The notes under the pieces: model-generated | What the model saw: the letters and a program-made list of their open reading frames with translations, nothing else | What the model was told of the DNA's origin: nothing | Databases searched by the model: none | In this document: piece by piece, positions 1 through 64,000 of the stretch | Layout of the letters: the number at the start of each line of letters is the position of its first letter | How positions within the stretch are numbered: position 1 is the first letter of the stretch | Assembly (NCBI RefSeq): GCF_003589925.1 | Contig: NZ_CP032382.1 | Span: 2,356,001 to 2,420,000, forward strand | DNA from: Chryseolinea soli | GTDB taxonomy: Bacteria > Bacteroidota > Bacteroidia > Cytophagales > Cyclobacteriaceae | DNA length: 64,000 bases | Direction: 5' to 3' | Made by a program: the position numbers and the translations under genes

Positions 1-553
1 TGCCGTGAACTTTGCCAACGACAAGGCGCCGGACCTCATTCTCATGGACATTGTCATGAAAGGCATGACGGGCATCGAGGCCACCCGCTGGATCAAAGAG
101 CAGAATCCTAAGATCAAGATCATCCTCGTCTCTGGCGAAGTAACCAAAGACTTCATCACGGCCGGCATAAAGTCGGGTATCGATGGCTATCTTCCCAAGG
201 ATTCCGACAAAGAAACTTTGCTGCAGGCGATACAGACCGTGATGAAAGGCGAGCGGCATTTCAGCCCGGAGATCACGGCGCTGGTGTTTGAGGATTTTTA
301 TCTAAAAGAAAAAGACGGCACGGGACTCCCTACACGCAAGACCACCGAACTGACAAAACGCGAAGAAGAAGTGCTGGTACTCATCGCCGACGGCAAAACG
401 CTAAAGGAAGCGGCCGATATTCTTTTTATCAGCGTAAAGACGGTTGAAACCCATAAGATGCACATCCAGGACAAGCTGGGTCTTACCAATACGGCACAGT
501 TGGTAAAATATGCCATCGAACACGACCTCATTTCGGTGAACCGCAAGAAGTGA
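1..553 (+). CDS. NarL/FixJ-type response regulator (5' end outside window)
   Basis: The reading frame is open from the window edge, so the N-terminal acidic pair of the receiver lies upstream and the GTG at base 5 is not the start. What remains is most of the receiver, with the phosphoacceptor Asp in LILMDIVMKG, the conserved Ser of ILVSGE and the Lys of YLPKD. A LuxR-type helix-turn-helix follows (LTKREEEVLVLIADGKT, then VKTVETHKMHIQDKLGL). Known of the family: phosphorylation frees the HTH to bind DNA. The kinase, HPt and hybrid kinase genes downstream are on the same strand and are likely partners. Two copies of an 84-bp element lie ahead of the next two genes and could be its targets (inference). 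Confidence 0.93.
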   Translation, partial: AVNFANDKAPDLILMDIVMKGMTGIEATRWIKEQNPKIKIILVSGEVTKDFITAGIKSGIDGYLPKDSDKETLLQAIQTVMKGERHFSPEITALVFEDFYLKEKDGTGLPTRKTTELTKREEEVLVLIADGKTLKEAADILFISVKTVETHKMHIQDKLGLTNTAQLVKYAIEHDLISVNRKK

Positions 554-574
554 ATCACTTTAGGAACATCAGCC

Positions 575-658
575 TTTTCCTGATGTCCCATACAAATCCC
601 TGATTTTTCAGAATCCGTCGCTCCCCGATGCATGGCGCAACGCCAAAATGCAATTTTG
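575..658 (+). promoter_or_regulatory. 84-bp conserved leader element, copy A
   Basis: This stretch between the regulator and the kinase gene aligns over its whole length with 1510-1593. Shared blocks in order are TTTCCTGATG, CCAT, TCCTGATTTTT, AATCCGT, GATG and GCAATTTTG. It ends about 20 nt before the kinase ATG at 679. The terminal CAATTTTG resembles a Bacteroidota -7 box (TAnnTTTG), so a promoter with an upstream operator is the simplest reading. Because conservation runs through the ATG at 628, that codon is judged to be leader rather than coding. Confidence 0.6.
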
Positions 659-678
659 TCTCATCAAACAACACGACG

Positions 679-1437
679 ATGAGAGACACGAAGATTGAAA
701 ACGAAGCCGTTGCACAAGAAAACGTTACCTCGCTGGCCGGCCTGGAGCTGGTGAAGGCGAAAGGAGAGATCGAACAATTTATTTATAGCTGCTCGCATAC
801 CCTCCGCGCGCCGTTGAAGTCCATCGCCGGCCTGGTCCACCTGTTGAAAAGCAGTGAAGGCAACCCGGAGATCGATCCCAGATTCTTTTTGGAGTCGATC
901 GAAAAAACATGTAGCAAAATGGAATTGTTGCTCGATGATTTCGAACAATTCCTTGCGAATTCGCGTCAGCGGGTGGCCACTCACCCGGTAGATGTGAGGG
1001 AGATCTTGGAGGAAGTGCTGCAGGACTTTCAGGTCGTGATAGAAGAGGAACACATTCAGGTTTCCATGAACTGCGACCAAACGGTCCCATTCTACACGGA
1101 CAAAAACCGCTTCCGGGTGGTCTTGTCACATCTCATTTCAAATGCCATTCAGTTTCGGAACAATGAAAGAGAAAAGATGGAGGTGCGCATTCACGTGAAG
1201 GTATTTCCATCGTTTTGTACGGTGCAGGTGCGCGACAACGGCGTGGGCATCGAGGACCAGGTTCGCTCGCATATTTTCGATCTCTTCTATCGCGGCTCCA
1301 TGCAGTCAACCGGTTCCGGTGTGGGGTTGTATATCGTGAAAGAGGTTCTGAACAAGATGAAAGGTTCGATCACCGTGCGATCGACAGAAACGAAGGGGTC
1401 CACCTTTCTGATCTCTATACCCAACTTGATGCCATAA
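679..1437 (+). CDS. Sensor-less histidine kinase (HisKA + HATPase)
   Basis: A 252-residue soluble kinase with no PAS, GAF or membrane segment. The phosphoacceptor His is about residue 40 in SCSHTLRAPLKSIAGL. The ATPase domain shows the N box (LISNAIQF), G1 (DNGVGIE) and G2 (GSGVGLYIVKEV). The start at 679 is preferred to the ATG at 628 because the duplicated leader element extends past 628. It lies 125 nt after the NarL-type regulator and before an HPt gene, which suggests a phosphorelay. With no sensor of its own it probably takes input through a partner or works as a phosphotransferase (inference). Confidence 0.88.
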   Translation: MRDTKIENEAVAQENVTSLAGLELVKAKGEIEQFIYSCSHTLRAPLKSIAGLVHLLKSSEGNPEIDPRFFLESIEKTCSKMELLLDDFEQFLANSRQRVATHPVDVREILEEVLQDFQVVIEEEHIQVSMNCDQTVPFYTDKNRFRVVLSHLISNAIQFRNNEREKMEVRIHVKVFPSFCTVQVRDNGVGIEDQVRSHIFDLFYRGSMQSTGSGVGLYIVKEVLNKMKGSITVRSTETKGSTFLISIPNLMP

Positions 1438-1509
1438 AAAGATTACCCAGGTTAATATTATGATCAGGATAGGCTGTGTAGGAAGGTTCCGCCGGGCGTC
1501 AGATCAGGG

Positions 1510-1593
1510 ATTTCCTGATGCCATCCCTAACTTCCTGATTTTTGAAAATCCGTATCGCACTGATGTTTGCCGCCCCCACAGGTTGCAATTTTG
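1510..1593 (+). promoter_or_regulatory. 84-bp conserved leader element, copy B
   Basis: Second copy of the element at 575-658, between the kinase and the HPt gene, ending 32 nt before the HPt ATG. The same blocks occur in the same order with nearly the same spacing, while the sequence between them has diverged. This suggests selection on the blocks rather than a recent duplication. TTTG at 1565-1568 and CAATTTTG at 1586-1593 are loosely spaced like -33 and -7 boxes. Confidence 0.6.
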
Positions 1594-1625
1594 ATCTACA
1601 AATAAACCCATTACTCAGTATACCC

Positions 1626-2027
1626 ATGAAAACAAAATGTAACGAGGTTGCCGCACCCATCACAACCTTCATCGTATTGGATGAAAAAAGATTCCTGGCC
1701 TTCACCGGCTCCAACGATGGTGTGATGCGGGCCACCGCCTCGGCTTTTATCAAGCACATGCCCACCATGACACAGGACCTCACCGACGCCGCCTGGACCG
1801 ACGACCGAGAGCGCGTGCGTGCAATGCTTCACAAGATCAAGTCGGCAGCGGGCCTCTTCGCGTCTGCCCTCTTTGTGAAGACGATGGCGACTTTGGAAAC
1901 TAATGTAGATGGGCTCACCAAACCGGAGGTGGTTCAAAGTACCAGCCGCATCACGGAAACCATAGACCTGTTGAAAGAAGAAGTCCGGATCTTTTTGGAA
2001 AACCTGAACGCAGTCGTCTCTAAATAA
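1626..2027 (+). CDS. HPt-domain phosphotransfer protein
   Basis: A 133-residue protein with a histidine phosphotransfer core. His69 in MLHKIKSAAGLF corresponds to the HxxKxxA/G signature of the four-helix HPt bundle. Known role: relaying phosphate between the receiver of a hybrid kinase and a response regulator. The gene sits nine nt before the hybrid kinase gene, its most likely donor. The ATG at 1626 is chosen. An in-frame TTG at 1542 lies inside the duplicated leader element and is rejected. The N-terminal 25 residues have no recognised motif. Confidence 0.85.
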   Translation: MKTKCNEVAAPITTFIVLDEKRFLAFTGSNDGVMRATASAFIKHMPTMTQDLTDAAWTDDRERVRAMLHKIKSAAGLFASALFVKTMATLETNVDGLTKPEVVQSTSRITETIDLLKEEVRIFLENLNAVVSK

Positions 2028-2036
2028 ATCAACGAA

Positions 2037-4973
2037 ATGTTAGCCATCCGCCGATCCAACCACCCCGATGATGCCGAGCGCAGAAGGCTCGAAGCGCTTT
2101 ACCGCTCGGGTATCCTCGACACGGAACCCGAGCAAGCCTTCAACGACATTGTTGATCTGGCCGCCACGCTTTGTGATGTGCCCACGGCAATGATCAGCTT
2201 TGTGGATGCCAACCGGCATTGGTTCAAGGCTACATCGGGCACCTACGTGCCAAGCCCCGATCGAACAACGGCGTTTTGTGCGTATGCTATTCAACAACCC
2301 GGTATATTATTGATCCCCGACGCGAAGCATGATGTCAGGTTTGCCGATCATCCTGCAGTGGCAGGTGTTTCGGGTATCCGTTTTTACGCCGGCGTACCCT
2401 TGGTCACACCTGAGGGCTATGCGCTGGGTACGTTGTGTGTTTGGGATCTTCAGCCGCGCACGTTGTCACAAAAACAGGTCGACAATCTTTATGGCTTGGG
2501 ACGACAAGTCATGAAGCTGCTTGCCTTGCGGCAGCACGTTCAGGAGTTGGAAGATCAAAAGTCATTTTTACAAGGACATAACCTCAGCCTGCACCAACTC
2601 AATCAGGAGTTTCAGGCTTCCGAGGAAGAGATCCGCAGCAATCTTGAGCAGATCAGCGAGCTGCAACAAAACCTGGAATCGCAGGAGCGTCAATACCGCG
2701 AGCTGGTGGAAAACGCGAGCGACCTCATCTATGAATTGGATGCCGATGGGAAGTTTACGTTTGCCAACAGCCTCATGCAAACCGTGGTGGGGTTCACCAA
2801 GGAGGAGTTGAGCAAGATGCACTATTGGGAGTTGGTTCACCCGTATTACCTGGAAGGCGTCATAGAATTTTATCGCCGCCAGCGCAAAAGCCTCACGGAG
2901 AATTCTTACCTGGAATTTGTGCTCAACGCCCGCAACGGCGAAGAGGTTTGGGTTGGTCAAAATGTGCGCATGTTCTTTGAGGAAAACGGACGTGTCTACA
3001 AAGTGAGCGCGATCACCCGGAACATCACCGAGTTGAAATGGGCGGAACGGAAACTGGAAGGCAGCGAAAAAAGATTCAGACTTTTATCGGAACATGCTCC
3101 CGTGGGAATTTTTCAGACCGACGCCGCCGGTCAGTGCACCTACGTGAACCTTCGTTGGTGCGAGATCGCCGGCCTTTCGGAAGAAGACGCCATGGGCGAT
3201 GGCTGGATAACGTCCATCCACCCCGACGACCGTCACCGGATGGTTCACGCCTGGCGCAGTGCCATCGCCGCACACGAAGAATTTGTTTTAGAGTTCCGGT
3301 TTATCGACCAGTGCAAGAACATTCGCTGGGTGACCGGCCGTGCCCTGCAGATAACCGACGACCAAGGCCTGCCTGCGGGCTATATCGGAACGCTCAACGA
3401 CATCACCGAACTGAAGGAAGTTCATCGCAAGCTCGAAGAACGCGAGGAGATGTATCGCTTGTTATCGACGAACTCGGGTGACATGGTTTCCCTCTACAAG
3501 GCCGACGCAGCCTCTACCCGTGTTTTTGTTTCACCGAGCGTACGCTACATTTTGGGTTATGAGCCCGACGAACTGATCGGCCAATCTCCCTATGCGCTCA
3601 TTCACCCGGAAGATGCCGAGCGTGTGCGGGGTATGATCGGCGACATTGTTCGTCGTGGTACCATTGCCATTATGGAATATCGCCTGCGCAAGAAGAACGG
3701 CGAATTCATATGGCTCGAATCGAATGCCCGGCCCTTCCTCGATCGCAACGGGAACATGTTGGGCTTTCAATCGTCGGCCCGCGACATCACGAAACGCAAA
3801 CAGTTTGAGGCATCGTTGCAGGAGGCAAAAGAGAAAGCGGAAGAAGCTACGTTGGCCAAAAGCCAATTCCTGTCGAGCATGAGCCATGAGATCCGTACGC
3901 CCATGAACGCCATCATTGGTCTTACGAATTTGTTGCTGCTGGATCGGCCGCGCAAAAATCAACGCGAACAATTGGGCCTGCTCAAATTCTCGGGCCAGAA
4001 CCTGCTCACCATCATCAACGACATCCTCGACTTCAGCAAAATCGAAGCCGGCAAGATTGCCCTCGAGCACGTCGACTTCGACCTGACGCAACTCATCGCG
4101 AAAACAAAAGATATGCTGGAGCACAATGCCCAACAGAAGGGCATCCCGCTTCAACTGGTGTACGACCAGACGCTTCCGGCGGTCGTCAAAGGCGACTCCG
4201 TGCGATTGGCGCAAGTGATCACCAACCTGGTGAGCAATGCCATCAAGTTCACCGAATCAGGTTGTGTGACGCTGGCGGTGCAAGACGAGGGCACGCGCCA
4301 AGGCAAGCGGATCGTTCGCTTTTCCGTTACCGACACGGGCATCGGCATCGAGCCCAGTAAGATCGATGCTATATTCGACAGCTTCGTTCAGGCCGATGCC
4401 GATACCACACGCAAATACGGCGGCACGGGCCTTGGCCTCTCCATCGCCCGAAACCTGGTGAACCTCATGGGCAGTGATATTGCCGTCGAAAGTACTCCCG
4501 GTGTGGGCTCCACGTTCAGTTTTACTTTGCCGGTGGAAGAAGGGGTAAACACCGCGAGCGTTCAGCAGGAAGAGACAACTGGCGGTGCCCTTCGGAACAT
4601 CGACATCCCGGTGCTGCTGGTTGAAGATAACGAGATCAACCAGATGATCGCCTGCAGTTTCCTCGAGTCGTGGGGCGTGAAGGTGGATGTGGCCAACAAC
4701 GGTAAAGAAGCCGTAGAGAAAGTTGCGAAAAAGAATTATGCGCTGGTGCTGATGGACATACAAATGCCCGTGATGGACGGATATGAGGCGACGCGTCAAA
4801 TTCGCGCGATGCCCGATGCGCACTACCGCAATATGCCGATCCTGGCGTTGACCGCTTCGGCCATGCTGGGGATGCGCGACAAAGTGATGGAGGCGGGGAT
4901 GAACGATTTCATCAGCAAACCTTTCGTGCCGGAAGATTTGCATCGAAAGATCACCCTGCACGCTCGCGGCTAG
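2037..4973 (+). CDS. Hybrid histidine kinase: GAF-PAS-PAS-PAS-HisKA-HATPase-REC
   Basis: A 978-residue soluble sensor. The N-terminal GAF domain (about 20-170) begins with the common GAF lead-in of bacterial sensors. A coiled coil (about 175-220) and three PAS domains with PAC tails (ITRNITELK, LNDITELKE, SARDITKRK) follow. The phosphoacceptor His is near residue 616 in SSMSHEIRTPMNAIIG. G boxes DTGIGIE and GGTGLGLSIA are intact. The C-terminal receiver carries its Asp near residue 905 in LVLMDIQMPVMDG and a Lys in ISKPF. It starts nine nt after the HPt gene, so a complete kinase-REC-HPt relay is encoded together. It ends by overlapping the convergent receiver gene by four bases. Confidence 0.94.
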   Translation: MLAIRRSNHPDDAERRRLEALYRSGILDTEPEQAFNDIVDLAATLCDVPTAMISFVDANRHWFKATSGTYVPSPDRTTAFCAYAIQQPGILLIPDAKHDVRFADHPAVAGVSGIRFYAGVPLVTPEGYALGTLCVWDLQPRTLSQKQVDNLYGLGRQVMKLLALRQHVQELEDQKSFLQGHNLSLHQLNQEFQASEEEIRSNLEQISELQQNLESQERQYRELVENASDLIYELDADGKFTFANSLMQTVVGFTKEELSKMHYWELVHPYYLEGVIEFYRRQRKSLTENSYLEFVLNARNGEEVWVGQNVRMFFEENGRVYKVSAITRNITELKWAERKLEGSEKRFRLLSEHAPVGIFQTDAAGQCTYVNLRWCEIAGLSEEDAMGDGWITSIHPDDRHRMVHAWRSAIAAHEEFVLEFRFIDQCKNIRWVTGRALQITDDQGLPAGYIGTLNDITELKEVHRKLEEREEMYRLLSTNSGDMVSLYKADAASTRVFVSPSVRYILGYEPDELIGQSPYALIHPEDAERVRGMIGDIVRRGTIAIMEYRLRKKNGEFIWLESNARPFLDRNGNMLGFQSSARDITKRKQFEASLQEAKEKAEEATLAKSQFLSSMSHEIRTPMNAIIGLTNLLLLDRPRKNQREQLGLLKFSGQNLLTIINDILDFSKIEAGKIALEHVDFDLTQLIAKTKDMLEHNAQQKGIPLQLVYDQTLPAVVKGDSVRLAQVITNLVSNAIKFTESGCVTLAVQDEGTRQGKRIVRFSVTDTGIGIEPSKIDAIFDSFVQADADTTRKYGGTGLGLSIARNLVNLMGSDIAVESTPGVGSTFSFTLPVEEGVNTASVQQEETTGGALRNIDIPVLLVEDNEINQMIACSFLESWGVKVDVANNGKEAVEKVAKKNYALVLMDIQMPVMDGYEATRQIRAMPDAHYRNMPILALTASAMLGMRDKVMEAGMNDFISKPFVPEDLHRKITLHARG

Positions 4974-5341
4974 CGATGATGCAATAAGATCTGAATATGC
5001 TCGAGTAACCTGTCAATGTTACAGGGCTTTTTCAAAAAACCTGCGGCGCCAAGATGAAGGCTTTTGTCTTCATTCTCCGGTGTAGCGTTGGCGGAGAACA
5101 CCAGAACAGGAATGGTGTTGTGGACGGGGTTTGACTTCACGTTCTTCAGGAACGTGAAGCCGTCCATCTCCGGCATGCGCAGGTCGGTGATGATCAGGTG
5201 GGGAACAAAGGTCTGTAACTTTTCAAGCGCCTCGCTGCCGTTCGTGGCCCCTTGCATCTCATAACCCTCCATGTCCAGCAGCTCCAGCAGGCTTTCCAAC
5301 ACGTCGGGCGTGTCTTCGATCAACAAGATCTTTTGTTTCAT
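4970..5341 (-). CDS. Stand-alone receiver (CheY-like) protein
   Basis: A 123-residue single-domain receiver with acidic pocket IED near residue 9, phosphoacceptor Asp53 in LIITDLRMPEMDG, the Ser of VFSAN and Lys in FLKKPC. It has no output domain, so it acts by protein contact or as a phosphate shuttle. Its start overlaps the stop of the upstream receiver-PAS kinase gene by four bases (ATGA), indicating translational coupling and a probable dedicated kinase. Its 3' end overlaps that of the plus-strand hybrid kinase by four bases. Confidence 0.92.
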   Translation of the reverse strand: MKQKILLIEDTPDVLESLLELLDMEGYEMQGATNGSEALEKLQTFVPHLIITDLRMPEMDGFTFLKNVKSNPVHNTIPVLVFSANATPENEDKSLHLGAAGFLKKPCNIDRLLEHIQILLHHR

Positions 5342-7917
5342 ACGCGCAAGGGTAGGGTAACGGTAAACGAAGTGCCTTCGCCGGCTTGGCTGCTGAGGTG
5401 AATTTGCCCGGCCAACAGATCAACCGCTTTTTTAACGATGGATAAACCGAGGCCCGTGCCTTGAATGGTGCCCACATTGGCGCCCCGGTGAAACGCCGAA
5501 AAGATGTTTTGCTGATCTTCAGATGTGATGCCGATGCCTTTGTCTTTTACTTCTAGCTTGAGAAAATCGGGCGAATTGGTGACGCGCAGCATGACCGACT
5601 TTTGGTCCGGAGAAAATTTGATGGCATTGGTGATGAGGTTGATCAGAATGTTGCGCAGCAATTTCTCGTCGGCGGCAAACGATTTTACCGAGCACTGGAT
5701 GAACATCTGCACCTGGTGCGTCCGCATGCTCTCTTCCACCTCGCGGACGGTTTGCTGAAAAAATGTCTCGATGTCGACCTGGGTATACTTGGTATTGATC
5801 TTGCCCGCCTCGCTTTTGCCGATCATCAGGATGTCGTCCAGCAGGTAGGTCATGTGGTCCACTTGCTTTTCGATGGTGGCCAGCTTTTTTATAAAATCAT
5901 CGGCCGATATTTTTTCGCGGTGTTTTCGCAGAAAACCGGTGGCGAGCGCAATGGTCGACAACGGCGTCCGGAATTCGTGCGACGCGATGGAGACAAACCG
6001 GCTCTTCATTTCCACCAGTTCTTTCTCTTTGCGCAAAGCTTCGTTCAGCTCGCGGGTGCGCTCCTGCACTTTTGCTTCCAGGTTGACGCGGTATTCGATG
6101 AGTTCGGTGATGTTTTGACCCACCATCAGCACGCCGGTGATCTGTTGCTCTGAGTTTCTGCGGGGCGTGGTGTTGAGCAGGAAAATGAGATCGCGCTGGT
6201 CTTTCGACACCATGGGCAACTGCAGGTTGTCGAGCGGACTGCCTTTGAACGCACGCTCCAGCAAAAGCATAAATTCCTGGCGATGATCTTCGCGGATACA
6301 AAGCCCGATGTTCTTCCCCAACATTTCATTTTTGGTGTAGCCCGTAACCTGTTCGGTCACACGATTCCATTCGTTGATATAGCCGTTGCGATCGGCACCG
6401 AAGATGGGTGCATTGGCGTGCTGAATGAGTTCCGAAAGCTCGCGGGCAATGGCCGTGATGTTGCGTTCAAATTCTTTTTGGCCCGTGATGTCCTGCATCG
6501 AGCCGATCATCCGCACGGGATGTTCGTCCTGGTAGATGATGTAGGCGCGATTCAATACATACTTATATGAATCATCCGCGCACCGATAGCGGTATTGCGA
6601 GATCCAGTTGGTCCGCAGTTGGGCAAAGGCTTGTCCGATCTCCAGGTTCACGCGTTCGAAATCTTCCGGGTGAATTTTTTCTTTCCACCATTCCTTGGCC
6701 GTGCTGATCTGCCGGTCGGCATAGCCAAAGATGGTTTCGATGCCGTGGTTCCACACTTCAGAGTCGCGTTCGATGTCGCGGTCCCAAATGGCGTCGTTGG
6801 TGGCGCGCGACAGGATCTCGTAGCGTTGGTTATATTCCAGCAGCACTTCTTCAAACGTCTTGCGCTCCGAGATATCCTGGATCACGCCGAGCATCAGGCG
6901 GGCCTCATTTTCCTGTTGAATAAAATCCGCGCGCACGTGCACCCAACGAAGCGAGCCATCGTCTTTGCGAAGGATGCGGTGCTCCACGTTGAACAGCTCG
7001 CCGTTGTTTATCGCCTTAAGAGCGTCCTCTTTCACGCGTTGCAGGTCGTCGGGATAGACCAGCGCCAGGTAACTTTGCAAGGCCGGTTGATAAGCAGGCG
7101 AGACCCCAAATATTTTCCGGGTCTGGTCGTTCCACTCGGCGCGATCCGCTTCCGTGTCATAGGTCCAGTAACCGATCTTCGCGATTTCATAAGCCTTGAT
7201 CAAGAGGTGCTGGCTCTTTTGGATCTCCAGCTCGTGCAACTTGCGCTCCGTGATGATGATGGTTTCCGACTGTTGATGGATCACCTGCGTTGCCTCCAAC
7301 AGCTTGTCGTTGGTGGACGACAATTCTTCATTGATCGCCTTCAGTTCTTCGTTGGAGGCCATCAGCTCTTCGTTGGTGCGTTGAAGTTCCCGCGTTCTTT
7401 CCTGAACCGTATGCTCCAGGTTGCGGCGAGTTTCTTCCAGGGCGATGTTGCGTTGCTCGAGCTTGTTCACGAGGTCGGAACTGTACTGGTGCATCACTTC
7501 GATGGCGACGGGCGAACCTTTCGTTCCCTCCCGGCGCCGGGCCGGAGCGATCAATAATGTTCGCACCGCCTCCACCAACACATGGATCGGCGCCGGTTTC
7601 CGGATAAACAAATCGGCGCCCATGTCTTCGGCGATCTTCTCTTCGCTGAGCGACGTGTAGGTGGCGGTGTAGATGATGATGGGAATGTTGCGCAGTTTTT
7701 CGTCGTGCCGAACTTTGTAGCACAAATAATAGCCGTCGACGTTCGGCATGAGAATGTCGGTAACGATGAGGTCGACCGCTTCGGTGAGTAAGATGTCCAT
7801 CGCTTCCTGGCCATCGCGTGCGGTCAGGGTAGCATAGCCCTCGGCCTCAAAGGTGGCCTCGAGCAATTTGCGCGACAGGGCCGAATCGTCCACGAGCAAA
7901 AGCTTGTATGCGTTCAT
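5338..7917 (-). CDS. Hybrid kinase with N-terminal receiver: REC-coil-PAS x3-HisKA-HATPase
   Basis: An 859-residue soluble kinase whose receiver is N-terminal, with Asp near residue 54 in LIVTDILMPNVDG. A long Glu/Gln/Asn-rich coiled coil (about 150-240, repeats of EELxAxNEEL) connects to three PAS/PAC modules (240-365, 370-490, 500-620). A second short coil precedes the His near residue 646 in SIASHEFRTPLSTIAL. N box (LINLITNAIKF), DKGIGIT and GTGLGLSIVKK are intact. The N-terminal receiver suggests control of kinase activity by another kinase through the signalling coil (inference). It sits between two single-receiver genes, coupled to the downstream one and six nt from the upstream one. 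Confidence 0.93.
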   Translation of the reverse strand: MNAYKLLLVDDSALSRKLLEATFEAEGYATLTARDGQEAMDILLTEAVDLIVTDILMPNVDGYYLCYKVRHDEKLRNIPIIIYTATYTSLSEEKIAEDMGADLFIRKPAPIHVLVEAVRTLLIAPARRREGTKGSPVAIEVMHQYSSDLVNKLEQRNIALEETRRNLEHTVQERTRELQRTNEELMASNEELKAINEELSSTNDKLLEATQVIHQQSETIIITERKLHELEIQKSQHLLIKAYEIAKIGYWTYDTEADRAEWNDQTRKIFGVSPAYQPALQSYLALVYPDDLQRVKEDALKAINNGELFNVEHRILRKDDGSLRWVHVRADFIQQENEARLMLGVIQDISERKTFEEVLLEYNQRYEILSRATNDAIWDRDIERDSEVWNHGIETIFGYADRQISTAKEWWKEKIHPEDFERVNLEIGQAFAQLRTNWISQYRYRCADDSYKYVLNRAYIIYQDEHPVRMIGSMQDITGQKEFERNITAIARELSELIQHANAPIFGADRNGYINEWNRVTEQVTGYTKNEMLGKNIGLCIREDHRQEFMLLLERAFKGSPLDNLQLPMVSKDQRDLIFLLNTTPRRNSEQQITGVLMVGQNITELIEYRVNLEAKVQERTRELNEALRKEKELVEMKSRFVSIASHEFRTPLSTIALATGFLRKHREKISADDFIKKLATIEKQVDHMTYLLDDILMIGKSEAGKINTKYTQVDIETFFQQTVREVEESMRTHQVQMFIQCSVKSFAADEKLLRNILINLITNAIKFSPDQKSVMLRVTNSPDFLKLEVKDKGIGITSEDQQNIFSAFHRGANVGTIQGTGLGLSIVKKAVDLLAGQIHLSSQAGEGTSFTVTLPLRV

Positions 7918-7923
7918 GCAGGA

Positions 7924-8292
7924 TTACAGGTAAGGGATAATTTGATCTTTGAACCGCCGCGTGTCGATGGGTTTGGTGATGAAACCGTCGCATCCGGCGG
8001 CGAGCGCTCTTTCATGATCTTGCTTCATAGCGAAGGCGGTGAGCGCGATGATGCGGATATGACGGGTGGCGTCATTGGCTTTCAGCAGGCGCGTGAATTC
8101 CAGACCGTCGATGCCCGGTAAGGCAATGTCCATGAGGATCAGGTCGGGATGTTTTTTTTCGATGGATGCGAGCGCGCCCTCGGCATCGGAACAACGCACG
8201 ACCTGAAACCCTTCGATCTCCAGCACGTCGGAGGCCAACTTGAGGTTGGTGGCATTGTCGTCTACGATCATAATAATTTTTTCGGTCGTCAT
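7924..8292 (-). CDS. Stand-alone receiver protein (DivK-like)
   Basis: A 122-residue single receiver with acidic pair VDDN at about 10-12, phosphoacceptor Asp55 in LILMDIALPGIDG, the Thr/Ala pair of ALTAFAM and Lys in FITKPID. It resembles the DivK and CheY-like receivers that shuttle phosphate or allosterically control kinases. It lies four nt after the PAS kinase gene and six nt before the receiver-PAS kinase gene, so all four genes of this minus-strand set probably share one transcript. It may connect the two kinases (inference). Confidence 0.92.
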   Translation of the reverse strand: MTTEKIIMIVDDNATNLKLASDVLEIEGFQVVRCSDAEGALASIEKKHPDLILMDIALPGIDGLEFTRLLKANDATRHIRIIALTAFAMKQDHERALAAGCDGFITKPIDTRRFKDQIIPYL

Positions 8293-8296
8293 AGCG

Positions 8297-10102
8297 CTAG
8301 GTTAGAATGATGTGTAGAGGCATGATGATCCAGAAGGTGGTGCCGCGGCCCGACTCGCTCTCCACGCCGATCTGGCCGCGGTGAAGTTCGACGATGTTCT
8401 TGGTGAGCGCCAATCCCAATCCCGAGCCTTCATGCTGGCGGGCCATGCCGGAATCCAATTGCACAAATGGAATGAATAGCTTTTTTAAGTTCTCTTTGGT
8501 GATGCCGATACCGGTGTCGGTCACCCGCACCATGAACATGTCGTCAGCGTGTGGCATGGCGCTGATCTGCACTTCGCCACGCTCGCGGTTGAACTTGATG
8601 GCATTGGACAAAAGGTTATAAAGGATCTGCCGGAACTTGTTTTTATCGATACGGACATAGGACAGCGCCTTGGAAAGCTCCAACCGGATGGTCACTTCTT
8701 TTTTGGCGGCAATAGATTCCAGCGTGTTGATGACGCCCGTGATGACCTCGTTGAGCGAGAAGAGTTCCACCGAAAGTTCTGTTTTGCCGGATTCGATCTT
8801 GGCCAGGTCGAGCACGTTGTTGATGAGTTGGAGCAAATGTGATCCGCTGTCGTGAACATCCTGTAAGTATTGTCGTTGGCGCGTGTTGAGCGGGCCGATC
8901 TTCTGATCGATCAACAACTCCGAGAACCCCAGGATGGCATTGAGGGGCGTGCGCAGTTCGTGCGACATGTTGGCCAGGAAATCGCTCTTGAGCCGGTTGG
9001 CCTCCAGGATCTTTCGCTCGGTGATGTCGATGATGGAGGCCAGCACGAGGTTGCCTTCCTGCGACTCGATTGGATTCAACCCGATCTCTACGGGAAATTC
9101 ACTGCCGTCTTTGCGCAACGCATAAAGATCCCGACCCACGCCCATCGGACGCATCTGCGGCATGGCAAAAAAAGTGGCGCGGTAGTGTGGATGCATGTTG
9201 CGAAAGCGGGAGGGTATGAGCAACTCCACCTCTTTGCCCAACAATTCCGGCCGCGCATAGCCGAACAGTTTTTCCGTCGCGCCATTCACCAACGCAATGC
9301 GCCCTTCTTGATTGATGAGGACAATGGCATTGGGCGCCGACTCCACCACCAACCGGAAGCGTTCTTCTGCGCGTTTGCGCTCCGTGATGTCGATGATCGC
9401 GGCCAGCACCATGGGCCCTTCCGGAGTTTCCATGGGATTGAGACCGATCTCGACGGGAAACTCGGTACCATTTTTTCTGCGGGCAAACAAGTCGCGCCCC
9501 GCGCCCATGGTGCGTGTTTTCGGAGCATCCATAAACTTATCACGCCATTGGGGGTGATGATACTTAAACTGTTCCGGCAGCAACAACTCGACGGGATGAT
9601 CGATAAGCTCTTCGCGCGTATAGCCAAATAATTTTTCCGTTTGCCCGTTCACAAGATTTATTTTGCCTTCGCGATTCACCAATACCATGGCGTTGGGCGC
9701 CGACTCAACCACCAACCGAAATCTTTCTTGTGCCAACCGGCCTTCATGTGGTCGCGAGATCTTGATGAAGCCGGTAACACCAGTGTGGTCGTCGTGCAAG
9801 GCCGTGATCACCTCACTGGTCCAGAAGGCCCGGTTGTTTTTGCCTACGCGCCACCCTTCGTGCAATGCTTTGCCTTTGTCGGTGGCTTCTTTCAACAGGC
9901 TTTCGGGTATCCCGGCGGTTTGATCTTCGACGGTGTAAAACATGCTGAAAGACTTTTCCAACACCTCTTCGAGCCGGTAGCCTTTCATTTTTTCGGCGCC
10001 TTTGTTCCATCTTTTAACATGGCCTTCCTTATCGAGCAATAAAATGGCGTATTCGTCCACTTCGTCAAGTGCCTCCCAGTGAAATTCATCCGTGTTTTTC
10101 AT
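8297..10102 (-). CDS. PAS x3 histidine kinase
   Basis: A 601-residue soluble kinase with three PAS/PAC units, HisKA (His near residue 380 in ANMSHELRTPLNAILG) and HATPase (LLSNAIKF, DTGIGIT, GSGLGLALTKN). The second and third PAS units are near-identical tandem duplicates, both beginning FRLVVESAPNA and ending ITERK. The ATG at 10102 (MKNTDEFHWEA) is chosen over an upstream in-frame codon because the extra 30 residues look like translated leader. First gene of the four-gene minus-strand signalling operon. A promoter with a 5'-terminal stem-loop lies about 95 nt upstream. Confidence 0.9.
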   Translation of the reverse strand: MKNTDEFHWEALDEVDEYAILLLDKEGHVKRWNKGAEKMKGYRLEEVLEKSFSMFYTVEDQTAGIPESLLKEATDKGKALHEGWRVGKNNRAFWTSEVITALHDDHTGVTGFIKISRPHEGRLAQERFRLVVESAPNAMVLVNREGKINLVNGQTEKLFGYTREELIDHPVELLLPEQFKYHHPQWRDKFMDAPKTRTMGAGRDLFARRKNGTEFPVEIGLNPMETPEGPMVLAAIIDITERKRAEERFRLVVESAPNAIVLINQEGRIALVNGATEKLFGYARPELLGKEVELLIPSRFRNMHPHYRATFFAMPQMRPMGVGRDLYALRKDGSEFPVEIGLNPIESQEGNLVLASIIDITERKILEANRLKSDFLANMSHELRTPLNAILGFSELLIDQKIGPLNTRQRQYLQDVHDSGSHLLQLINNVLDLAKIESGKTELSVELFSLNEVITGVINTLESIAAKKEVTIRLELSKALSYVRIDKNKFRQILYNLLSNAIKFNRERGEVQISAMPHADDMFMVRVTDTGIGITKENLKKLFIPFVQLDSGMARQHEGSGLGLALTKNIVELHRGQIGVESESGRGTTFWIIMPLHIILT

Positions 10103-10408
10103 GTAGCGTCGCGTGTTGGTCCCAATGCATCTACCGGTCCGGGCTAGGCTTACTCGACAAGACAGCTCCCGGAAAAAATCAATCGCCTTCAAAAGACAAA
10201 GCCCATCACATGCTTCGGAGGCGAAGCCATGGATGGGCTTCGATCAAGGTACGGAATTGCCTATACGCTCACAAACATTGCATGGAAAAATTGGGCGACT
10301 TGTCTGACGTCTTGAAGCCGACGGTGTTGAGCAGGATCTTGAAGCCGGCAGATATTTTAACGAAATACGTTTTACCTTGCGGGTATCTGGATAAACCAAA
10401 CGGTCAAA
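10103..10408. other. Divergent intergenic region between kinase operon and MFS gene
   Basis: About 306 bp without a credible gene. It holds the minus-strand promoter and stem-loop annotated at 10199-10274. The MFS side shows only TACCTTGC about 35 nt before the ATG as a possible -7 box, with no matching -33. A short direct repeat of TTGAAGCCG occurs twice around 10312-10345. ORFs in this stretch have no coding character. Confidence 0.5.
10199..10274 (-). promoter_or_regulatory. Promoter plus 5'-terminal stem-loop (family member a)
   Basis: On the minus strand a TTG (10274-10272) lies 23 nt ahead of TACCTTGAT (10251-10243), fitting the Bacteroidota -33/-7 arrangement. Immediately after is a long hairpin (10240-10199) with outer arms AAGCCCATC and GATGGGCTT, an imperfect CATG/CATG step and an inner CTTCG/CGAAG stem. 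A T-rich run (TTTGTCTTTT) follows. The predicted transcript therefore starts almost at the hairpin. Matching arrangements occur at 38648-38721 and 53615-53697. Confidence 0.6.
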
Positions 10409-11596
10409 ATGAGGCTAGTCTTACCCGTCATCGTCGTTTCTCAATTCTTTTGTACTTCACTTTGGTTTGCCGGAAATGCGATTGCACCAGACATCGCCAG
10501 GGATCTTCACCTTGAACAACACTTTTTAGCGCACCTCACAAGCGCCATACAATTTGGCTTTATTTCCGGGACCTTATGTTTTGCGGTCTTTTCAATTTCG
10601 GATCGTTTCTCTCCTTCCCTGGTATTTTTTTGTAGCTCCATCTTCGCCGGACTTTTCAACCTGGGAATGAGTATCCCGGGGATCCATACTACCGAATTGC
10701 TTCTGTTCAGATTTTTAACCGGATTTTTTCTGGCCGGCATATACCCCGTGGGTATGAAGATAGCATCCGATCACTATAAGGAAGGTCTCGGAAAGTCCCT
10801 GGGCTTTTTGGTGGGGGCTTTAGTGCTGGGCACAGCATTTCCCCATTTATTGAAAAACAGTATATCGGGCTTCCCCTGGAGATATATTGTGTATGCCACC
10901 ACCGCCCTATCGGGCTTGGGCGGGCTTTGCATTTTGCTATTCGTGCCCAACGGTCCCTATCGCAAAGCGGGTCAAAAATTGAACCTGAACGAATTCATGA
11001 AAGGATTCAGACTTCCCGACTTTCGGGCGGCGTCGTTTGGATATTTTGGGCACATGTGGGAGTTGTACACCTTCTGGGCATTTCTGCCGTTGATGCTGAT
11101 GAACTATAACCACCGCTACCCGGAGACGAATCTGAACGTTTCGCTGTGGTCATTCCTGATCATTGCATCGGGTGGGCTAGCGTGTGTTTTTAGCGGGGTC
11201 GTTTCACAATTTCTTGGGGCAAAGAAAGTGGCCACTATAGCGCTATCCTTGTCGTGCTTATGTTGTGTGACATCGCCGCTTTTCCTTTTATCCGACTCCA
11301 TTATTATACTGATTGTCTTTCTGATCTTTTGGGGACTTGTAGTAATCGCCGACTCTCCCTTGTTTTCAACCCTGGTCGCGCGGAGTGCGCCGGAAGAATC
11401 GCGGGGCACTTCACTCACCATCGTGAATTGCATCGGATTTTCGATCACCATTGTGAGTATTCAATTTATAAACGCGATTTCGGATAGCGTGAATGCGCAA
11501 TATGTTTATACGCTACTGGCCATTGGGCCGGTGTTTGGGCTTATCGCTTTGTTGAAAAAAGAGAAATCGAGCGCGCCTAATGCGTCACATGCATAA
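10409..11596 (+). CDS. Major facilitator superfamily transporter
   Basis: A 395-residue inner-membrane protein with about 12 hydrophobic segments, the length of a typical MFS permease. The first segment opens LPVIVVSQFFCTSLWFAGNAIAPD, and a short basic loop (KKEKSSAPN) ends the protein. Gly-rich helices (FLTGFFLAGIYPVGMKI, YKEGLGKSLGFLVGALVLG) occupy the expected positions of helices 4 and 5. Substrate is not evident. The gene is followed by a GH127 gene with its own promoter 240 nt away, so a sugar role is only suggested by location. Confidence 0.82.
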   Translation: MRLVLPVIVVSQFFCTSLWFAGNAIAPDIARDLHLEQHFLAHLTSAIQFGFISGTLCFAVFSISDRFSPSLVFFCSSIFAGLFNLGMSIPGIHTTELLLFRFLTGFFLAGIYPVGMKIASDHYKEGLGKSLGFLVGALVLGTAFPHLLKNSISGFPWRYIVYATTALSGLGGLCILLFVPNGPYRKAGQKLNLNEFMKGFRLPDFRAASFGYFGHMWELYTFWAFLPLMLMNYNHRYPETNLNVSLWSFLIIASGGLACVFSGVVSQFLGAKKVATIALSLSCLCCVTSPLFLLSDSIIILIVFLIFWGLVVIADSPLFSTLVARSAPEESRGTSLTIVNCIGFSITIVSIQFINAISDSVNAQYVYTLLAIGPVFGLIALLKKEKSSAPNASHA

Positions 11597-11752
11597 CCAA
11601 AGACTAAGCCTTCTAGCATCCTTTTCCCCATTGTTTAAAAACTAGTTGTGCGACCGGCGTGAATTGCGGTGAAAGGCATTCCGCAGCGATCTTGATCTTG
11701 TAGTGTGAAATTCAACCCGTAGATCTCTATCCCCGGATCACGCTTCCATTTA

Positions 11753-11783
11753 TTGGAAAAATGTAACTTTAAGCGTACTTTAG
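11753..11783 (+). promoter_or_regulatory. Promoter for the GH127 gene
   Basis: TTGG at 11753 and TACTTTAG at 11776 are spaced 23 nt start to start, a good match to the Bacteroidota housekeeping promoter (TTG / TAnnTTTG). The predicted start of transcription leaves an A-rich leader of about 50 nt before the ATG at 11838. The rest of the 240-bp gap after the MFS gene shows nothing else recognisable. Confidence 0.6.
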
Positions 11784-11837
11784 ACACTTATAAATTCAAA
11801 AAGCATAAATCTTTAAAAAAAGACCACTTTTTCGAAC

Positions 11838-13814
11838 ATGAAGACTTCAAAAATCGCCGGAATAATTTTGATCGCGACCGTCTCCATTGCATGGCTGAGC
11901 TGCAGCAAGCCCGAGCAGTCGTCAACGCAGAAGCGCTATCCGATTTCCTCCATTGATATCAAGAATGTTATTCTCACCGATAGCTTCTGGCTCCCCAAGG
12001 TCAAATTGATTCAAGACACCACCATCAAACATGCTTTTGAAAAGTGCGCCGAGGAAGGACGCATGGAAAATTTTTTGATCGCTGGCAAAACCATGGAAGG
12101 AAAGGCGAGGGGCAAGATGCCGTTTGACGACACCGATCTGTACAAGACCATTGAAGGCGCTTCTTATTCTTTGATCAGCATGCCCAATCCCAAGTTGGAT
12201 GCCTATCTCGATTCGATCATCTCCATCATCAAAATTGGGCAGGAGCCGGACGGATACCTCACCACGTGGTTCACCATCGACCGGACCAGCCCGCCTGCCG
12301 ATTGGGTTAAGCCTTCCAAGGAGAGATGGGAAAATGAGATCACAAGCCACGAACTTTATAACAGCGGCCACTTGTTCGAAGCGGCTGCTGCCCACTATTG
12401 GGCTACGGGAAAGAGAAACCTGTTGGATATCGCGCTCAAAAATGCCGACTTGCTGGTGGCAAACTTTAAACCCGGCCATTTGCAGCGCCCTCCCGGTCAC
12501 CAAATTGTAGAGACCGGTCTGATTAAACTGTACGACATCACCCACAACGAAGATTATCTAAAGCTTTCAAAATATTTTATTGATCTGCGGGGAGACAGCA
12601 CTACCCACCCACTATACGGCGCTTACTATCAGGACCACGAACCCGTAATTGATCAATCAGAAGCTGTGGGTCACGCCGTGAGAGCCGAATATTTGTATGC
12701 AGGCATGACCGACATCGCCGCCATTTACCACAACCCCTCGTATTCAAAGGCGCTCGACAAAATATGGGACAACACGGTGAACAAAAAAATGTACATCACC
12801 GGGGGTGTAGGAGCAAGACACGACGGCGAAGCCTTTGGCGATGACTTTGAACTTCCCAACCTTTCGGCATATGGCGAAACCTGTGCCGCCATTGGAAGTG
12901 TTTGGTGGAATCAGAAAATGTTCATGCTTTCCGGCGATGCCAAATACTACGACATCGTGGAGCGGACCCTCTACAACGGTTTGATCTCCGGTATGTCGAC
13001 GGACGGCAAGATGTTTTTCTACACCAACCCCTTGGAGTCTGACGGCAAATTTCAGTTTAATAAAGGAGCCTGCACGCGCCAATCGTGGTTTGATTGCTCG
13101 TGTTGTCCCACCAATATGATTCGTTTCATTCCGTCGCTGGCGGGGTTGATCTATGCTTCCAAAGAAGACACCGTGTATGCCAACTTGTTCATATCAAGCC
13201 AGGCGCAATTGCAAAGCAAAAACGGGAAGATCAAATTAAGTCAACAAACGGGCTATCCCTGGAGAGGAAACGTGACCTTCACGATCGAGCCCGAAAAGAA
13301 AACAAAATTCACTTTGCAAATCCGTGTTCCAGGCTGGCTCAGAAATGAAGCCGTGCCCGGAAATCTTTATGCTTACGTGAATGCCCAGCCTGCAGAACCC
13401 TCGTTGAGCATCAACGGAAAAAAGGAAAAGCCACAGATTTCAAATGGCTACATGACCCTTACGAAAGAATGGGAAAAAGGTGATGTGGTTGAGCTGTCGT
13501 TGCCCATGAACATTCACAAAGTAATGACCAATGGACCCGTTGCGGACAACAAGAACAAGGTGGCTTTCGAACGAGGCCCGATTGTTTATTGCGCAGAAGG
13601 AATAGACAACCCGAATCTTTCAACCCTTGCATTGCCTGACGATGTTAGCTTGCAATCGAAGAAGAAGGATCTTTTGGGCCAATCGGTGAATGTACTCACC
13701 GGAAAAATTCAAAACGAAAACCTGACATTGATTCCGTACTACTTGTGGTCGAATAGAGGCGTTGGCCAAATGAAAGTGTGGCTGCCACAAACGGAACCTA
13801 AGGCAAAATTGTAA
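11838..13814 (+). CDS. GH127-family glycosidase, lipoprotein (beta-L-arabinofuranosidase-like)
   Basis: A 658-residue protein with a lipoprotein signal (hydrophobic stretch ending WLSC, Cys at about 22). It carries the GH127 hallmarks. YGETCAAIG near residue 345 gives the Glu-x-Cys pair. SCCPTN near 420 gives the Cys-Cys pair. Together these match the zinc site of the characterised Bifidobacterium enzyme HypBA1 (E338, C340, C417, C418, from memory). The (alpha/alpha)6 barrel is followed by a beta-sandwich. Family activity is release of terminal beta-L-arabinofuranose from plant glycans and glycoproteins, though many members are untested. Surface or periplasmic location is inferred from the lipobox. 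Confidence 0.87.
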   Translation: MKTSKIAGIILIATVSIAWLSCSKPEQSSTQKRYPISSIDIKNVILTDSFWLPKVKLIQDTTIKHAFEKCAEEGRMENFLIAGKTMEGKARGKMPFDDTDLYKTIEGASYSLISMPNPKLDAYLDSIISIIKIGQEPDGYLTTWFTIDRTSPPADWVKPSKERWENEITSHELYNSGHLFEAAAAHYWATGKRNLLDIALKNADLLVANFKPGHLQRPPGHQIVETGLIKLYDITHNEDYLKLSKYFIDLRGDSTTHPLYGAYYQDHEPVIDQSEAVGHAVRAEYLYAGMTDIAAIYHNPSYSKALDKIWDNTVNKKMYITGGVGARHDGEAFGDDFELPNLSAYGETCAAIGSVWWNQKMFMLSGDAKYYDIVERTLYNGLISGMSTDGKMFFYTNPLESDGKFQFNKGACTRQSWFDCSCCPTNMIRFIPSLAGLIYASKEDTVYANLFISSQAQLQSKNGKIKLSQQTGYPWRGNVTFTIEPEKKTKFTLQIRVPGWLRNEAVPGNLYAYVNAQPAEPSLSINGKKEKPQISNGYMTLTKEWEKGDVVELSLPMNIHKVMTNGPVADNKNKVAFERGPIVYCAEGIDNPNLSTLALPDDVSLQSKKKDLLGQSVNVLTGKIQNENLTLIPYYLWSNRGVGQMKVWLPQTEPKAKL

Positions 13815-13859
13815 AGGAGTTGGTTGGCCGACCGCTTTGCCGTGGCGAGCGATAAGAAA

Positions 13860-15152
13860 CTACTTGCTATTGTGCCGGCTGTCCATCATCTGCTCCTGAT
13901 GGTTGGATACATACGCTACCAATTCGCTTGTGGCCGCGTTAAGCTCTTCTGAGCAGGTGATCAACTTGTCGGCGATGAGTTCGAATTCTTTTTGATCGAC
14001 GACATTTTTTATCACCAGCGAGGAAAGCCCGTTGATGCGCGCCAGGGGTCCGCGGATGCCGTGTGATGCGCGAAAGGCAATGGATTCCAACAGCGAGATG
14101 GTTTCCTCTTGCAGTTTGTCGTGCATTTTCCGTTCGGTGATGGACAAGCCCAGCGTAAGAAAGCTTTTTACTACGCCATCACTGTCGCGTATGGGGATCA
14201 CGATGCAGTCAAACCAAATGAGTGTCCCCTGTTTTGTTTTGTGCTCCACTTCGCCTCGCCAGGTCTCTCCCTTCATGAGGATTTGTCTTCTTTCTGTGAA
14301 GAATGCCTCGGGATGATTAATGGATGTCAGAACCCGGTAGTGATTGCCAATAAGTTCTTCCTGGGTGTAGCCCGAGACCGCGATCACCTGGTCGTTAACT
14401 TTTATGAAGTTGCCGTCGAGGTCGCTCACGGCAGAGTAGATGCTCACATCGATGGCATCGATATAGGCCTGGAGCTGGGCACTTTTTTGCCGCACCATCA
14501 GGTCGAGGTTTTCCGAGAATGCCGTCAGCTCTTCATTCGTTGCCTGGAGCTCTTCGTTCATGGCCTGCGTTTCGCGATTCGCCTGTGTCAATTTTTCGGC
14601 GTAGTCCCGGATCAGCCACCGGAACACCAGCGATTGGGCGAGCACGATAAAGCCGGAAAGAAACATGATGGAGTTTTGGGCTATCGCGTAGGGAACCGTT
14701 GGGTTGGGAACAAACGGTTCGTGGCTGTCATACCACTGATAGGCAACGTAACACAGGAAAGCGAACAGGAAGGAAAGAAAAACATGCTTTAATTTATTGA
14801 ACACGACCACCGAGCAACAGCCAAGCGCGATGAGGAGATATTCCGTGCCCGAACGCCTTTCCAGGAGGGCTAGGGTTAAAACCATAGCCATGAATACGTA
14901 GGAAACAACAAAGCGGGCCGCCCGGAAGTGGAACCTGGAATGCAGGAAAAGGACCAGCAGGATCATGGGCACGTAACCCAACGCTTGCAATACACTCAAC
15001 GAGCCCAACAGGACAAATACGATGACAAACAAAATGGTGAGGACCAGCGACATGACCAGGAAAGCATTGATGGACAACAGTCGTGCCCTCTCTGACTGAT
15101 CCATCCCCGCGTGGTGGCCAAGGTGGATGAGTTTATTCAGGTATTCTTTCAT
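13860..15152 (-). CDS. Membrane PAS sensor with HisKA-like domain but no ATPase domain
   Basis: A 430-residue protein. Residues about 25-190 form five or six membrane segments. A Glu/Asn-rich coiled coil (ETQAMNEELQATNEELTAF) follows, then one PAS/PAC domain (about 235-350, ending LGLSITERK). The C-terminal helical hairpin contains ASHGIRGPLARINGL, a close variant of the histidine-kinase H box. The protein stops about 55 residues later with no N, G1 or G2 box. It therefore cannot phosphorylate by itself. It may be a phosphorylatable dimerisation partner for another kinase, or use the helical pair only for dimerisation. No frameshifted ATPase remnant was noticed downstream (13815-13859). Confidence 0.85.
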   Translation of the reverse strand: MKEYLNKLIHLGHHAGMDQSERARLLSINAFLVMSLVLTILFVIVFVLLGSLSVLQALGYVPMILLVLFLHSRFHFRAARFVVSYVFMAMVLTLALLERRSGTEYLLIALGCCSVVVFNKLKHVFLSFLFAFLCYVAYQWYDSHEPFVPNPTVPYAIAQNSIMFLSGFIVLAQSLVFRWLIRDYAEKLTQANRETQAMNEELQATNEELTAFSENLDLMVRQKSAQLQAYIDAIDVSIYSAVSDLDGNFIKVNDQVIAVSGYTQEELIGNHYRVLTSINHPEAFFTERRQILMKGETWRGEVEHKTKQGTLIWFDCIVIPIRDSDGVVKSFLTLGLSITERKMHDKLQEETISLLESIAFRASHGIRGPLARINGLSSLVIKNVVDQKEFELIADKLITCSEELNAATSELVAYVSNHQEQMMDSRHNSK

Positions 15153-15185
15153 TTGCCGCAGCTTCTGATTCTTGTTGCTAACACA

Positions 15186-15208
15186 ATCCGGGTGTCATAA
15201 GCCCGGAT
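15186..15208 (-). promoter_or_regulatory. Leader hairpin of the membrane PAS sensor
   Basis: A perfect 7-bp inverted repeat (ATCCGGG / CCCGGAT, 9-nt loop) sits in the leader of the sensor gene, about 35 nt before its start. Just upstream on the minus strand is TATCTTTAG, a -7-like box inside the dyad CTATCTTTAGATAG. No U-run follows the hairpin, so a 5'-leader structure is more likely than a terminator. No -33 TTG was found at the expected distance. Confidence 0.35.
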
Positions 15209-15296
15209 GCTTGTTTCTATCTAAAGATAGCAATTATTCCACGGTTGGGATGGACCCACAATTATGGTGATGTTCCATAGCTATTTTCGAAAGAAG

Positions 15297-16253
15297 TCAT
15301 TCGTCACACCTGTTTTTAATGACCGCTAACAGTCTTTCCTGAAAGTCCGTCAAAAGTCTTTGTCCCCAGAAGGAGCTATAACCGTTGATATGGGTGTCAA
15401 GCCGGTAGGTGGAAGATAGCGTCAATTTTGTTTGTTGCGCGCCCATTGGCTCCAGGTCATACGATGCATTCAAAAAAACGAAATGATTTCCTTTCAGGAT
15501 GTGTTGATCGAAAACAGTCTGTCTGATCGACGACGGAATGATGGCAATCGTGAACCCTACGCTTTTATTTCGCTCCCATGTGGTCACCGTTTCTTTAAAC
15601 GTCAGCCCTCCCTCGAAGTGCCCGATTCGCGTTGCTCCAACCGTGTCCCGGTCAAGTTCTGCATAGAGCGGTCTGGGGATGCCGGCATAGTTGAAAAAAC
15701 CTTTTTTGTATTCCTCGGGGCGGATCGCTTTCACCCTGACGATATTTTCCCAAACGGTCTCGGGTTTGGCGTGGATGATGACGACGGTTTCTACTTCGAA
15801 GGTCTGGGATGGTGCCGGGAATTTCACTTCCGCAAACCCGGCCAGCAGTGGCACAAGAAAGAGGGAATAAAGTACCCCATTCTTATTTCTTCTCCTTTCA
15901 ATGAGTTTTCCAAAAATAATGCCCCCTAAGCCGGCGGCGATGAGAAACGGGATCGAAATGATCACAATGCAAATCATATCTTCTTTGCCCGTCCAAAAGG
16001 CAATCACAAAAAAAAGAAAGACGGCGAGGATCGGGCGGGTTATGCAATAGCGATTTGATGCGAGCTGTTCTTTCGTGGCAAAAAATAAGGGCGTGATGCC
16101 AATAACGAACGGTACGATCCAAACGAAGGTGATGGAAAACAGATCGGCAAAATCGAGGTTGTGCTGTATCCCAAAAAATTCCCTCATGATCAGTCCGTAG
16201 AACGAACCGATGATGATGCCGCCATATTTTGTAAAGATGTTTCTTATTTTCAT
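15297..16253 (-). CDS. Membrane protein with C-terminal SRPBCC (START-like) domain
   Basis: A 318-residue protein. Residues about 8-165 hold four or five hydrophobic segments. The remainder looks like an SRPBCC/polyketide-cyclase fold, with the typical start of beta-1/alpha-1 (VVIIHAKPETVWENIVRV) and end (TLSSTYRL, then a C-terminal amphipathic helix). Family members bind hydrophobic ligands in a helix-grip pocket. The membrane-SRPBCC arrangement has no function I can name. It precedes, by 43 nt on the other side, a small lipoprotein gene on the same strand. Confidence 0.7.
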   Translation of the reverse strand: MKIRNIFTKYGGIIIGSFYGLIMREFFGIQHNLDFADLFSITFVWIVPFVIGITPLFFATKEQLASNRYCITRPILAVFLFFVIAFWTGKEDMICIVIISIPFLIAAGLGGIIFGKLIERRRNKNGVLYSLFLVPLLAGFAEVKFPAPSQTFEVETVVIIHAKPETVWENIVRVKAIRPEEYKKGFFNYAGIPRPLYAELDRDTVGATRIGHFEGGLTFKETVTTWERNKSVGFTIAIIPSSIRQTVFDQHILKGNHFVFLNASYDLEPMGAQQTKLTLSSTYRLDTHINGYSSFWGQRLLTDFQERLLAVIKNRCDE

Positions 16254-16295
16254 TTCGCTTGATGAAACGCCACGCCAAAATAACGACGAAAAGTG

Positions 16296-16847
16296 TCATG
16301 GTAAAATTTCCACGCCTTGGTCTCGCTGTTGAAATGGCTCGTATTCTAGCAGTCCATCTCTTATCAAACAATCTTTTAATCGGTTGTCGAATCTGGGATC
16401 TTCCCCGTAGGTGTTACCGTCGGGTAACCCAAATCCTATTTTGAACCCCAACATCGGATAGGTATAAACGCTGTCGCAACCGAACGAGGAATACAGGTTC
16501 CAAAGCCAAAAACCATAGATTGGCTTCCCGTCCACCACGACGGCAACGGGTAATCCCTCCAATGGAATTTTTAACCTTTGTATTTTCGCTCGTCCCGCCT
16601 CATTCAGTTGAACCCTCTGACTGTTCCAGTCAAAATATTCGACGTCCGATCGTTCAATTAAGGGCTCATCAAAGAGGACATCTTTTGTTGGGTCAAGGCA
16701 ATAGCGACAGGCCGATGCCTTTATGAGGTCAGGGTAGATCTCCTTAACCCGATAGACCTCAAATCCCCGCTCGTATTGGCAAGACGAACAAAAAAGCAAT
16801 GCAGATAAGTGGAATAAGACGTTTCGCCGGAGTGCGCTGTTTTTCAT
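16296..16847 (-). CDS. Small lipoprotein of unknown function
   Basis: A 183-residue protein with a short signal and lipobox-like LFCSSC (Cys about 23). It contains a CRYC pair near residue 48 and an aromatic patch, YGFWLWNLYSSFGCD. I do not recognise a family. It is transcribed toward, and 43 nt from, the SRPBCC membrane protein, with which it may form a two-gene unit. The 280 bp upstream (16848-17127) separates it from the divergent Tat hydrolase gene and shows no clear promoter. Confidence 0.65.
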   Translation of the reverse strand: MKNSALRRNVLFHLSALLFCSSCQYERGFEVYRVKEIYPDLIKASACRYCLDPTKDVLFDEPLIERSDVEYFDWNSQRVQLNEAGRAKIQRLKIPLEGLPVAVVVDGKPIYGFWLWNLYSSFGCDSVYTYPMLGFKIGFGLPDGNTYGEDPRFDNRLKDCLIRDGLLEYEPFQQRDQGVEILP

Positions 16848-17127
16848 TTCTCTGTATATTTATCAGGGTTCGAGCAAGGGTCGTACCGAATCATATCCTT
16901 AGGAAGGAAAACCCGGATCGATCGCGAATACGAGGTCTTACCCGTCGAAGCCGCCCAAATACCACGGGCGCCTTTTATAACGCATTCTCTACGATCGAGA
17001 CCTATTTAGAAGCGCGGACAGGTGAAAGAGGGAAAAGAATGATTAGAAAAGTGACAAGGTTGGCTCTTCTTTTATTATAGGCATAGCGGCACCAGGGAAG
17101 CCATCTATTCGAGAAAACTTATAGAAC

Positions 17128-18426
17128 ATGAAAAATAAGCGAAGAGATTTCCTGAAGCTTACAGGGATGACCGGTCTTGGCTTAGCCACGGGTGGTCTTT
17201 CCAGTGTTTTTGGTGCAACCGTAAATCATTCAAATGCCATGGAGAAAAATTCCGCTCTAAAAAATGCTATTGTGGACGACAAGAACTCCAGCGTGATCGG
17301 CGCCTATGGCAAATGGGCCGCAGGCTTGATCGATAACAAATTGCCCGCCTTGTCATTCCGGAAAAAGGAATTTACTAACCTGGATGCATGGAAGAAAGAT
17401 GCCCGCAAGCGACTAACGGAACGACTCGCGATACCGGAGATGGGAGGGACTCCCGTGGTAACGGTTAAAAAACAGTATTCATACGACGGCCTGCACATCG
17501 AAGAACTGAGCTGGCAACTACCGTACGGAGCGGCAACGGACGCCATTCTGCTAAAGCCCGTGAATGCCAAGGGAAAGTTGCCGGGTGTCCTGGCGTTTCA
17601 CGATCACGGAGGCGTGAAATATTTCGGCACGCGGAAAATAACCCGCACGTCGGACACGCTTCACCCGCTCATGGCCGAGCATCAAAAGTTCTATTATGAA
17701 GATCTGGCCTGGGCTAACGAAGTGGCTAAACGCGGCTACGTGGTGCTGGTTTCCGATGCCTTTCCGTTTGCGAGCCGGCGGGTGTTGATGAACGATGTCG
17801 CCCCGGAATCTTTGCGTCATGGATTGACGGATGACGACCCGGAAAGTGTAGAGCACATCGAGGCGTATAACAAATGGGCCTCCGACCATGAGCACATCAT
17901 GTCTAAATCTTTGTACAGCGCGGGAACAACCTGGGCCGGTGTGTTCTTTGGCGAAGACAAAAAGGCGCTGGACATCTTGTGCAATCGCCCCGACGTGGAT
18001 GTGAAAAATATAGGCTGCTGTGGACTCTCGGGCGGCGGCATGCGCACCGTATTCATGGCGGGTCAGGACGATCGGATCAAGTGCGCAGTTTGCGTCGGGT
18101 TCATGACCACCTGGAGGGATTTTGTGTTGAACAAATCGGTCAATCACACCTGGATGACCTATGTCCCGTTGTTGCCGAATGAATTGGATTTTCCGGAGAT
18201 CCTTGGCCTGCGCGTTCCCTTGCCCACGATGGTGTTGAACGATACGGAAGACGAGCTGTACACACTGGACGAAATGAAAAGTGCCGATAAAATACTGGCA
18301 GAAGTATACGCGAAAGCAGGAGCGACCGATCGCTACAAATGTAACTATTACCCTGGTCCACATAAATTCGATAAAAAAATGCAAGCCGATGCGTTTAATT
18401 GGTTTGATAAATGGCTCAAGGGGTAG
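17128..18426 (+). CDS. Tat-exported alpha/beta hydrolase (acetyl-xylan-esterase-like)
   Basis: A 432-residue protein with a twin-arginine signal (KRRDFLKLTG plus hydrophobic region). The alpha/beta hydrolase core shows GVLAFHDHGG (oxyanion side), the nucleophile elbow GCCGLSGGGMRT (Ser near 300), an acidic loop VLNDTEDELY and a C-terminal His in YPGPHKFDKK. This is the plan of large dienelactone-hydrolase/acetyl-xylan-esterase relatives in Bacteroidota glycan loci. It lies 36 nt before a Tat GH109-type gene and probably starts the amino-sugar operon, removing ester substituents (inference). Tat export fits folding before transport. Confidence 0.8.
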   Translation: MKNKRRDFLKLTGMTGLGLATGGLSSVFGATVNHSNAMEKNSALKNAIVDDKNSSVIGAYGKWAAGLIDNKLPALSFRKKEFTNLDAWKKDARKRLTERLAIPEMGGTPVVTVKKQYSYDGLHIEELSWQLPYGAATDAILLKPVNAKGKLPGVLAFHDHGGVKYFGTRKITRTSDTLHPLMAEHQKFYYEDLAWANEVAKRGYVVLVSDAFPFASRRVLMNDVAPESLRHGLTDDDPESVEHIEAYNKWASDHEHIMSKSLYSAGTTWAGVFFGEDKKALDILCNRPDVDVKNIGCCGLSGGGMRTVFMAGQDDRIKCAVCVGFMTTWRDFVLNKSVNHTWMTYVPLLPNELDFPEILGLRVPLPTMVLNDTEDELYTLDEMKSADKILAEVYAKAGATDRYKCNYYPGPHKFDKKMQADAFNWFDKWLKG

Positions 18427-18462
18427 GCAGTTTTTTTAAAAGCAACTATTAAAAGAAATAAA

Positions 18463-19866
18463 ATGAGTACAAGCCGCAGAGAGTTTTTAAAAATTTCAAG
18501 CCTTACCGGCATGGGATTGGCCAGCACGTCGGTGCTGAAAGGTTATGATCATCTTCAGGAGGGTAATGCAAAGAAACCCGCTCCTCCGCATTTCAATATG
18601 TGCGGGTATGCGGCGCCGAAGATTGAAACGGTGCGGATCGGCTTTGTTGGTTTGGGAAACCGGGGCCCCGCGGCCGTCGAGCGAATGATGCATATTGAAG
18701 GGACCGATATAAAAGCTTTGTGCGATCTGCGGCCGGAGAAAGCTAAAGCTGTGAGACAAAAACTGGAAGGCACGATCCATCATCCCGAGGTTTATACCGG
18801 CAAGGAAGATGAATGGAAAAAAATGTGCGACCGCGCCGATATTGACCTGATCTATATTGCTACACCCTGGGCTTTGCACACGCCAATGGCGGTGTATGCG
18901 ATGAACCACGGCAAACACGTGTGCGTTGAAGTGCCCTCTGCCAAAACACTGGAAGAGTGTTGGCAATTGGTAGAGACATCGGAGCGTACAAAAAAGCATT
19001 GCATTATCCTGGAGAACTGCTGTTATGACTTTTTTGAGCTGCTTACGTTGAACATGGCCCGCCAGGGTTTATTCGGAGAACTTGTCCACGGCGAAGGAGC
19101 CTACATTCACACGTTGCTGGAGAGTAATTTCTCCAAAGAAAAATATTATGACATGTGGCGCTTGAAAGAAAATCTGCGGAACGGCAATTTATATCCTACA
19201 CATGGATTGGGACCGGTAGCACAAGCCCTGAACATCAACCGCGGCGATAAAATGGATTATCTCGTGGCGATGTCCGGCAACGATTTTCAAATGGCCGCCA
19301 TGGCCAATGAATTGGCCGCCAAGGACGATTTCTTCAAGCCCTACGCCAACAAGAAGTTTCGCGGCAACATGAACACGACCACCATCCGCACCAACAAGGG
19401 CCGCACGATCATGTTGCAGCATGATGTGACGTCGCCCAATGTGTATTCGCGCATTCATAAGATCAGCGGAACAAAAGGCTCTTGCTTGAAATACCCGGAG
19501 CCGGGTAAGATCGCATTCGGTCATGAAGGTTGGGTAACCGATGAAGAATTTAAAAACCTGGAAAGTAAATACACCGCACCGATCGTCAGTAAAGTGGGCG
19601 AGATGGCAAAACAAGTAGGGGGTCATGGCGGTATGGACTTCCTGATGGACTGGCGCACGATCGACTGTCTGCGCAATGGTCTGCCCATGGACATGGACGT
19701 TTATGACGCGGCCCTTTGGAGCGCCATCGCTCCGTTGAGCGAGAAATCGGTTGCCAACCGTTCCAATTCAGTGGACATTCCTGATTTTACTTCAGGCTCC
19801 TGGAAAACAAATCAACCCGTTGACATTTCTCTGGTAACAGGCGGCACCACAAAAGTGATCATGTAA
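18463..19866 (+). CDS. GH109-type Gfo/Idh/MocA glycosidase, Tat-exported
   Basis: A 467-residue protein with a Tat signal (SRREFLKISS). An N-terminal Rossmann fold follows (VRIGFVGLGNRGPAAVERM), then EVPSAKTLEE, and a signature stretch LYPTHGLGPVAQALNINRGD typical of GH109. Family members are NAD-dependent alpha-N-acetylgalactosaminidases that keep bound NAD+ and use an oxidation-elimination mechanism. Tat export suits a protein that must carry its cofactor. Substrate is not proven here: GH109 includes other specificities. Its stop overlaps the start of the acyltransferase gene by one base (TAATG). Downstream nagB and nagA fit an amino-sugar product. Confidence 0.85.
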   Translation: MSTSRREFLKISSLTGMGLASTSVLKGYDHLQEGNAKKPAPPHFNMCGYAAPKIETVRIGFVGLGNRGPAAVERMMHIEGTDIKALCDLRPEKAKAVRQKLEGTIHHPEVYTGKEDEWKKMCDRADIDLIYIATPWALHTPMAVYAMNHGKHVCVEVPSAKTLEECWQLVETSERTKKHCIILENCCYDFFELLTLNMARQGLFGELVHGEGAYIHTLLESNFSKEKYYDMWRLKENLRNGNLYPTHGLGPVAQALNINRGDKMDYLVAMSGNDFQMAAMANELAAKDDFFKPYANKKFRGNMNTTTIRTNKGRTIMLQHDVTSPNVYSRIHKISGTKGSCLKYPEPGKIAFGHEGWVTDEEFKNLESKYTAPIVSKVGEMAKQVGGHGGMDFLMDWRTIDCLRNGLPMDMDVYDAALWSAIAPLSEKSVANRSNSVDIPDFTSGSWKTNQPVDISLVTGGTTKVIM

Positions 19867-20993
19867 TGGTAGAGCAAATTCATAAGACGCCCCCATCAAC
19901 CTCACTGCAGTCGTCGCAGCGGCTACTGTCGCTGGATTTTATGCGGGGTTTCATCATGGTGCTCCTGGCCTTGGAAGCCAGCCGGCTCTTTGATACGCTT
20001 TTTGAAGCATCGGAAGGAAGCTTTACGCAGGGGGTGTGGCTCCAGTTCTTTCACCACCCCTGGCACGGCCTGCGGTTCTGGGATTTAATACAACCCGGTT
20101 TTATGTATATGGCCGGCGTAGCCCTGGCGTTGTCGTTGATCAAACAAGAAGCGACGGGAGTAACTTGGGAACAGTCGTTTAAGAAGATGCTGAAGCGTTC
20201 CGCAGGACTGCTGGCGTTCGGCGTGCTCAACTATGCCGTGCATGCCGACGGATTGCACCTGAGATTAACCAACGTGCTCACCCAGCTGTCGTTTACGTTG
20301 CTCGTTGCGTTCCTGATCTTTCGCTGGTCGGCCGTGGCTCAGATTGCGGTGTGTGTCGGCTTATTATTGCTTCGGGATGCATTGTATCACTTTACCAATA
20401 TTCCCGGCTTTGATCAGCCTGACGTCAATCAGCATAATTTCGGTAATTATGTAGAACTGGTTTATTCGGGCCGCATTATCGAGGAGGGATGGGTCTCGAT
20501 CAATTGTATCCCCACGGCGGTGCACACCATTGCCGGAGCGTTGACAGGCAAATTGCTCGTGTCGGGAAAGGAAAAAATAAAACCGATGCTCCTCTGGGCG
20601 ATGATCTGTTTGATTGTCGGTCTGGGGTTGGATTTCGCAGGCATCAGTCCGGTGATCAAACACATTGCTACCTCTTCGTTTACGCTCGTCTCCCTGGGCA
20701 TTTGTTTGGCCGCCTATGCGGGTTGCTATTGGTGGATCGATGTTTTGCAACACCGGAAATACCTCCAGTTCTTTGCCATCATTGGCATGAATTCGATCTT
20801 CATCTACCTGTTTTTCGCCATTGTCGGCTCACGCTGGTTCAATGACTATATCTTTGCCCTGGTCGGCGGATTGTTGACGCTGATCCACACACCGGTCGTA
20901 CTCGGTGCGATCCTTTCATCCCTCTGCATCTTTGCACTCGAATGGGGATTGTGTTACTTTTTGTATAAAAAGAAAATATTTTTCAGGATATAG
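19866..20993 (+). CDS. Multi-pass acyltransferase, heparan-alpha-glucosaminide N-acetyltransferase-like
   Basis: A 375-residue membrane protein with about ten hydrophobic segments. The opening SLDFMRGFIMVLLALEASR and the loop HPWHGLRFWDLIQPGFMYMAG match the DUF5009/DUF1624 group related to lysosomal HGSNAT, including the His-containing first loop. The human relative transfers acetyl from cytosolic acetyl-CoA to glucosamine outside the cytosol. In this cluster it could N-acetylate periplasmic glucosamine before import and NagA/NagB processing (inference). Translationally coupled to the GH109 gene. Confidence 0.8.
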   Translation: MVEQIHKTPPSTSLQSSQRLLSLDFMRGFIMVLLALEASRLFDTLFEASEGSFTQGVWLQFFHHPWHGLRFWDLIQPGFMYMAGVALALSLIKQEATGVTWEQSFKKMLKRSAGLLAFGVLNYAVHADGLHLRLTNVLTQLSFTLLVAFLIFRWSAVAQIAVCVGLLLLRDALYHFTNIPGFDQPDVNQHNFGNYVELVYSGRIIEEGWVSINCIPTAVHTIAGALTGKLLVSGKEKIKPMLLWAMICLIVGLGLDFAGISPVIKHIATSSFTLVSLGICLAAYAGCYWWIDVLQHRKYLQFFAIIGMNSIFIYLFFAIVGSRWFNDYIFALVGGLLTLIHTPVVLGAILSSLCIFALEWGLCYFLYKKKIFFRI

Positions 20994-21048
20994 GATAATC
21001 TTTTTGACAGGTGATTTATAACAAGTTCTAAAAAATAAAACGCAAGAA

Positions 21049-21801
21049 ATGGATATTAAAATAGCCGAGAATGCTTCTGAATTAGGAAGGAGCGCAGGAG
21101 CCGCAGCTGCACAAGCCATCCGCGAAGCCATTGCCTCGAAGGGAAGCGCCCATATTATTCTGGCCACAGGAACCAGCCAGTTCGAAACACTAAAGCAACT
21201 CATTTCAGAAAATATCGACTGGAGCAAAGTGGTCATGTTCCATTTGGATGAGTACATCGATTTGCCGGTAACACACCCGGCCAGTTTCAGAAAGTATCTG
21301 CAGGAGAAATTTATATCAAAAGTACCAGCGTTGAAGGCAGCCTATTTAATCAATGGCGAAGTAGATCCACAGGCCGAATGTGATCGTCTTGGAAAAGCCA
21401 TAACCAGTCACCCGATTGATGTGGCCCTGGTGGGAATTGGGGAAAATGGTCATTTGGCATTTAATGATCCCCCGGCAGATTTCGCCACCGAGAAACCGTA
21501 CATCATCGTGGAGCTTGATCAAGCCTGCCGGCAGCAACAATTGGGCGAGGGATGGTTTAAATCCTTGGAAGAAGTTCCTCCTCAGGCAATCAGTATGTCC
21601 GTAAAACAGATCTTAAAATCGAAAATAATCATTTGTTCGGTGCCCGATAGCCGCAAGGCAACGGCGGTGAAGAACACGGTAGAGCAAAAGGTCAGCAATC
21701 TTTATCCAGCCAGCATTTTACAACAGCATGCCGATTGCCGGTTATATTTGGATAAAAATTCAGCCGCCTTGCTTTCGAAGAATGCTTCACCCGTAGCCTA
21801 G
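21049..21801 (+). CDS. nagB: Glucosamine-6-phosphate deaminase
   Basis: A 250-residue NagB/6-phosphogluconolactonase-fold protein. [10 protein letters not shown] binds phosphate, and [10 protein letters not shown] carries the catalytic Asp-Glu region. [13 protein letters not shown] holds the active-site His; E. coli NagB has VDGH and NEP at these places, so two acidic residues are swapped for Glu and Asp. It converts glucosamine-6-phosphate to fructose-6-phosphate and ammonia. The gene lies between the acyltransferase and sugar transporter genes and just upstream of nagA, completing GlcNAc catabolism. A paralogous isomerase/lactonase role cannot be excluded. Confidence 0.85.
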
Positions 21802-21830
21802 TTTTATAGCACGAGATCAATCCCGGACAA

Positions 21831-23189
21831 ATGACGAATAAAATAGAAGTCAGTTCCCTTACGAAAAGACAAACGATCATTTCTGTTCTTATCATTGGGT
21901 TGCTCTTTTTTATTTTTGGTTTTGTGTCCTGGGTGAATGCCATCCTGATCCCGTACTTCAAGATTGCCTGCGAACTCACCAGCAATTTCCAATCGTACCT
22001 GGTGGCCTTTGCGTTTTACATCTCGTATTTCATCATGTCGGTGCCCTCTTCCTACCTATTGAAAAAAGTAGGATTTAAAAAAGGGATGATGATCGGGTTT
22101 ATGGCCATGGCCCTCGGCGCCTTTATTTTTGTGCCCGCCGCCTATACCCGCACCTATGAAATTTTCCTGCTCGGTCTTTTTACAATAGGAATAGGGTTGG
22201 CCATTCTCCAGACCGCCGCCAATCCCTACATCACGGTGTTGGGCCCGAAAGAACGGGCGGCGCAACGCATCAGCATCATGGGCATCTGCAACAAAGGCGC
22301 CGGGATCCTGGCGCCTTTGGTGTTTGCGGCAGTAATATTCAGAGCCACCGATACCGATTTGTTCAAAGAATTGAGCACGATGGATGAAGCAGCAAAAAAT
22401 GTTGCCTTGGATGAGTTGATACGAAGAGTCGTTGTTCCCTACAGTGTTGTGGGCACGGTGTTGTTAGGTCTTGGACTCATGGTACGCTACTCGCCTTTGC
22501 CCGAGATCAACACCGAACAGGAGAGCAAAGAGGTGGCGGCATCAAACTCGGGCAAGAAAAACATTTTCCAATTTCCACACCTCATCCTGGGCGCAATCGG
22601 TATCTTCCTCCATGTAGGAACACAGGTGATTGCCATCGATACGATCATCGGCTACGCCAACTCCATGCATATTGATTTAGTGGAGGCAAAAGTGTTCCCC
22701 TCCTATACGCTCACGGCCACCATGTGCGGCTACATTCTCGGGATCATCTGCATCCCAAGATTCATCAGCCAGGTCAATGCGCTGCGGATCTGCACACTGC
22801 TGGGAACCTGTCTTACGCTGTTGATTGCTTTTGCAAAAGGACAGGTGATGCTCTTTGGCCACGTGACCGACGTTTCGATCTGGTTTGTGGTGTTGCTGGG
22901 CCTTGCCAATTCCCTGGTTTGGGCTGGCCTGTGGCCCTTGGCCTTGGATGGACTGGGCCGTTTCACAAAACTCGGTGCGTCCGTGATGATCATGGGATTA
23001 TGCGGCAACGCGATACTGCCGCTTTTGTATGCTCACTTTGCAGATGTGTACAGTGTGCGGGCGGGCTATTGGGTATTGTTCCCCTGTTATCTCTATCTTG
23101 TGTTTTATGCTTTTTCAGGACACAAGATCAGGAATTGGGGCTTTTACAAACCATCTCTAAACGATGCCGCAGCGACTAAAAATATATAA
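21831..23189 (+). CDS. MFS sugar transporter, FucP/NagP type
   Basis: A 452-residue permease with 12 predicted segments. The start (LLFFIFGFVSWVNAILIPYF) and GIGLAILQTAANPYI are signatures of the FucP/glucose-galactose/NagP family of proton-sugar symporters. A cytoplasmic loop (about 225-250) is rich in Glu/Ser/Lys. Since it is flanked by nagB and nagA, uptake of N-acetylglucosamine or N-acetylgalactosamine is the likely role. The stop overlaps the nagA start by 26 bases. Confidence 0.87.
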   Translation: MTNKIEVSSLTKRQTIISVLIIGLLFFIFGFVSWVNAILIPYFKIACELTSNFQSYLVAFAFYISYFIMSVPSSYLLKKVGFKKGMMIGFMAMALGAFIFVPAAYTRTYEIFLLGLFTIGIGLAILQTAANPYITVLGPKERAAQRISIMGICNKGAGILAPLVFAAVIFRATDTDLFKELSTMDEAAKNVALDELIRRVVVPYSVVGTVLLGLGLMVRYSPLPEINTEQESKEVAASNSGKKNIFQFPHLILGAIGIFLHVGTQVIAIDTIIGYANSMHIDLVEAKVFPSYTLTATMCGYILGIICIPRFISQVNALRICTLLGTCLTLLIAFAKGQVMLFGHVTDVSIWFVVLLGLANSLVWAGLWPLALDGLGRFTKLGASVMIMGLCGNAILPLLYAHFADVYSVRAGYWVLFPCYLYLVFYAFSGHKIRNWGFYKPSLNDAAATKNI

Positions 23190-24345
23190 CGGAAGACTCA
23201 TAACGCCGGCTGGAATTATCCCGGACGGAACGATAATCATTACCGATGGTGTCATAACGGATGTAGGCAAAAAGAATATCGAAGTTCGCGACGCAATTGA
23301 AATAGACGCACGAGGGAAATACATCTCCCCAGGATTTATTGACATACACGTCCACGGCGGTGGTGGCTATGATTTTATGGATGCGCATGAAACGGCTTTC
23401 TTGAAAATTGCCGAGACCCATGCTCAATACGGAACCACGGCCATGCTTCCCACAACGCTCACCAGTACAAAAGAGGGAATACTGAAAACACTGGCGGTCT
23501 ATGAGGAAGCTGATCGAAAAAATATAAACGGTTCACAATTTTTGGGTATGCACCTGGAGGGGCCTTACTTTGCCCTGAGCCAGCGCGGCGCACAAGACCC
23601 TAAATATATTCGCAATCCCGATCCGGAAGAATATAGAGAGATCCTATCGAAAACTTCCTGCATCCGCCGCTGGAGCGCTGCCCCGGAGCTGGAGGGAGCA
23701 ATCGAATTTGGCAAGTATGTAAAATCAAAAGGAATATTGCCGGCCGTAGCACACACCGATGCGATTTATGAAGACGTGGTGAAAGCATTTGAAGTGGGAT
23801 ACACACTCGCCACACATTTGTACTCTGCCATGTCGGGTGTCACGCGGAGAAATGCGTTTCGTTATGCGGGAGTTATTGAAAGCGCTTTCATCCTCGATGA
23901 CATGGACGTGGAGATCATAACGGATGGTGCACACCTGCCCGCGCCTTTACTGAAACTGGTCTATAAAATAAAAGGTGCCGATCGAACAGCCCTGATTACC
24001 GATGCCATGCGGGCAGCCGGCACGAATGTCACTGAAAGTATTTTAGGAAATAAAGACGATGGGTTAAAAGTAATCGTGGAGGACGGCGTAGCAAAATTGC
24101 CCGATCGCACTTCCTTTGCCGGAAGTATTGCCACCGCCGATAGGCTGATCAGAACCATGACCTCGATGGCAGAAGTTTCGTTGTCCGATACCATAAAAAT
24201 GGCCGCCGCCACACCCGCCCGTATTTTGGGAGTAAACGATCGCAAGGGTGAATTGGTGGTTGGCAAAGATGCCGATATCGTTCTTTTTGATGATGCGATA
24301 AATGTTTCGATGACGATGATAAGAGGAAGGATCGTGCATCAATAG
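23164..24345 (+). CDS. nagA: N-acetylglucosamine-6-phosphate deacetylase
   Basis: A 393-residue amidohydrolase. The metal-site elements are present: PGFIDIHVHGGGG, GMHLEGPY (metal Glu), AVAHTDAI and THLYSAMSGV (metal and substrate His), and LITDAM (catalytic Asp). It produces glucosamine-6-phosphate for NagB. The 26-bp overlap with the transporter gene indicates coupling. It ends the plus-strand amino-sugar cluster and converges with a small membrane-protein gene 32 nt away. A decayed fragment of a second nagA lies at 34017-34100. Confidence 0.93.
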   Translation: MPQRLKIYNGRLITPAGIIPDGTIIITDGVITDVGKKNIEVRDAIEIDARGKYISPGFIDIHVHGGGGYDFMDAHETAFLKIAETHAQYGTTAMLPTTLTSTKEGILKTLAVYEEADRKNINGSQFLGMHLEGPYFALSQRGAQDPKYIRNPDPEEYREILSKTSCIRRWSAAPELEGAIEFGKYVKSKGILPAVAHTDAIYEDVVKAFEVGYTLATHLYSAMSGVTRRNAFRYAGVIESAFILDDMDVEIITDGAHLPAPLLKLVYKIKGADRTALITDAMRAAGTNVTESILGNKDDGLKVIVEDGVAKLPDRTSFAGSIATADRLIRTMTSMAEVSLSDTIKMAAATPARILGVNDRKGELVVGKDADIVLFDDAINVSMTMIRGRIVHQ

Positions 24346-24377
24346 CCCGGCACAGTAGGTTGGATGAGCTGTTGCTT

Positions 24378-24560
24378 TTACCCAAGTATGGAAGCACAGA
24401 TGCCGCCCCCAACAATTAACCACACCGCCGCGACAATAAACACGATCTTGGCTGAATCCTGGTTGCGATTTCGCCTGACCATCCCCATAACGAAGAGGAG
24501 CACCGGCGGGCCGAACGTGATGAGAAAACAAATTACTATTAAAAAGCCTATTCCATTCAT
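24378..24560 (-). CDS. Small two-helix membrane protein
   Basis: A 60-residue protein with two hydrophobic segments (about 3-22 and 38-58) joined by a basic loop MVRRNRNQDSAK. No family recognised. The ATG at 24560 is 11 nt after the radical SAM stop, on the same strand, which supports it as the third gene of that operon. A longer in-frame extension overlaps the radical SAM gene and is rejected. Confidence 0.55.
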   Translation of the reverse strand: MNGIGFLIVICFLITFGPPVLLFVMGMVRRNRNQDSAKIVFIVAAVWLIVGGGICASILG

Positions 24561-24571
24561 ATAGATTCTGC

Positions 24572-25957
24572 TTAGCTGATAAGTTGTTGTAAATACTCCC
24601 GCTTCTGATCGCGATAAAACAAGTTCATGGTTTCGAACGGAATTATTTTGTAGTCCTTGTTCACAATGTGAACGCACGATTTCTTGACCGAACGGACATC
24701 AAAATTATAGGCATCGATAAATTGCATGATGATCACCCTGAACAGGTTGTCGTAACTGAGCGAAGGCGCTTGTATTTGAGGCAGACAGCAAAGCAACGAA
24801 TGCAGTTGTTCTGTGGTGGATTCTACCGAATTTCCTGTGCTAAACAAGTTGATCATCCGGGAATGTAGCTGAGCGTCTTGTTCATATACAATGGTATTGC
24901 GACTGTTATCCAACAAGTCTGCGGGATTGATGTAGCGTGTTAACGGAAAGACCGATCCGCCTAGCTTCAAAGCATAGCCCATCACCAGCGCATCCGGGTT
25001 GCAAGGCACGGGAATGAGGTCGTCGGGATTAAAAATATTGGTCTGCTCCAGAATTTTCCGACGCACTTCCGTGAGGGTGATCCGGTCGGTTAAAGCATTG
25101 AAGTTGTCCAGTCGACCCGCAATCTGCGTGGGCTGCAAAGTGACACCGCGAACACAGCGCTGCTTCAATGCAAATTCAATCACTTGCCCGATCTCATCGT
25201 CGTTGAGATTTTTCTGGACCGTAACCACCAACGTGGTCGACAAGTTGAGCGCGTTTAAATGCTCAAGAGCTTCTTCCCGAATGGTCGAGAGGCTTGCTCC
25301 CCGCATCACCTGCAGCACTTCATTTCTGAAGGAATCAAACTGCAGATAAATTTCAAAGGCGGGCTGATAGGATGCCAGTCGCTTCGCGAGTTCAAAATTC
25401 CGGGCGATCTCGATGCCGTTGGTGTTGAGCATGAGATGTTTTATGGGCAGCGACTTGGCGTAGTCGAGGATCTCGAACAATTGAGGATGGAGCGTGGGCT
25501 CGCCACCGCTGATCTGGACCACATCGGGCTCCCGTTCATTGGCGACCACGGCGTCTAACATTTTCTTCACTTCCTCCAGCGTCCGGTGTCTGCCATAGGC
25601 TGGCGATGAACCGGCGTAGCAAGTAGGGCAGGTCAAGTTGCAACGGTCGGTAATTTCTACGACGGTCAGGCAGGAGTGTTGCTCGTGGTCCGGGCATAGG
25701 CCACAATCGTAAGGACAGCCATAGTGCGTTTTCGTGTTGAATACATAAGGCGTCTCCGATGGCTTATTGTAGTTCCGGATATTCTTATAATAGGCAACAT
25801 CATCGGCAATGATAACTTTCGATGCGCCGTGCTCCGGGCAACGCTTCAGCATGTATACCTTCTCGTCTTCAAACACAATTTTTGCGTCGACGCGTTTCAG
25901 GCACTCCGGGCAGAGACTTAAAGTGAAATCATAATAGGTATACTTTCGCGTAGGCAC
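24572..25957 (-). CDS. Radical SAM enzyme of the Tes/MJ0619-like group
   Basis: A 461-residue protein with three cysteine groups. They are an N-terminal rubredoxin-like set (C16, C19, C40 in CPEC and RCPEHG), an auxiliary set (C81, C85, C88, C96 in CPYDCGLCPDHEQHSC) and the SAM [4Fe-4S] motif CNLTCPTC (C106, C110, C113). ISGGEPTLHP is the SAM-binding GGE motif. This order matches archaeal Tes (tetraether lipid synthase) and MJ0619-type proteins. Tes joins lipid tails by C-C bonds; the bacterial homologues' substrate is unknown. The start is GTG, overlapping the Lgt-like gene by 29 bases. That linkage suggests a lipid or lipoprotein acyl substrate (inference). Confidence 0.85.
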   Translation of the reverse strand: MPTRKYTYYDFTLSLCPECLKRVDAKIVFEDEKVYMLKRCPEHGASKVIIADDVAYYKNIRNYNKPSETPYVFNTKTHYGCPYDCGLCPDHEQHSCLTVVEITDRCNLTCPTCYAGSSPAYGRHRTLEEVKKMLDAVVANEREPDVVQISGGEPTLHPQLFEILDYAKSLPIKHLMLNTNGIEIARNFELAKRLASYQPAFEIYLQFDSFRNEVLQVMRGASLSTIREEALEHLNALNLSTTLVVTVQKNLNDDEIGQVIEFALKQRCVRGVTLQPTQIAGRLDNFNALTDRITLTEVRRKILEQTNIFNPDDLIPVPCNPDALVMGYALKLGGSVFPLTRYINPADLLDNSRNTIVYEQDAQLHSRMINLFSTGNSVESTTEQLHSLLCCLPQIQAPSLSYDNLFRVIIMQFIDAYNFDVRSVKKSCVHIVNKDYKIIPFETMNLFYRDQKREYLQQLIS

Positions 25958-26708
25958 GGGGAAGATGGATTAAGGTTTTTCTATAGTATACAAAACATCC
26001 GATACAAAGCCACTGGATGCTGCTCAGACCCAACACAAAAAATGTATTGGGTTTGATAAATTCGATCAGAAACCGGAATCCGAAATAGCTCAACATGAAG
26101 AGCTTAAAAAGGAGTCCGTTTTCTAATTTGTTTTGACGGTACAGCTTCCTCAAGACAAAGAATAACAGTGCGAGAAACAAGAGTTCATACAAGGCAATCG
26201 GATGGCGCTTCAACCCGTCCCCTAAATCCATCCCGGTCACAAAGGAAGTCGTGATCCCATAGGTAAACTCGTTCACGCCCGACAGGAAACAACCAATCCG
26301 GCCGATGAAGATACCCAGTATGATCGGCAATGTGAACAGGTCACCAGAAGAATTTTTTTCCTGGATGATCCACTTGGCCGTTTCCACACCGAGCAAGCCT
26401 CCAAACAATCCGCCCATGATGGTTTTTAGATTGAATAGTTGCGTGAGGCTTATGTTCGCAAAGTCCAACATCGGATTTTCAAGAAACCCCATTATGCGCG
26501 AACCAAGAAAAGCGCCTAACGCGGCGCCTAACAGGATAGAGAGCCGGTTAGAATGTGCGATGGGATCCATGCGGTTTTTCCGCAGGTAGAGGTAATAGCG
26601 ATAAGCAGAAAAGAAGGCCACATATTCTACGATCAAGTGAATATTTAACGGTATCCCTGCAATCGTAATTTCAAAAGGAATGGATAACACGGCGTCTGGG
26701 TTAGACAA
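25929..26708 (-). CDS. Lgt-family (prolipoprotein diacylglyceryl transferase-like) membrane protein
   Basis: About 259 residues with seven hydrophobic segments. It shows the Lgt signature region GRIGCFLSGVNEFTYG and the later RHPIALYELL (RHPxQLYE in Lgt). In E. coli Lgt the Asn in the GRxxNFIN segment is important (from memory); here that position is Cys, so canonical diacylglyceryl transfer is doubtful. The start is uncertain: TTG at 26708 lies in a -7-like TATTTTTG, so a GTG at 26690 is possible. It is the first gene of a three-gene operon with the Tes-like radical SAM enzyme, suggesting a dedicated lipid-handling paralogue. Confidence 0.8.
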   Translation of the reverse strand: MSNPDAVLSIPFEITIAGIPLNIHLIVEYVAFFSAYRYYLYLRKNRMDPIAHSNRLSILLGAALGAFLGSRIMGFLENPMLDFANISLTQLFNLKTIMGGLFGGLLGVETAKWIIQEKNSSGDLFTLPIILGIFIGRIGCFLSGVNEFTYGITTSFVTGMDLGDGLKRHPIALYELLFLALLFFVLRKLYRQNKLENGLLFKLFMLSYFGFRFLIEFIKPNTFFVLGLSSIQWLCIGCFVYYRKTLIHLPRAYAKVYLL

Positions 26709-26894
26709 AAATAGAAATATTTGATAAACGCGGTATACTGACTTGCAATCTTAACGGTGCTAAAGCCTCCATGTGAGACCGTTATCGTATTTCCAGCTAT
26801 GCCTTTGGATTTCTCACTATGTGTACTCAGGCGAAATACAGACTACAACCCTTATCTTGTGAACAAATAAAAGCCGGAAGGGTAAAGAAGTCAT

Positions 26895-27335
26895 ATGAAT
26901 AAGAAGCAAATAGTGAAAGCCATCATCGTCTTAATTTGTCTTACAGGATACCACCAACTCTGTGCTCAAACGCTAACCAAGGAAGCCATCACCGGTGAAT
27001 GGTTGTGCCGGGAAGCCACCAACCTGGCCGACGATCCGGAAACCAAAGCCGCCATGGAAGTGATGAAGAAGGGTTTTTTAAATGCACGATTTATCTTTAA
27101 AACGGATGGGATTTTTAATTTAATACTTTCCAAAGAAAGTCCGGCCGTCCTAAAGGAAATGGATTTTCTAAACAACAGAAAATGGTTCTTTTACCCGGAC
27201 AAGTCCATGATCGCAATAGGAACGCCAAAGGAGAATCTTATGCAAATATTCGTAGAGGAACAGAACGGCAGTACGATTTTTCTCATTCACGAAACTCCCT
27301 TGGCCCTGAAAATGGAAAAGGTGCAAAAGGAATAA
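26895..27335 (+). CDS. Secreted lipocalin-like small protein
   Basis: A 146-residue protein with a signal peptide (cleavage likely after LCAQ). The mature part has the GEWLCREA start and alternating beta-strand pattern (FIFKTDGIFNLIL, KWFFYPDKSMIAI, TIFLIHETPLALKME) common to lipocalin-like domains of Bacteroidota. Ligand unknown. It converges with the T9SS protein gene, one base apart. The 186-bp region upstream is shared with the divergent Lgt-like gene. Confidence 0.7.
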   Translation: MNKKQIVKAIIVLICLTGYHQLCAQTLTKEAITGEWLCREATNLADDPETKAAMEVMKKGFLNARFIFKTDGIFNLILSKESPAVLKEMDFLNNRKWFFYPDKSMIAIGTPKENLMQIFVEEQNGSTIFLIHETPLALKMEKVQKE

Positions 27336-27336
27336 C

Positions 27337-30300
27337 CTAGCGTTTCACTACCCGCCGTTGCACTCGTACACCGCTGTCGTTGATGATTTCAAGCAGGTAA
27401 ATCCCGGGCGTAATCTCATCCGTGTCAAGGCGGGTCGCATCAAGAAACGTGGTTCGTACAATGTTGCGACCGAGCAGGTCGGTAAGCACGGCATCATGCC
27501 TTGTTGGCGAAGGATTCGTTGCCGTAACCGTGATGCTGTTAGTAAAGGGATTTGGCGATACGACGATGCTATCGTCGGCATCGTGTTCGATGGCCGTGAC
27601 CACGGTATCGGGTATCAGTGTAAGCGAAAAATAGGTAAATGCAACCAATGAGCCGTCGGTGGCGCTCAGGGTGATGCCTGATTTGCCTGCTTTGTGCTTT
27701 TGCATTAGTTTCATATACGTATTCCCTGCGGTTGTTGAAAAGGATATGCCACTGCTGACGATGATGGTCTCGTCGGTAGGATCGCCCGCCAGTCGCAGGT
27801 CGCCAATAGGGTTGTCGACGTCGGTAACGGTGATCAATACCGGCGCGATAACATCGCTCACATACGCTTCGATGTCGCTTACAGCGCTCCACACGGGCGG
27901 ATCATTTACCGGTCTTACCGTGATGATAATTTTTTTACTCACTACATTATTTTCCGCGTGGCCGTCGTTGGCTGTGAGGGTAAGCTCCACCTGGCCAAAC
28001 AGGTCCTTTCGCGCGGTGAACGTTATCTGGCCCGTCTGTGGGTTTAGCGCAATATTAACGAAATCGGATGTGGCAGGCGTGAGCGAAAAGTTGATAACGT
28101 CGCCAATCTCGTAGGGAATGCTTTCGAGTGCGGGGGTAACGTAGGCGTCAACCGGAAAATCTTCATCCATCTGCTTCGTTGCTACCACCGAGAATGACGG
28201 GGGATCGTTTGCAGGCGCTACCACCAGCGTTACCGTGGTGGTGTTGGCCGAATAGTCTGTGCCGTCGTGGGCCAGGGCAACAAACGACACGGTGCCATTG
28301 TAATTGGCGTCGGGTTCGAAGCGAAGATTGCTAAGCTGTGCGGTAGCAAGTTCCTGGCCTACGGTGACCAGCGTAGTGCCCAGCAAGAACCGGCCATTCG
28401 TAGGTAGGGTCTTGATGGCGACCTTTTTTAACTGATCGCCTACGTCCGGATCCGAAAAACGTGTAGTAAAGTCGGCGGCTGCAAATGTGAAAGGGGTATC
28501 TTCCGTCGCGTTAAGCGTAAAATTTGCCATCGTGGGCAAGCAATTGGTGTGGGCCGTGGCTGTGGTAGTTGGCAATAACGAGCCGTTGGCGGTAACCGCT
28601 CGCACACGATACTGGTAGTCGGTACAGGGCGTTACATTAGTGTCCACGTAGGATTCTGTATCGGGCGCCAGCGTGGCCAACAACTGAAATTGGCCGCCTG
28701 TGGTTCGGCGCTCCAATAAAATACTCGTTTCATACTGCGAGTTGTCTTTCCAGCTCACGTTGATGCGCGAAGCGTTTACAGCCTGCGCGACAAGGTTGCT
28801 GGGGGGCTCGGCAATCATGAGCACGAGCGAATCATATGGCGAGGCGTGACCTGCGTTGTACGCGTTTACGCGGTAATAGTAATAGGTCTCGTGTTGAAAG
28901 GCAAAGTGGTCGGTGTACGTTGTGGCGTTCTGTGGTAACGTAGCCAACGCTGCAAATCCGGTTGTCGCCGACAAGGATCGCGTCAAGTTGTAGTTGGTTT
29001 CCAGCGCGGAACGATCAAGCCAGGTAAGCTTTACGTCGTCTTCGTCGATGATCTCCGCCGAGACACTCTCGGGACCATTGAAATGATAGAACGATTTTTC
29101 GGCCGAGAACACGGAGCCCGCCTTGCTGCCATCTACGGCCTGCACGGCATAGTACAGCGTACCCTCGGGCACATTGTTGGCAAAACCATGGCGGCCGTAG
29201 CCGTTAGGGGCATTGGTCGTGAGCACGTAGCCGGTGGCGAGGTTCACGGCAGGCGTGATAATTTTTTGTGCATCGCTCCGCAAATAAAAATTGTAGTCAA
29301 GTCCGTCTAGGGGTGTTTCGGCGTCGGCACCAAGGCCCCACTGCAACCTGATCTCGCGACGGAAGAACTTCTCGGTAAACGTAGACGAAAGCGGTGGTTG
29401 CGGCTTAGTGTTCGACTTCGGTTGTGCGTCTGTGCTGGTGTTTTTAAAATATCCCGATAATGGTGTAGAGCTGGAGTTGGGCTGCGTAAACAAATAGCCC
29501 ATAAAGCTGAGGTCGGGGTCGCCGTCGTTGTCGAAATCGCCGGCGTCCAGCGACATGTCGTCCAGGCGATCAATCTCGGGCTCTTGCGTTGGCACGAAAA
29601 CTTCATTGCCAACATTGGCATACCGGCGATTGGTCTGGCTATACGCGCCATTCGCACCGCCGGCACGTCCTGTGAGCAAAATATCGAGATCGCCATCGCT
29701 ATCGTAATCATACCAGCGAATGCCGCCGTTTCCGTTTACGCCCAACCCTTTCAAGGCAATGTCCGGTCGTGACACAAGCGATTCCTTGCTGTTGCCGTTT
29801 TTATTTTCATAGATGAGCGACACGCCGTTGTTCGACTCATCCAAGCCCGTCGACAACAAGTCCAGGTCGCCATCCCGGTCGAAGTCTCCCCACTTCACGC
29901 CGCCGTTGAATAATTTTTGAAAGGTTGATTTTGTGTCCTGTGCGAAGGTTAGGTTGCCGTTGTTCAAATGCAACGTGGTGCCATACACGCCCGACATCAT
30001 AATGTCGATTCGGCCATCACCGTTGGCATCTGCGCAGGCGATGGCACAGGCTAAGCATTCGGGCAATCCGGAGTTGTCGGATCGGGTAAACCCTGCACCG
30101 GTGTTCACATACATATAGGTGCCATAGTCATTGAAATTGCTGCCGTCGTTGCCGGCCATGACGATGTCGAGATCCTGGTCGTTGTCGGCATCAAACCATA
30201 CGACGGTGCCGCTAGAGATGGGCGTAAAAGTTTGCTGCTGCTGAAACACAAAATTGCCGTCGTTGCGATACAATGCGGCAAGTTTCGAAAGGCTGGTGTT

Positions 30301-30624
30301 GCCGGTGATCAGTATGTCGGTGTCGCCGTCCTTGTCGTAGTCGGCCGTGGCAAAGGTTCCGTAGCTCACGCCGGGTAACGAAGTGGTGCGCAGGGTAAAG
30401 GTGCCCGCGACGTTTTCATATACCAATGCGGCGCCTTGATACTGTTTATTCTGCCCGATAAAAATCATATCAAGGTCGTCGTCGTTATCCAGATCTACCC
30501 ATTCCGATTTGCCGAAGGCCACAAACGTAAAGTCGGTGATTACTTTTTTATAAATGGCCTGTGCATTGCCCTGTGGAATGCAGGCCAGAAAAAGCAACGA
30601 TGAGAAAGCGATAATTTTACCCAT
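27337..30624 (-). CDS. T9SS cargo: FG-GAP/VCBS repeats, FnIII and cadherin-like domains
   Basis: A secreted protein of 1095 residues from the ATG at 30624, chosen because it gives a clean signal peptide (MGKIIAFSSLLFLAC to GNAQA). The N-terminal half holds seven or more FG-GAP/VCBS calcium-binding repeats (DxDxDGDxDxxxTG). Fibronectin III-like domains, tandem cadherin-like repeats with VNDPPVW-type linkers and a Por C-terminal sorting domain (VVSPNPFTNSITV to RRVVKR) follow. Known role of the tail: recognition by the type IX system, removal, and release or surface anchoring. Adhesion or glycan contact is likely. Domain plan resembles the giant protein at 45515-52324. Confidence 0.88.
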   Translation of the reverse strand: MGKIIAFSSLLFLACIPQGNAQAIYKKVITDFTFVAFGKSEWVDLDNDDDLDMIFIGQNKQYQGAALVYENVAGTFTLRTTSLPGVSYGTFATADYDKDGDTDILITGNTSLSKLAALYRNDGNFVFQQQQTFTPISSGTVVWFDADNDQDLDIVMAGNDGSNFNDYGTYMYVNTGAGFTRSDNSGLPECLACAIACADANGDGRIDIMMSGVYGTTLHLNNGNLTFAQDTKSTFQKLFNGGVKWGDFDRDGDLDLLSTGLDESNNGVSLIYENKNGNSKESLVSRPDIALKGLGVNGNGGIRWYDYDSDGDLDILLTGRAGGANGAYSQTNRRYANVGNEVFVPTQEPEIDRLDDMSLDAGDFDNDGDPDLSFMGYLFTQPNSSSTPLSGYFKNTSTDAQPKSNTKPQPPLSSTFTEKFFRREIRLQWGLGADAETPLDGLDYNFYLRSDAQKIITPAVNLATGYVLTTNAPNGYGRHGFANNVPEGTLYYAVQAVDGSKAGSVFSAEKSFYHFNGPESVSAEIIDEDDVKLTWLDRSALETNYNLTRSLSATTGFAALATLPQNATTYTDHFAFQHETYYYYRVNAYNAGHASPYDSLVLMIAEPPSNLVAQAVNASRINVSWKDNSQYETSILLERRTTGGQFQLLATLAPDTESYVDTNVTPCTDYQYRVRAVTANGSLLPTTTATAHTNCLPTMANFTLNATEDTPFTFAAADFTTRFSDPDVGDQLKKVAIKTLPTNGRFLLGTTLVTVGQELATAQLSNLRFEPDANYNGTVSFVALAHDGTDYSANTTTVTLVVAPANDPPSFSVVATKQMDEDFPVDAYVTPALESIPYEIGDVINFSLTPATSDFVNIALNPQTGQITFTARKDLFGQVELTLTANDGHAENNVVSKKIIITVRPVNDPPVWSAVSDIEAYVSDVIAPVLITVTDVDNPIGDLRLAGDPTDETIIVSSGISFSTTAGNTYMKLMQKHKAGKSGITLSATDGSLVAFTYFSLTLIPDTVVTAIEHDADDSIVVSPNPFTNSITVTATNPSPTRHDAVLTDLLGRNIVRTTFLDATRLDTDEITPGIYLLEIINDSGVRVQRRVVKR

Positions 30625-30884
30625 TTTGGGCAGTAAACGCGAAAGAATACAAAGGGTAAAGGCCTTGCGCTTCGCGAGCTTTAGCGGGGAATGCATTATA
30701 GTTATCGGGGCTTGATTTTCAATCAAAAATAATCATTCGGTGGCTATTCCGTTGCGGGTTGGAAAAATAAAGCATGGCCGGCCCCATCCCTTGGATTTCA
30801 GATCCCTTTAAAATACTTTTGAAATGCGCTTGTTCGTGGCACTGCCCCCATTTAGGATGGCGCCGGACCGTTAAGCATAATCAC

Positions 30885-32864
30885 ATGAGAAACCTGTACG
30901 TTTTTTTATTTTTCCTCCTTAGTTTCTTTACAGTATCGGCACAAGACTGGACCTGGGGCCTGAAGGCAACCGGATCGTTCAATGCCTATGGTGCCTCGAG
31001 CGTGGCCGTCAATCATCGCGGCGATATCGTTATGGCAGGCCATTACCAGAAAGACATGGCGCTTGGCTCTTTTACGTTGCCCACGGCCGACGATTATTAT
31101 ACCAGGATTTTCATGTGCCGCGTAAATGCGTCACATGAAGTGCAATGGCTCCAGGCGGTGGAGGATGAAAATGGAAACTACGGCGACGACCTCGGCCTGG
31201 CGATAGACGACGATCAGAACATCTATCTAACCGGCAATACCGATGGCAAAATTTTTGTGACCAAATACGACTCGCTCGGCAAGGAACTATGGCACAATGA
31301 TCTGGGCGGTAAATCCTACGGCTACGGCAGCGCCATTGCGCTGGACCAGTTCGACAACGTATACGTCACCGGCGGCGGAGGCTGGAATTTTTTTATGACC
31401 AAGCTTGACTATAACGGCAAGGTCGTTTGGACAAAGGATATTTGGGTGAACTCTTCCGCAGGCTGCTACATCTCCGACATTCAAGTGGATGCGCTGGGTA
31501 ACATTTACTTTGTGGGCACATTCGGTATCGACAAACTGCCGCTCGATCAATTCACCGTCACCCACGGCAGCGGGGGCACCAACATCGTGTTTGGCAAAAT
31601 GAACACCGAAGGAAAATTCGTCTGGGTGAAGAGCATCGGCGGCTACATGCTCGACTCACCAAGTCTGGAGCTTACCCCCGACGGTCACCTCTTTCTGGGT
31701 GGCGGCTTTCACGAATGGATGGTACTGCCCGAGACCTATATACAAGGCCCCTGTTGTAATGAGGGCGCACCCTTCATCGCCAAATTTAAAATCGATGGAA
31801 CCTACGAGTGGGCCAAAACGGCAAACTCCTATTATGGGGTGGGCATGATACACGACATCAGCACCGACCACGAGGGCAACCTGTACACAAGCGGTGGGTA
31901 CTTTACATGCTATGGAACCTTTTGCACGGAGAGCGATTACTATATCGAAAAATACGACAAGGATGGGCAGAACCTTTGGCGCAAAGAATTTGCGATGGCA
32001 AGCCTCGACATAGATAAAGGTATCGACATCGACAACAACGGTAATCTGTACTTGATGGCAGCCAACCAATCGGCTACGTTTATCGACCCCGACACGTATG
32101 CGAACACCATTACCCTCGGCGTTGGACAGTTCGACACCAAAGCATCCACGTATAAAAAAACACCACGTCCACTGATCGAAAAGTTTTTCTGGAAATGTAC
32201 TGCCGATGAAACGGTGCAGCTCACCGCCAAGGGACAAAACATCCAGTGGTATACCGACGCCGCGCTCACGCACAAAGTTCACAGCGGCAACACCCATACG
32301 CCAAACGCCACCACCGACACCCTGTATGTAACCCAAACGCTACACGGCATCGAAAGCTGGCCTAAGGTCGTGCTCGTGTTAGGCCCCATTTCGTCGAAAG
32401 GCTTGGTGTTGGATAAGGATTCGTTGATCGCTCCACAAAACGACTTCTACACGTACCAATGGTATTACAAGCAAGACTCGATCAAGAACGCCACAAACTT
32501 TTTTATCCGTGTCGACACCACGACCCAATATGAAAACTTCAGTGTGGTGATAGCCCTGGGCAAATGTGTGAAGAGCCTGAAAGGAAGCGCTTCGCTGGTG
32601 ACGGCCGTATCGCCGGAGACACCGGCTACCGTGGAGTGTTTTCCCAACCCTACTACGGGAATGGTGATATTGCGCACGCGCAACGGGATGCCGTTTACGT
32701 GTCAAGTGGTCAACACGCTGGGCTTGGAAATTGCCAACACACCAGCGGCTTCAAGCACCGACGGCCTCTATCAAATTGATCTCCATGACCAGCCGGCCGG
32801 CACATATTTTATCAAGATACAAGCCGACAACACAGTGCACGTGACAAAGGTGGTGAAACGATAA
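30885..32864 (+). CDS. T9SS cargo with beta-propeller (SBBP-like) repeats
   Basis: A 659-residue protein from the ATG at 30885, which starts a good signal peptide (MRNLYVFLFFLLSFFTVSAQ). The upstream in-frame extension has no signal character. The body repeats a pattern around GNIYxTG and AKxDxxGxxxW (for example DDDQNIYLTGNTDG and DALGNIYFVGTFG), the SBBP seven-bladed propeller repeat. An Ig-like region follows, then a Por sorting domain (VECFPNPTTGMVIL to VTKVVKR). Divergent from the previous T9SS gene with 260 bp between; both promoters must lie there. Confidence 0.85.
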   Translation: MRNLYVFLFFLLSFFTVSAQDWTWGLKATGSFNAYGASSVAVNHRGDIVMAGHYQKDMALGSFTLPTADDYYTRIFMCRVNASHEVQWLQAVEDENGNYGDDLGLAIDDDQNIYLTGNTDGKIFVTKYDSLGKELWHNDLGGKSYGYGSAIALDQFDNVYVTGGGGWNFFMTKLDYNGKVVWTKDIWVNSSAGCYISDIQVDALGNIYFVGTFGIDKLPLDQFTVTHGSGGTNIVFGKMNTEGKFVWVKSIGGYMLDSPSLELTPDGHLFLGGGFHEWMVLPETYIQGPCCNEGAPFIAKFKIDGTYEWAKTANSYYGVGMIHDISTDHEGNLYTSGGYFTCYGTFCTESDYYIEKYDKDGQNLWRKEFAMASLDIDKGIDIDNNGNLYLMAANQSATFIDPDTYANTITLGVGQFDTKASTYKKTPRPLIEKFFWKCTADETVQLTAKGQNIQWYTDAALTHKVHSGNTHTPNATTDTLYVTQTLHGIESWPKVVLVLGPISSKGLVLDKDSLIAPQNDFYTYQWYYKQDSIKNATNFFIRVDTTTQYENFSVVIALGKCVKSLKGSASLVTAVSPETPATVECFPNPTTGMVILRTRNGMPFTCQVVNTLGLEIANTPAASSTDGLYQIDLHDQPAGTYFIKIQADNTVHVTKVVKR

Positions 32865-32928
32865 AATCCCACAATCTCTATTTGCACACCTGAAGAATCT
32901 TTTTTTTATAAACCATGCCCTACTTGGG

Positions 32929-33954
32929 CTAGGCCCCGGATTTTGTGGCTAACGATCCCGCTTCCACCAGATCGAGGTCTGGCTTCGATTCGTCCGTGAG
33001 CTTTACCTTGCCTCGTTCCTGCCGCACCGTTCGCGAAAACAGGGAGATGTTCTTATCGAACAGGAAGCGGAAAAAGAGCCGCGTCCACGAAGCATGCGAT
33101 AGCAGGGTATTGTAGAAGGTCGGTGCTTGCTTCTTCAACCGCGGCAACCGGTTCCAGGGCACCGAAGGAAAGTCGTGGTGTTCGTTGTGAAAGCCCACGT
33201 TGAAGGCGACAATATTCAAGGGACCATAGTAGCTATACGTCTCCTGATTCTCGTCCAGCGTGAGATAATGTTCCTGGATCCACCGCGCTCCCAGGGGATG
33301 AAGCCCGATCGAGAAAAAGAAGCTCGCCAGCATGAACATCAGCGCGCCCGGCCCAAAGAAATACCAGATCACAACATCAAAGGCGACCTGCACCACCCAG
33401 TTGGCCACGATCCAGCCGTCCACCGGTTTGATCTCCTTTAGCCGGACTGTTCTTGTCACCTGGAAGAACGGGAACAGCAACAGCCAGAGCGCCTTGCCAA
33501 CCGTGGAGTTGCGGATCAAGCGCGCTTCCCAAAAGTCAGGAAGATCGGCATCGAGCTCATGAACACCTTGAAACGAATGGTGCTTGATATGATAACGCTT
33601 GAACGAAATCGCCGACGGGAACACATGCGGCAGGTTGGCAACGATGGCGAAGATGTTGTTCAGCGCCTTGCTGCGAAACAGCAGGTAGTGCGAACATTCG
33701 TGGATCATGACGAAGAGCGAATGGTTCAGAAACGCCCCGACCCCGTAGGCCAGCAAGAGCACAATCCACCACGCACTGTCTTTCACCCAATAGGAAAGCC
33801 CGATCATGGTCCCTACCAACCCGATGATCGCCAGGCTGGTGAACGGATTTTTCCCCATCAGCGCTTTTACTTCCGGATGTTGCTTCAGGATCTGGAGCGT
33901 GCGGATGCGATGCGGTTCGGGTGTTCCTGAAAAATGGAAGTGGTCGTCAGACAT
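32929..33954 (-). CDS. Fatty-acid/sphingolipid desaturase, DES1 (dihydroceramide delta-4) type
   Basis: A 341-residue membrane di-iron desaturase. The three histidine boxes are H85ECSH, H122IKHH and H256NEHH, between four or more hydrophobic segments. Beyond the boxes it matches animal dihydroceramide delta-4 desaturase closely. The match covers the N-terminal HPEVKALMG, ANLPxxxPxxISFKRYH, GLHPLGARWIQEHY, and TYSYYGPLNIVAFNVG with NEHHDFP. Predicted reaction: O2-dependent introduction of the 4,5-trans double bond into a sphingoid base. Sphingolipids are known in many Bacteroidota. The ATG at 33954 is chosen; the upstream extension is not conserved in type. No sphingolipid biosynthesis gene is adjacent. 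Confidence 0.87.
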   Translation of the reverse strand: MSDDHFHFSGTPEPHRIRTLQILKQHPEVKALMGKNPFTSLAIIGLVGTMIGLSYWVKDSAWWIVLLLAYGVGAFLNHSLFVMIHECSHYLLFRSKALNNIFAIVANLPHVFPSAISFKRYHIKHHSFQGVHELDADLPDFWEARLIRNSTVGKALWLLLFPFFQVTRTVRLKEIKPVDGWIVANWVVQVAFDVVIWYFFGPGALMFMLASFFFSIGLHPLGARWIQEHYLTLDENQETYSYYGPLNIVAFNVGFHNEHHDFPSVPWNRLPRLKKQAPTFYNTLLSHASWTRLFFRFLFDKNISLFSRTVRQERGKVKLTDESKPDLDLVEAGSLATKSGA

Positions 33955-34016
33955 TACAATGCTGGGTTTAGGGAAAAGGAAAGATTGGAAAAAAATCCTC
34001 ATTACGCAAGCGAACA

Positions 34017-34100
34017 TCTCCCGTGGCGCACAGGACCCCAAAATATATTCGCCATCCAGATCCAGGAGAGTAAAGATCTCCTATCGAAGCCTTCCTGCCG
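34017..34100 (+). pseudogene. nagA fragment (decayed second copy)
   Basis: An 84-bp stretch between the desaturase start and the TonB-receptor stop aligns with 23580-23660 inside nagA. The run GGCGCACA-GACCC-AAATATATTCGC-ATCC-GATCC is nearly identical, and CCTATCG and CTTCCTGC recur after a short indel. Read in two frames it gives RGAQDPK and then the LSK-SC part of the NagA segment RGAQDPKYIRNPDPEE. Frameshifts and truncation on both sides make it non-functional. Confidence 0.65.
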
Positions 34101-34104
34101 ATTT

Positions 34105-36771
34105 TTAAAACTCCACCTTAAAATTGAGAACCGGAATTATACCGATGCCTGTGTCAGGATTGGGAACGATTTGATTATTGGGGCCAATCATGGACTCATA
34201 GCTAATAACATTTTTCCGGTTCGTGAGGTTTTGTATGTCGAGCGAAATAATCCATGAGTAGCGGGGATTATTTCTTCGGTACTTCAAACCAAAATCAAAT
34301 CGTAAATAATAGGGCATTTGTTGGGTATAGGTATCTGACGCAACCGAATAAAGATAATGCTGCCCGGAAGGTGTAGTGCCCATTTGTTTAGGCGTGTATC
34401 GAAATCCGCCGCGAGTAAGTGTTTTAAAGTTTATACTAAAGATATTTTGCCCGCTCCTTCCTACTTTAAAATCCTTTCCAACCAGCAAGTTGGCCTGGTA
34501 CTTTGAATTGAAATACGTGTTGTAGGTTTGTCCGTTTGCAGGCTTATATTTTGAATCAAAGAGCGAACCGGTTACTAAAAAATAGTAGCGGTTAGCATAG
34601 AATTTTTCTAAGGTTACTTCAATTCCCTTATTGTAGCCCGTGCCATCATTGACGAGCGTTGAGTCGGGAATTCCATATTCACTGTTTATTCTTGAGTACG
34701 TGCTGCCCGGATTCGCCGTAACCGGCACAGCATACAGATATTGATAATAGGCTTCTATTTTTAAGCGAAGATCCTGCCAGATCGATAGATCATAGCCGAT
34801 CACATGATGCATCGCTTTTGTGAGTTTCAGGTTTTTGTTATCAGCGGTAGTTCCGTCCGGGGCGGTTGCTTGTGAAAAATAAACGGATATGGGCTCCACC
34901 TTGGAATGCAATCCAAAGCCATAGCTAAAAGATGATCTGGTGCTGGCCTGCCATTTCAGTCCCAATCGCGGCTCTAATGAATAATTGTGATTCAACAGGA
35001 AAAGTGTGTTGTGTATACCAGAATTTATTTCGAATGTATTGGTCACGCGATACTTCCATTCAAAAAAAGCTTGGGCAAATCCGGTTGTCCCCTTCTGGTC
35101 GACAGCCACTCTGCTTATACCCGGATGTTGGTTTCCGTCGGCATCGATCGATGGTGGATCGAATTGCTTTCCATAAATATTAAAAAATAAGTGGCTATAA
35201 ATAAGACCGGCACGAAGGGTGTGTTGGGCGTTGAGTTTATGATTGATCGTAGTGGCTGCTCGTATCGCTGGGTAGCTGTACGTACTGCTGTCGGTCATTT
35301 CACGTTCATCATTTTTCAGGTTTCCTTCCTCAAGTCTGTCGTATTGGTCGGCTACAGACACAATTGTTTTCAGGAAAGTTTTATTGTTGGGTAAGGTGAT
35401 CATATGTTTCATGCCCACCACGCCCATCTTATGGTCCTCATTCTGATAGTCTCTCAGGTTCAATTCCCCGGTTGAGCTTATTCCTCCAATTCCAAAGAGA
35501 GAAATAGTTCCGGCTTTTTGGGTATCGAAATGAATGTTAAAGTTCACATCCTGAAAAATGGGTGGCTTCTGGCCTTCATCCAAACCTAGCAAACCCAGGT
35601 TATTTAAAAACTGAAGATTGCCGTACCGGTAGTTGAATAAGTAGGATATTTTATGATCCCTGCCCAGCGGGCCTTCCAATGAGATCTGTGAACCAATCAT
35701 GCCGACCTGGATTCCATATTCACGCTTATCGGCGTTACCCTTTCGGAGATTGAGATCAAGTATACCCGAAGTCGAGTTTCCATACTCGCCTGGGAAGGCG
35801 CCGGTAAAGAAATCGGAATTGGCGAGCACATCGGAGGAGATGATGCTGAAAACTCCTCCTCCATCACCCTGGCCATTATTAAAATGGTTTGGATTGGGTA
35901 TTTCAATTCCTTCGAGTTTCCAAAGAAGTCCCAAGGGGGAATTCCCCCTGATCACAATGCTATTACGGGAGTCGTTGGTAGCCATAACCCCGGCAAAGGC
36001 GCTTACCATGCGGGCAGGGTCATTATACCCGGCAGCATAGCGGCTGGCGTCCTCGGTTGTAATCTGCCGTGCGCTCACCGTGGCCATCGAGTTCAGCGGC
36101 AGGTCTTTGTCCTGATCGGCCTTAACAACAACCTCGTTCATCTGCATCACCGATTCGCGCATTTCAATATTCAGAAGCGTTTCCTTTCCCGAAATGACCG
36201 AAAGATCGGAAGCCGTAAATTCTTCATAGCCGACATAGGTGAATTTAAGACTTTGCCTGCCCACCGGCACTTTGAACGAGAACATACCATTGGCATCAGA
36301 CACTGCGCCCAGGAGGGGCTGGCTATTGATCAAAACAATGCTGACGCCAATCAAAGGAACCTTACTTTCTTTATCGATGACCTTGCCTTTGACGGTTTGG
36401 ATCAAAGTTTTATGGCTTTGTATGGCCTCGGGCTCTGAATTTTTTTTTGAGAGTAAAATGTTGTCGTCAATCACTTTGTATGCGATGCCGGCAGGATCGA
36501 ATATCACCGGTAAGAGTTGAACGACGGATTGCCGGGTGGCAGTGACCGTAACTTTCTTTTCTTTCAACAAGGTTTCAAGCTCAACATCATATGAAAATCT
36601 ATAGAGGGTTTGTTTTTTTATAGCTTCAATGACATGGGCTATCGGAACATTCTTCAGGTTTAGGGTAACGGTGTCGCGTTGAGCAAAGGTGTTGATCGTT
36701 GTTGCCGAGATAAGCAACCAGATAAAAATACAATACCGCATGATTATTTTCTTTGTGGCTTTTTGATGCAT
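34105..36771 (-). CDS. TonB-dependent receptor with STN and carboxypeptidase-regulatory domains
   Basis: An 888-residue outer-membrane receptor. A signal peptide (to NTFAQ) is followed by an STN domain (about 33-105, NLKNVPIAHVIEAIKKQT). A CarboxypepD_reg-like beta-sandwich comes next (about 128-210, GVSIVLINS to YVGYEEF), then a plug (IRGNSPLGLLWKLEGIEIPN) and a 22-strand-type barrel ending ILNFKVEF. The STN domain normally contacts FecR to signal substrate arrival, and the FecR gene lies nine nt upstream, with sigma before it. No SusD gene follows, so this is closer to FecA-like transducing receptors than to SusCD glycan pairs. Substrate unknown. The ATG at 36741 is an alternative start. 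Confidence 0.9.
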   Translation of the reverse strand: MHQKATKKIIMRYCIFIWLLISATTINTFAQRDTVTLNLKNVPIAHVIEAIKKQTLYRFSYDVELETLLKEKKVTVTATRQSVVQLLPVIFDPAGIAYKVIDDNILLSKKNSEPEAIQSHKTLIQTVKGKVIDKESKVPLIGVSIVLINSQPLLGAVSDANGMFSFKVPVGRQSLKFTYVGYEEFTASDLSVISGKETLLNIEMRESVMQMNEVVVKADQDKDLPLNSMATVSARQITTEDASRYAAGYNDPARMVSAFAGVMATNDSRNSIVIRGNSPLGLLWKLEGIEIPNPNHFNNGQGDGGGVFSIISSDVLANSDFFTGAFPGEYGNSTSGILDLNLRKGNADKREYGIQVGMIGSQISLEGPLGRDHKISYLFNYRYGNLQFLNNLGLLGLDEGQKPPIFQDVNFNIHFDTQKAGTISLFGIGGISSTGELNLRDYQNEDHKMGVVGMKHMITLPNNKTFLKTIVSVADQYDRLEEGNLKNDEREMTDSSTYSYPAIRAATTINHKLNAQHTLRAGLIYSHLFFNIYGKQFDPPSIDADGNQHPGISRVAVDQKGTTGFAQAFFEWKYRVTNTFEINSGIHNTLFLLNHNYSLEPRLGLKWQASTRSSFSYGFGLHSKVEPISVYFSQATAPDGTTADNKNLKLTKAMHHVIGYDLSIWQDLRLKIEAYYQYLYAVPVTANPGSTYSRINSEYGIPDSTLVNDGTGYNKGIEVTLEKFYANRYYFLVTGSLFDSKYKPANGQTYNTYFNSKYQANLLVGKDFKVGRSGQNIFSINFKTLTRGGFRYTPKQMGTTPSGQHYLYSVASDTYTQQMPYYLRFDFGLKYRRNNPRYSWIISLDIQNLTNRKNVISYESMIGPNNQIVPNPDTGIGIIPVLNFKVEF

Positions 36772-36780
36772 TTAAACGAC

Positions 36781-37761
36781 TTACAATACGGTAATAGAAA
36801 TTTCTTTACCCTGCACGGTGTACCGGATGGGCGCAATGAACCCCAGCATTTCCAAAACTTTATCAATGGACTGACCTTTTCGGAAACTGAAATTATAGGA
36901 GGTTTGCTTGGCCTTCGGGTCGTTGATTGTAAAATGAACCTGGTACAATTCGGAAAGCTTTTGCGTGATATCGCCAAGTGTGACATTGGTAAGGGAGACC
37001 AATCCATAACGCCAGGCCGTATAGTGTTCCGTATCCACGGCTTTGACCGATAAATACTGACTGGTTTTGTCATACTCTCCCATTTGCCCAGGGGTCAGCA
37101 CGGCGAGGTTATTCCCCTGCTTATTTTGAATGACCACTTTTCCTTCCACGAGGGTGGTTTCAGTCTTTCTATCCGAAGCATAAGAACGCACGTTGAATGA
37201 AGTTCCCAATACGCGTACCTGCACGTTGTCCGTTTGTACTTTGAAAGGATGAAGTGAATCGTGCGCAACTTCGAAATACCCTTCTCCGGTGAATTGGACA
37301 ATTCTTTCAACGCTTGAAAATTTCTCAGGATAGGTTATGCTGCTGTTGCTGTTAAGCCATACCCTGCTGCCATCACTTAACGTGACAAACTTGCTGCTAT
37401 CGGTTTGAGCTATTGACACCGTAATTAACCCGGGAGCTGTGTACAGATGATGATAAGTTGTATAGAGAGCAGGCAATGCGAGCGCGAAAATGAATATGGC
37501 CGCATATCTGGCGAGCCGGAGATACACTTGTTTTCTTCTTCGCGATTCAGCAAGGTGGATGTTCCGGTGAAGATCTATCGTTGCCTTGTTCAGCTGGTCA
37601 CCCGTGCCGAAATGCTTTACGCGACGGTAATTCCATAAGGCCTTGTATTCAAAGAAGCGCTTTTTGTTTTCAGGTGACTGCTGCAGCCATTCGAGGAACA
37701 AAGTTTCCTCCTCCGGGGAGCATTCTCCCTGCAGGTACTTCATCATTATTTCTTCATCCAT
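36781..37761 (-). CDS. FecR-family anti-sigma / signal-transducing protein
   Basis: A 326-residue protein. The N-terminal cytoplasmic domain (MKYLQGECSPEEETLFLEWL) is the anti-sigma part. One membrane segment lies near 87-105 (YAAIFIFALALPALY). The periplasmic FecR domain shows VTLSDGSRVWLNSNSSITYPEKF, FTGEGYFEVAHD and VRVLGTSFNVRSY. The C-terminal DUF4974-type region (about 250-325, FSFRKGQSIDKVLEML) resembles the STN fold. It relays receptor status to the ECF sigma factor encoded 115 nt upstream. Confidence 0.93.
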   Translation of the reverse strand: MDEEIMMKYLQGECSPEEETLFLEWLQQSPENKKRFFEYKALWNYRRVKHFGTGDQLNKATIDLHRNIHLAESRRRKQVYLRLARYAAIFIFALALPALYTTYHHLYTAPGLITVSIAQTDSSKFVTLSDGSRVWLNSNSSITYPEKFSSVERIVQFTGEGYFEVAHDSLHPFKVQTDNVQVRVLGTSFNVRSYASDRKTETTLVEGKVVIQNKQGNNLAVLTPGQMGEYDKTSQYLSVKAVDTEHYTAWRYGLVSLTNVTLGDITQKLSELYQVHFTINDPKAKQTSYNFSFRKGQSIDKVLEMLGFIAPIRYTVQGKEISITVL

Positions 37762-37876
37762 TGTCGTCTTGGTTTCTTGCTATAATACCAGTAAGACAAA
37801 GCAGAAATCAAAAACTTCTATACGATTTGAAAAAAAATGATACTTTTTTTTAGAAAGGACTAAGGATGGGATTTGT

Positions 37877-38458
37877 TTAAATGAGGAAGGCAAGGAAAAA
37901 CAGTGTCAACTTCGCGTGCAAGAGTTGCCGGAGGACCTTTAAAGCATGATTTATGTGTTTTTCAACCGTACTTTCCGAGATCTCAAGCAATTGGCTGATC
38001 TCCTTGTTTGGCATGTCTTTTATGTAACTTAATGTAAACACTTCACGACACTTCTGGGGAAGGCTTTCAATGGCCCGGTCAATTTCATTTCGAAGATCAT
38101 CCATGTATAATTTACGAATGGTCTCGTTTTTATCGGGGTCAAAGAAACTCAACTGGTAAGCTCTAAGGTCATTTTCAATATGCCGGTGATTGATGGAAAG
38201 CATCTTTTGCCGATTGATATAATTTAAACACCGGGTATAGGTGGCTTTAAACAGATAGGCTTTTATAGAAGTATGTATGCTAATGTTCTCCTTATTTTCC
38301 CAAACATAAACAAACACTTCCTGGACAATATCTTCAGCGGCCTCTTCGTCTACAAAAAGACAGGCATAGGCGCTGAGATTTGGGTAGTGGTCTCTAAAAA
38401 GACAAGTGAATGCCGCTAAGTCAATTTTAAAGGGATGTATTTTATTGCCTTCTGACAT
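37877..38458 (-). CDS. ECF RNA polymerase sigma factor
   Basis: A 193-residue sigma-70 family protein of Bacteroidota ECF type. Region 2 is seen at VDEEAAEDIVQEVFVYVWENK and region 4 at SLPQKCREVFTLSYIKDMPNKEIS with the HTH LLEISESTVEKHINHALK. First gene of the sigma-FecR-receptor operon. Expected to drive the receptor genes when FecR is signalled. A hydrophobic C-terminal tail (LTLFFLAFLI) is slightly longer than usual. An approximately 115-bp gap before the FecR gene contains an A/T-rich stretch. Confidence 0.93.
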   Translation of the reverse strand: MSEGNKIHPFKIDLAAFTCLFRDHYPNLSAYACLFVDEEAAEDIVQEVFVYVWENKENISIHTSIKAYLFKATYTRCLNYINRQKMLSINHRHIENDLRAYQLSFFDPDKNETIRKLYMDDLRNEIDRAIESLPQKCREVFTLSYIKDMPNKEISQLLEISESTVEKHINHALKVLRQLLHAKLTLFFLAFLI

Positions 38459-38798
38459 TTTATGCGCTCAATTATTCAAGCTGCACAATAACGAATCAAT
38501 ATGCAACAACGCGTTCTTCAGCATGCAATAAGTTTTATTTTTTTTCCGCTCACTGAAAGCCCGTGATTCCTCAAGAGATCCAGGACTTACTAAAGGACCG
38601 ATTGATTATGTGTTCGAACAATGGGTAAAAGTCCCTGGTTGTGGTGATTGTATGCTCGCAAGCGCTTGACTATATTTATTGTATAGAGCCCATCTATTCT
38701 GCGCAGGCAGAGAGATGGGCTTTTGCATTCAAGAGTTTTCATTCTTGGTGCATGTGTGTGCTTGAATGTTGTCAGAAAAAAAATAACCCCTCAATACC
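38459..38798. other. Divergent intergenic region, sigma operon / tyrosinase gene
   Basis: About 340 bp without a gene. The right half contains the promoter and stem-loop at 38648-38721 serving the tyrosinase-VWA gene. The left half, ahead of the sigma gene, is A/T-rich with a long T run near 38531-38542; I see no confident promoter there. Confidence 0.45.
38648..38721 (+). promoter_or_regulatory. Promoter plus 5'-terminal stem-loop (family member b)
   Basis: TTG at 38648 and TATATTTAT at 38671 are 23 nt apart start to start. The hairpin begins 15-16 nt after the -7 box: arms AGCCCATCT (38687-38695) and AGATGGGCT (38713-38721), an inner TCTGC/GCAGA stem, then TTTTGC. The tyrosinase-VWA ATG is 77 nt further on. 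The outer arms and promoter spacing match the elements at 10199-10274 and 53615-53697. Confidence 0.65.
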
Positions 38799-41540
38799 AT
38801 GGCACTAGGAGATGGAATACGCAGAAGCATCCTGGATGTGGATGCCTCTGAAAGACTGTTGCTCAAGAATGCAATAGTAGAATTACACAACCGCCACTTT
38901 GCAGGTAGTCGTACAGATAGCCCCCCAGGTGGTGTCAGTCACTGGTTCAAACAAGATGAGATCCACGCGGCGACACATGTTCATGGCGGACCTGAGTTCC
39001 TTCCGTGGCACCGGGAGTTGGTGAACCGGTTCGAGATCATGTTGCGCCAAGTGGACTCGCGTTTGTCTTTGCATTATTGGGACTGGACCCGCGATGCATC
39101 GCCTTTGTTCACTTCAAACTTCATGGGCAGTGGTAGTGGCGATGCCGGTGATCCCTGGTTAGCCGCCGGAATTTATAATCCGACAGCCAGTCCCTACCGC
39201 AGTGATGACCCATTTGACACCCCAAACTATAATCCCTTCGATCCACCGCGAACCCTTTCGCGAAATTATCTCGGCGGGACATTCCCTGCCGATACCGACA
39301 CGGACGTTGTCATGGCAGGGAACTATCAGAATATGCGCGATCTTTTGGAAACTGCGCATAATAGCGCGCACGGGCTCATAGGTGGAACATTGGATAATGC
39401 CCATATTTCATTTCGTGATCCGTTCGTATTTCTGCTGCACTCAAATGTTGACCGCCTCTTTGCGCGATGGCAAACCGATCCGGCCCACACCGACCGTCTT
39501 GATCCGAACCTGGTGTACGGTTCAGAGTCTGCGGCTATGAATATTTTGGTGGAGCCGTGGTCAACCGGTCATGGATCTTTTCATGACATACGTCCATGGA
39601 CAGCCCCGGAGAGCATGGGTGAGCCACACGACTACAAACATCTTTCGGTGGTCACACCGCCGTGTTATGATACCAACTTCACCAATGTCGTGCGGGCCAT
39701 TGTTCTCACCAGCGGGTCGCCGCCGATCATTCAATTCAATGATGTACCCGAGACCGAGTCCGCGATGCGGGCGGCGACCTTCCGTGTCTATGGTTGTGGG
39801 ACGGCGACGTTTCGCGTTAAGGCCACCACCCCGGTGACACCGCCGTTTTCCATTCTTCAGCCCGCCACCGGGATATTGGAAATGGATCATGAGTCCGTTC
39901 CTTATCGCGACGGTAGGATCTGGTTTCTTTTTACAGCAGGAGCCATGGCACCCGTAGCGGACGAGAACATCACCATTGAATGTGTGGAGAGCGGACAGGA
40001 ATTTAATTTTATCCTTCGCGCCAACATCATTGAAAAGCCGACTGTGGCCGTTGCGTTGGCGATGGATCAGTCGGGCAGCATGAATGATCCGGCTGGAACG
40101 TCGGGCATTTCGCGTCTCAATGTTTTAAAGGATGCCGCCTTGAAATTTGTGGAACTCATCGGGCTTGGCCATGGCATCGCCATCATTCGATTTGATCACG
40201 ATGCCTATCCACCGAACGATGCCACATGGCCGGGTCTTCCGATAACGAAGATCAATGATGATACGATGTTTGATCCCGGTCGCATATTAGCACGAAATGC
40301 GGTTACCGCGCATGCCACGAATATCGATGGCTGGACCTCTGTGGGTGACGGGCTGGTAGAGGCAAGGAATCTGCTGATCGGCATTCCGCCGGCTGACTAC
40401 GACTTTAAGACCCTCATCGTTCTCACGGATGGTCTTGAGAACCGTGAGCAGTGGCTTGCGGATGTGGGTGGTTCGATCGACAGCCGCACCTTTGCCATTG
40501 GCCTTGGCAATGAAACCCAGGTGAACACGCTGGCGCTTCAGACGATCGCCAACGGTACGGGTGGATACCTGTTGCTTACCGGTTTGCTCTCTTCCAGCAT
40601 CGATGATTATTTCCGGTTAAGCAAATACTTCATCCAGATCATGGCGGGAGTAACCAATAATAATATCATTCTGGATCCTAACGGGTACATTTCTCCCGGT
40701 ACTACGATACGGATTCCATTTTATGTTTCGGATACCGATATCGATGCTACCACGATTTTGATGACTGATTATAATGTTGTTGATCTTATGGTGGAAACAC
40801 CTTCGGGAGATGTCATTGATGCGGGTAATGCAGCCGGTTTAGGAATCACCTATAACGTCGGGGCCAGGACGCGGTCTTACAAATTCACGCTGCCGGTTGC
40901 TTTTGCAACCAATAATCACGCGGGACAATGGTATATCGTCCTTCGCGTGAACAAAGTCGAGTGGGATCGATACAAGCCTAATACTAATGCGACCACGGGC
41001 GGTCAGGGGCCTGGAGCTGCGGGCGCGCGATACAGCGTAGTCGTTCACACGTTCAGCAATTTGAGGATGAAGCCACGCATTGACCAGAGCAGTCTTGAGC
41101 CGGGTGCCTCGGTGAGCTTACGTGCAAACCTTACGGAATATGGTATTCCCGTCGAGGGGAGGGCCAGGGTGCAAGTGGAAGTAAAACGTCCTGACAATAG
41201 TGTCGTTCCTTATGCGCTTGCGGAAGGTCCGGAAGGTAATTTTGAGAACACCTTCCAGGCGAACATGACCGGCATCTATAATTGCCGTTTCATGGCGAGC
41301 GGAACAACGTTGCGTGGCAAACCCTTCACCCGCGAGCAAACCCTCACGGCAGCCGTATGGAATGGAGGTGATAGACCTACGACACCCACAGGCAACGAAA
41401 ATGAAGGAGGAAGACCTGGCAATACAGGACCGGGTAGAGGCGATGACAAGAAGGATTGCTGCAAGACACAGGTGCGGCTAATGTACTTCTCGCTATTCCT
41501 GTTGCTTTTGATTGCTATTATACTTTGGATAAAACTTTGA
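38799..41540 (+). CDS. Tyrosinase-VWA fusion with C-terminal membrane anchor
   Basis: A 913-residue protein. Residues 1-230 form a tyrosinase-type di-copper domain: CuA in HVHGGPEFLPWHRELVNRFE (H60/H62/H71 region) and CuB in HNSAHG with HSNVDRLFARW. A beta-rich part follows to about 415. A von Willebrand A domain comes next, with MIDAS motif DQSGSM near 428 and LIVLTDG near 545. Then beta-sandwich domains (about 640-865), a Gly/Asn-rich linker with a CC pair and one C-terminal hydrophobic helix (about 890-912). There is no signal peptide, so export, if any, is unconventional. The family oxidises phenols; the VWA part should bind metal and protein partners. Substrate unknown. Confidence 0.87.
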   Translation: MALGDGIRRSILDVDASERLLLKNAIVELHNRHFAGSRTDSPPGGVSHWFKQDEIHAATHVHGGPEFLPWHRELVNRFEIMLRQVDSRLSLHYWDWTRDASPLFTSNFMGSGSGDAGDPWLAAGIYNPTASPYRSDDPFDTPNYNPFDPPRTLSRNYLGGTFPADTDTDVVMAGNYQNMRDLLETAHNSAHGLIGGTLDNAHISFRDPFVFLLHSNVDRLFARWQTDPAHTDRLDPNLVYGSESAAMNILVEPWSTGHGSFHDIRPWTAPESMGEPHDYKHLSVVTPPCYDTNFTNVVRAIVLTSGSPPIIQFNDVPETESAMRAATFRVYGCGTATFRVKATTPVTPPFSILQPATGILEMDHESVPYRDGRIWFLFTAGAMAPVADENITIECVESGQEFNFILRANIIEKPTVAVALAMDQSGSMNDPAGTSGISRLNVLKDAALKFVELIGLGHGIAIIRFDHDAYPPNDATWPGLPITKINDDTMFDPGRILARNAVTAHATNIDGWTSVGDGLVEARNLLIGIPPADYDFKTLIVLTDGLENREQWLADVGGSIDSRTFAIGLGNETQVNTLALQTIANGTGGYLLLTGLLSSSIDDYFRLSKYFIQIMAGVTNNNIILDPNGYISPGTTIRIPFYVSDTDIDATTILMTDYNVVDLMVETPSGDVIDAGNAAGLGITYNVGARTRSYKFTLPVAFATNNHAGQWYIVLRVNKVEWDRYKPNTNATTGGQGPGAAGARYSVVVHTFSNLRMKPRIDQSSLEPGASVSLRANLTEYGIPVEGRARVQVEVKRPDNSVVPYALAEGPEGNFENTFQANMTGIYNCRFMASGTTLRGKPFTREQTLTAAVWNGGDRPTTPTGNENEGGRPGNTGPGRGDDKKDCCKTQVRLMYFSLFLLLLIAIILWIKL

Positions 41541-41677
41541 TATCGCAAGAGTGTATGTGGTTTCACATAGCCTGTAGCGACTAGGTTGGGATGTGACCGG
41601 GGCACGATTTGTGTTCCGGTTGCTACTAATTCGCGGTGAATATTCCAGACAGGTCCTGGCGTTGTGATTATAATGAT

Positions 41678-42745
41678 CTAGTGTCCACTTGTTTTTAACA
41701 CTACTCCATACTTCTTATCGCTAATATTAAATTCCTTTTTAAGGTCTTTCTTATATATCACCCTTATGTCTAGCAAATTATTTTTGTCAATCTTATAGAG
41801 TTCCGCTTCTATATTTTCTGTCAGAATTTTGCCGTTGAGAATGTAAGCTATGTCGGCATCATTATCCTTCGATTTAATGACTTTTGAATACTCTGCAGAT
41901 TTTGAACCAAACAACTTACTGTATTTTTCTCTCGCAGCTTCCTTCGTCGTGAGATAGACTGCCCCATTCTTTCTTCCTTCTTCGCCAACCAATTTGACGG
42001 CGTCGTCACCCTTGTACACCGTAATGAAGGCAAATTCATTTGGCTGATAGGTCGATTCTAAATATCGCTGGTTTACGCGTATGCTATCAACAAAAAGCAC
42101 GGGTTCGTTTGGATTGAACAGTTCAATTTTAGCATTGCTTTTATGGAGTACCTTATAGCACGAAAATACAAGGTCGATGGCATCGACGGGCTTGTCGAGA
42201 TAAAACGCCTCATTAATCGGGAATTGAGGTTTTATATTCTTGTCGATCTTTACATAGAATGAAATGGTGTCATTGGAAAAATTCCAGTAATCAGAGCATC
42301 CTCTCGATCCCCATTTATCTATAAATTTTGGATAAATTTTGAAAACATCTTTAAGCGTCAGATTACTCATGTCGACGTATGCCCCATTGGGTAAGCTTCC
42401 TTTAAAATCTTTCGTTAGCCGGATCTTGCTTACATAGTCACTGGTTTGCTCGGTTTGAAAGATCAGTCCGGAATATTTTTTAGAGGCGTATCCCTTCCCA
42501 CTCTCATATCGTGAATCTTGCCCGTAACAGTTTTTGGGAGAGTCCATTTCTTCCACTTCAACTTGCGAAAAATCGGAAGATAATGTCCGCAACTCATGTA
42601 ACGTGGTTTTGCACAGGCAAAAATCTGAAATAGTTATTGCTTTATAATTAATCACATCCGACTTGCTGTTATCTGTTATCTGCGAATGGGATGGAATCAC
42701 CATGAATGTCATGAAGATGATCAGAGGAACGTAAGTCGCTTTCAT
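41678..42745 (-). CDS. Secreted protein with TonB-plug-like C-terminal segment
   Basis: A 355-residue protein with a signal peptide (MKATYVPLIIFMTFMVIPSHS). The N-terminal part has Cys residues (FCLC, NCYG, GCSD, SCYK) and no family I recognise. From about residue 208 the order EPVLFVDSIRV, FAFITVYKGDDAVKLVGEEG and KNGAVYLTTKE copies the plug motif of SusC-like receptors (VxVDGxxx, ESIxVLKDxxAxxxYGxxGxNGVIxITTK). No barrel follows. It may dock with a receptor or be derived from one (inference). Confidence 0.65.
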   Translation of the reverse strand: MKATYVPLIIFMTFMVIPSHSQITDNSKSDVINYKAITISDFCLCKTTLHELRTLSSDFSQVEVEEMDSPKNCYGQDSRYESGKGYASKKYSGLIFQTEQTSDYVSKIRLTKDFKGSLPNGAYVDMSNLTLKDVFKIYPKFIDKWGSRGCSDYWNFSNDTISFYVKIDKNIKPQFPINEAFYLDKPVDAIDLVFSCYKVLHKSNAKIELFNPNEPVLFVDSIRVNQRYLESTYQPNEFAFITVYKGDDAVKLVGEEGRKNGAVYLTTKEAAREKYSKLFGSKSAEYSKVIKSKDNDADIAYILNGKILTENIEAELYKIDKNNLLDIRVIYKKDLKKEFNISDKKYGVVLKTSGH

Positions 42746-42820
42746 TTTTATTATAAGTTTTTAAAGCCGCGCCATTGGTTAATAAAACGATCGGCGTAAA
42801 TAAAAGCAAAATTCAATACT

Positions 42821-43165
42821 TTAACGAACCGCCTCCACCTTTTCAAACCGGTTGTCAAACCCAAGCAGGTTACTGATCCCTTTTACACAAGGCTGGTTTT
42901 CATCACTCCAAACGAATGCAAAACCCCACGAATCTTTTGAAAACACAAAATTTCCGAGGTCTGAATTCACGACAAACTGTATCTCATCATTCATCCAAAG
43001 ATCTACGGTGCTTTCAAGTTTTGGATGGAAGTTTTTAATGGCATCCAAAAAGTCAGACAGAAATTCTTCCCTTTCTGCACCGGTAATAAATTCGATCAGC
43101 ATTTTATCCGAGCCATAGGCCGGCCGAAAAGAAAACTTATACCGGGTGTCGTTCGGTAAAGGCAT
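42821..43165 (-). CDS. Small conserved-looking cytosolic protein, unknown function
   Basis: A 114-residue acidic protein without signal or membrane segment. It has a regular alpha-beta pattern (KMLIEFITGAEREEFLSDFLDAI, then IQFVVNSDLGNFVFSKDSWGFAFVWSDE). I do not recognise the family; the form resembles small immunity or SMI1-like proteins but no motif confirms this. It sits 75 nt upstream of the plug-like secreted protein on the same strand and divergent from the SDR gene. Confidence 0.55.
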   Translation of the reverse strand: MPLPNDTRYKFSFRPAYGSDKMLIEFITGAEREEFLSDFLDAIKNFHPKLESTVDLWMNDEIQFVVNSDLGNFVFSKDSWGFAFVWSDENQPCVKGISNLLGFDNRFEKVEAVR

Positions 43166-43263
43166 AGTGTCATTTAGTATAATGATGTTGCAGCGCGATG
43201 GCGCTACGGGAAAGATAACAGATTTGAACCGCCTTTTTTATCCCTCGCAAATACTAAACCCCG

Positions 43264-43289
43264 TTTTGGCAAAACCAAAAGTAGATTTG
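43264..43289 (+). promoter_or_regulatory. Palindrome overlapping a -7 box ahead of the SDR-AraC pair
   Basis: TTTTGG / CCAAAA arms (43264-43269, 43275-43280) with a 5-nt spacer are followed after one base by TAGATTTG (43282-43289), a perfect TAnnTTTG -7 box. The ATG at 43337 is about 48 nt further on. The dyad occupies the spacer of the promoter, where a bound regulator would block or remodel polymerase. The AraC protein encoded downstream is an obvious candidate. Confidence 0.45.
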
Positions 43290-43336
43290 GATAAATCGCT
43301 TTGCCGGGCACGAGCGAATTTTGTTTCAACAAAAAA

Positions 43337-44239
43337 ATGAAACATATGAAAGTATTTGTCACAGGAGCCACAGGCTTCATTGGTACCGCGCTCGTCCAGG
43401 AATTGACCAAAGCCGGTCACCGGGTTTTAGGGCTTGCCCGCTCTGCTGCTTCGATTGAAAAACTTAGAGCCGCCGGCGCCGAAGTTCAACAGGGCGACCT
43501 GGAAGACCTGGATAGTTTACGCGCGGGAGCGGCGGCGGCCGACGGGGTGATCCATGCCGGGTTTGTACACGACTTTTCCCGCTTCGCAGAAGTATGCCAG
43601 ATCGATAAAGTGGCGATAGAAACTCTGGGCGCAACACTAGCCGGCTCCAATCGCCCGTTTATCGTTACGTCGGGAACGGCACTCGTCAACCAGGGTGTTC
43701 TGGCCACCGAAGAGATGACCAGCGAGCATGATCTCACCCGGATTCCGCGTGTCTCAGAATCTTCGTTGGATCCTTTTACATCGAGAGGCGTGCGCACAGC
43801 CATTATTCGATTAGCGCCATCTGTTCACGGCGAAGGTGATCACCACGGTTTCATACCGACACTGATCAACATTGCCCGGCAAAAAGGTGTTGTCGCTTAT
43901 ATTGGTGAGGGTCTCAATCGCTGGAACGCGGTGCACCGGCTGGACGCTGTGCACTTGTATCGATTGGCTTTGGAGAAGGGTGAAGCCGGAATGAAATATC
44001 ACGCCGTGGGCGATGAAGGCATCACACTCAAAACCATCTCTGAAATGATCGGCCAGCAATTGAACCTTCCCGTGATCTCCATTGCCCCGGAGGAAGCGCC
44101 CGCGCATTTCGGCTGGTTTGCCATGATGGCCTCGCTGGATTGTCCTGCCTCCAGCCAGCTCACACAAAGACGTCTGGATTGGAAACCGGTGCACCCCACT
44201 TTGCCGACGGACCTTGCCAACGGTATCTACTTTAAATGA
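43337..44239 (+). CDS. NAD(P)-dependent epimerase/dehydratase-like SDR
   Basis: A 300-residue extended/atypical SDR. The nucleotide-binding motif TGATGFIG is at the N-terminus. The family's usual YxxxK is not present in standard form; VTSGTALVNQG holds the Ser region. Similar proteins are annotated as NAD(P)H-dependent oxidoreductases or epimerases of unknown substrate. ATGs at 43337 and 43346 are both possible (MKHMKVF); the longer upstream frame starts with TTG and is rejected. It lies 21 nt before an AraC regulator gene, probably in one transcript. Confidence 0.85.
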   Translation: MKHMKVFVTGATGFIGTALVQELTKAGHRVLGLARSAASIEKLRAAGAEVQQGDLEDLDSLRAGAAAADGVIHAGFVHDFSRFAEVCQIDKVAIETLGATLAGSNRPFIVTSGTALVNQGVLATEEMTSEHDLTRIPRVSESSLDPFTSRGVRTAIIRLAPSVHGEGDHHGFIPTLINIARQKGVVAYIGEGLNRWNAVHRLDAVHLYRLALEKGEAGMKYHAVGDEGITLKTISEMIGQQLNLPVISIAPEEAPAHFGWFAMMASLDCPASSQLTQRRLDWKPVHPTLPTDLANGIYFK

Positions 44240-44260
44240 TTACGCTTATCTTGTAGTGCC

Positions 44261-45175
44261 ATGTCAAAACAACTGATCCGTTTCAAAACCATCAGCGAAT
44301 TTCACCGGATCGCGAATCTGCCCAAGCCGCAGCATCCGCTCATCACGTTGGTAGATTTGAAGATGATGGGGCGGCCGCCGGAAGGGACCTATAGCAGGGT
44401 TTACGATTTTTATTCCATCTCCCTCAAAAAGAACTTTCATCTCCCGATGCTGTACGGACAGCAACCCCATGACTTTGATGAAGGCGTGCTCCACTTCATG
44501 GCGCCGGGACAGGTGATCACCGTGACGATCAACAAAGACCAGGTACACGATCCTTCCGGATGGATGATCTTATTCCATCCGGATCTATTGTGGAATACGC
44601 CACTCGCCAAAACGATCAAACAATATGAATATTTCGGCTACGCCGCCAACGAAGCCCTGCACCTTTCCGACAGGGAGGAGGCAATGATCAGCGGCATTGC
44701 AAAAAATATAGAACATGAATACCAGGCCAATATCGACAAGTTCAGCCTGCCCGTGATCGTTGCCCAACTCGAGCTGCTCTTCACTTATGCCGACCGGTTC
44801 TATCAACGCCAGTTCATCACCCGCAAGGTGGCCAGCCATGAAATACTCACTAGAATGGAAACTTTGGTCGACGACTATTTTGCCAGCGGCATGTTGATCA
44901 AAGAAGGTCTGCCCACAGTTGCATACATTGCCGATGCCCTGCACGTATCGCCCAACTACTTAAGTGGCCTGCTCAAAAATCTCACCGGCCAAAGCACCCA
45001 GCAACACTTGCACGACAAGCTGATCGAGCTGGCCAAAGAAAAGTTATCGACCACCACATTGTCGGTTAGTGAAATTGCCTATGAATTGGGGTTCGAGCAC
45101 CTGGCGTCGTTCAGTAAATTATTCAAGACGAAGACGAACCTATCGCCTTTAGAGTTCAGGCAGTCGTTCAATTGA
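44261..45175 (+). CDS. AraC-family transcriptional regulator
   Basis: A 304-residue regulator. The N-terminal half is a cupin-like sensing domain (KKNFHLPMLYGQQ, GVLHFMAPGQVITV, GWMILFHPDLLW). The C-terminal 100 residues hold two helix-turn-helix units: VAYIADALHVSPNYLSGLLK and LSVSEIAYELGFEHLASFSKLFK with TNLSPLEFR. This architecture is common beside SDR or oxidoreductase genes that it controls. The palindrome at 43264-43280 upstream of the SDR gene is a candidate operator. Confidence 0.93.
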   Translation: MSKQLIRFKTISEFHRIANLPKPQHPLITLVDLKMMGRPPEGTYSRVYDFYSISLKKNFHLPMLYGQQPHDFDEGVLHFMAPGQVITVTINKDQVHDPSGWMILFHPDLLWNTPLAKTIKQYEYFGYAANEALHLSDREEAMISGIAKNIEHEYQANIDKFSLPVIVAQLELLFTYADRFYQRQFITRKVASHEILTRMETLVDDYFASGMLIKEGLPTVAYIADALHVSPNYLSGLLKNLTGQSTQQHLHDKLIELAKEKLSTTTLSVSEIAYELGFEHLASFSKLFKTKTNLSPLEFRQSFN

Positions 45176-45514
45176 TCTAATATAAAATCCACTATAGGTT
45201 TCCTCTTGTGTAGGTATAATCCCGTAGACGAAGAATGGAAAAATTGATCGCACGGGTGTTCGCGCTTTGCCCGTAATTCTCTTTTTGGGCTGAAGATTTC
45301 TCGTTTTAAGAAAAATGATGCACCGATAGCTTGCAGCGCGTGGTGTGTCCGTTGTGACAATCATTTTAAATGGACAAAATATTACATCGGCGCGATTTTT
45401 CGAGGCCCGATAGTACCACACATAAAATCTAGTTTTAAATTTCCGTGTTATTTCGGTCGTTAGCTCCATTTGCTGAAAGACTTAAGTTACCCAAATGATA
45501 ATCACCGTAGGTCT
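45176..45514. other. Intergenic region before the giant T9SS gene
   Basis: About 339 bp with no coding character. It is A/T-rich and should contain the promoter for the giant gene. Candidate boxes are weak and I would not call one. No hairpin or repeat was noticed. Confidence 0.4.
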
Positions 45515-48500
45515 ATGAGACGAATTCTACTGTTTTCCCTGTTAATTTCTTCCCTTTCATCATACTCCCAGCTTTCGCCTTCATCCGGAAGTTTTCAGGG
45601 GATATGGGGTGGCAAATCGATATTTGGTGACCTCGACAACGATGGTGACCTGGATTTGATCGTATCGGGCAATACCAATTTTCTCAACACTACCTCGACC
45701 ATTTATCGCAACGATGGCAATGGAATTTTCACGGCCGTAGCCACGCTGGCCGGGACAAACGACGGCAGCGTCGACCTTGGCGATTACGACCAGGACGGGT
45801 TGATCGATATTTTGATGGTGGGCAGCATTGAAAACACGACGAGTGTCGGAACGCTTCTTCTCAAGAACCAAGGCAACTTTCTGTTTCAAAAAACCAGCCA
45901 TTCCCTCCCTAACATCATTTGGGGCGAAGCCAAGTTTGCGGACTTCGACAACGACGGAGACGAAGATGTAGTGGTGCTGGGCTCGAACATATCGGACAAC
46001 TATCATGATATCTTTATCAACACCAATGGCGTCTTTAAAGCCCTTGGTTTGAACCTCGCCAGGTATAGCGACCCCGCCATAAGTATCGGTGACTACGACC
46101 TCGACAGCGATCTCGACTATGTTGTGGTGGGATCAGGCACGTCCAACACACCTGCGATTTTCAAGAACGAAGGAGACAATAAGTTTGTACCCGTTTCCAT
46201 TTATGACAATCCCATCTCCGATGGAGCCGTGGCCTGGGGAGATTTTGACAACGACCGCTACCTGGACCTGGTGATCATGGGATTTGACGAGATATTGGCA
46301 ACCGATCGGATGGTCCTATTGAGAAACACAGGCGCCGATAAATTTACAAATGTGGCTACTCCCTTCGAAGGTGTGTCGGGAGGGAATGTAGTGCCGGGAG
46401 ACATGGACAATGATGGCGATCTTGATGTTATTGTTACCGGTAGAAAACGAAGCAGTACAACGGTGGCCAGTACGACGGCCTACTTCAATACGAACGGTGC
46501 CTTTGCAAAGCAAGCCATTGCACTGCCGGCCCTTACTTTCTCCAATGTCACACTCGGCGATGCCGATAACGATCTTGACCTGGATCTGGTGGTGTCGGGT
46601 TCAGAGATCGGCAGCCTCCTGAATGGTAAGACTTACCTTTATTTGAATTCACCCACCACAGCCAATACAAGACCAACCGCCCCGGCTTCACTTCAGGCTA
46701 CACCGGATGGTCAGCAGGTAAAATTGTCGTGGGGTGTAGGTACGGATGGTCAAACACCATCAAGCGGGTTAACGTATGCCCTCTATGTCAATAGTGCTCC
46801 GGGTCAAAATCATTCCGGCGAAAGTTTATCGACGGCTGCCGGATTCAGAAAGGTTGTCAAAATGGGCATCGCTCAACACAATCCGTCATGGAAGGTTGAT
46901 AACCTGGCACCGGGCACTTACTATTGGGGTGTTCAATCCATCGATGGAGGCTTTATGGGCTCGCCCTTTAGTACAGAAGGAAGTTTTGTCATTGGAAGCA
47001 ATTCTCCGGTGCTGACCACGCTGTCTTCGCTTGCCGAACTGGCCGGTAGCTCCATCATCATAAAGGGAAAGAATTTCATCGGAACGTCGTCGGTAAAGTT
47101 AAAGGGTGTGGAAGCCGTTTTTCAAGTCATCAATAGTACAACACTAAAGGTGGTCATCCCCACGGTGACAGGGGCAGGCAATTTCGCGGTAACCAATCCG
47201 GCGGGAACAGGCACTTCGTCACAATCTTTCTGTGTTATTCCTGCAAAACCCGTTTTAACCGGAAACACCAGTGTTTGTCCCGGGGTAGAATCTTATCAGG
47301 TAAACGGTATTGCGGGCGTGATGTACCACTGGACGGTGGACAATAGCAACGGTGAAATCGTTGAGGATAATAACAGCCAAGTAAAAATTAAATGGCGCAG
47401 CCGAGGACAATCCGTTGTGCGCGTAGTGCCCGAAAGTTGTGAAGCCGGCCCCGAAAGCACATTGGCCGTCCAGATAAAAGGGCCCGCGCTGAAACAAATA
47501 TATGGCAGTGTTTCGCCCAAAACTGAATCGATTGAACAATACTACGTCAGTTACGTTGCCGGCGAAAGTTACCAATGGACCTTGACGCGCGATGGACAGA
47601 CCGTGGGATCGTCTAATTCTTCGGACTTCACCATAAAATGGACGCAGCCTGGAGCATATGCTCTGCGCTTGAACACTAGCAATGCGGAATGTGCTGCAGC
47701 ACCCGTCGAACAAGTCCTCACTTTCGATGTCGTGCTGAATGCTTTCAGCTATCACTCCCAGATGCCATTTGATGTCACGAGCAGCCTGTCGCTGGCAGAT
47801 CTTGACAATGATGGCGATCAGGATTTTATCGCCAACGGAAATAGAATTTTCGAGAACATCATGCCGGCCGGATTTCGGGAAAAGACGTCGTCGCTTCCGG
47901 TTTCTACAAATGTTCGCTTTGCCGACACCGATGGTGACAATGACCTCGACATTTTGATGACCTACCGAAACGCACCCTACTACACGATAGCTGAATTCGA
48001 AAACCAGGGTGATTTCAAGTTCGGGGCAGCCAAAAAAGTAGCGGATAATCTATCGACACCCGTGGCAGATTACATCGACTTTGATAATGATGGTGATCTT
48101 GATATTGTTTCCATGGGGTCGGCCAGTATCCTGGTATTCGAACGCCTTGCCTTGAATAGCTTTCTCCGGACAGAGGCCTACACGCCTGTAGAAACAGCAA
48201 GCCTGAAGGGAGCAATGGATATCATCGATTTCAATGCAGATGGAAAGCAAGACATCGTTACCGGTGCCGGAGGAGTTTTTCTGAATACCGGGGCAAAATC
48301 GTTCGTTGCTCAAGTCATTAACTACCCTCAGACTAACGGCGGATTTGTGAAATGGGAAGATATGGATCAGGATGGCGACTTTGACCTGGCTTACGGTGGC
48401 ACAAACAGTATTGAACTGTATCAGAACAATGGCAACGCTTTTGTCAAGATCTATACCGATCCCAATGCTCCTTTTTCGTCTGTGCAATTTGCAGACATGA

Positions 48501-51500
48501 ATGGCGATGGCTGGAAAGATTTGGTTTCGGGTCAGCGGCCCGTGCGTGTTTCCTTCTATGATCACAGCAGCAATTCCTTTGGCAATATCATACAACAATT
48601 CGATGCCTTTGGCGCGTGGCGATCCACCGACAGTTCGTTGTCTGGCGTGATGGATTTGAATAAGGATGGAAAAAATGATTTGATGCTTTACTGCACATTT
48701 CTAAGCAATTCGTCTCTGCAATTTTTCACGAACAATGCGGAGGCCACATTGCCACCCACCCCGGTTCAATCACTGGCATCGAAGGTGGCTGGCAACGAGG
48801 TCACGTTCACTTGGCAAGGCGATGCAGCAAAGTCATTTGAGGTTATTGTCGGGACAACGCCCGGAGCGTTGGACAAAGTCTCCACAAGAAGTGATCTCAC
48901 ATCAGGCTATCGCAAAGTGCCCGTCATCGGAAATGCAGGCAACCGGAATTCCCTCACCTTAAGCAAGCTCTCACCAGGTACATATTATTGGAGCGTGCAA
49001 GCCATCGACAACGCCCTGCGCGGATCTGTGTTTGCAACGCCATTGTCTTTCACCATTCAAAACCCCCTGTTGAACGCACCGGATCAACTCCGGATTTCTT
49101 CGACGTCTGCGGGCATTTCGCTGACTTGGAAAGATAATTCCGATAATGAAACTGGTTTTATCATTGAACGATCCAGCGGAGTCGCGGCGAATTTTGTGCA
49201 GGTTGGCACGGTGGCGTCAGGCGTAACGGTTTTCAATGAGTCTATTTCCCTCGATGAAAATCAATACTACAGAATTAAGGCGTTTAACGACAACGGCCAG
49301 TCCTACTACAGCGAAATTATAGGTACCCCCGATGCGGTTATTTCTACTTTTCCATATTTTGAAAGTTTTGAAACGACAACCAGTCCATGGCACCAGCTTG
49401 ACGATCAGGAAGAGAGACTGATCTATTCCCCTTACCAACCTAACAACTGGACCCGGTACAGCAACGTTTTTGGCAGTATAGACGGTAAGTATTCTCTTCG
49501 CATCGAAGAGCGGTACGAATCGACGGCATACACGGTGGGGATTGAAAGTCCATATTTCGATATGTCGCGAATGACAAATCCTTGCCTCGTTTTCTATGTG
49601 TCAGGACCCCAGCAGGATTTGTCGTCATCGGTCAGTGGAATCAGAGTCTACGCTTCCGCGGACCAGAAAAAAACCTGGAGCAATATTTATGGTTTTGCAA
49701 CAGGATCGTCTGGTTGGACGCGACTACAGGTTCCATTGCTTACCTACAAAACAAATATTTCAAAGCTGCGCGTCGTCGGATTGCTTTCCTCCAACCAATT
49801 GCAAGTATTGGCCTTCGACAATATCAGGATTGTTGAATGCCCAACGGATCCGGGCAACCCCAAGGTTACCCAGTCGGGATCCAGCGACTTATTGTTAACC
49901 TGGACTGAGTCATTAAACGCATCGCAATATTTTCTGGAAAGAAGCGTGGACAACGGTTCGTATAAGGCAATCGACACCTTAGATGCCCCGGTAACTTCCT
50001 ATCTCGACAAAAACCTGGCCACCGGCAAGACCTATCGATACAGGATGTATACCGTGAATAATGAAGGACCGGCCTATTCCAACTATGTCAGATTCTCTGC
50101 GACGATGTTGTCAATTGCTCCGGTGGTGGAACACATAGCCGATCAGGAAATGAAAGCCATGTCCCAATTTTCGGTCGAGATGAAGGTCACGGACGATACA
50201 CCCGTTGCTTCGCTGAATATTACGGCCGAATCGGGCAACACATCGCTTCTTCCATCCGGAAATATTTCGATCGAAAAGAAAGTTGGCGTCATGGTGATAA
50301 AAGTAGTTTCCAATACAGAAACGACCGGCAGCTCCCTGATAACGATAAAAGTAAACGACGGGACCTATACTATCGAAAGCGCTTTCGGTCTCACCATCAA
50401 AGAAAAGAACGTTGCCCCGGTGATCGTCTCTCAAAAACAAGTGAACACCATAAACGAAGATGCTTCATGGACGATGGCAATAGACCAGCTTGTCGTGGAG
50501 GATACGGATAGCGACATCAGTCAACTGAAATTAATGGTGCTTCCAGGGGCGGATTATTCGGTTTCCGGAAATGTAGTAAGTCCTGCAAAGAATTTTAACG
50601 GCACCTTGTCGGTTGCGCTCCAGGTCAGCGACGACGTCGACGCCAGCGAACCCTTTGAATATACGTTGAAGGTCGCCGCCGTAAATGATGCACCGGTCAT
50701 AAAAGGAACCTCACCGTTGGGCAACTTCACGGAGGACCAACCGATATCCATTCCTTTAAGCATGCTTCAGGTCGAAGATCCGGACAATGCTTTTCCAGGT
50801 GATTTTTCAATGATCATCACGGCTGGTCAACAGTATACAGTACAACAAGGCACGCTTATTCCTGCCAAAGATTTTTATGGAACCTTAACCGTTCCCGTCC
50901 AAGTCTCCGACGGTTTGGCGTTAAGCAATGTATACGAACTTAAATTGACACTAACACCGGTGAATGATCCACCGGTTGTATCCGGGACGAATGGGCCTTT
51001 TGTCGCCAACGAGGATGAGCGATTCGTCATTCCGGTAAAGCAGTTGGTGGTGAAAGATCCGGATAACCAACTGGCAGAATTGTCATTTGTCCCCGAGCCC
51101 GGAGCGCATTTCACGATTTCGGGTGGATATATCCTTCCGGAAGAAAATTTCAACGGAACGCTCAAGGTGATGGGAAAAGTATTTGATGGAATGAGTTACA
51201 GCGATGCCGTTGAAGTGGCTGTGACGATAGTGCCCGTCAACGACATCCCCGTAGTGACGAACAGCCGCGCATTATCCGTGAATGAAGATCAGGAGTTTGC
51301 AATTCCCCTGGCGTTGTTTGACGTCTCTGATCCCGACAATGCGTTCCCGCAAGACTTCACACTGGATGTGCACGATGGAACAAATTATAGCGTTCGCGAT
51401 GGCCTGATCATTCCGGATAAAGATTTTTACGGAACGCTCGAAATACCCATTGCGATGAATGACGGAGCAGATGCTTCCGAGCCATATAATTTTCAAGTCG

Positions 51501-52324
51501 ACGTGTTGCCAGTCAATGATGCTCCGAAGGTACTTGGACTTCGGGAAGCCCTTACATCGCCGGAGGATACCCAGGTCACCATCAAGCCAGATGTGCTGAT
51601 CATAGAAGATGCCGACAATGTGACCGCTGATCTTCGTGTCATCGTCCTCGCCGGGGAACATTATTCGGTAAACGGGAATGACATAACACCGGGAAATAAT
51701 TTCAATGGCAAAATACTGGTGTCGGTCAGGGTAAGCGATGGCATAGCCAACAGTGAAGTATTTACTATTCCAATGGATGTGCAGCCCGTTAATGACCCTC
51801 CCGTCATCGAGGGAGCGAATAGATCCTTTACTTCGGCAGACGGTGAGCCTATTGCATTGGATGTAAAAGATTTTGTCGTAGTGGATCCTGACAACGAATT
51901 TCCGGTGGATCATACCTTGATCGTTCTCAACGGTGATCACTATACGTTTGAGGGAAACATTATTTCGCCGGTGAAAGGATTTGCCGGAACTTTAGAAGTA
52001 TCCATCCAAATATCAGATGGAACCGATGTTAGCAATACGTATCGTGTAGAGGTAACGGTCGAGCCGGTCTTGGCTGTTGAAGAACACAATTTGGATGGCG
52101 TAACACTTTACCCCAACCCTAACCGCGGAAAATTCAGATTGAGTCTTCCCTCGATCACAGAAAGGGTGTCGATATCGATTAGCGATAATATGGGACGTAA
52201 ACTGTATGACAACAGCATCACCGGCTCTGAAGTGGAGTTAGATCTTCAGATGGCTCCGGGCATGTATGTCCTTGAAATGGCTTCGGGCAGCAAAAAGGTT
52301 ATTAGGAAGTTTATTGTGAACTAG
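45515..52324 (+). CDS. Giant T9SS cargo: FG-GAP, IPT, PKD-like, FnIII and six cadherin-like repeats
   Basis: A 2269-residue secreted protein from the ATG at 45515 (MRRILLFSLLISSLSSYSQ signal). Order: FG-GAP/VCBS repeats (about 30-390), FnIII, an IPT/TIG-like domain (LKGVEAVFQVINSTTLKVVI), PKD-like domains, and a second FG-GAP block (about 755-1070). FnIII domains and a jelly-roll-like region (FESFETTTSPWHQL) follow. Six tandem cadherin-like repeats of about 90 residues have linkers of the type VNDPPVVSG. The Por sorting domain (LYPNPNRGKFRLSL to VIRKFIVN) ends it. A calcium-stabilised surface adhesin is the likely role. It is followed by a strong terminator. Confidence 0.9.
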   Translation: MRRILLFSLLISSLSSYSQLSPSSGSFQGIWGGKSIFGDLDNDGDLDLIVSGNTNFLNTTSTIYRNDGNGIFTAVATLAGTNDGSVDLGDYDQDGLIDILMVGSIENTTSVGTLLLKNQGNFLFQKTSHSLPNIIWGEAKFADFDNDGDEDVVVLGSNISDNYHDIFINTNGVFKALGLNLARYSDPAISIGDYDLDSDLDYVVVGSGTSNTPAIFKNEGDNKFVPVSIYDNPISDGAVAWGDFDNDRYLDLVIMGFDEILATDRMVLLRNTGADKFTNVATPFEGVSGGNVVPGDMDNDGDLDVIVTGRKRSSTTVASTTAYFNTNGAFAKQAIALPALTFSNVTLGDADNDLDLDLVVSGSEIGSLLNGKTYLYLNSPTTANTRPTAPASLQATPDGQQVKLSWGVGTDGQTPSSGLTYALYVNSAPGQNHSGESLSTAAGFRKVVKMGIAQHNPSWKVDNLAPGTYYWGVQSIDGGFMGSPFSTEGSFVIGSNSPVLTTLSSLAELAGSSIIIKGKNFIGTSSVKLKGVEAVFQVINSTTLKVVIPTVTGAGNFAVTNPAGTGTSSQSFCVIPAKPVLTGNTSVCPGVESYQVNGIAGVMYHWTVDNSNGEIVEDNNSQVKIKWRSRGQSVVRVVPESCEAGPESTLAVQIKGPALKQIYGSVSPKTESIEQYYVSYVAGESYQWTLTRDGQTVGSSNSSDFTIKWTQPGAYALRLNTSNAECAAAPVEQVLTFDVVLNAFSYHSQMPFDVTSSLSLADLDNDGDQDFIANGNRIFENIMPAGFREKTSSLPVSTNVRFADTDGDNDLDILMTYRNAPYYTIAEFENQGDFKFGAAKKVADNLSTPVADYIDFDNDGDLDIVSMGSASILVFERLALNSFLRTEAYTPVETASLKGAMDIIDFNADGKQDIVTGAGGVFLNTGAKSFVAQVINYPQTNGGFVKWEDMDQDGDFDLAYGGTNSIELYQNNGNAFVKIYTDPNAPFSSVQFADMNGDGWKDLVSGQRPVRVSFYDHSSNSFGNIIQQFDAFGAWRSTDSSLSGVMDLNKDGKNDLMLYCTFLSNSSLQFFTNNAEATLPPTPVQSLASKVAGNEVTFTWQGDAAKSFEVIVGTTPGALDKVSTRSDLTSGYRKVPVIGNAGNRNSLTLSKLSPGTYYWSVQAIDNALRGSVFATPLSFTIQNPLLNAPDQLRISSTSAGISLTWKDNSDNETGFIIERSSGVAANFVQVGTVASGVTVFNESISLDENQYYRIKAFNDNGQSYYSEIIGTPDAVISTFPYFESFETTTSPWHQLDDQEERLIYSPYQPNNWTRYSNVFGSIDGKYSLRIEERYESTAYTVGIESPYFDMSRMTNPCLVFYVSGPQQDLSSSVSGIRVYASADQKKTWSNIYGFATGSSGWTRLQVPLLTYKTNISKLRVVGLLSSNQLQVLAFDNIRIVECPTDPGNPKVTQSGSSDLLLTWTESLNASQYFLERSVDNGSYKAIDTLDAPVTSYLDKNLATGKTYRYRMYTVNNEGPAYSNYVRFSATMLSIAPVVEHIADQEMKAMSQFSVEMKVTDDTPVASLNITAESGNTSLLPSGNISIEKKVGVMVIKVVSNTETTGSSLITIKVNDGTYTIESAFGLTIKEKNVAPVIVSQKQVNTINEDASWTMAIDQLVVEDTDSDISQLKLMVLPGADYSVSGNVVSPAKNFNGTLSVALQVSDDVDASEPFEYTLKVAAVNDAPVIKGTSPLGNFTEDQPISIPLSMLQVEDPDNAFPGDFSMIITAGQQYTVQQGTLIPAKDFYGTLTVPVQVSDGLALSNVYELKLTLTPVNDPPVVSGTNGPFVANEDERFVIPVKQLVVKDPDNQLAELSFVPEPGAHFTISGGYILPEENFNGTLKVMGKVFDGMSYSDAVEVAVTIVPVNDIPVVTNSRALSVNEDQEFAIPLALFDVSDPDNAFPQDFTLDVHDGTNYSVRDGLIIPDKDFYGTLEIPIAMNDGADASEPYNFQVDVLPVNDAPKVLGLREALTSPEDTQVTIKPDVLIIEDADNVTADLRVIVLAGEHYSVNGNDITPGNNFNGKILVSVRVSDGIANSEVFTIPMDVQPVNDPPVIEGANRSFTSADGEPIALDVKDFVVVDPDNEFPVDHTLIVLNGDHYTFEGNIISPVKGFAGTLEVSIQISDGTDVSNTYRVEVTVEPVLAVEEHNLDGVTLYPNPNRGKFRLSLPSITERVSISISDNMGRKLYDNSITGSEVELDLQMAPGMYVLEMASGSKKVIRKFIVN

Positions 52325-52364
52325 AAAATCTAATCCCATTTGGTGGTATAACGTTATGAGACGA

Positions 52365-52396
52365 AAGCCCGAACCCAGTACGGGTTCGGGCTTTTG
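52365..52396 (+). terminator. Rho-independent terminator of the giant gene
   Basis: A perfect 12-bp stem (AAGCCCGAACCC / GGGTTCGGGCTT, loop AGTAC) followed by TTGG, 40 nt after the stop codon. The same arms make it partly bidirectional. Confidence 0.85.
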
Positions 52397-52476
52397 GTTT
52401 GTTTCCTTCTGCTGCAAGATTGAGCGTGGTCTTGCTGATGGACAGCTATGACAAATTGGGAGCTATACAGGAAAAA

Positions 52477-52929
52477 ATGAAAGGAAAGACTTTAGTAATA
52501 CTACTCTCTATTTGCCTGGTTGCCGGATTAATCTGGGTTGGCATTTCTATCGACTATTGGCGCGTCCTTCATTTTATAATCTGGAGACCCCAAGTGACGA
52601 TAAGAAAAGTCCATTTTCCCGGTGCTGACAAGAATTTGTACCTGAAAGCATACCACGATGGGCTTAACCGCACGGTTAAAGTCATTTCAGAATCTGGAAG
52701 CAGGTTCACCGGGCCGGATAGCGAAGAAGATTTTATGCTGTCTACACAACAAGATTTCTTCTATGAGACCAATGGCGACACGCTTAAAGTCTATCTGCCG
52801 GAAATTTTTACAACCCCCGGAAATCCGCCCGAAGGGATAGTGGTACAGCAATATCTTCTGGAAAATCCTGACTATATGAATCTTTACGACAAGAGAAGAA
52901 AAGGAGATTTGCACCTTGATATCTTTTGA
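52477..52929 (+). CDS. Small membrane-anchored protein of unknown function
   Basis: A 150-residue protein with an N-terminal hydrophobic anchor (TLVILLSICLVAGLIWVGI) and a charged extracytoplasmic part with no motif I recognise. The ATG at 52477 is chosen because the longer frame begins with a TTG inside the terminator tail. An in-frame ATG at 52438 is an alternative. It converges with the amidase gene, 36 nt away. Confidence 0.55.
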   Translation: MKGKTLVILLSICLVAGLIWVGISIDYWRVLHFIIWRPQVTIRKVHFPGADKNLYLKAYHDGLNRTVKVISESGSRFTGPDSEEDFMLSTQQDFFYETNGDTLKVYLPEIFTTPGNPPEGIVVQQYLLENPDYMNLYDKRRKGDLHLDIF

Positions 52930-52965
52930 AGCACCGCGAAAGACACCAAACGCGGCACAATCAGC

Positions 52966-53568
52966 TTACGCAACGACCACAACTTGTTCAACCAATGGCA
53001 GGAAATTCTTCTGACAGGCTTCCTTGGTGTTGCCGCCAAAGAAGTTTGTGCCTGGGCATGTTTTTGTGGTGCCGGTGCCCTCGACAACCTGTTTGCCGGT
53101 GTTCAAATCATACCAATGATGGTAGACAACAGACTTGGTGCTGATCCCTAATTTGAATTTAGCACACAGCAGCGCGTTGATGGTCACAATGGTGTGCTTG
53201 TGCTCTTCCGTCATCGTGTCTTTTCCCAGATCAAAATTGCCCAGGTGTTCCATGCAGATCCCGTTCGCATTGGCACCTTTGATGCCGGCGGGAAGCGTTT
53301 CGAAATTTCTGCAGATCGCCAGCATGCCATCGGGAAAGGTGGTGATGTTTTGTGCGATCTCGCTAAAGCCCCGTTCCTGGTGCGCAGCTTCCATGGAGAC
53401 CAGCCATGTAAAGTACTTATCGGTTTTCCGTTTGTTAAAAGCCTTGTAGTCCGGAAGAAAGGTGTGGTGATTTTGGATGAGGCTGATCTTTCTGTGCAGG
53501 ATCAGGTTGTCCAGCCACGATGCAAATTCGTCGAGGGTGAACAGAATGAATTTTCCTTGTTGGGTCAT
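52966..53568 (-). CDS. N-acetylmuramoyl-L-alanine amidase (Amidase_2/PGRP fold), no signal peptide
   Basis: A 200-residue protein. IQNHHTFLPDY gives the first zinc His, GICMEHLGNFD the central strand, VYHHWYDLNTGK the second His region, and TCPGTNFFGG the Cys ligand. These are the T7-lysozyme/PGRP amidase elements that cleave the sugar-peptide link of peptidoglycan. No signal peptide is visible, so it is either cytosolic (as phage endolysins are) or exported by another route. A promoter with a 5' stem-loop precedes it. It is followed at its 3' end by the convergent small membrane-protein gene. Confidence 0.82.
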   Translation of the reverse strand: MTQQGKFILFTLDEFASWLDNLILHRKISLIQNHHTFLPDYKAFNKRKTDKYFTWLVSMEAAHQERGFSEIAQNITTFPDGMLAICRNFETLPAGIKGANANGICMEHLGNFDLGKDTMTEEHKHTIVTINALLCAKFKLGISTKSVVYHHWYDLNTGKQVVEGTGTTKTCPGTNFFGGNTKEACQKNFLPLVEQVVVVA

Positions 53569-53614
53569 CGCTATCAGAATTTGAGGTTAAACATTTAAAA
53601 TGGGATAAAACAAA

Positions 53615-53697
53615 GAGCCCATCACGCACCCTGCTTGAAGCAGGGCGATGTGATGGGCTCCACATAATGAATATAGCACATTGACTTTGATTTGCAA
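53615..53697 (-). promoter_or_regulatory. Promoter plus 5'-terminal stem-loop (family member c)
   Basis: Minus strand: TTG (53697-53695) then TATATTCAT (53675-53667), 22 nt apart. The hairpin starts 15 nt after the -7 box: arms GAGCCCATCAC and GTGATGGGCTC (53660-53650 and 53625-53615), inner stem CCCTGCTT/AAGCAGGG, then CTTTGTTTTAT. The amidase ATG is 46 nt downstream. Same outer arms and spacing as 10199-10274 and 38648-38721. It also falls after the FnIII gene stop and could terminate that transcript. Confidence 0.65.
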
Positions 53698-53753
53698 TAA
53701 CCCAATGCGAACCTGGAGTTGATTCAGGATGCACGAGCTACTGCCGTGATCCC

Positions 53754-54377
53754 CTATGCCACAAACCGCATCACTTCATCGGAGTAGATGATGGTGGGGT
53801 CGGCCCCAACACCGGCTACGCGGAAGGTGTATTGTTTACCCGGTTCCAGGTGGTCGATGATCTTTGTGCGCGCGGTGCTGCCCACCGTGTGCCATTGGGT
53901 TTCGTCGGCGACGGGCACCAGGGCATATTGAAAGAAGTAACTCATGGCACCGGTCACTTTTGCTGTAGTCAGTTTAACAGAGCCCGGCTTGCTGGTGAGT
54001 TCGATGCGGAGATAAGCCGGTTTCTCCAGGCGGCCATAGGGCGAAGGACTCTTGCGCGCCTCGAATCCTGAGCTGAGCAGGATGCCCAGATCGTTGTTGC
54101 TTTTCACTTCTACCAGTGTGGCCAGCATGCGGAAGGCATGTTCAACGGCATCCCTCGCTTCATTTTTGTGAAAGGTGTCTTCTTTGGAGCCCGGCTGTTG
54201 ATCGGCCAGCGCTTGTTCATAGTTGGTGACCGCCGTTTTCAAGGCATCCAATTCCGGCAGCGGCGCCGGGAAGTTGGGGTTGTTGGTCATGCTGCTGATC
54301 ACGGACTGAACCTTCCCCATCAACGCGTCATCCGAAAGGCCGTTTATGTTCAGTGCGACCCTGTTTTTCTTTCTCAT
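53754..54377 (-). CDS. Fibronectin type III-domain protein, cytosolic
   Basis: A 207-residue protein. The N-terminal half (10-105) is helical, with NNPNFPAPLPELDALKTAVTNYEQAL. The C-terminal half is a fibronectin type III domain (YFFQYALVPV to LEPGKQYTFRVAGVG). No signal peptide. Similar helical-FnIII proteins occur widely in Bacteroidota as uncharacterised proteins. It is upstream of the amidase gene on the same strand, but the intervening promoter suggests separate control. Confidence 0.7.
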   Translation of the reverse strand: MRKKNRVALNINGLSDDALMGKVQSVISSMTNNPNFPAPLPELDALKTAVTNYEQALADQQPGSKEDTFHKNEARDAVEHAFRMLATLVEVKSNNDLGILLSSGFEARKSPSPYGRLEKPAYLRIELTSKPGSVKLTTAKVTGAMSYFFQYALVPVADETQWHTVGSTARTKIIDHLEPGKQYTFRVAGVGADPTIIYSDEVMRFVA

Positions 54378-55401
54378 AATTTTTGAAATTTATTTTTCGT
54401 TATGCCAGGTCTATCGGCAATCGCCATGCCGGGCCAAAACACTCTGTTTTACGACAAGGCCGGTGTGAAAAATTACATGCTTAAGATCACAGACCTCACG
54501 CAACACCATGCAATGCGAACCGTTGATCAACGCAGCAACCGGAAGGTGAACGGAAGATCAAAGTCTGTTTTACTTTGTGCCGTCGTTAAATTTTGTCAAA
54601 TCAATTTGGGAAGTGGGGTGGCAAAGGAGGTGTACCAAAGTTTAGTCACATTTCTACATGCATGATAGAGAAGGCATTGTTGGTGCATGCCGGCAACGAA
54701 GGATTGGCCCTCGACGGCGCTGAAAAAATGGTAAAGCATATTCTCTTTGGAGCAAAGGGGAATATTAAAATCGATTTTTGATATTCTTTTTAGAGTAAAG
54801 AGAATATTAAAAACGACAAACCATATTCTTTTTGGCGCAAAGAGAATATTAAAAACGATTCTCAATATTCTTTTTAGGGCAAAGAGAATATTAAAGACGA
54901 CAAACTATGTTCTTTTTAGAGCAAAAGGAATATTAAAAATGACAAACCCTGTTCTCTTTGATACAAGAGAAAGGACAGACGCGATGTACAGGACTTGTTT
55001 TTGAGGCAGCCATTGAAAAAGAAAGTGATAAACTGAATTCTTTTTGCAGTGGGAAGTATGAATGATGGTGAGGGGTGTATAAGAGCAGAAGCGAAGGTAT
55101 TACCTGCGGCTTGGTGCTCTTTATTTTAAGAGCAGGCAATGCCCGGTAAATGATGGTGGGTGACGACAACGCGATATTCAGCTGATATTGCCGATGAAAA
55201 AAAGTTGAACGATGTATTGACAGCGACAGACAATCGTTGCGATACTGCAACGACATTTCAGTATGCGTATGATTTTTGGAGGGTGCTTCGATGACGGCGT
55301 GACGATTGTGATCAACTGCAACTATACACTTCATGCAAGGGTTGTCCCGATTGGGCACAACAAATTCCCAAAGCTGGTCGCTTACTGCAAATTGCATTGC
55401 G
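54378..55401. other. Kilobase intergenic region containing the 42-bp array
   Basis: About 1 kb between two minus-strand genes. Its centre is the palindromic array at 54737-54983. The flanks (54378-54736 and 54984-55401) have several open frames, but none has a plausible start, composition or motif. The right flank contains an inverted repeat GGTGCTCTTTATT / AAGAGCA near 55115-55137. I see no tRNA or mobile element. Confidence 0.45.
54737..54983. repeat. Tandem array of six 42-bp palindromic units
   Basis: Unit starts at 54737, 54780, 54822, 54864, 54906 and 54948 (period 43, then 42 exactly four times). Each unit contains a dyad near AATATTCTCTTTG / CAAAGAGAATATT with a 3-nt loop such as gcg or aga. 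An A-rich linker follows, often AAACGACAAAC. The sixth unit is degraded. Because 42 is a multiple of three, both strands give a 14-residue periodic peptide (ILFRAKRILKTTNH-like), but no convincing start exists, so the peptides are probably by-products. Confidence 0.85.
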
Positions 55402-55707
55402 TTAATGATGAGGTAAGCTGCCGCTGGTATCGCTGATGATCTTGTCCAATTGTGCCGACACAATGGCTTTAAGGAAATTATCGAGACAGTAGAAGTGTGT
55501 CACCATTTCGTCGAAGTGGGTGGGCAGGTTTTCGTGTTCGTGGCGGACATAGTTGTGATAGAGTTCCAGCAGCGTGTTGCGCAGCTCGTGGGGCGGCAGG
55601 TTCGTGAGCATGTCGTGAAGCAGGTTCAGGGCTTCGTCGGTAAGCAGGGTGTTGGTGGGGAGGGAGAAAGTTTTACAGGGCACAGCCTGGGGTTTGGTGG
55701 TGAACAT
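55402..55707 (-). CDS. Small helical protein, unknown function
   Basis: A 101-residue protein from the ATG at 55707 (MFTTKPQAVPCK). A mainly helical body (DEALNLLHDMLTNLPPHELRNTLLELYHNYVRHEHENL) is rich in His and Leu, with no signal peptide. The regular amphipathic pattern supports a real gene, but no family is recognised. The next gene, XRE, is divergent. Confidence 0.5.
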   Translation of the reverse strand: MFTTKPQAVPCKTFSLPTNTLLTDEALNLLHDMLTNLPPHELRNTLLELYHNYVRHEHENLPTHFDEMVTHFYCLDNFLKAIVSAQLDKIISDTSGSLPHH

Positions 55708-56004
55708 ACGGTTTGCGTTTAGGTTGGCAACCAAGGTCCACGTCCGGGCTGAAAGCTGCAAATCCAATTTGAATAGTCCCTAGCCTTTGGTCCTGCGTAT
55801 TAGGTGCGACTATAGCTCCTCGTCTTGGGGCTCCGTAGACAGGCCGGTTCCGCCTATAGACACTAGACATCGGCTGCCGGGTCTATAAGCTACCACTACT
55901 GAGCTCGCGCTATTTTCGTCCCTAACGCCCGGGATTATCACAGAAGCCCATTAATTTCAATGTACTCAGTACTAAATACTAAAGACTAAATACTATTTTT
56001 GAGT
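55708..56004. other. Divergent region with possible structured or dispersed repeat element
   Basis: A nearly 300-bp gap. 55775-55945 is more G+C-rich than its flanks and packed with short inverted repeats: AGGC/GCCT around 55840-55855, TAGAC/GTCTA enclosing CGG/CCG around 55864-55886, and AGCTCC/GGGGCT around 55816-55834. On the minus strand it reads without stops for about 60 codons as a Pro/Arg-rich peptide with PRRGAIVAPNTQ. I recall similar strings from spurious ORFs over dispersed repeats in this phylum, but I am not certain. Close to the XRE gene are the 7-bp repeats at 55971-55994. Confidence 0.4.
55971..55994 (+). promoter_or_regulatory. 7-bp direct repeats before the XRE gene
   Basis: Three and a half copies of ACTAAA(T/G) at 7-bp period run up to TATTTTTG (55994-56001), a -7-like box. 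That box is only four bases before the ATG at 56005, so the transcript could be leaderless. Autoregulation by the XRE protein is a natural guess. Confidence 0.35.
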
Positions 56005-56436
56005 ATGACAGCCGAAGCCACTCCCAAACCACACCTTGGCCGCAACATCCGCCACTTTCGCCAGGAAAACGACCTGAAGCAAGACGAACTCGCCGACCTG
56101 ATGGGCGACCCCTGGACTCAGAAAAAGATATCCCAACTTGAGGCCAAGGCCGCCATCGACGATGGTATCTTAGAGCAAGTGGCCCGGGCGTTGAAGATAA
56201 GTGTGGATGACATAAAAGAGTATAGCAATGTGCCCGTTGTGAATTATGTTCAGAATAACTTCGAGGGTTCTAATACCCAGGCGCCCAATGTTAATAATCT
56301 TCAATGCACTTTCAATCCGTTGGATAAAGTTATGGAAGCGCATGAGGATGTGAAACGATTGTATGAGGCGCTTTTGAAGGAGAAGGATGAGAAGATTGCG
56401 TTGTTGAATAAGATGTTGGGGAATAAACAGGGATAG
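56005..56436 (+). CDS. XRE-family helix-turn-helix regulator
   Basis: A 143-residue protein. The HTH_3 domain (about 10-70) reads NIRHFRQENDLKQDELADLMG and KKISQLEAKAAIDDGILEQVARAL. The C-terminal part has an Asn-rich linker and a coiled coil (EDVKRLYEALLKEKDEKIALLNKML) for oligomerisation. Such Cro/CI-like regulators often accompany mobile regions. It marks the left border of the A+T-rich defence region. The ATG at 56005 is preferred to a TTG two codons earlier. Confidence 0.85.
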   Translation: MTAEATPKPHLGRNIRHFRQENDLKQDELADLMGDPWTQKKISQLEAKAAIDDGILEQVARALKISVDDIKEYSNVPVVNYVQNNFEGSNTQAPNVNNLQCTFNPLDKVMEAHEDVKRLYEALLKEKDEKIALLNKMLGNKQG

Positions 56437-56465
56437 GCCCAAAGAATAACGAAGCTGGTTTTAAG

Positions 56466-56499
56466 AAAAAAAGGTACCGAGCCTTGCGCTCCTTTTTTT
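56466..56499 (+). terminator. Probable terminator of the XRE gene
   Basis: An A7G / CT7 outer stem with inner GAGC/GCTC, ending in seven T residues, 30 nt after the XRE stop. The stem has a bulge (gtacc), so the call is moderate. Confidence 0.55.
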
Positions 56500-56690
56500 G
56501 CGGATTAACTAGTGCCTTTGCCAGCGATCAAAATTCTTGCACGTGGTCTCTTGGCCAGTCAGCCACACCTTTGCGCTATTAATTGATAGGTTGTGGGATC
56601 ACATAAAGACTCTTGCCTGATGTAACGTCATTCAACGCGTCGTTCCTGTTGGTCTAAACACGTTTATGTCAACTTAAAAAAATACCCACC

Positions 56691-57788
56691 ATGAAAACAT
56701 TTACACTTTTACGGAGATTGCGCTTTGCTGCAATAGTTTTCCTATGCGCTCTAAATTTTTCATTTGCCAGTGGAATTCAAAGCTTGTTAATTCCTAAGAT
56801 TGATGCCCCGGTAAAGGCGAAAAATGGCATTATTGAACTTCCGGCCTTTTGCGCGGATATTTCGAAAACGTGGGCCAATGATGGGACCATTCTTGAAACA
56901 ATTTTCTGGGGTGGATCTGAAACTGCCGTGCATCTAATTATCGCCGGTCAGTCTAAGACGTTGACCTTATCGTCGCTATCAAAGCAAATTAAGATTGTTG
57001 CCGCAACAAGGTCGATTCTTATAAAGACGTTGAGTAAGTCGATTCGCCTCGTTAGCATCGAGTCTAATGGATTTATGGTCGGCAACAAAGCGAATCTACC
57101 TTATATTACGAGGGATCAGTATCTAGCAAGCCTAAATAGTTTCAATGATCCAAATTACAATATCAATTCGCAATACCACTCCATGTATCAGCAGTTATTG
57201 TGGAAGATTATCTATAATGCGGAACGTGCAAACGAGCCGATAAAGATCAAAAGACTTACAGAAATTGCTGAAAAGAATTTTGCAAACAAAGACTTAGAAA
57301 TTAGAATTTTGGGATCAGACAAAATTGAGTTAGTTGATAAGGGAAAAAATATTAAACTGATACAAGACTTCTATACCTATCAGAACGTAAATATCTATAA
57401 CCTAAAAAGGCTGCAACTCGATGAGGGGGATTCGTGGGAAATCTGCCTAAATTTTGACCCTGCGGATTCATCATTGATCTCGTTTTCAATGTCAGGCAAG
57501 TACGAAAACGTTGTGCCAATCGAAATAGTTTATAGTTCCACAAATCAAATACGCCTTTCCTCCTATATTAAAAAAGAAATTGAACTTAAACCAGGAATCG
57601 ATATTGAATGTGGGATAGCTATTGAAGTCGATCCGAAGGAAGGCGAGATTAAAGCGGACTCACCATTTCAGAAATGCGATGTGAAGGCATCTGGTAATGT
57701 TTGTAGTCAAGAGGGTGTACAATTGGAAGTAGAGGTTTGTGGGATAAAATTAAATTTGAATTTAACGCAGATCTTTTTTAATGACTGA
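56691..57788 (+). CDS. Secreted protein of unknown function
   Basis: A 365-residue protein with a signal peptide (RRLRFAAIVFLCALNFSFASG). The body is beta-rich, with four Cys residues near the C-terminus (IECG, QKCD, NVCS, EVCG). No family is recognised. Base composition is A+T-rich like the defence genes to the right, and unlike the XRE gene and the left part of the window. It has no partner on its strand and converges with the remnant at 57824-57980. Confidence 0.65.
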   Translation: MKTFTLLRRLRFAAIVFLCALNFSFASGIQSLLIPKIDAPVKAKNGIIELPAFCADISKTWANDGTILETIFWGGSETAVHLIIAGQSKTLTLSSLSKQIKIVAATRSILIKTLSKSIRLVSIESNGFMVGNKANLPYITRDQYLASLNSFNDPNYNINSQYHSMYQQLLWKIIYNAERANEPIKIKRLTEIAEKNFANKDLEIRILGSDKIELVDKGKNIKLIQDFYTYQNVNIYNLKRLQLDEGDSWEICLNFDPADSSLISFSMSGKYENVVPIEIVYSSTNQIRLSSYIKKEIELKPGIDIECGIAIEVDPKEGEIKADSPFQKCDVKASGNVCSQEGVQLEVEVCGIKLNLNLTQIFFND

Positions 57789-57823
57789 CGCTTGTGGCTC
57801 TGTGCACTAAATGACGGTCTTGT

Positions 57824-57980
57824 AACAACATTCATCGTGTAAAGGTTATCGCCAATAACTCGGTTTAATCTAATATGGCAACGATCGGTCCCGTTCTTGT
57901 GGAGGTGTGAGCGCCCAAAGTTGCATTAAGTGAGGGTAGCTTCCATCACCATACGCTTATCAACGACTCTCTTTAGATAA
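57824..57980 (-). pseudogene. Decayed 3' end of a second PutAbiC-type gene
   Basis: 157 bp matching 59239-59397, the last 45 codons plus about 20 nt of 3' flank of the intact PutAbiC-type gene. In translation LKR(I/V)VDK, then PHL..LW..TPPQE and IKPSYW are shared. The remnant has a one-base deletion between those parts (ATGGATAGC versus ATGGAAGC) and a TGG to TAG stop just before IKPSYW. Its upstream coding part is absent, replaced by the two-gene cassette at 58002-59100. Confidence 0.85.
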
Positions 57981-58005
57981 GACACTGCCTAATAAAGTGT
58001 CTTAT
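57977..58005 (-). terminator. Hairpin at the end of the unknown two-gene cassette
   Basis: A perfect 10-bp stem (ATAAGACACT / AGTGTCTTAT, 9-nt loop) that includes the stop codon of the 58002-58568 gene. It lies exactly at the boundary between the cassette and the PutAbiC remnant. T-rich sequence follows on the plus side only, so termination on the minus strand is uncertain. Confidence 0.5.
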
Positions 58006-58568
58006 TCTTTTGGCCTCCTGATATGCCAAACTTCTCGCATCGTTCTAATTTGCTGAGAAGACATCTTAAGTGATTCTTTTTTTGAGTATCCTTCTCGACG
58101 ATAGTTATTTGATAGGGTGCCGGCAAGGAGGGCGTTCCATTTATTGTCAAAGGCAACGTCAGGTACTTCAATCAATATGGAGTTCTCGCCGTTGATATCC
58201 CTGGCGCGATCACCCGGTTTTCCTGCTTGTAGAAAGAAACCTCTGGACTGAATGATTCCGTCAATAAGCGAGAATTCTTTGGTCAACTGAAATACAATGG
58301 CGAAGGTGATTTCCAACGGTTTGATGAATTCCAGATGTAAAAAAATCTCTTTTGGTTTAAATAGGGTTTTTGATCGCCCCCATGTGACTTTCGTGTCGCC
58401 TGAGGTAGTCAAGAGATGCATTTTAATAAGGTCCGAAATGCCGGGAAATTCAACGGCATTTATAACCAATATTGGAAGAAGACGACCTTCAGCCAGATTA
58501 GGGCTAGAGATCATGCCATTGTGCATTATAGGAACGACATGGTTTATCTCAATTTTATTTTGACTCAT
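58002..58568 (-). CDS. Defence-region protein of unknown function (cassette gene 2)
   Basis: A 188-residue soluble protein. The N-terminal 130 residues have an alternating beta pattern (HVVPIMHNGMIS, PILVINAVEFPG, EIFLHLEFIKPLEITFAIVFQLT). The C-terminus is basic and helical (NNYRREGYSKKESLKMSSQQIRTMREVWHIRR). No known family recognised. The start overlaps the stop of the preceding membrane-protein gene by 14 bases, so the two are coupled and probably form a complex or toxin-immunity style pair (inference). Confidence 0.7.
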   Translation of the reverse strand: MSQNKIEINHVVPIMHNGMISSPNLAEGRLLPILVINAVEFPGISDLIKMHLLTTSGDTKVTWGRSKTLFKPKEIFLHLEFIKPLEITFAIVFQLTKEFSLIDGIIQSRGFFLQAGKPGDRARDINGENSILIEVPDVAFDNKWNALLAGTLSNNYRREGYSKKESLKMSSQQIRTMREVWHIRRPKE

Positions 58569-59100
58569 GTAGAAAATCTTTTAATAGAAAACATTCGGCA
58601 AATGCCACATTTCCTCCCGTGTCAATAGCATTGATAAGAAATCTTTCAATACGACGGCCCCCAAAAATTTTTGCTGGTTCTTCGAAGATAAGCCATTTTG
58701 ACTCTGTAGACCTTTCTTCAATCCGGATATCAGCCGGAAACGATGAAAGTGACTGAGGCAGAAACTTAACGTGAGACGGTTCATGGTCGAGGGTAACTCT
58801 AGAAACAGAGTCATCTTCTTTTACATATTCGATTTGGAGCGTTGACCTGTATCCTCCTTTTGAGTCAGAATGATTTGTAATTGTACAATGAAAGAAAATA
58901 AACTTCCGTGGTTCTGCTTCGCGATTTATCCATCGGTAGCCATCGATGAGGTATACAGAAAAATTTGCCTCCCTTTTCTGATGGTCAATGCGTGATAGCT
59001 CAAGCGCTTTTTTTGCAATTCGATTACTGTTATAGGCATAAAATGCGGAAAGAATCGCTGCGATTGTCGCAAACATTGTCAAGTAATCCTGTTGATGCAT
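58555..59100 (-). CDS. Membrane-anchored defence-region protein (cassette gene 1)
   Basis: A 181-residue protein. One N-terminal membrane helix (LTMFATIAAILSAFYAY) is followed by a short coil (NRIAKKALELSRIDHQKR) and a beta-sandwich-like body (FIFFHCTITNHSDSKGGYRSTLQIEYV). The anchor-coil-sandwich form is common in uncharacterised membrane sensors beside defence genes. Coupled to the next gene by a 14-bp overlap. 161 nt downstream of the intact PutAbiC-type gene, a gap containing nothing recognised except the end of the repeated PutAbiC tail. Confidence 0.7.
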   Translation of the reverse strand: MHQQDYLTMFATIAAILSAFYAYNSNRIAKKALELSRIDHQKREANFSVYLIDGYRWINREAEPRKFIFFHCTITNHSDSKGGYRSTLQIEYVKEDDSVSRVTLDHEPSHVKFLPQSLSSFPADIRIEERSTESKWLIFEEPAKIFGGRRIERFLINAIDTGGNVAFAECFLLKDFLHESK

Positions 59101-59261
59101 AACAGCTAATGTGAGGTCGATAATGCTTTACAATTTATTAAATTCCATTGATTTTCTAAAGTTGCCCCGCCTTTGCAGCGTTTTCAAGCTACAGTTTGAG
59201 CGAGCTATTCAAGGCGAAGAGATGTTTTTCTAGACTTTAACAACATTCATTAAAGAAAATG

Positions 59262-60203
59262 TTATTGCCAATAACTCGGCTTAATCCAATATAGCAACGA
59301 TTGGTTTCCTTCTTGCGGAGGTGTAGGACTCCAAAGTCTCAGTAAGTGAGGGTAGCTATCCATTAAAATGCTCTTATCAACGATTCTCTTTAAATAACCC
59401 TCCGGTACTTTGTCCTCGCTGTTCAAACTTTTAAGCAATTCATACTTTTCAATCAAGGGAAAAAATTTTTGACCATAGTCATGAAGGCCGTTATAAGCTA
59501 TAAGTAAGATTTCGTAATTAGACAATTGGGCCCTGAGAATTTTGATGAATTCCAGTTTTTTGCTGTTGCTCAATGAAGACCTTTCTGCAAATCTGACAAT
59601 ATGGTAAAGGTTTCTGAAATAGTGACTGAGATCACTTTGATGTAGATGGAAAAAATGGTCATATATTAGCAATAACAACTCCTTTCCTTTTTTGCCAAAG
59701 CAACGGCCTCTGAGTCGTTCGTCTATCTCATATAATGGCTTAGGTTGATATTTAACGATGAAAAACTGGGAATGCGGAAGGGTAGCAAATGGCTTAAATT
59801 GAATTGCATCCGACTGGCACAGAGTTTCATAGTCTACAGCAATTCTTTCTGCGATATCGTCAAAAAATTCTCTGCCTTTGCTTGCAGATCCTATTCCCTC
59901 GATTTCCGTATTTATATTGTCAATGAGCTTGTGATGCTGATCGATCAGTTTAAAAAAATTGTTACTGAAGTTTTGTGCAGTATTGCTCTGAAGGTTTGCA
60001 ATTACAAGTAGTGTACTTCCGAGCGTTAAAAGAGGAACGACAAGCCCAGTAACAAACGGGTGAATATCTTTCGCTTTAGTAGCATCAGGCCTCAGAAATT
60101 CACCACCCAAGTAACCGCCAAAGACTAAGTACCAAAATGTCAACGATGTGGCTGCCACCAATAAAATATATGCTAGCGTTGTGATGGAAAATAGATTTTT
60201 CAT
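59262..60203 (-). CDS. PutAbiC-type putative phage abortive-infection membrane protein
   Basis: A 313-residue protein. Two N-terminal membrane helices (about 8-32 and 50-70) are followed by the helical cytosolic domain of PutAbiC proteins: NNFFKLIDQHHKLIDNI, SDLSHYFRNLYHIVRF, LEFIKILRAQLSNYEILLI and the Tyr/Leu-rich KFFPLIEKYELLK. The family is named for AbiC-like phage abortive infection in lactococci; its mechanism is not established. It lies 44 nt after Vsr on the same strand. A degraded copy of its 3' end at 57824-57980 shows that this gene was once duplicated here. Confidence 0.85.
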   Translation of the reverse strand: MKNLFSITTLAYILLVAATSLTFWYLVFGGYLGGEFLRPDATKAKDIHPFVTGLVVPLLTLGSTLLVIANLQSNTAQNFSNNFFKLIDQHHKLIDNINTEIEGIGSASKGREFFDDIAERIAVDYETLCQSDAIQFKPFATLPHSQFFIVKYQPKPLYEIDERLRGRCFGKKGKELLLLIYDHFFHLHQSDLSHYFRNLYHIVRFAERSSLSNSKKLEFIKILRAQLSNYEILLIAYNGLHDYGQKFFPLIEKYELLKSLNSEDKVPEGYLKRIVDKSILMDSYPHLLRLWSPTPPQEGNQSLLYWIKPSYWQ

Positions 60204-60247
60204 TTAAGGAGGTGACTTTTGTTTTCCAAGGCTAAAACTTCATCCAA

Positions 60248-60655
60248 CTATTCGCTAGTGAGTTTCGTGAAAAGTTTATCCAAAAATTCGCTTTTTCTCA
60301 ATTGACATTGCCAGACAGTAACAACACGCCAGCCCGCTTTTTTAAGGACCCTGCTTTTAGTTCTATCTCTTAACCTGTTTGCTTCTACCTTTTGTTTCCA
60401 AAAGACACTATTTGTGTCAGGCAGCTTGTAGTATTTGCAATTTTTATGGCCATGCCAGAAACAGCCATGTACAAATATTACTGTTCGCAATTCTGATAGA
60501 GTAAAATCCGGTGTTCCCGGAAGAGACTTTAGATGTTTTCGATATCGAATTTTGTTTTTTCGTAAAAGTCTTGACAGTATTCTTTCAGGCGCAGTATTTT
60601 TCGGGCCGACTCGTGACATCATCCACGACCGCTTCTCTTTTGTTACTGTATCCAA
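60248..60655 (-). CDS. vsr: Very short patch repair endonuclease
   Basis: A 135-residue Vsr. The elements MSRVGPKNTAPE, PGTPDF (catalytic Asp) and VIFVHGCFWHGH (catalytic His region) are intact, with Cys/His zinc ligands (HKNCKYY, WQC). It nicks 5' of T in T:G mismatches left by deamination of 5-methylcytosine, protecting the methylase site from mutation. Start is TTG at 60655, five nt after the GHKL ATPase stop; the next ATG would delete the conserved N-terminus. Its presence beside the C5 methylase is the standard arrangement. Confidence 0.95.
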   Translation of the reverse strand: MDTVTKEKRSWMMSRVGPKNTAPERILSRLLRKNKIRYRKHLKSLPGTPDFTLSELRTVIFVHGCFWHGHKNCKYYKLPDTNSVFWKQKVEANRLRDRTKSRVLKKAGWRVVTVWQCQLRKSEFLDKLFTKLTSE

Positions 60656-60660
60656 ATTAT

Positions 60661-62340
60661 TTATTTAATTGTGCCCCCTGAACTCAGTAAGATCTTGACC
60701 CTGTCTTTAATATTCTCATAAACTGAGTTCAACTTTCTCTTTGCTTTTTCTGTCAGTAATGCAGTATGAGCAAGTGCGTCTCGGATGGGTTTGTATTCGT
60801 TTGCGTCTCTTGACAGGCTTGCTTGCTTTAGTTGATCCCCTTTGTCGACCAAATAGCTCAGATCATCCATTGACAGATAGCTTAAATCGCTCCCTTTTTG
60901 CCTGATTTCAATACTGAGGTTTCCTTTGCCTTTGTTTTCAGTTTCTTTTTCTTTCCACCTTTTTACCACTTTTTGCGCTTCTGTCGAGAGAGATATATTT
61001 TGGTCGCTAATGTATTTTCGAACCAGGTTCTCTGAAATGAAACATTCCGCGTAAGAGCCGAAATTGAACTCGGCATCCTTTTCCAAGTCATCTACCCATT
61101 GGAGTACTTTGGTTCTATTCTTGGACTTTTCCGGTGGCGTATATTCTGCTGACACGGCATTGAACAAATCTCTTGATGTCCGTTCCTTGACTGTCATTCT
61201 AGGATTCTCCGAGTCGCCAGGTAATCGATACTTGATTCTCAGGCGATCCCAGTCATCGATTACTTTTTTCATTATTTCATCTCTAAAATTTTTCAGAAAG
61301 AGCTGATACTTGGTGTCATCCGCTACCACGCCTTCCCTATCGCTAGTAAAACGATCTTTATCGCTGTCATCCAGTTCGTCAAAGTGAATTTGTCCATATA
61401 AATAATCTTCAACAATTCGAGCAGTGGGGATGTGCTTAAGGATGTTTTTCTCCCGCAATCGGCCATTGACAAAAAGATCAACGCTAACTCTTTCATCTAA
61501 ATTCATGATGTTCAAATCGCGAGGTTTGCCAACGGTTGCCAAAAAACCCCGGATGTTACTTTTTGAATCGATCGTTTTTCGCTCCTTAACATTGGCAAGT
61601 TGCTTTTTAACGTATGGATCTTCTATCTCATTTACGTTCCATAAAAACTCGGTTTTTTCTGAAAGGTCATCAAGATCACTGAGTGAAATTTTGTTGTTAT
61701 CGATGAATATATTGAACGACTTATCAAGTAGAGAAAAACGAAAGTATAACGCGATTAATTTTCTAAGGATAGCAAGACTGCTCTTAATTCCACCTTTGAT
61801 ATCTTCGAAATGGATGATCGATCCATGGCCGTGATCGGTCATATATTTTTTAAGGCCCTTTGATTTCTCACGCCAGGAACCTAATGGATACTGCTGGGGT
61901 GTAAGATCATTGGTAATTGCTAGGTCAAGGCCAGAATTGTCGATCACACCACCGACATATTCCCCTTTCTTTGTTTTCGATATCACGGTAATTCTTTCTG
62001 CGCACGACAATAGGGCTAGTTTCCCGATTCCTTTTCTGCCAATGAAAGGCCTTCCCTTCGATGATTTAGATTGTCCACCCTGGCGCTTTGAGTAACCGAT
62101 TTTTAAGAATTTGTTCTGAAAGTCATCAGCGGTCATTCCGATACCATCGTCTTTGATTACGAAATTGTTATTTGATTTGTCGATATAAATCCAAACGTTC
62201 TTGGCGTCGGCGTCCCAGGCATTTGAAATGGCTTCACCCAAGACGGTGATGAAGCTTCTGTAGAGGTTTCTCCCTAGATGGTTAAGTACACTCAGCGAGA
62301 TGTTGAACGAAAATTCATCGAGTTTTATTTTTTTTGCCAT
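60661..62340 (-). CDS. GHKL (MutL/MORC-like) ATPase of an R-M-type locus
   Basis: A 559-residue protein with an N-terminal GHKL ATPase: GEAISNAWDADA (Mg-binding Glu/Asn), KDDGIGMT and the lid GRKGIGKLALL. A transducer-like beta-alpha region follows (about 200-350), then a charged helical C-terminus (about 400-550, with RWKEKETENKGKG). No MutL endonuclease motif is seen. MutL/MORC-like ATPases in restriction-modification loci were described by Iyer, Abhiman and Aravind and linked to the origin of MORC proteins. Likely role: ATP-driven clamp or remodeller controlling cleavage. Overlaps the methylase gene by 26 bases. Confidence 0.88.
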   Translation of the reverse strand: MAKKIKLDEFSFNISLSVLNHLGRNLYRSFITVLGEAISNAWDADAKNVWIYIDKSNNNFVIKDDGIGMTADDFQNKFLKIGYSKRQGGQSKSSKGRPFIGRKGIGKLALLSCAERITVISKTKKGEYVGGVIDNSGLDLAITNDLTPQQYPLGSWREKSKGLKKYMTDHGHGSIIHFEDIKGGIKSSLAILRKLIALYFRFSLLDKSFNIFIDNNKISLSDLDDLSEKTEFLWNVNEIEDPYVKKQLANVKERKTIDSKSNIRGFLATVGKPRDLNIMNLDERVSVDLFVNGRLREKNILKHIPTARIVEDYLYGQIHFDELDDSDKDRFTSDREGVVADDTKYQLFLKNFRDEIMKKVIDDWDRLRIKYRLPGDSENPRMTVKERTSRDLFNAVSAEYTPPEKSKNRTKVLQWVDDLEKDAEFNFGSYAECFISENLVRKYISDQNISLSTEAQKVVKRWKEKETENKGKGNLSIEIRQKGSDLSYLSMDDLSYLVDKGDQLKQASLSRDANEYKPIRDALAHTALLTEKAKRKLNSVYENIKDRVKILLSSGGTIK

Positions 62341-63391
62341 GATGCTTACGGATATGACTTCGGATCGATTTGCCGATTACAAACCCAAGCTCTACTGGCA
62401 CCGCATTTCCGATGTGAACACCAAGGTTAGTCAATTGAAAATCTTCATGCTCATCTTCAATGAATTTGTAATCCGCAGGAAATGTTTGGAGTAGCGCTGC
62501 TTCTCGCACAGTCAAAGCTCGATCCTGTGTTGGGTGACCGAAACGCCCCGTGCCATAGTTATAGAATTGAGTTGTGATCGTCGGAGCTGGTTCATTCCAG
62601 GTCATTCGGCCATACACCGATTTATAGCTGTCTCCCGATTCGCGTGAATGGCATGCTAACCTAAGTTCTTCGTCCCAATCAAGCCAGCTTCCGTTAGGTT
62701 TGGAAGCCTTTATCCTTTTAAGATTGAGATCGGTGAGTTTTGTCGTCCTATGGAGGGGGTCAGTTTTACAAATTTCGCCGGATTGAACGGGCGGTAAATG
62801 GCCAATTGCCTCTTTAGTGGTGACAAAGTGCGGGTCTTCATGGGTACTTGGAATAAGTTCTATCTTCCCGAAACGTGACGCCAATAAGACTAGCCTGCGT
62901 CTCTTTTGAGGAATGCCAAACTCGGGACAATAGACGTTCGAATAAGAGACATGGTATTTTTTGGATTCCAAGAAGTTTATGAAGTCTTCAAAAATTTTTT
63001 GGTTTGACAAGTTCGGAACATTCTCCATGGAAACTATGTCGCATCCTGTTTCATCAATTAGCCGGACGAACTCGTTCAGAAGTCGCCACCTATTGCCTTT
63101 CTTTCTATGCTTGTTTTTGTTAGTGTGTGATGAGAAAGGTTGACAGGGCGCGCATCCCACAAGTATTTTGACTCGATCGTCGTCTGACCAGTAATCTTTT
63201 TTTAGCTGCTTCCCATTCAATTTAGCAATATTCTGAGCAATAAAGTCTGCCTTCACATTCGCCTTGTATGCGTATTCACAGGTGTCATCGATATCAATTC
63301 CTGCAACCATGCGGATACCGGCTTTCTTCATGCCGTATGAAAGCCCCCCTATACCACAGAATAAATCAATCGCTGAAATTTTCACTTTCAA
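62315..63391 (-). CDS. DNA (cytosine-5) methyltransferase
   Basis: A 358-residue C5 methylase with motif I (DLFCGIGGLSYGM), IV (GCAPCQPFSSH, catalytic Cys), VI (ENVP), VIII (QKRRRLVLLAS) and X (GNAVPVELG). The target domain lies about 190-290; its recognition sequence cannot be read from the protein. The start is TTG at 63391 or GTG at 63385, since no ATG precedes motif I. It follows the partial gene by 71 nt and is coupled to the GHKL ATPase. Together with Vsr it indicates an m5C-based restriction-modification system. Confidence 0.95.
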   Translation of the reverse strand: MKVKISAIDLFCGIGGLSYGMKKAGIRMVAGIDIDDTCEYAYKANVKADFIAQNIAKLNGKQLKKDYWSDDDRVKILVGCAPCQPFSSHTNKNKHRKKGNRWRLLNEFVRLIDETGCDIVSMENVPNLSNQKIFEDFINFLESKKYHVSYSNVYCPEFGIPQKRRRLVLLASRFGKIELIPSTHEDPHFVTTKEAIGHLPPVQSGEICKTDPLHRTTKLTDLNLKRIKASKPNGSWLDWDEELRLACHSRESGDSYKSVYGRMTWNEPAPTITTQFYNYGTGRFGHPTQDRALTVREAALLQTFPADYKFIEDEHEDFQLTNLGVHIGNAVPVELGFVIGKSIRSHIRKHHGKKNKTR

Positions 63392-63462
63392 TAAAAAAAT
63401 TTAAGAGGTTACAGAAAAAATAAATTTGTTAAAACAGATTTTGTCAATTGCTTCAAATTTAA

Positions 63463-64000
63463 TCATTTCTTGCTGAATACAAATGCCTGCTTGAAGACAT
63501 TTGGAACAACTATCGTGGGATAGACAAAAGTCTTGTTCTCACTTACCGGACTTCCTTTCTTCCCAGTCACAGCCATTATCCAAAGCGTAGGTATAGAATC
63601 GGCTCGTGCCTGCTTTTGCTCGTCCCCACTTAACGTACCGGATGAAAGGAATCCTCCCTCTTCAACATTTCTTGAGGCAAGACGGAACTTCAAATTGACA
63701 TTGTTACCTAGTCTTTGTTGTAACTTTTCCAATACTGAGTCTATTGTTTTGTCATGCCAAGAATTTTGTGATCTGGTCTTTATCATGGCGACTATTTCGA
63801 TGGCACGATCAGTAGAAATTTTCGCGCCTGTTCTGCCTCTTTTGTCCATTTCTTTTAGGTCAGTAATTCCGCCCAATTCTTGTGATATCATTCCTAACAC
63901 CGATCGGTACGTATTGAGTGTCTGCGGTAACTTTATATAGTTAGGATATATTTGAACGCCAGACCATATGACGTCTGTCGCATTGATGTCCAGTACTCCT
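63463..64000 (-). CDS. Unknown protein in the position of a restriction endonuclease (5' end outside window)
   Basis: The frame is open through the window edge for another 33 codons beyond the first internal ATG (63900), so the protein starts outside. The visible 178 residues include TGAKISTDRAIEIVAMIKTRS, a Gly/Asn-rich loop and LWIMAVTGKKGSPVSENKTF. I do not recognise the family and no catalytic D-(D/E)xK pair is certain. Its place just upstream of the methylase on the same strand is where the cognate endonuclease would be expected (inference only). Confidence 0.6.
   Translation of the reverse strand, partial: GVLDINATDVIWSGVQIYPNYIKLPQTLNTYRSVLGMISQELGGITDLKEMDKRGRTGAKISTDRAIEIVAMIKTRSQNSWHDKTIDSVLEKLQQRLGNNVNLKFRLASRNVEEGGFLSSGTLSGDEQKQARADSIPTLWIMAVTGKKGSPVSENKTFVYPTIVVPNVFKQAFVFSKK

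Follow-up and report, generated by a model that had tools for sequence, protein, structure and literature searches.

A minus-strand gene cluster of Chryseolinea soli that probably joins three separable units: a methylase-coupled GHKL ATPase, a PutAbiC gene and an unannotated two-gene cassette

The window analysed here, a 64,000-nucleotide stretch of the Chryseolinea soli chromosome, carries near its end a run of minus-strand genes that opens with a restriction-modification core. This core comprises a C5 cytosine DNA methylase of 358 amino acids (62315..63391, minus strand; PF00145 193.7 bits, cut-off 22; TIGR00675 121.6 bits, cut-off 100.65), a GHKL ATPase of 559 amino acids (60661..62340, minus strand; PF13589 75.2 bits, cut-off 25) whose gene overlaps that of the methylase by 26 nt, a Vsr endonuclease of 135 amino acids (60248..60655, minus strand; PF03852 93.2 bits, cut-off 27; TIGR00632 129 bits, cut-off 97.85) and an SFII helicase protein matching PF10593 (111.5 bits, cut-off 25), HNH_2 (43.1 bits, cut-off 21) and NUDIX (65.9 bits, cut-off 21.1). 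The helicase holds the sequence DTMHQHARMFG, which fits the motif DThhQXuRhFG given for the SFII helicase in those parts of Iyer, Abhiman and Aravind (2008; PMC2292703) that describe MORC/paraMORC GHKL operons with methylase and Vsr. Compared at the level of operon kind, the window shares with the operons of these passages the GHKL domain, the adjoining C5 methylase and Vsr and the motif-bearing helicase, which bears out the claim of the earlier note that restriction-modification plus GHKL is a described association. Elsewhere in the window, on the plus strand, lies a 2284-amino-acid frame (45470-52324) whose product looks, by eye, like a secreted protein with repeats and a sorting domain at its C-terminus.

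Behind Vsr follows the gene for a PutAbiC abortive-infection-like protein of 313 amino acids (59262..60203, minus strand; PF16872 77.8 bits, cut-off 22) with two N-terminal hydrophobic segments (hydropathy peaks at residues 10-28 and 50-68). Besides its PF16872 score it resembles the lactococcal proteins through weak matches to the PADLOC models for AbiC (1.7e-6) and AbiP (1.3e-5); nothing in the window copy is out of the ordinary for the family, and PutAbiC is a lone gene at the other loci opened. Both the restriction-modification core and PutAbiC are of known kinds. On the opposite strand, directly before the PutAbiC start codon, stands the sequence AAGGAGGTGA (60206-60215, plus strand), which occurs just once in the window and the 10 kb that follow it; the transcript at this point would carry an anti-Shine-Dalgarno-like stretch. 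At another PutAbiC locus (L062 6644-8491) the domain forms the C-terminus of a 615-amino-acid protein adjoining Vsr and two C5 methylases.

A gap of 161 nt separates PutAbiC from a cassette of two genes that overlap by 14 nt: gene A (58555..59100, minus strand), recognised by pair conservation and hydropathy, encodes 181 amino acids with an N-terminal hydrophobic segment and a soluble domain, and gene B (58002..58568, minus strand), recognised by its profile family and a confident predicted model (pLDDT 89.7), encodes a soluble protein of 188 amino acids. Beyond gene B, nucleotide and protein alignment reveal a decayed second copy of the 3' end of PutAbiC (57819..57980, minus strand), which is identical to 59235-59397 in 134 of 165 columns, with a local score of 165, where 200 shuffles gave no score above 27, and whose translation is 66% identical to PutAbiC over residues 282-313, with one internal stop. 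An intact PutAbiC gene thus stands on one side of the cassette and the tail of a second on the other, an arrangement suggesting that recombination at a PutAbiC gene joined cassette and PutAbiC.

The target of the GHKL protein admits two readings. On the first, which retains a substantial, if minority, claim, it would cut DNA as a Type II restriction enzyme like BbrUII and HgiDII, and the unit would be plain restriction-modification: the BbrUII/HgiDII model NF050001 and two PADLOC REase_II models cover the N-terminal two thirds of the protein, and, as in those enzymes, a C5 methylase is the steady partner, one of the same type as in the window adjoining in 17 of 20 other distinct GHKL loci. The NF050001 match, however, is confined to residues 10-374 and scores 294.7 bits, below the cut-off of 550, and the window protein is some 100 residues shorter than the model, with an unrelated C-terminal part. 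That C-terminal third carries the HEPN-like motifs E437-x3-R441 and R520-x4-H525, both invariant in all nine sequences of an alignment of the GHKL subfamily of about 550 amino acids (the window, L018, L019 in pieces, L071, L072, L101, L102, L103 and L105), whereas R[NDH]xxxH near the C-terminus occurs in none of nine GHKL relatives of 624-690 amino acids. The hallmarks of HEPN domains, as set out in the relevant portion of Anantharaman et al. (2013; PMC3710099), are R-x4-6-H with a polar residue after the arginine and an upstream E-x3-[KR]; the window has R520-D-x3-H525 preceded by E437-x3-R441. The same portion of that paper reports paraMORC ATPases that, in restriction neighbourhoods, carry a fused HEPN domain of the Ymh type, and proposes that they act like PrrC and RloC. 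With these fusions the window protein has in common the GHKL ATPase, the C-terminal hallmark motifs and a methylase neighbour, but it lacks a match to Hypoth_Ymh (PF09509; no such family at E <= 10), which loci of the Ymh type (L079, L081 and L082), serving as controls, do show; its HEPN assignment is one by motifs. Pfam, PDB-profile and hhalign searches and the Foldseek matches listed gave no HEPN domain for this region; the predicted model of the protein, poor in confidence (pLDDT 49.9, much of it below 50), is helical and places the motif residues in and after helices, as HEPN would require. The conserved motifs predict RNA, not DNA, as the target of the GHKL protein, and we judge the chances about even that it acts as an RNase effector, in which case unmodified DNA might trigger RNA cleavage by the GHKL-HEPN protein. 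That the ATPase serves as the sensor, as the earlier note proposed, is plausible.

Three further GHKL loci deserve mention in their own right. The C. soli genome holds a second, distant GHKL ATPase gene of about 750 amino acids (G000:C1:3769787-3770143; L098 4922-7174). On the Celeribacter plasmid pP73D (L019 5660-9092) the GHKL gene is broken by an IS1380 element and the methylase is still open, and on a viral contig (L105 8293-9495) genes for a 130-amino-acid membrane-like protein and a 266-amino-acid protein sit right behind the methylase-GHKL pair.

Neither cassette gene gave an informative match in Pfam, NCBIfam, PADLOC-DB 2.0.0 or PHROGs: gene A matched nothing in Pfam, PADLOC or NCBIfam, and PADLOC-DB 2.0.0 recognised neither window gene nor any of 23 B-family members. 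By profile search of proteins the B family, the window protein included, counts at least 166 members, with Rahnella, Klebsiella variicola, Shewanella, Pseudomonas and Rhizobium among the source names and no Pfam domain among the 120 matches listed. Gene B is rare in genomes: it occurs in 1 of 198 of the class and 1 of 395 of the phylum (both times the window genome alone) and in 2 of 150 belonging to the same family as a Hymenobacter genome, and a pattern-limited scan of contigs from genomes met it at one locus. Nine other cassette places were compared, namely two Rhizobium plasmids (L021, L022), Hymenobacter (L025), a genome of the same family (L095) and five viral contigs (L026, L028, L029, L030, L031), these not being fully separate as L021 and L022 are near-identical and L028 and L031 nearly the same. 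Gene A lies directly upstream of gene B in all nine, the measured pairs overlapping by 4 to 50 nt or standing 1 nt apart (frames taken from the first start codon), and at all loci compared A and B occur together, neither singly. A single-sequence search found no relative of gene A; a profile of A made with the Rhizobium rows left out recovers the Rhizobium A gene at 4.6e-19. In the Hymenobacter relative (L095 7803-8375) gene A is split over two frames and B is open.

The surroundings of the cassette vary. On three viral contigs it stands between baseplate-assembly and tail-completion genes (by PHROGs for L028 and L029, through near-identical frames for L031), which corresponds to the orf30 position between V and S that the P2 gene table in PMC3091744 gives as one of three regions rich in foreign genes. 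On L030 it is flanked by a replication-nicking gene, which we read as gpA-like, and an integrase; on L026 the flanking genes are a tail gene and again an integrase. We judge both contigs to be P2-like. The cassette thus resembles P2-like accessory defence and exclusion loci in occupying variable places, three times V-S and once beside the gpA-like gene, but the P2-like defence hotspots in the parts of Rousset et al. (2022; PMC9122126) and Vassallo et al. (2022; PMC9519451) that treat them are gpA-gpQ and fun, orf30 being named in these sources merely as a variable region, and the cassette has no PADLOC match. The Rhizobium copies are close to genes annotated as ABC-three component system and stand ahead of a PIN-domain gene, and at two of the nine places (L025, L095) the cassette is among ordinary genes. 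Its mobility is clear; a defence role is putative and inferred from context. Beside the L030 cassette (986-2220) is a pair of genes (140 and 271 amino acids) with no good Pfam match, the larger showing a TIR-like stretch by eye.

All seven A proteins measured have a single N-terminal hydrophobic peak, weak in the window (1.26, with 1.19 elsewhere), followed by a net charge of +2 to +3 over 15 residues. Under the positive-inside rule this would place the remainder of the protein in the cytoplasm. The model of B has no close match in PDB or BFVD, and its residues invariant over 16 sequences (G28, P32, G57, D58, L77, P84, G116 and R178) form no catalytic signature that we recognise. We lean slightly towards A and B forming a pair tethered to the membrane, where it would sense or block infection; A would be anchored there and face the cytoplasm, and B would be its dedicated soluble partner, with a fold to which no solved structure found comes close. 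Such a pair would be common to Hymenobacter-type bacteria, Rhizobium plasmids and P2-like prophages. Two small overlapping genes, one of them membrane-anchored, on plasmids and viral contigs and absent from the defence library might also describe a toxin-antitoxin pair, or a prophage fitness pair with no defence role, in which B neutralises or stabilises membrane protein A. This we consider unlikely: the variable P2-like loci, where exclusion genes are common, suit defence at least equally well, and B is the better conserved partner, unlike the usual antitoxin, which is fast-evolving.

With a probability of about three in four, the island represents three separable units lying side by side, each independently mobile: a restriction-modification unit, a lone abortive-infection gene and the two-gene cassette. 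The seven-gene minus-strand arrangement observed in the earlier note is mostly borne out, but its extension through PutAbiC and the cassette into one system found no support at the loci opened. PutAbiC and the cassette were each absent from all 20 other distinct GHKL loci opened (L104, a repeat of L103, being counted once with it), a GHKL ATPase of the window's kind and the cassette from all 11 other PutAbiC loci, and the GHKL core and PutAbiC from all nine other cassette places; the order methylase-GHKL-Vsr-PutAbiC-cassette recurred at none of them. Among the loci opened, PutAbiC and the cassette adjoin the methylase solely in the window genome. This sample took in 12 of 29 other GHKL places, 4 of 27 plasmid records and 1 of 5 PutAbiC plasmid matches, and several compared loci stop at contig ends. 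Vsr lies at most one gene from the methylase-GHKL pair in 8 of the 20 other GHKL loci, and the closest GHKL relative (L101) has exactly methylase-GHKL-Vsr, with no PutAbiC behind. Two cases are counterpoints to modularity: L062, where Vsr and two other C5 methylases lie close to PutAbiC, and G114, where a single contig carries PutAbiC and, about 34 kb away, a distant GHKL ATPase (E 2e-11). A single composite system, with restriction acting first, an abortive response following through PutAbiC and the cassette and the GHKL ATPase as shared sensor, has in its favour one strand, mostly short gaps and parts each plausible in defence, but is very improbable given that each part is found alone at other loci opened and that the cassette border carries the 161-nt gap and the PutAbiC tail relic. 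The minus-strand order and short gaps would still allow co-transcription of some or all of the genes. Two plus-strand genes lie beside the island (L002 13475-14194 and 14345-15058, equivalent to window positions 67475-68194 and 68345-69058), one with no Pfam match and one HNH_5; from these, the island may run on along the opposite strand, past the window.

With the tempting but unsupported composite set aside, two testable items remain. The first is an unannotated two-gene family, its B family of at least 166 proteins, that recurs at variable P2-like loci, frequent carriers of phage-exclusion genes; the second is a methylase-coupled GHKL subfamily whose conserved motifs predict an RNA target. 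Tentatively, both may hold together, the cassette being a new, widely mobile anti-phage or superinfection-exclusion system and the GHKL protein representing a second lineage, distinct from the Ymh one, of methylase-coupled GHKL-HEPN proteins that would cleave RNA on meeting unmodified DNA. If the GHKL target is RNA, methylase-coupled units of this kind would be self/non-self-gated abortive systems.
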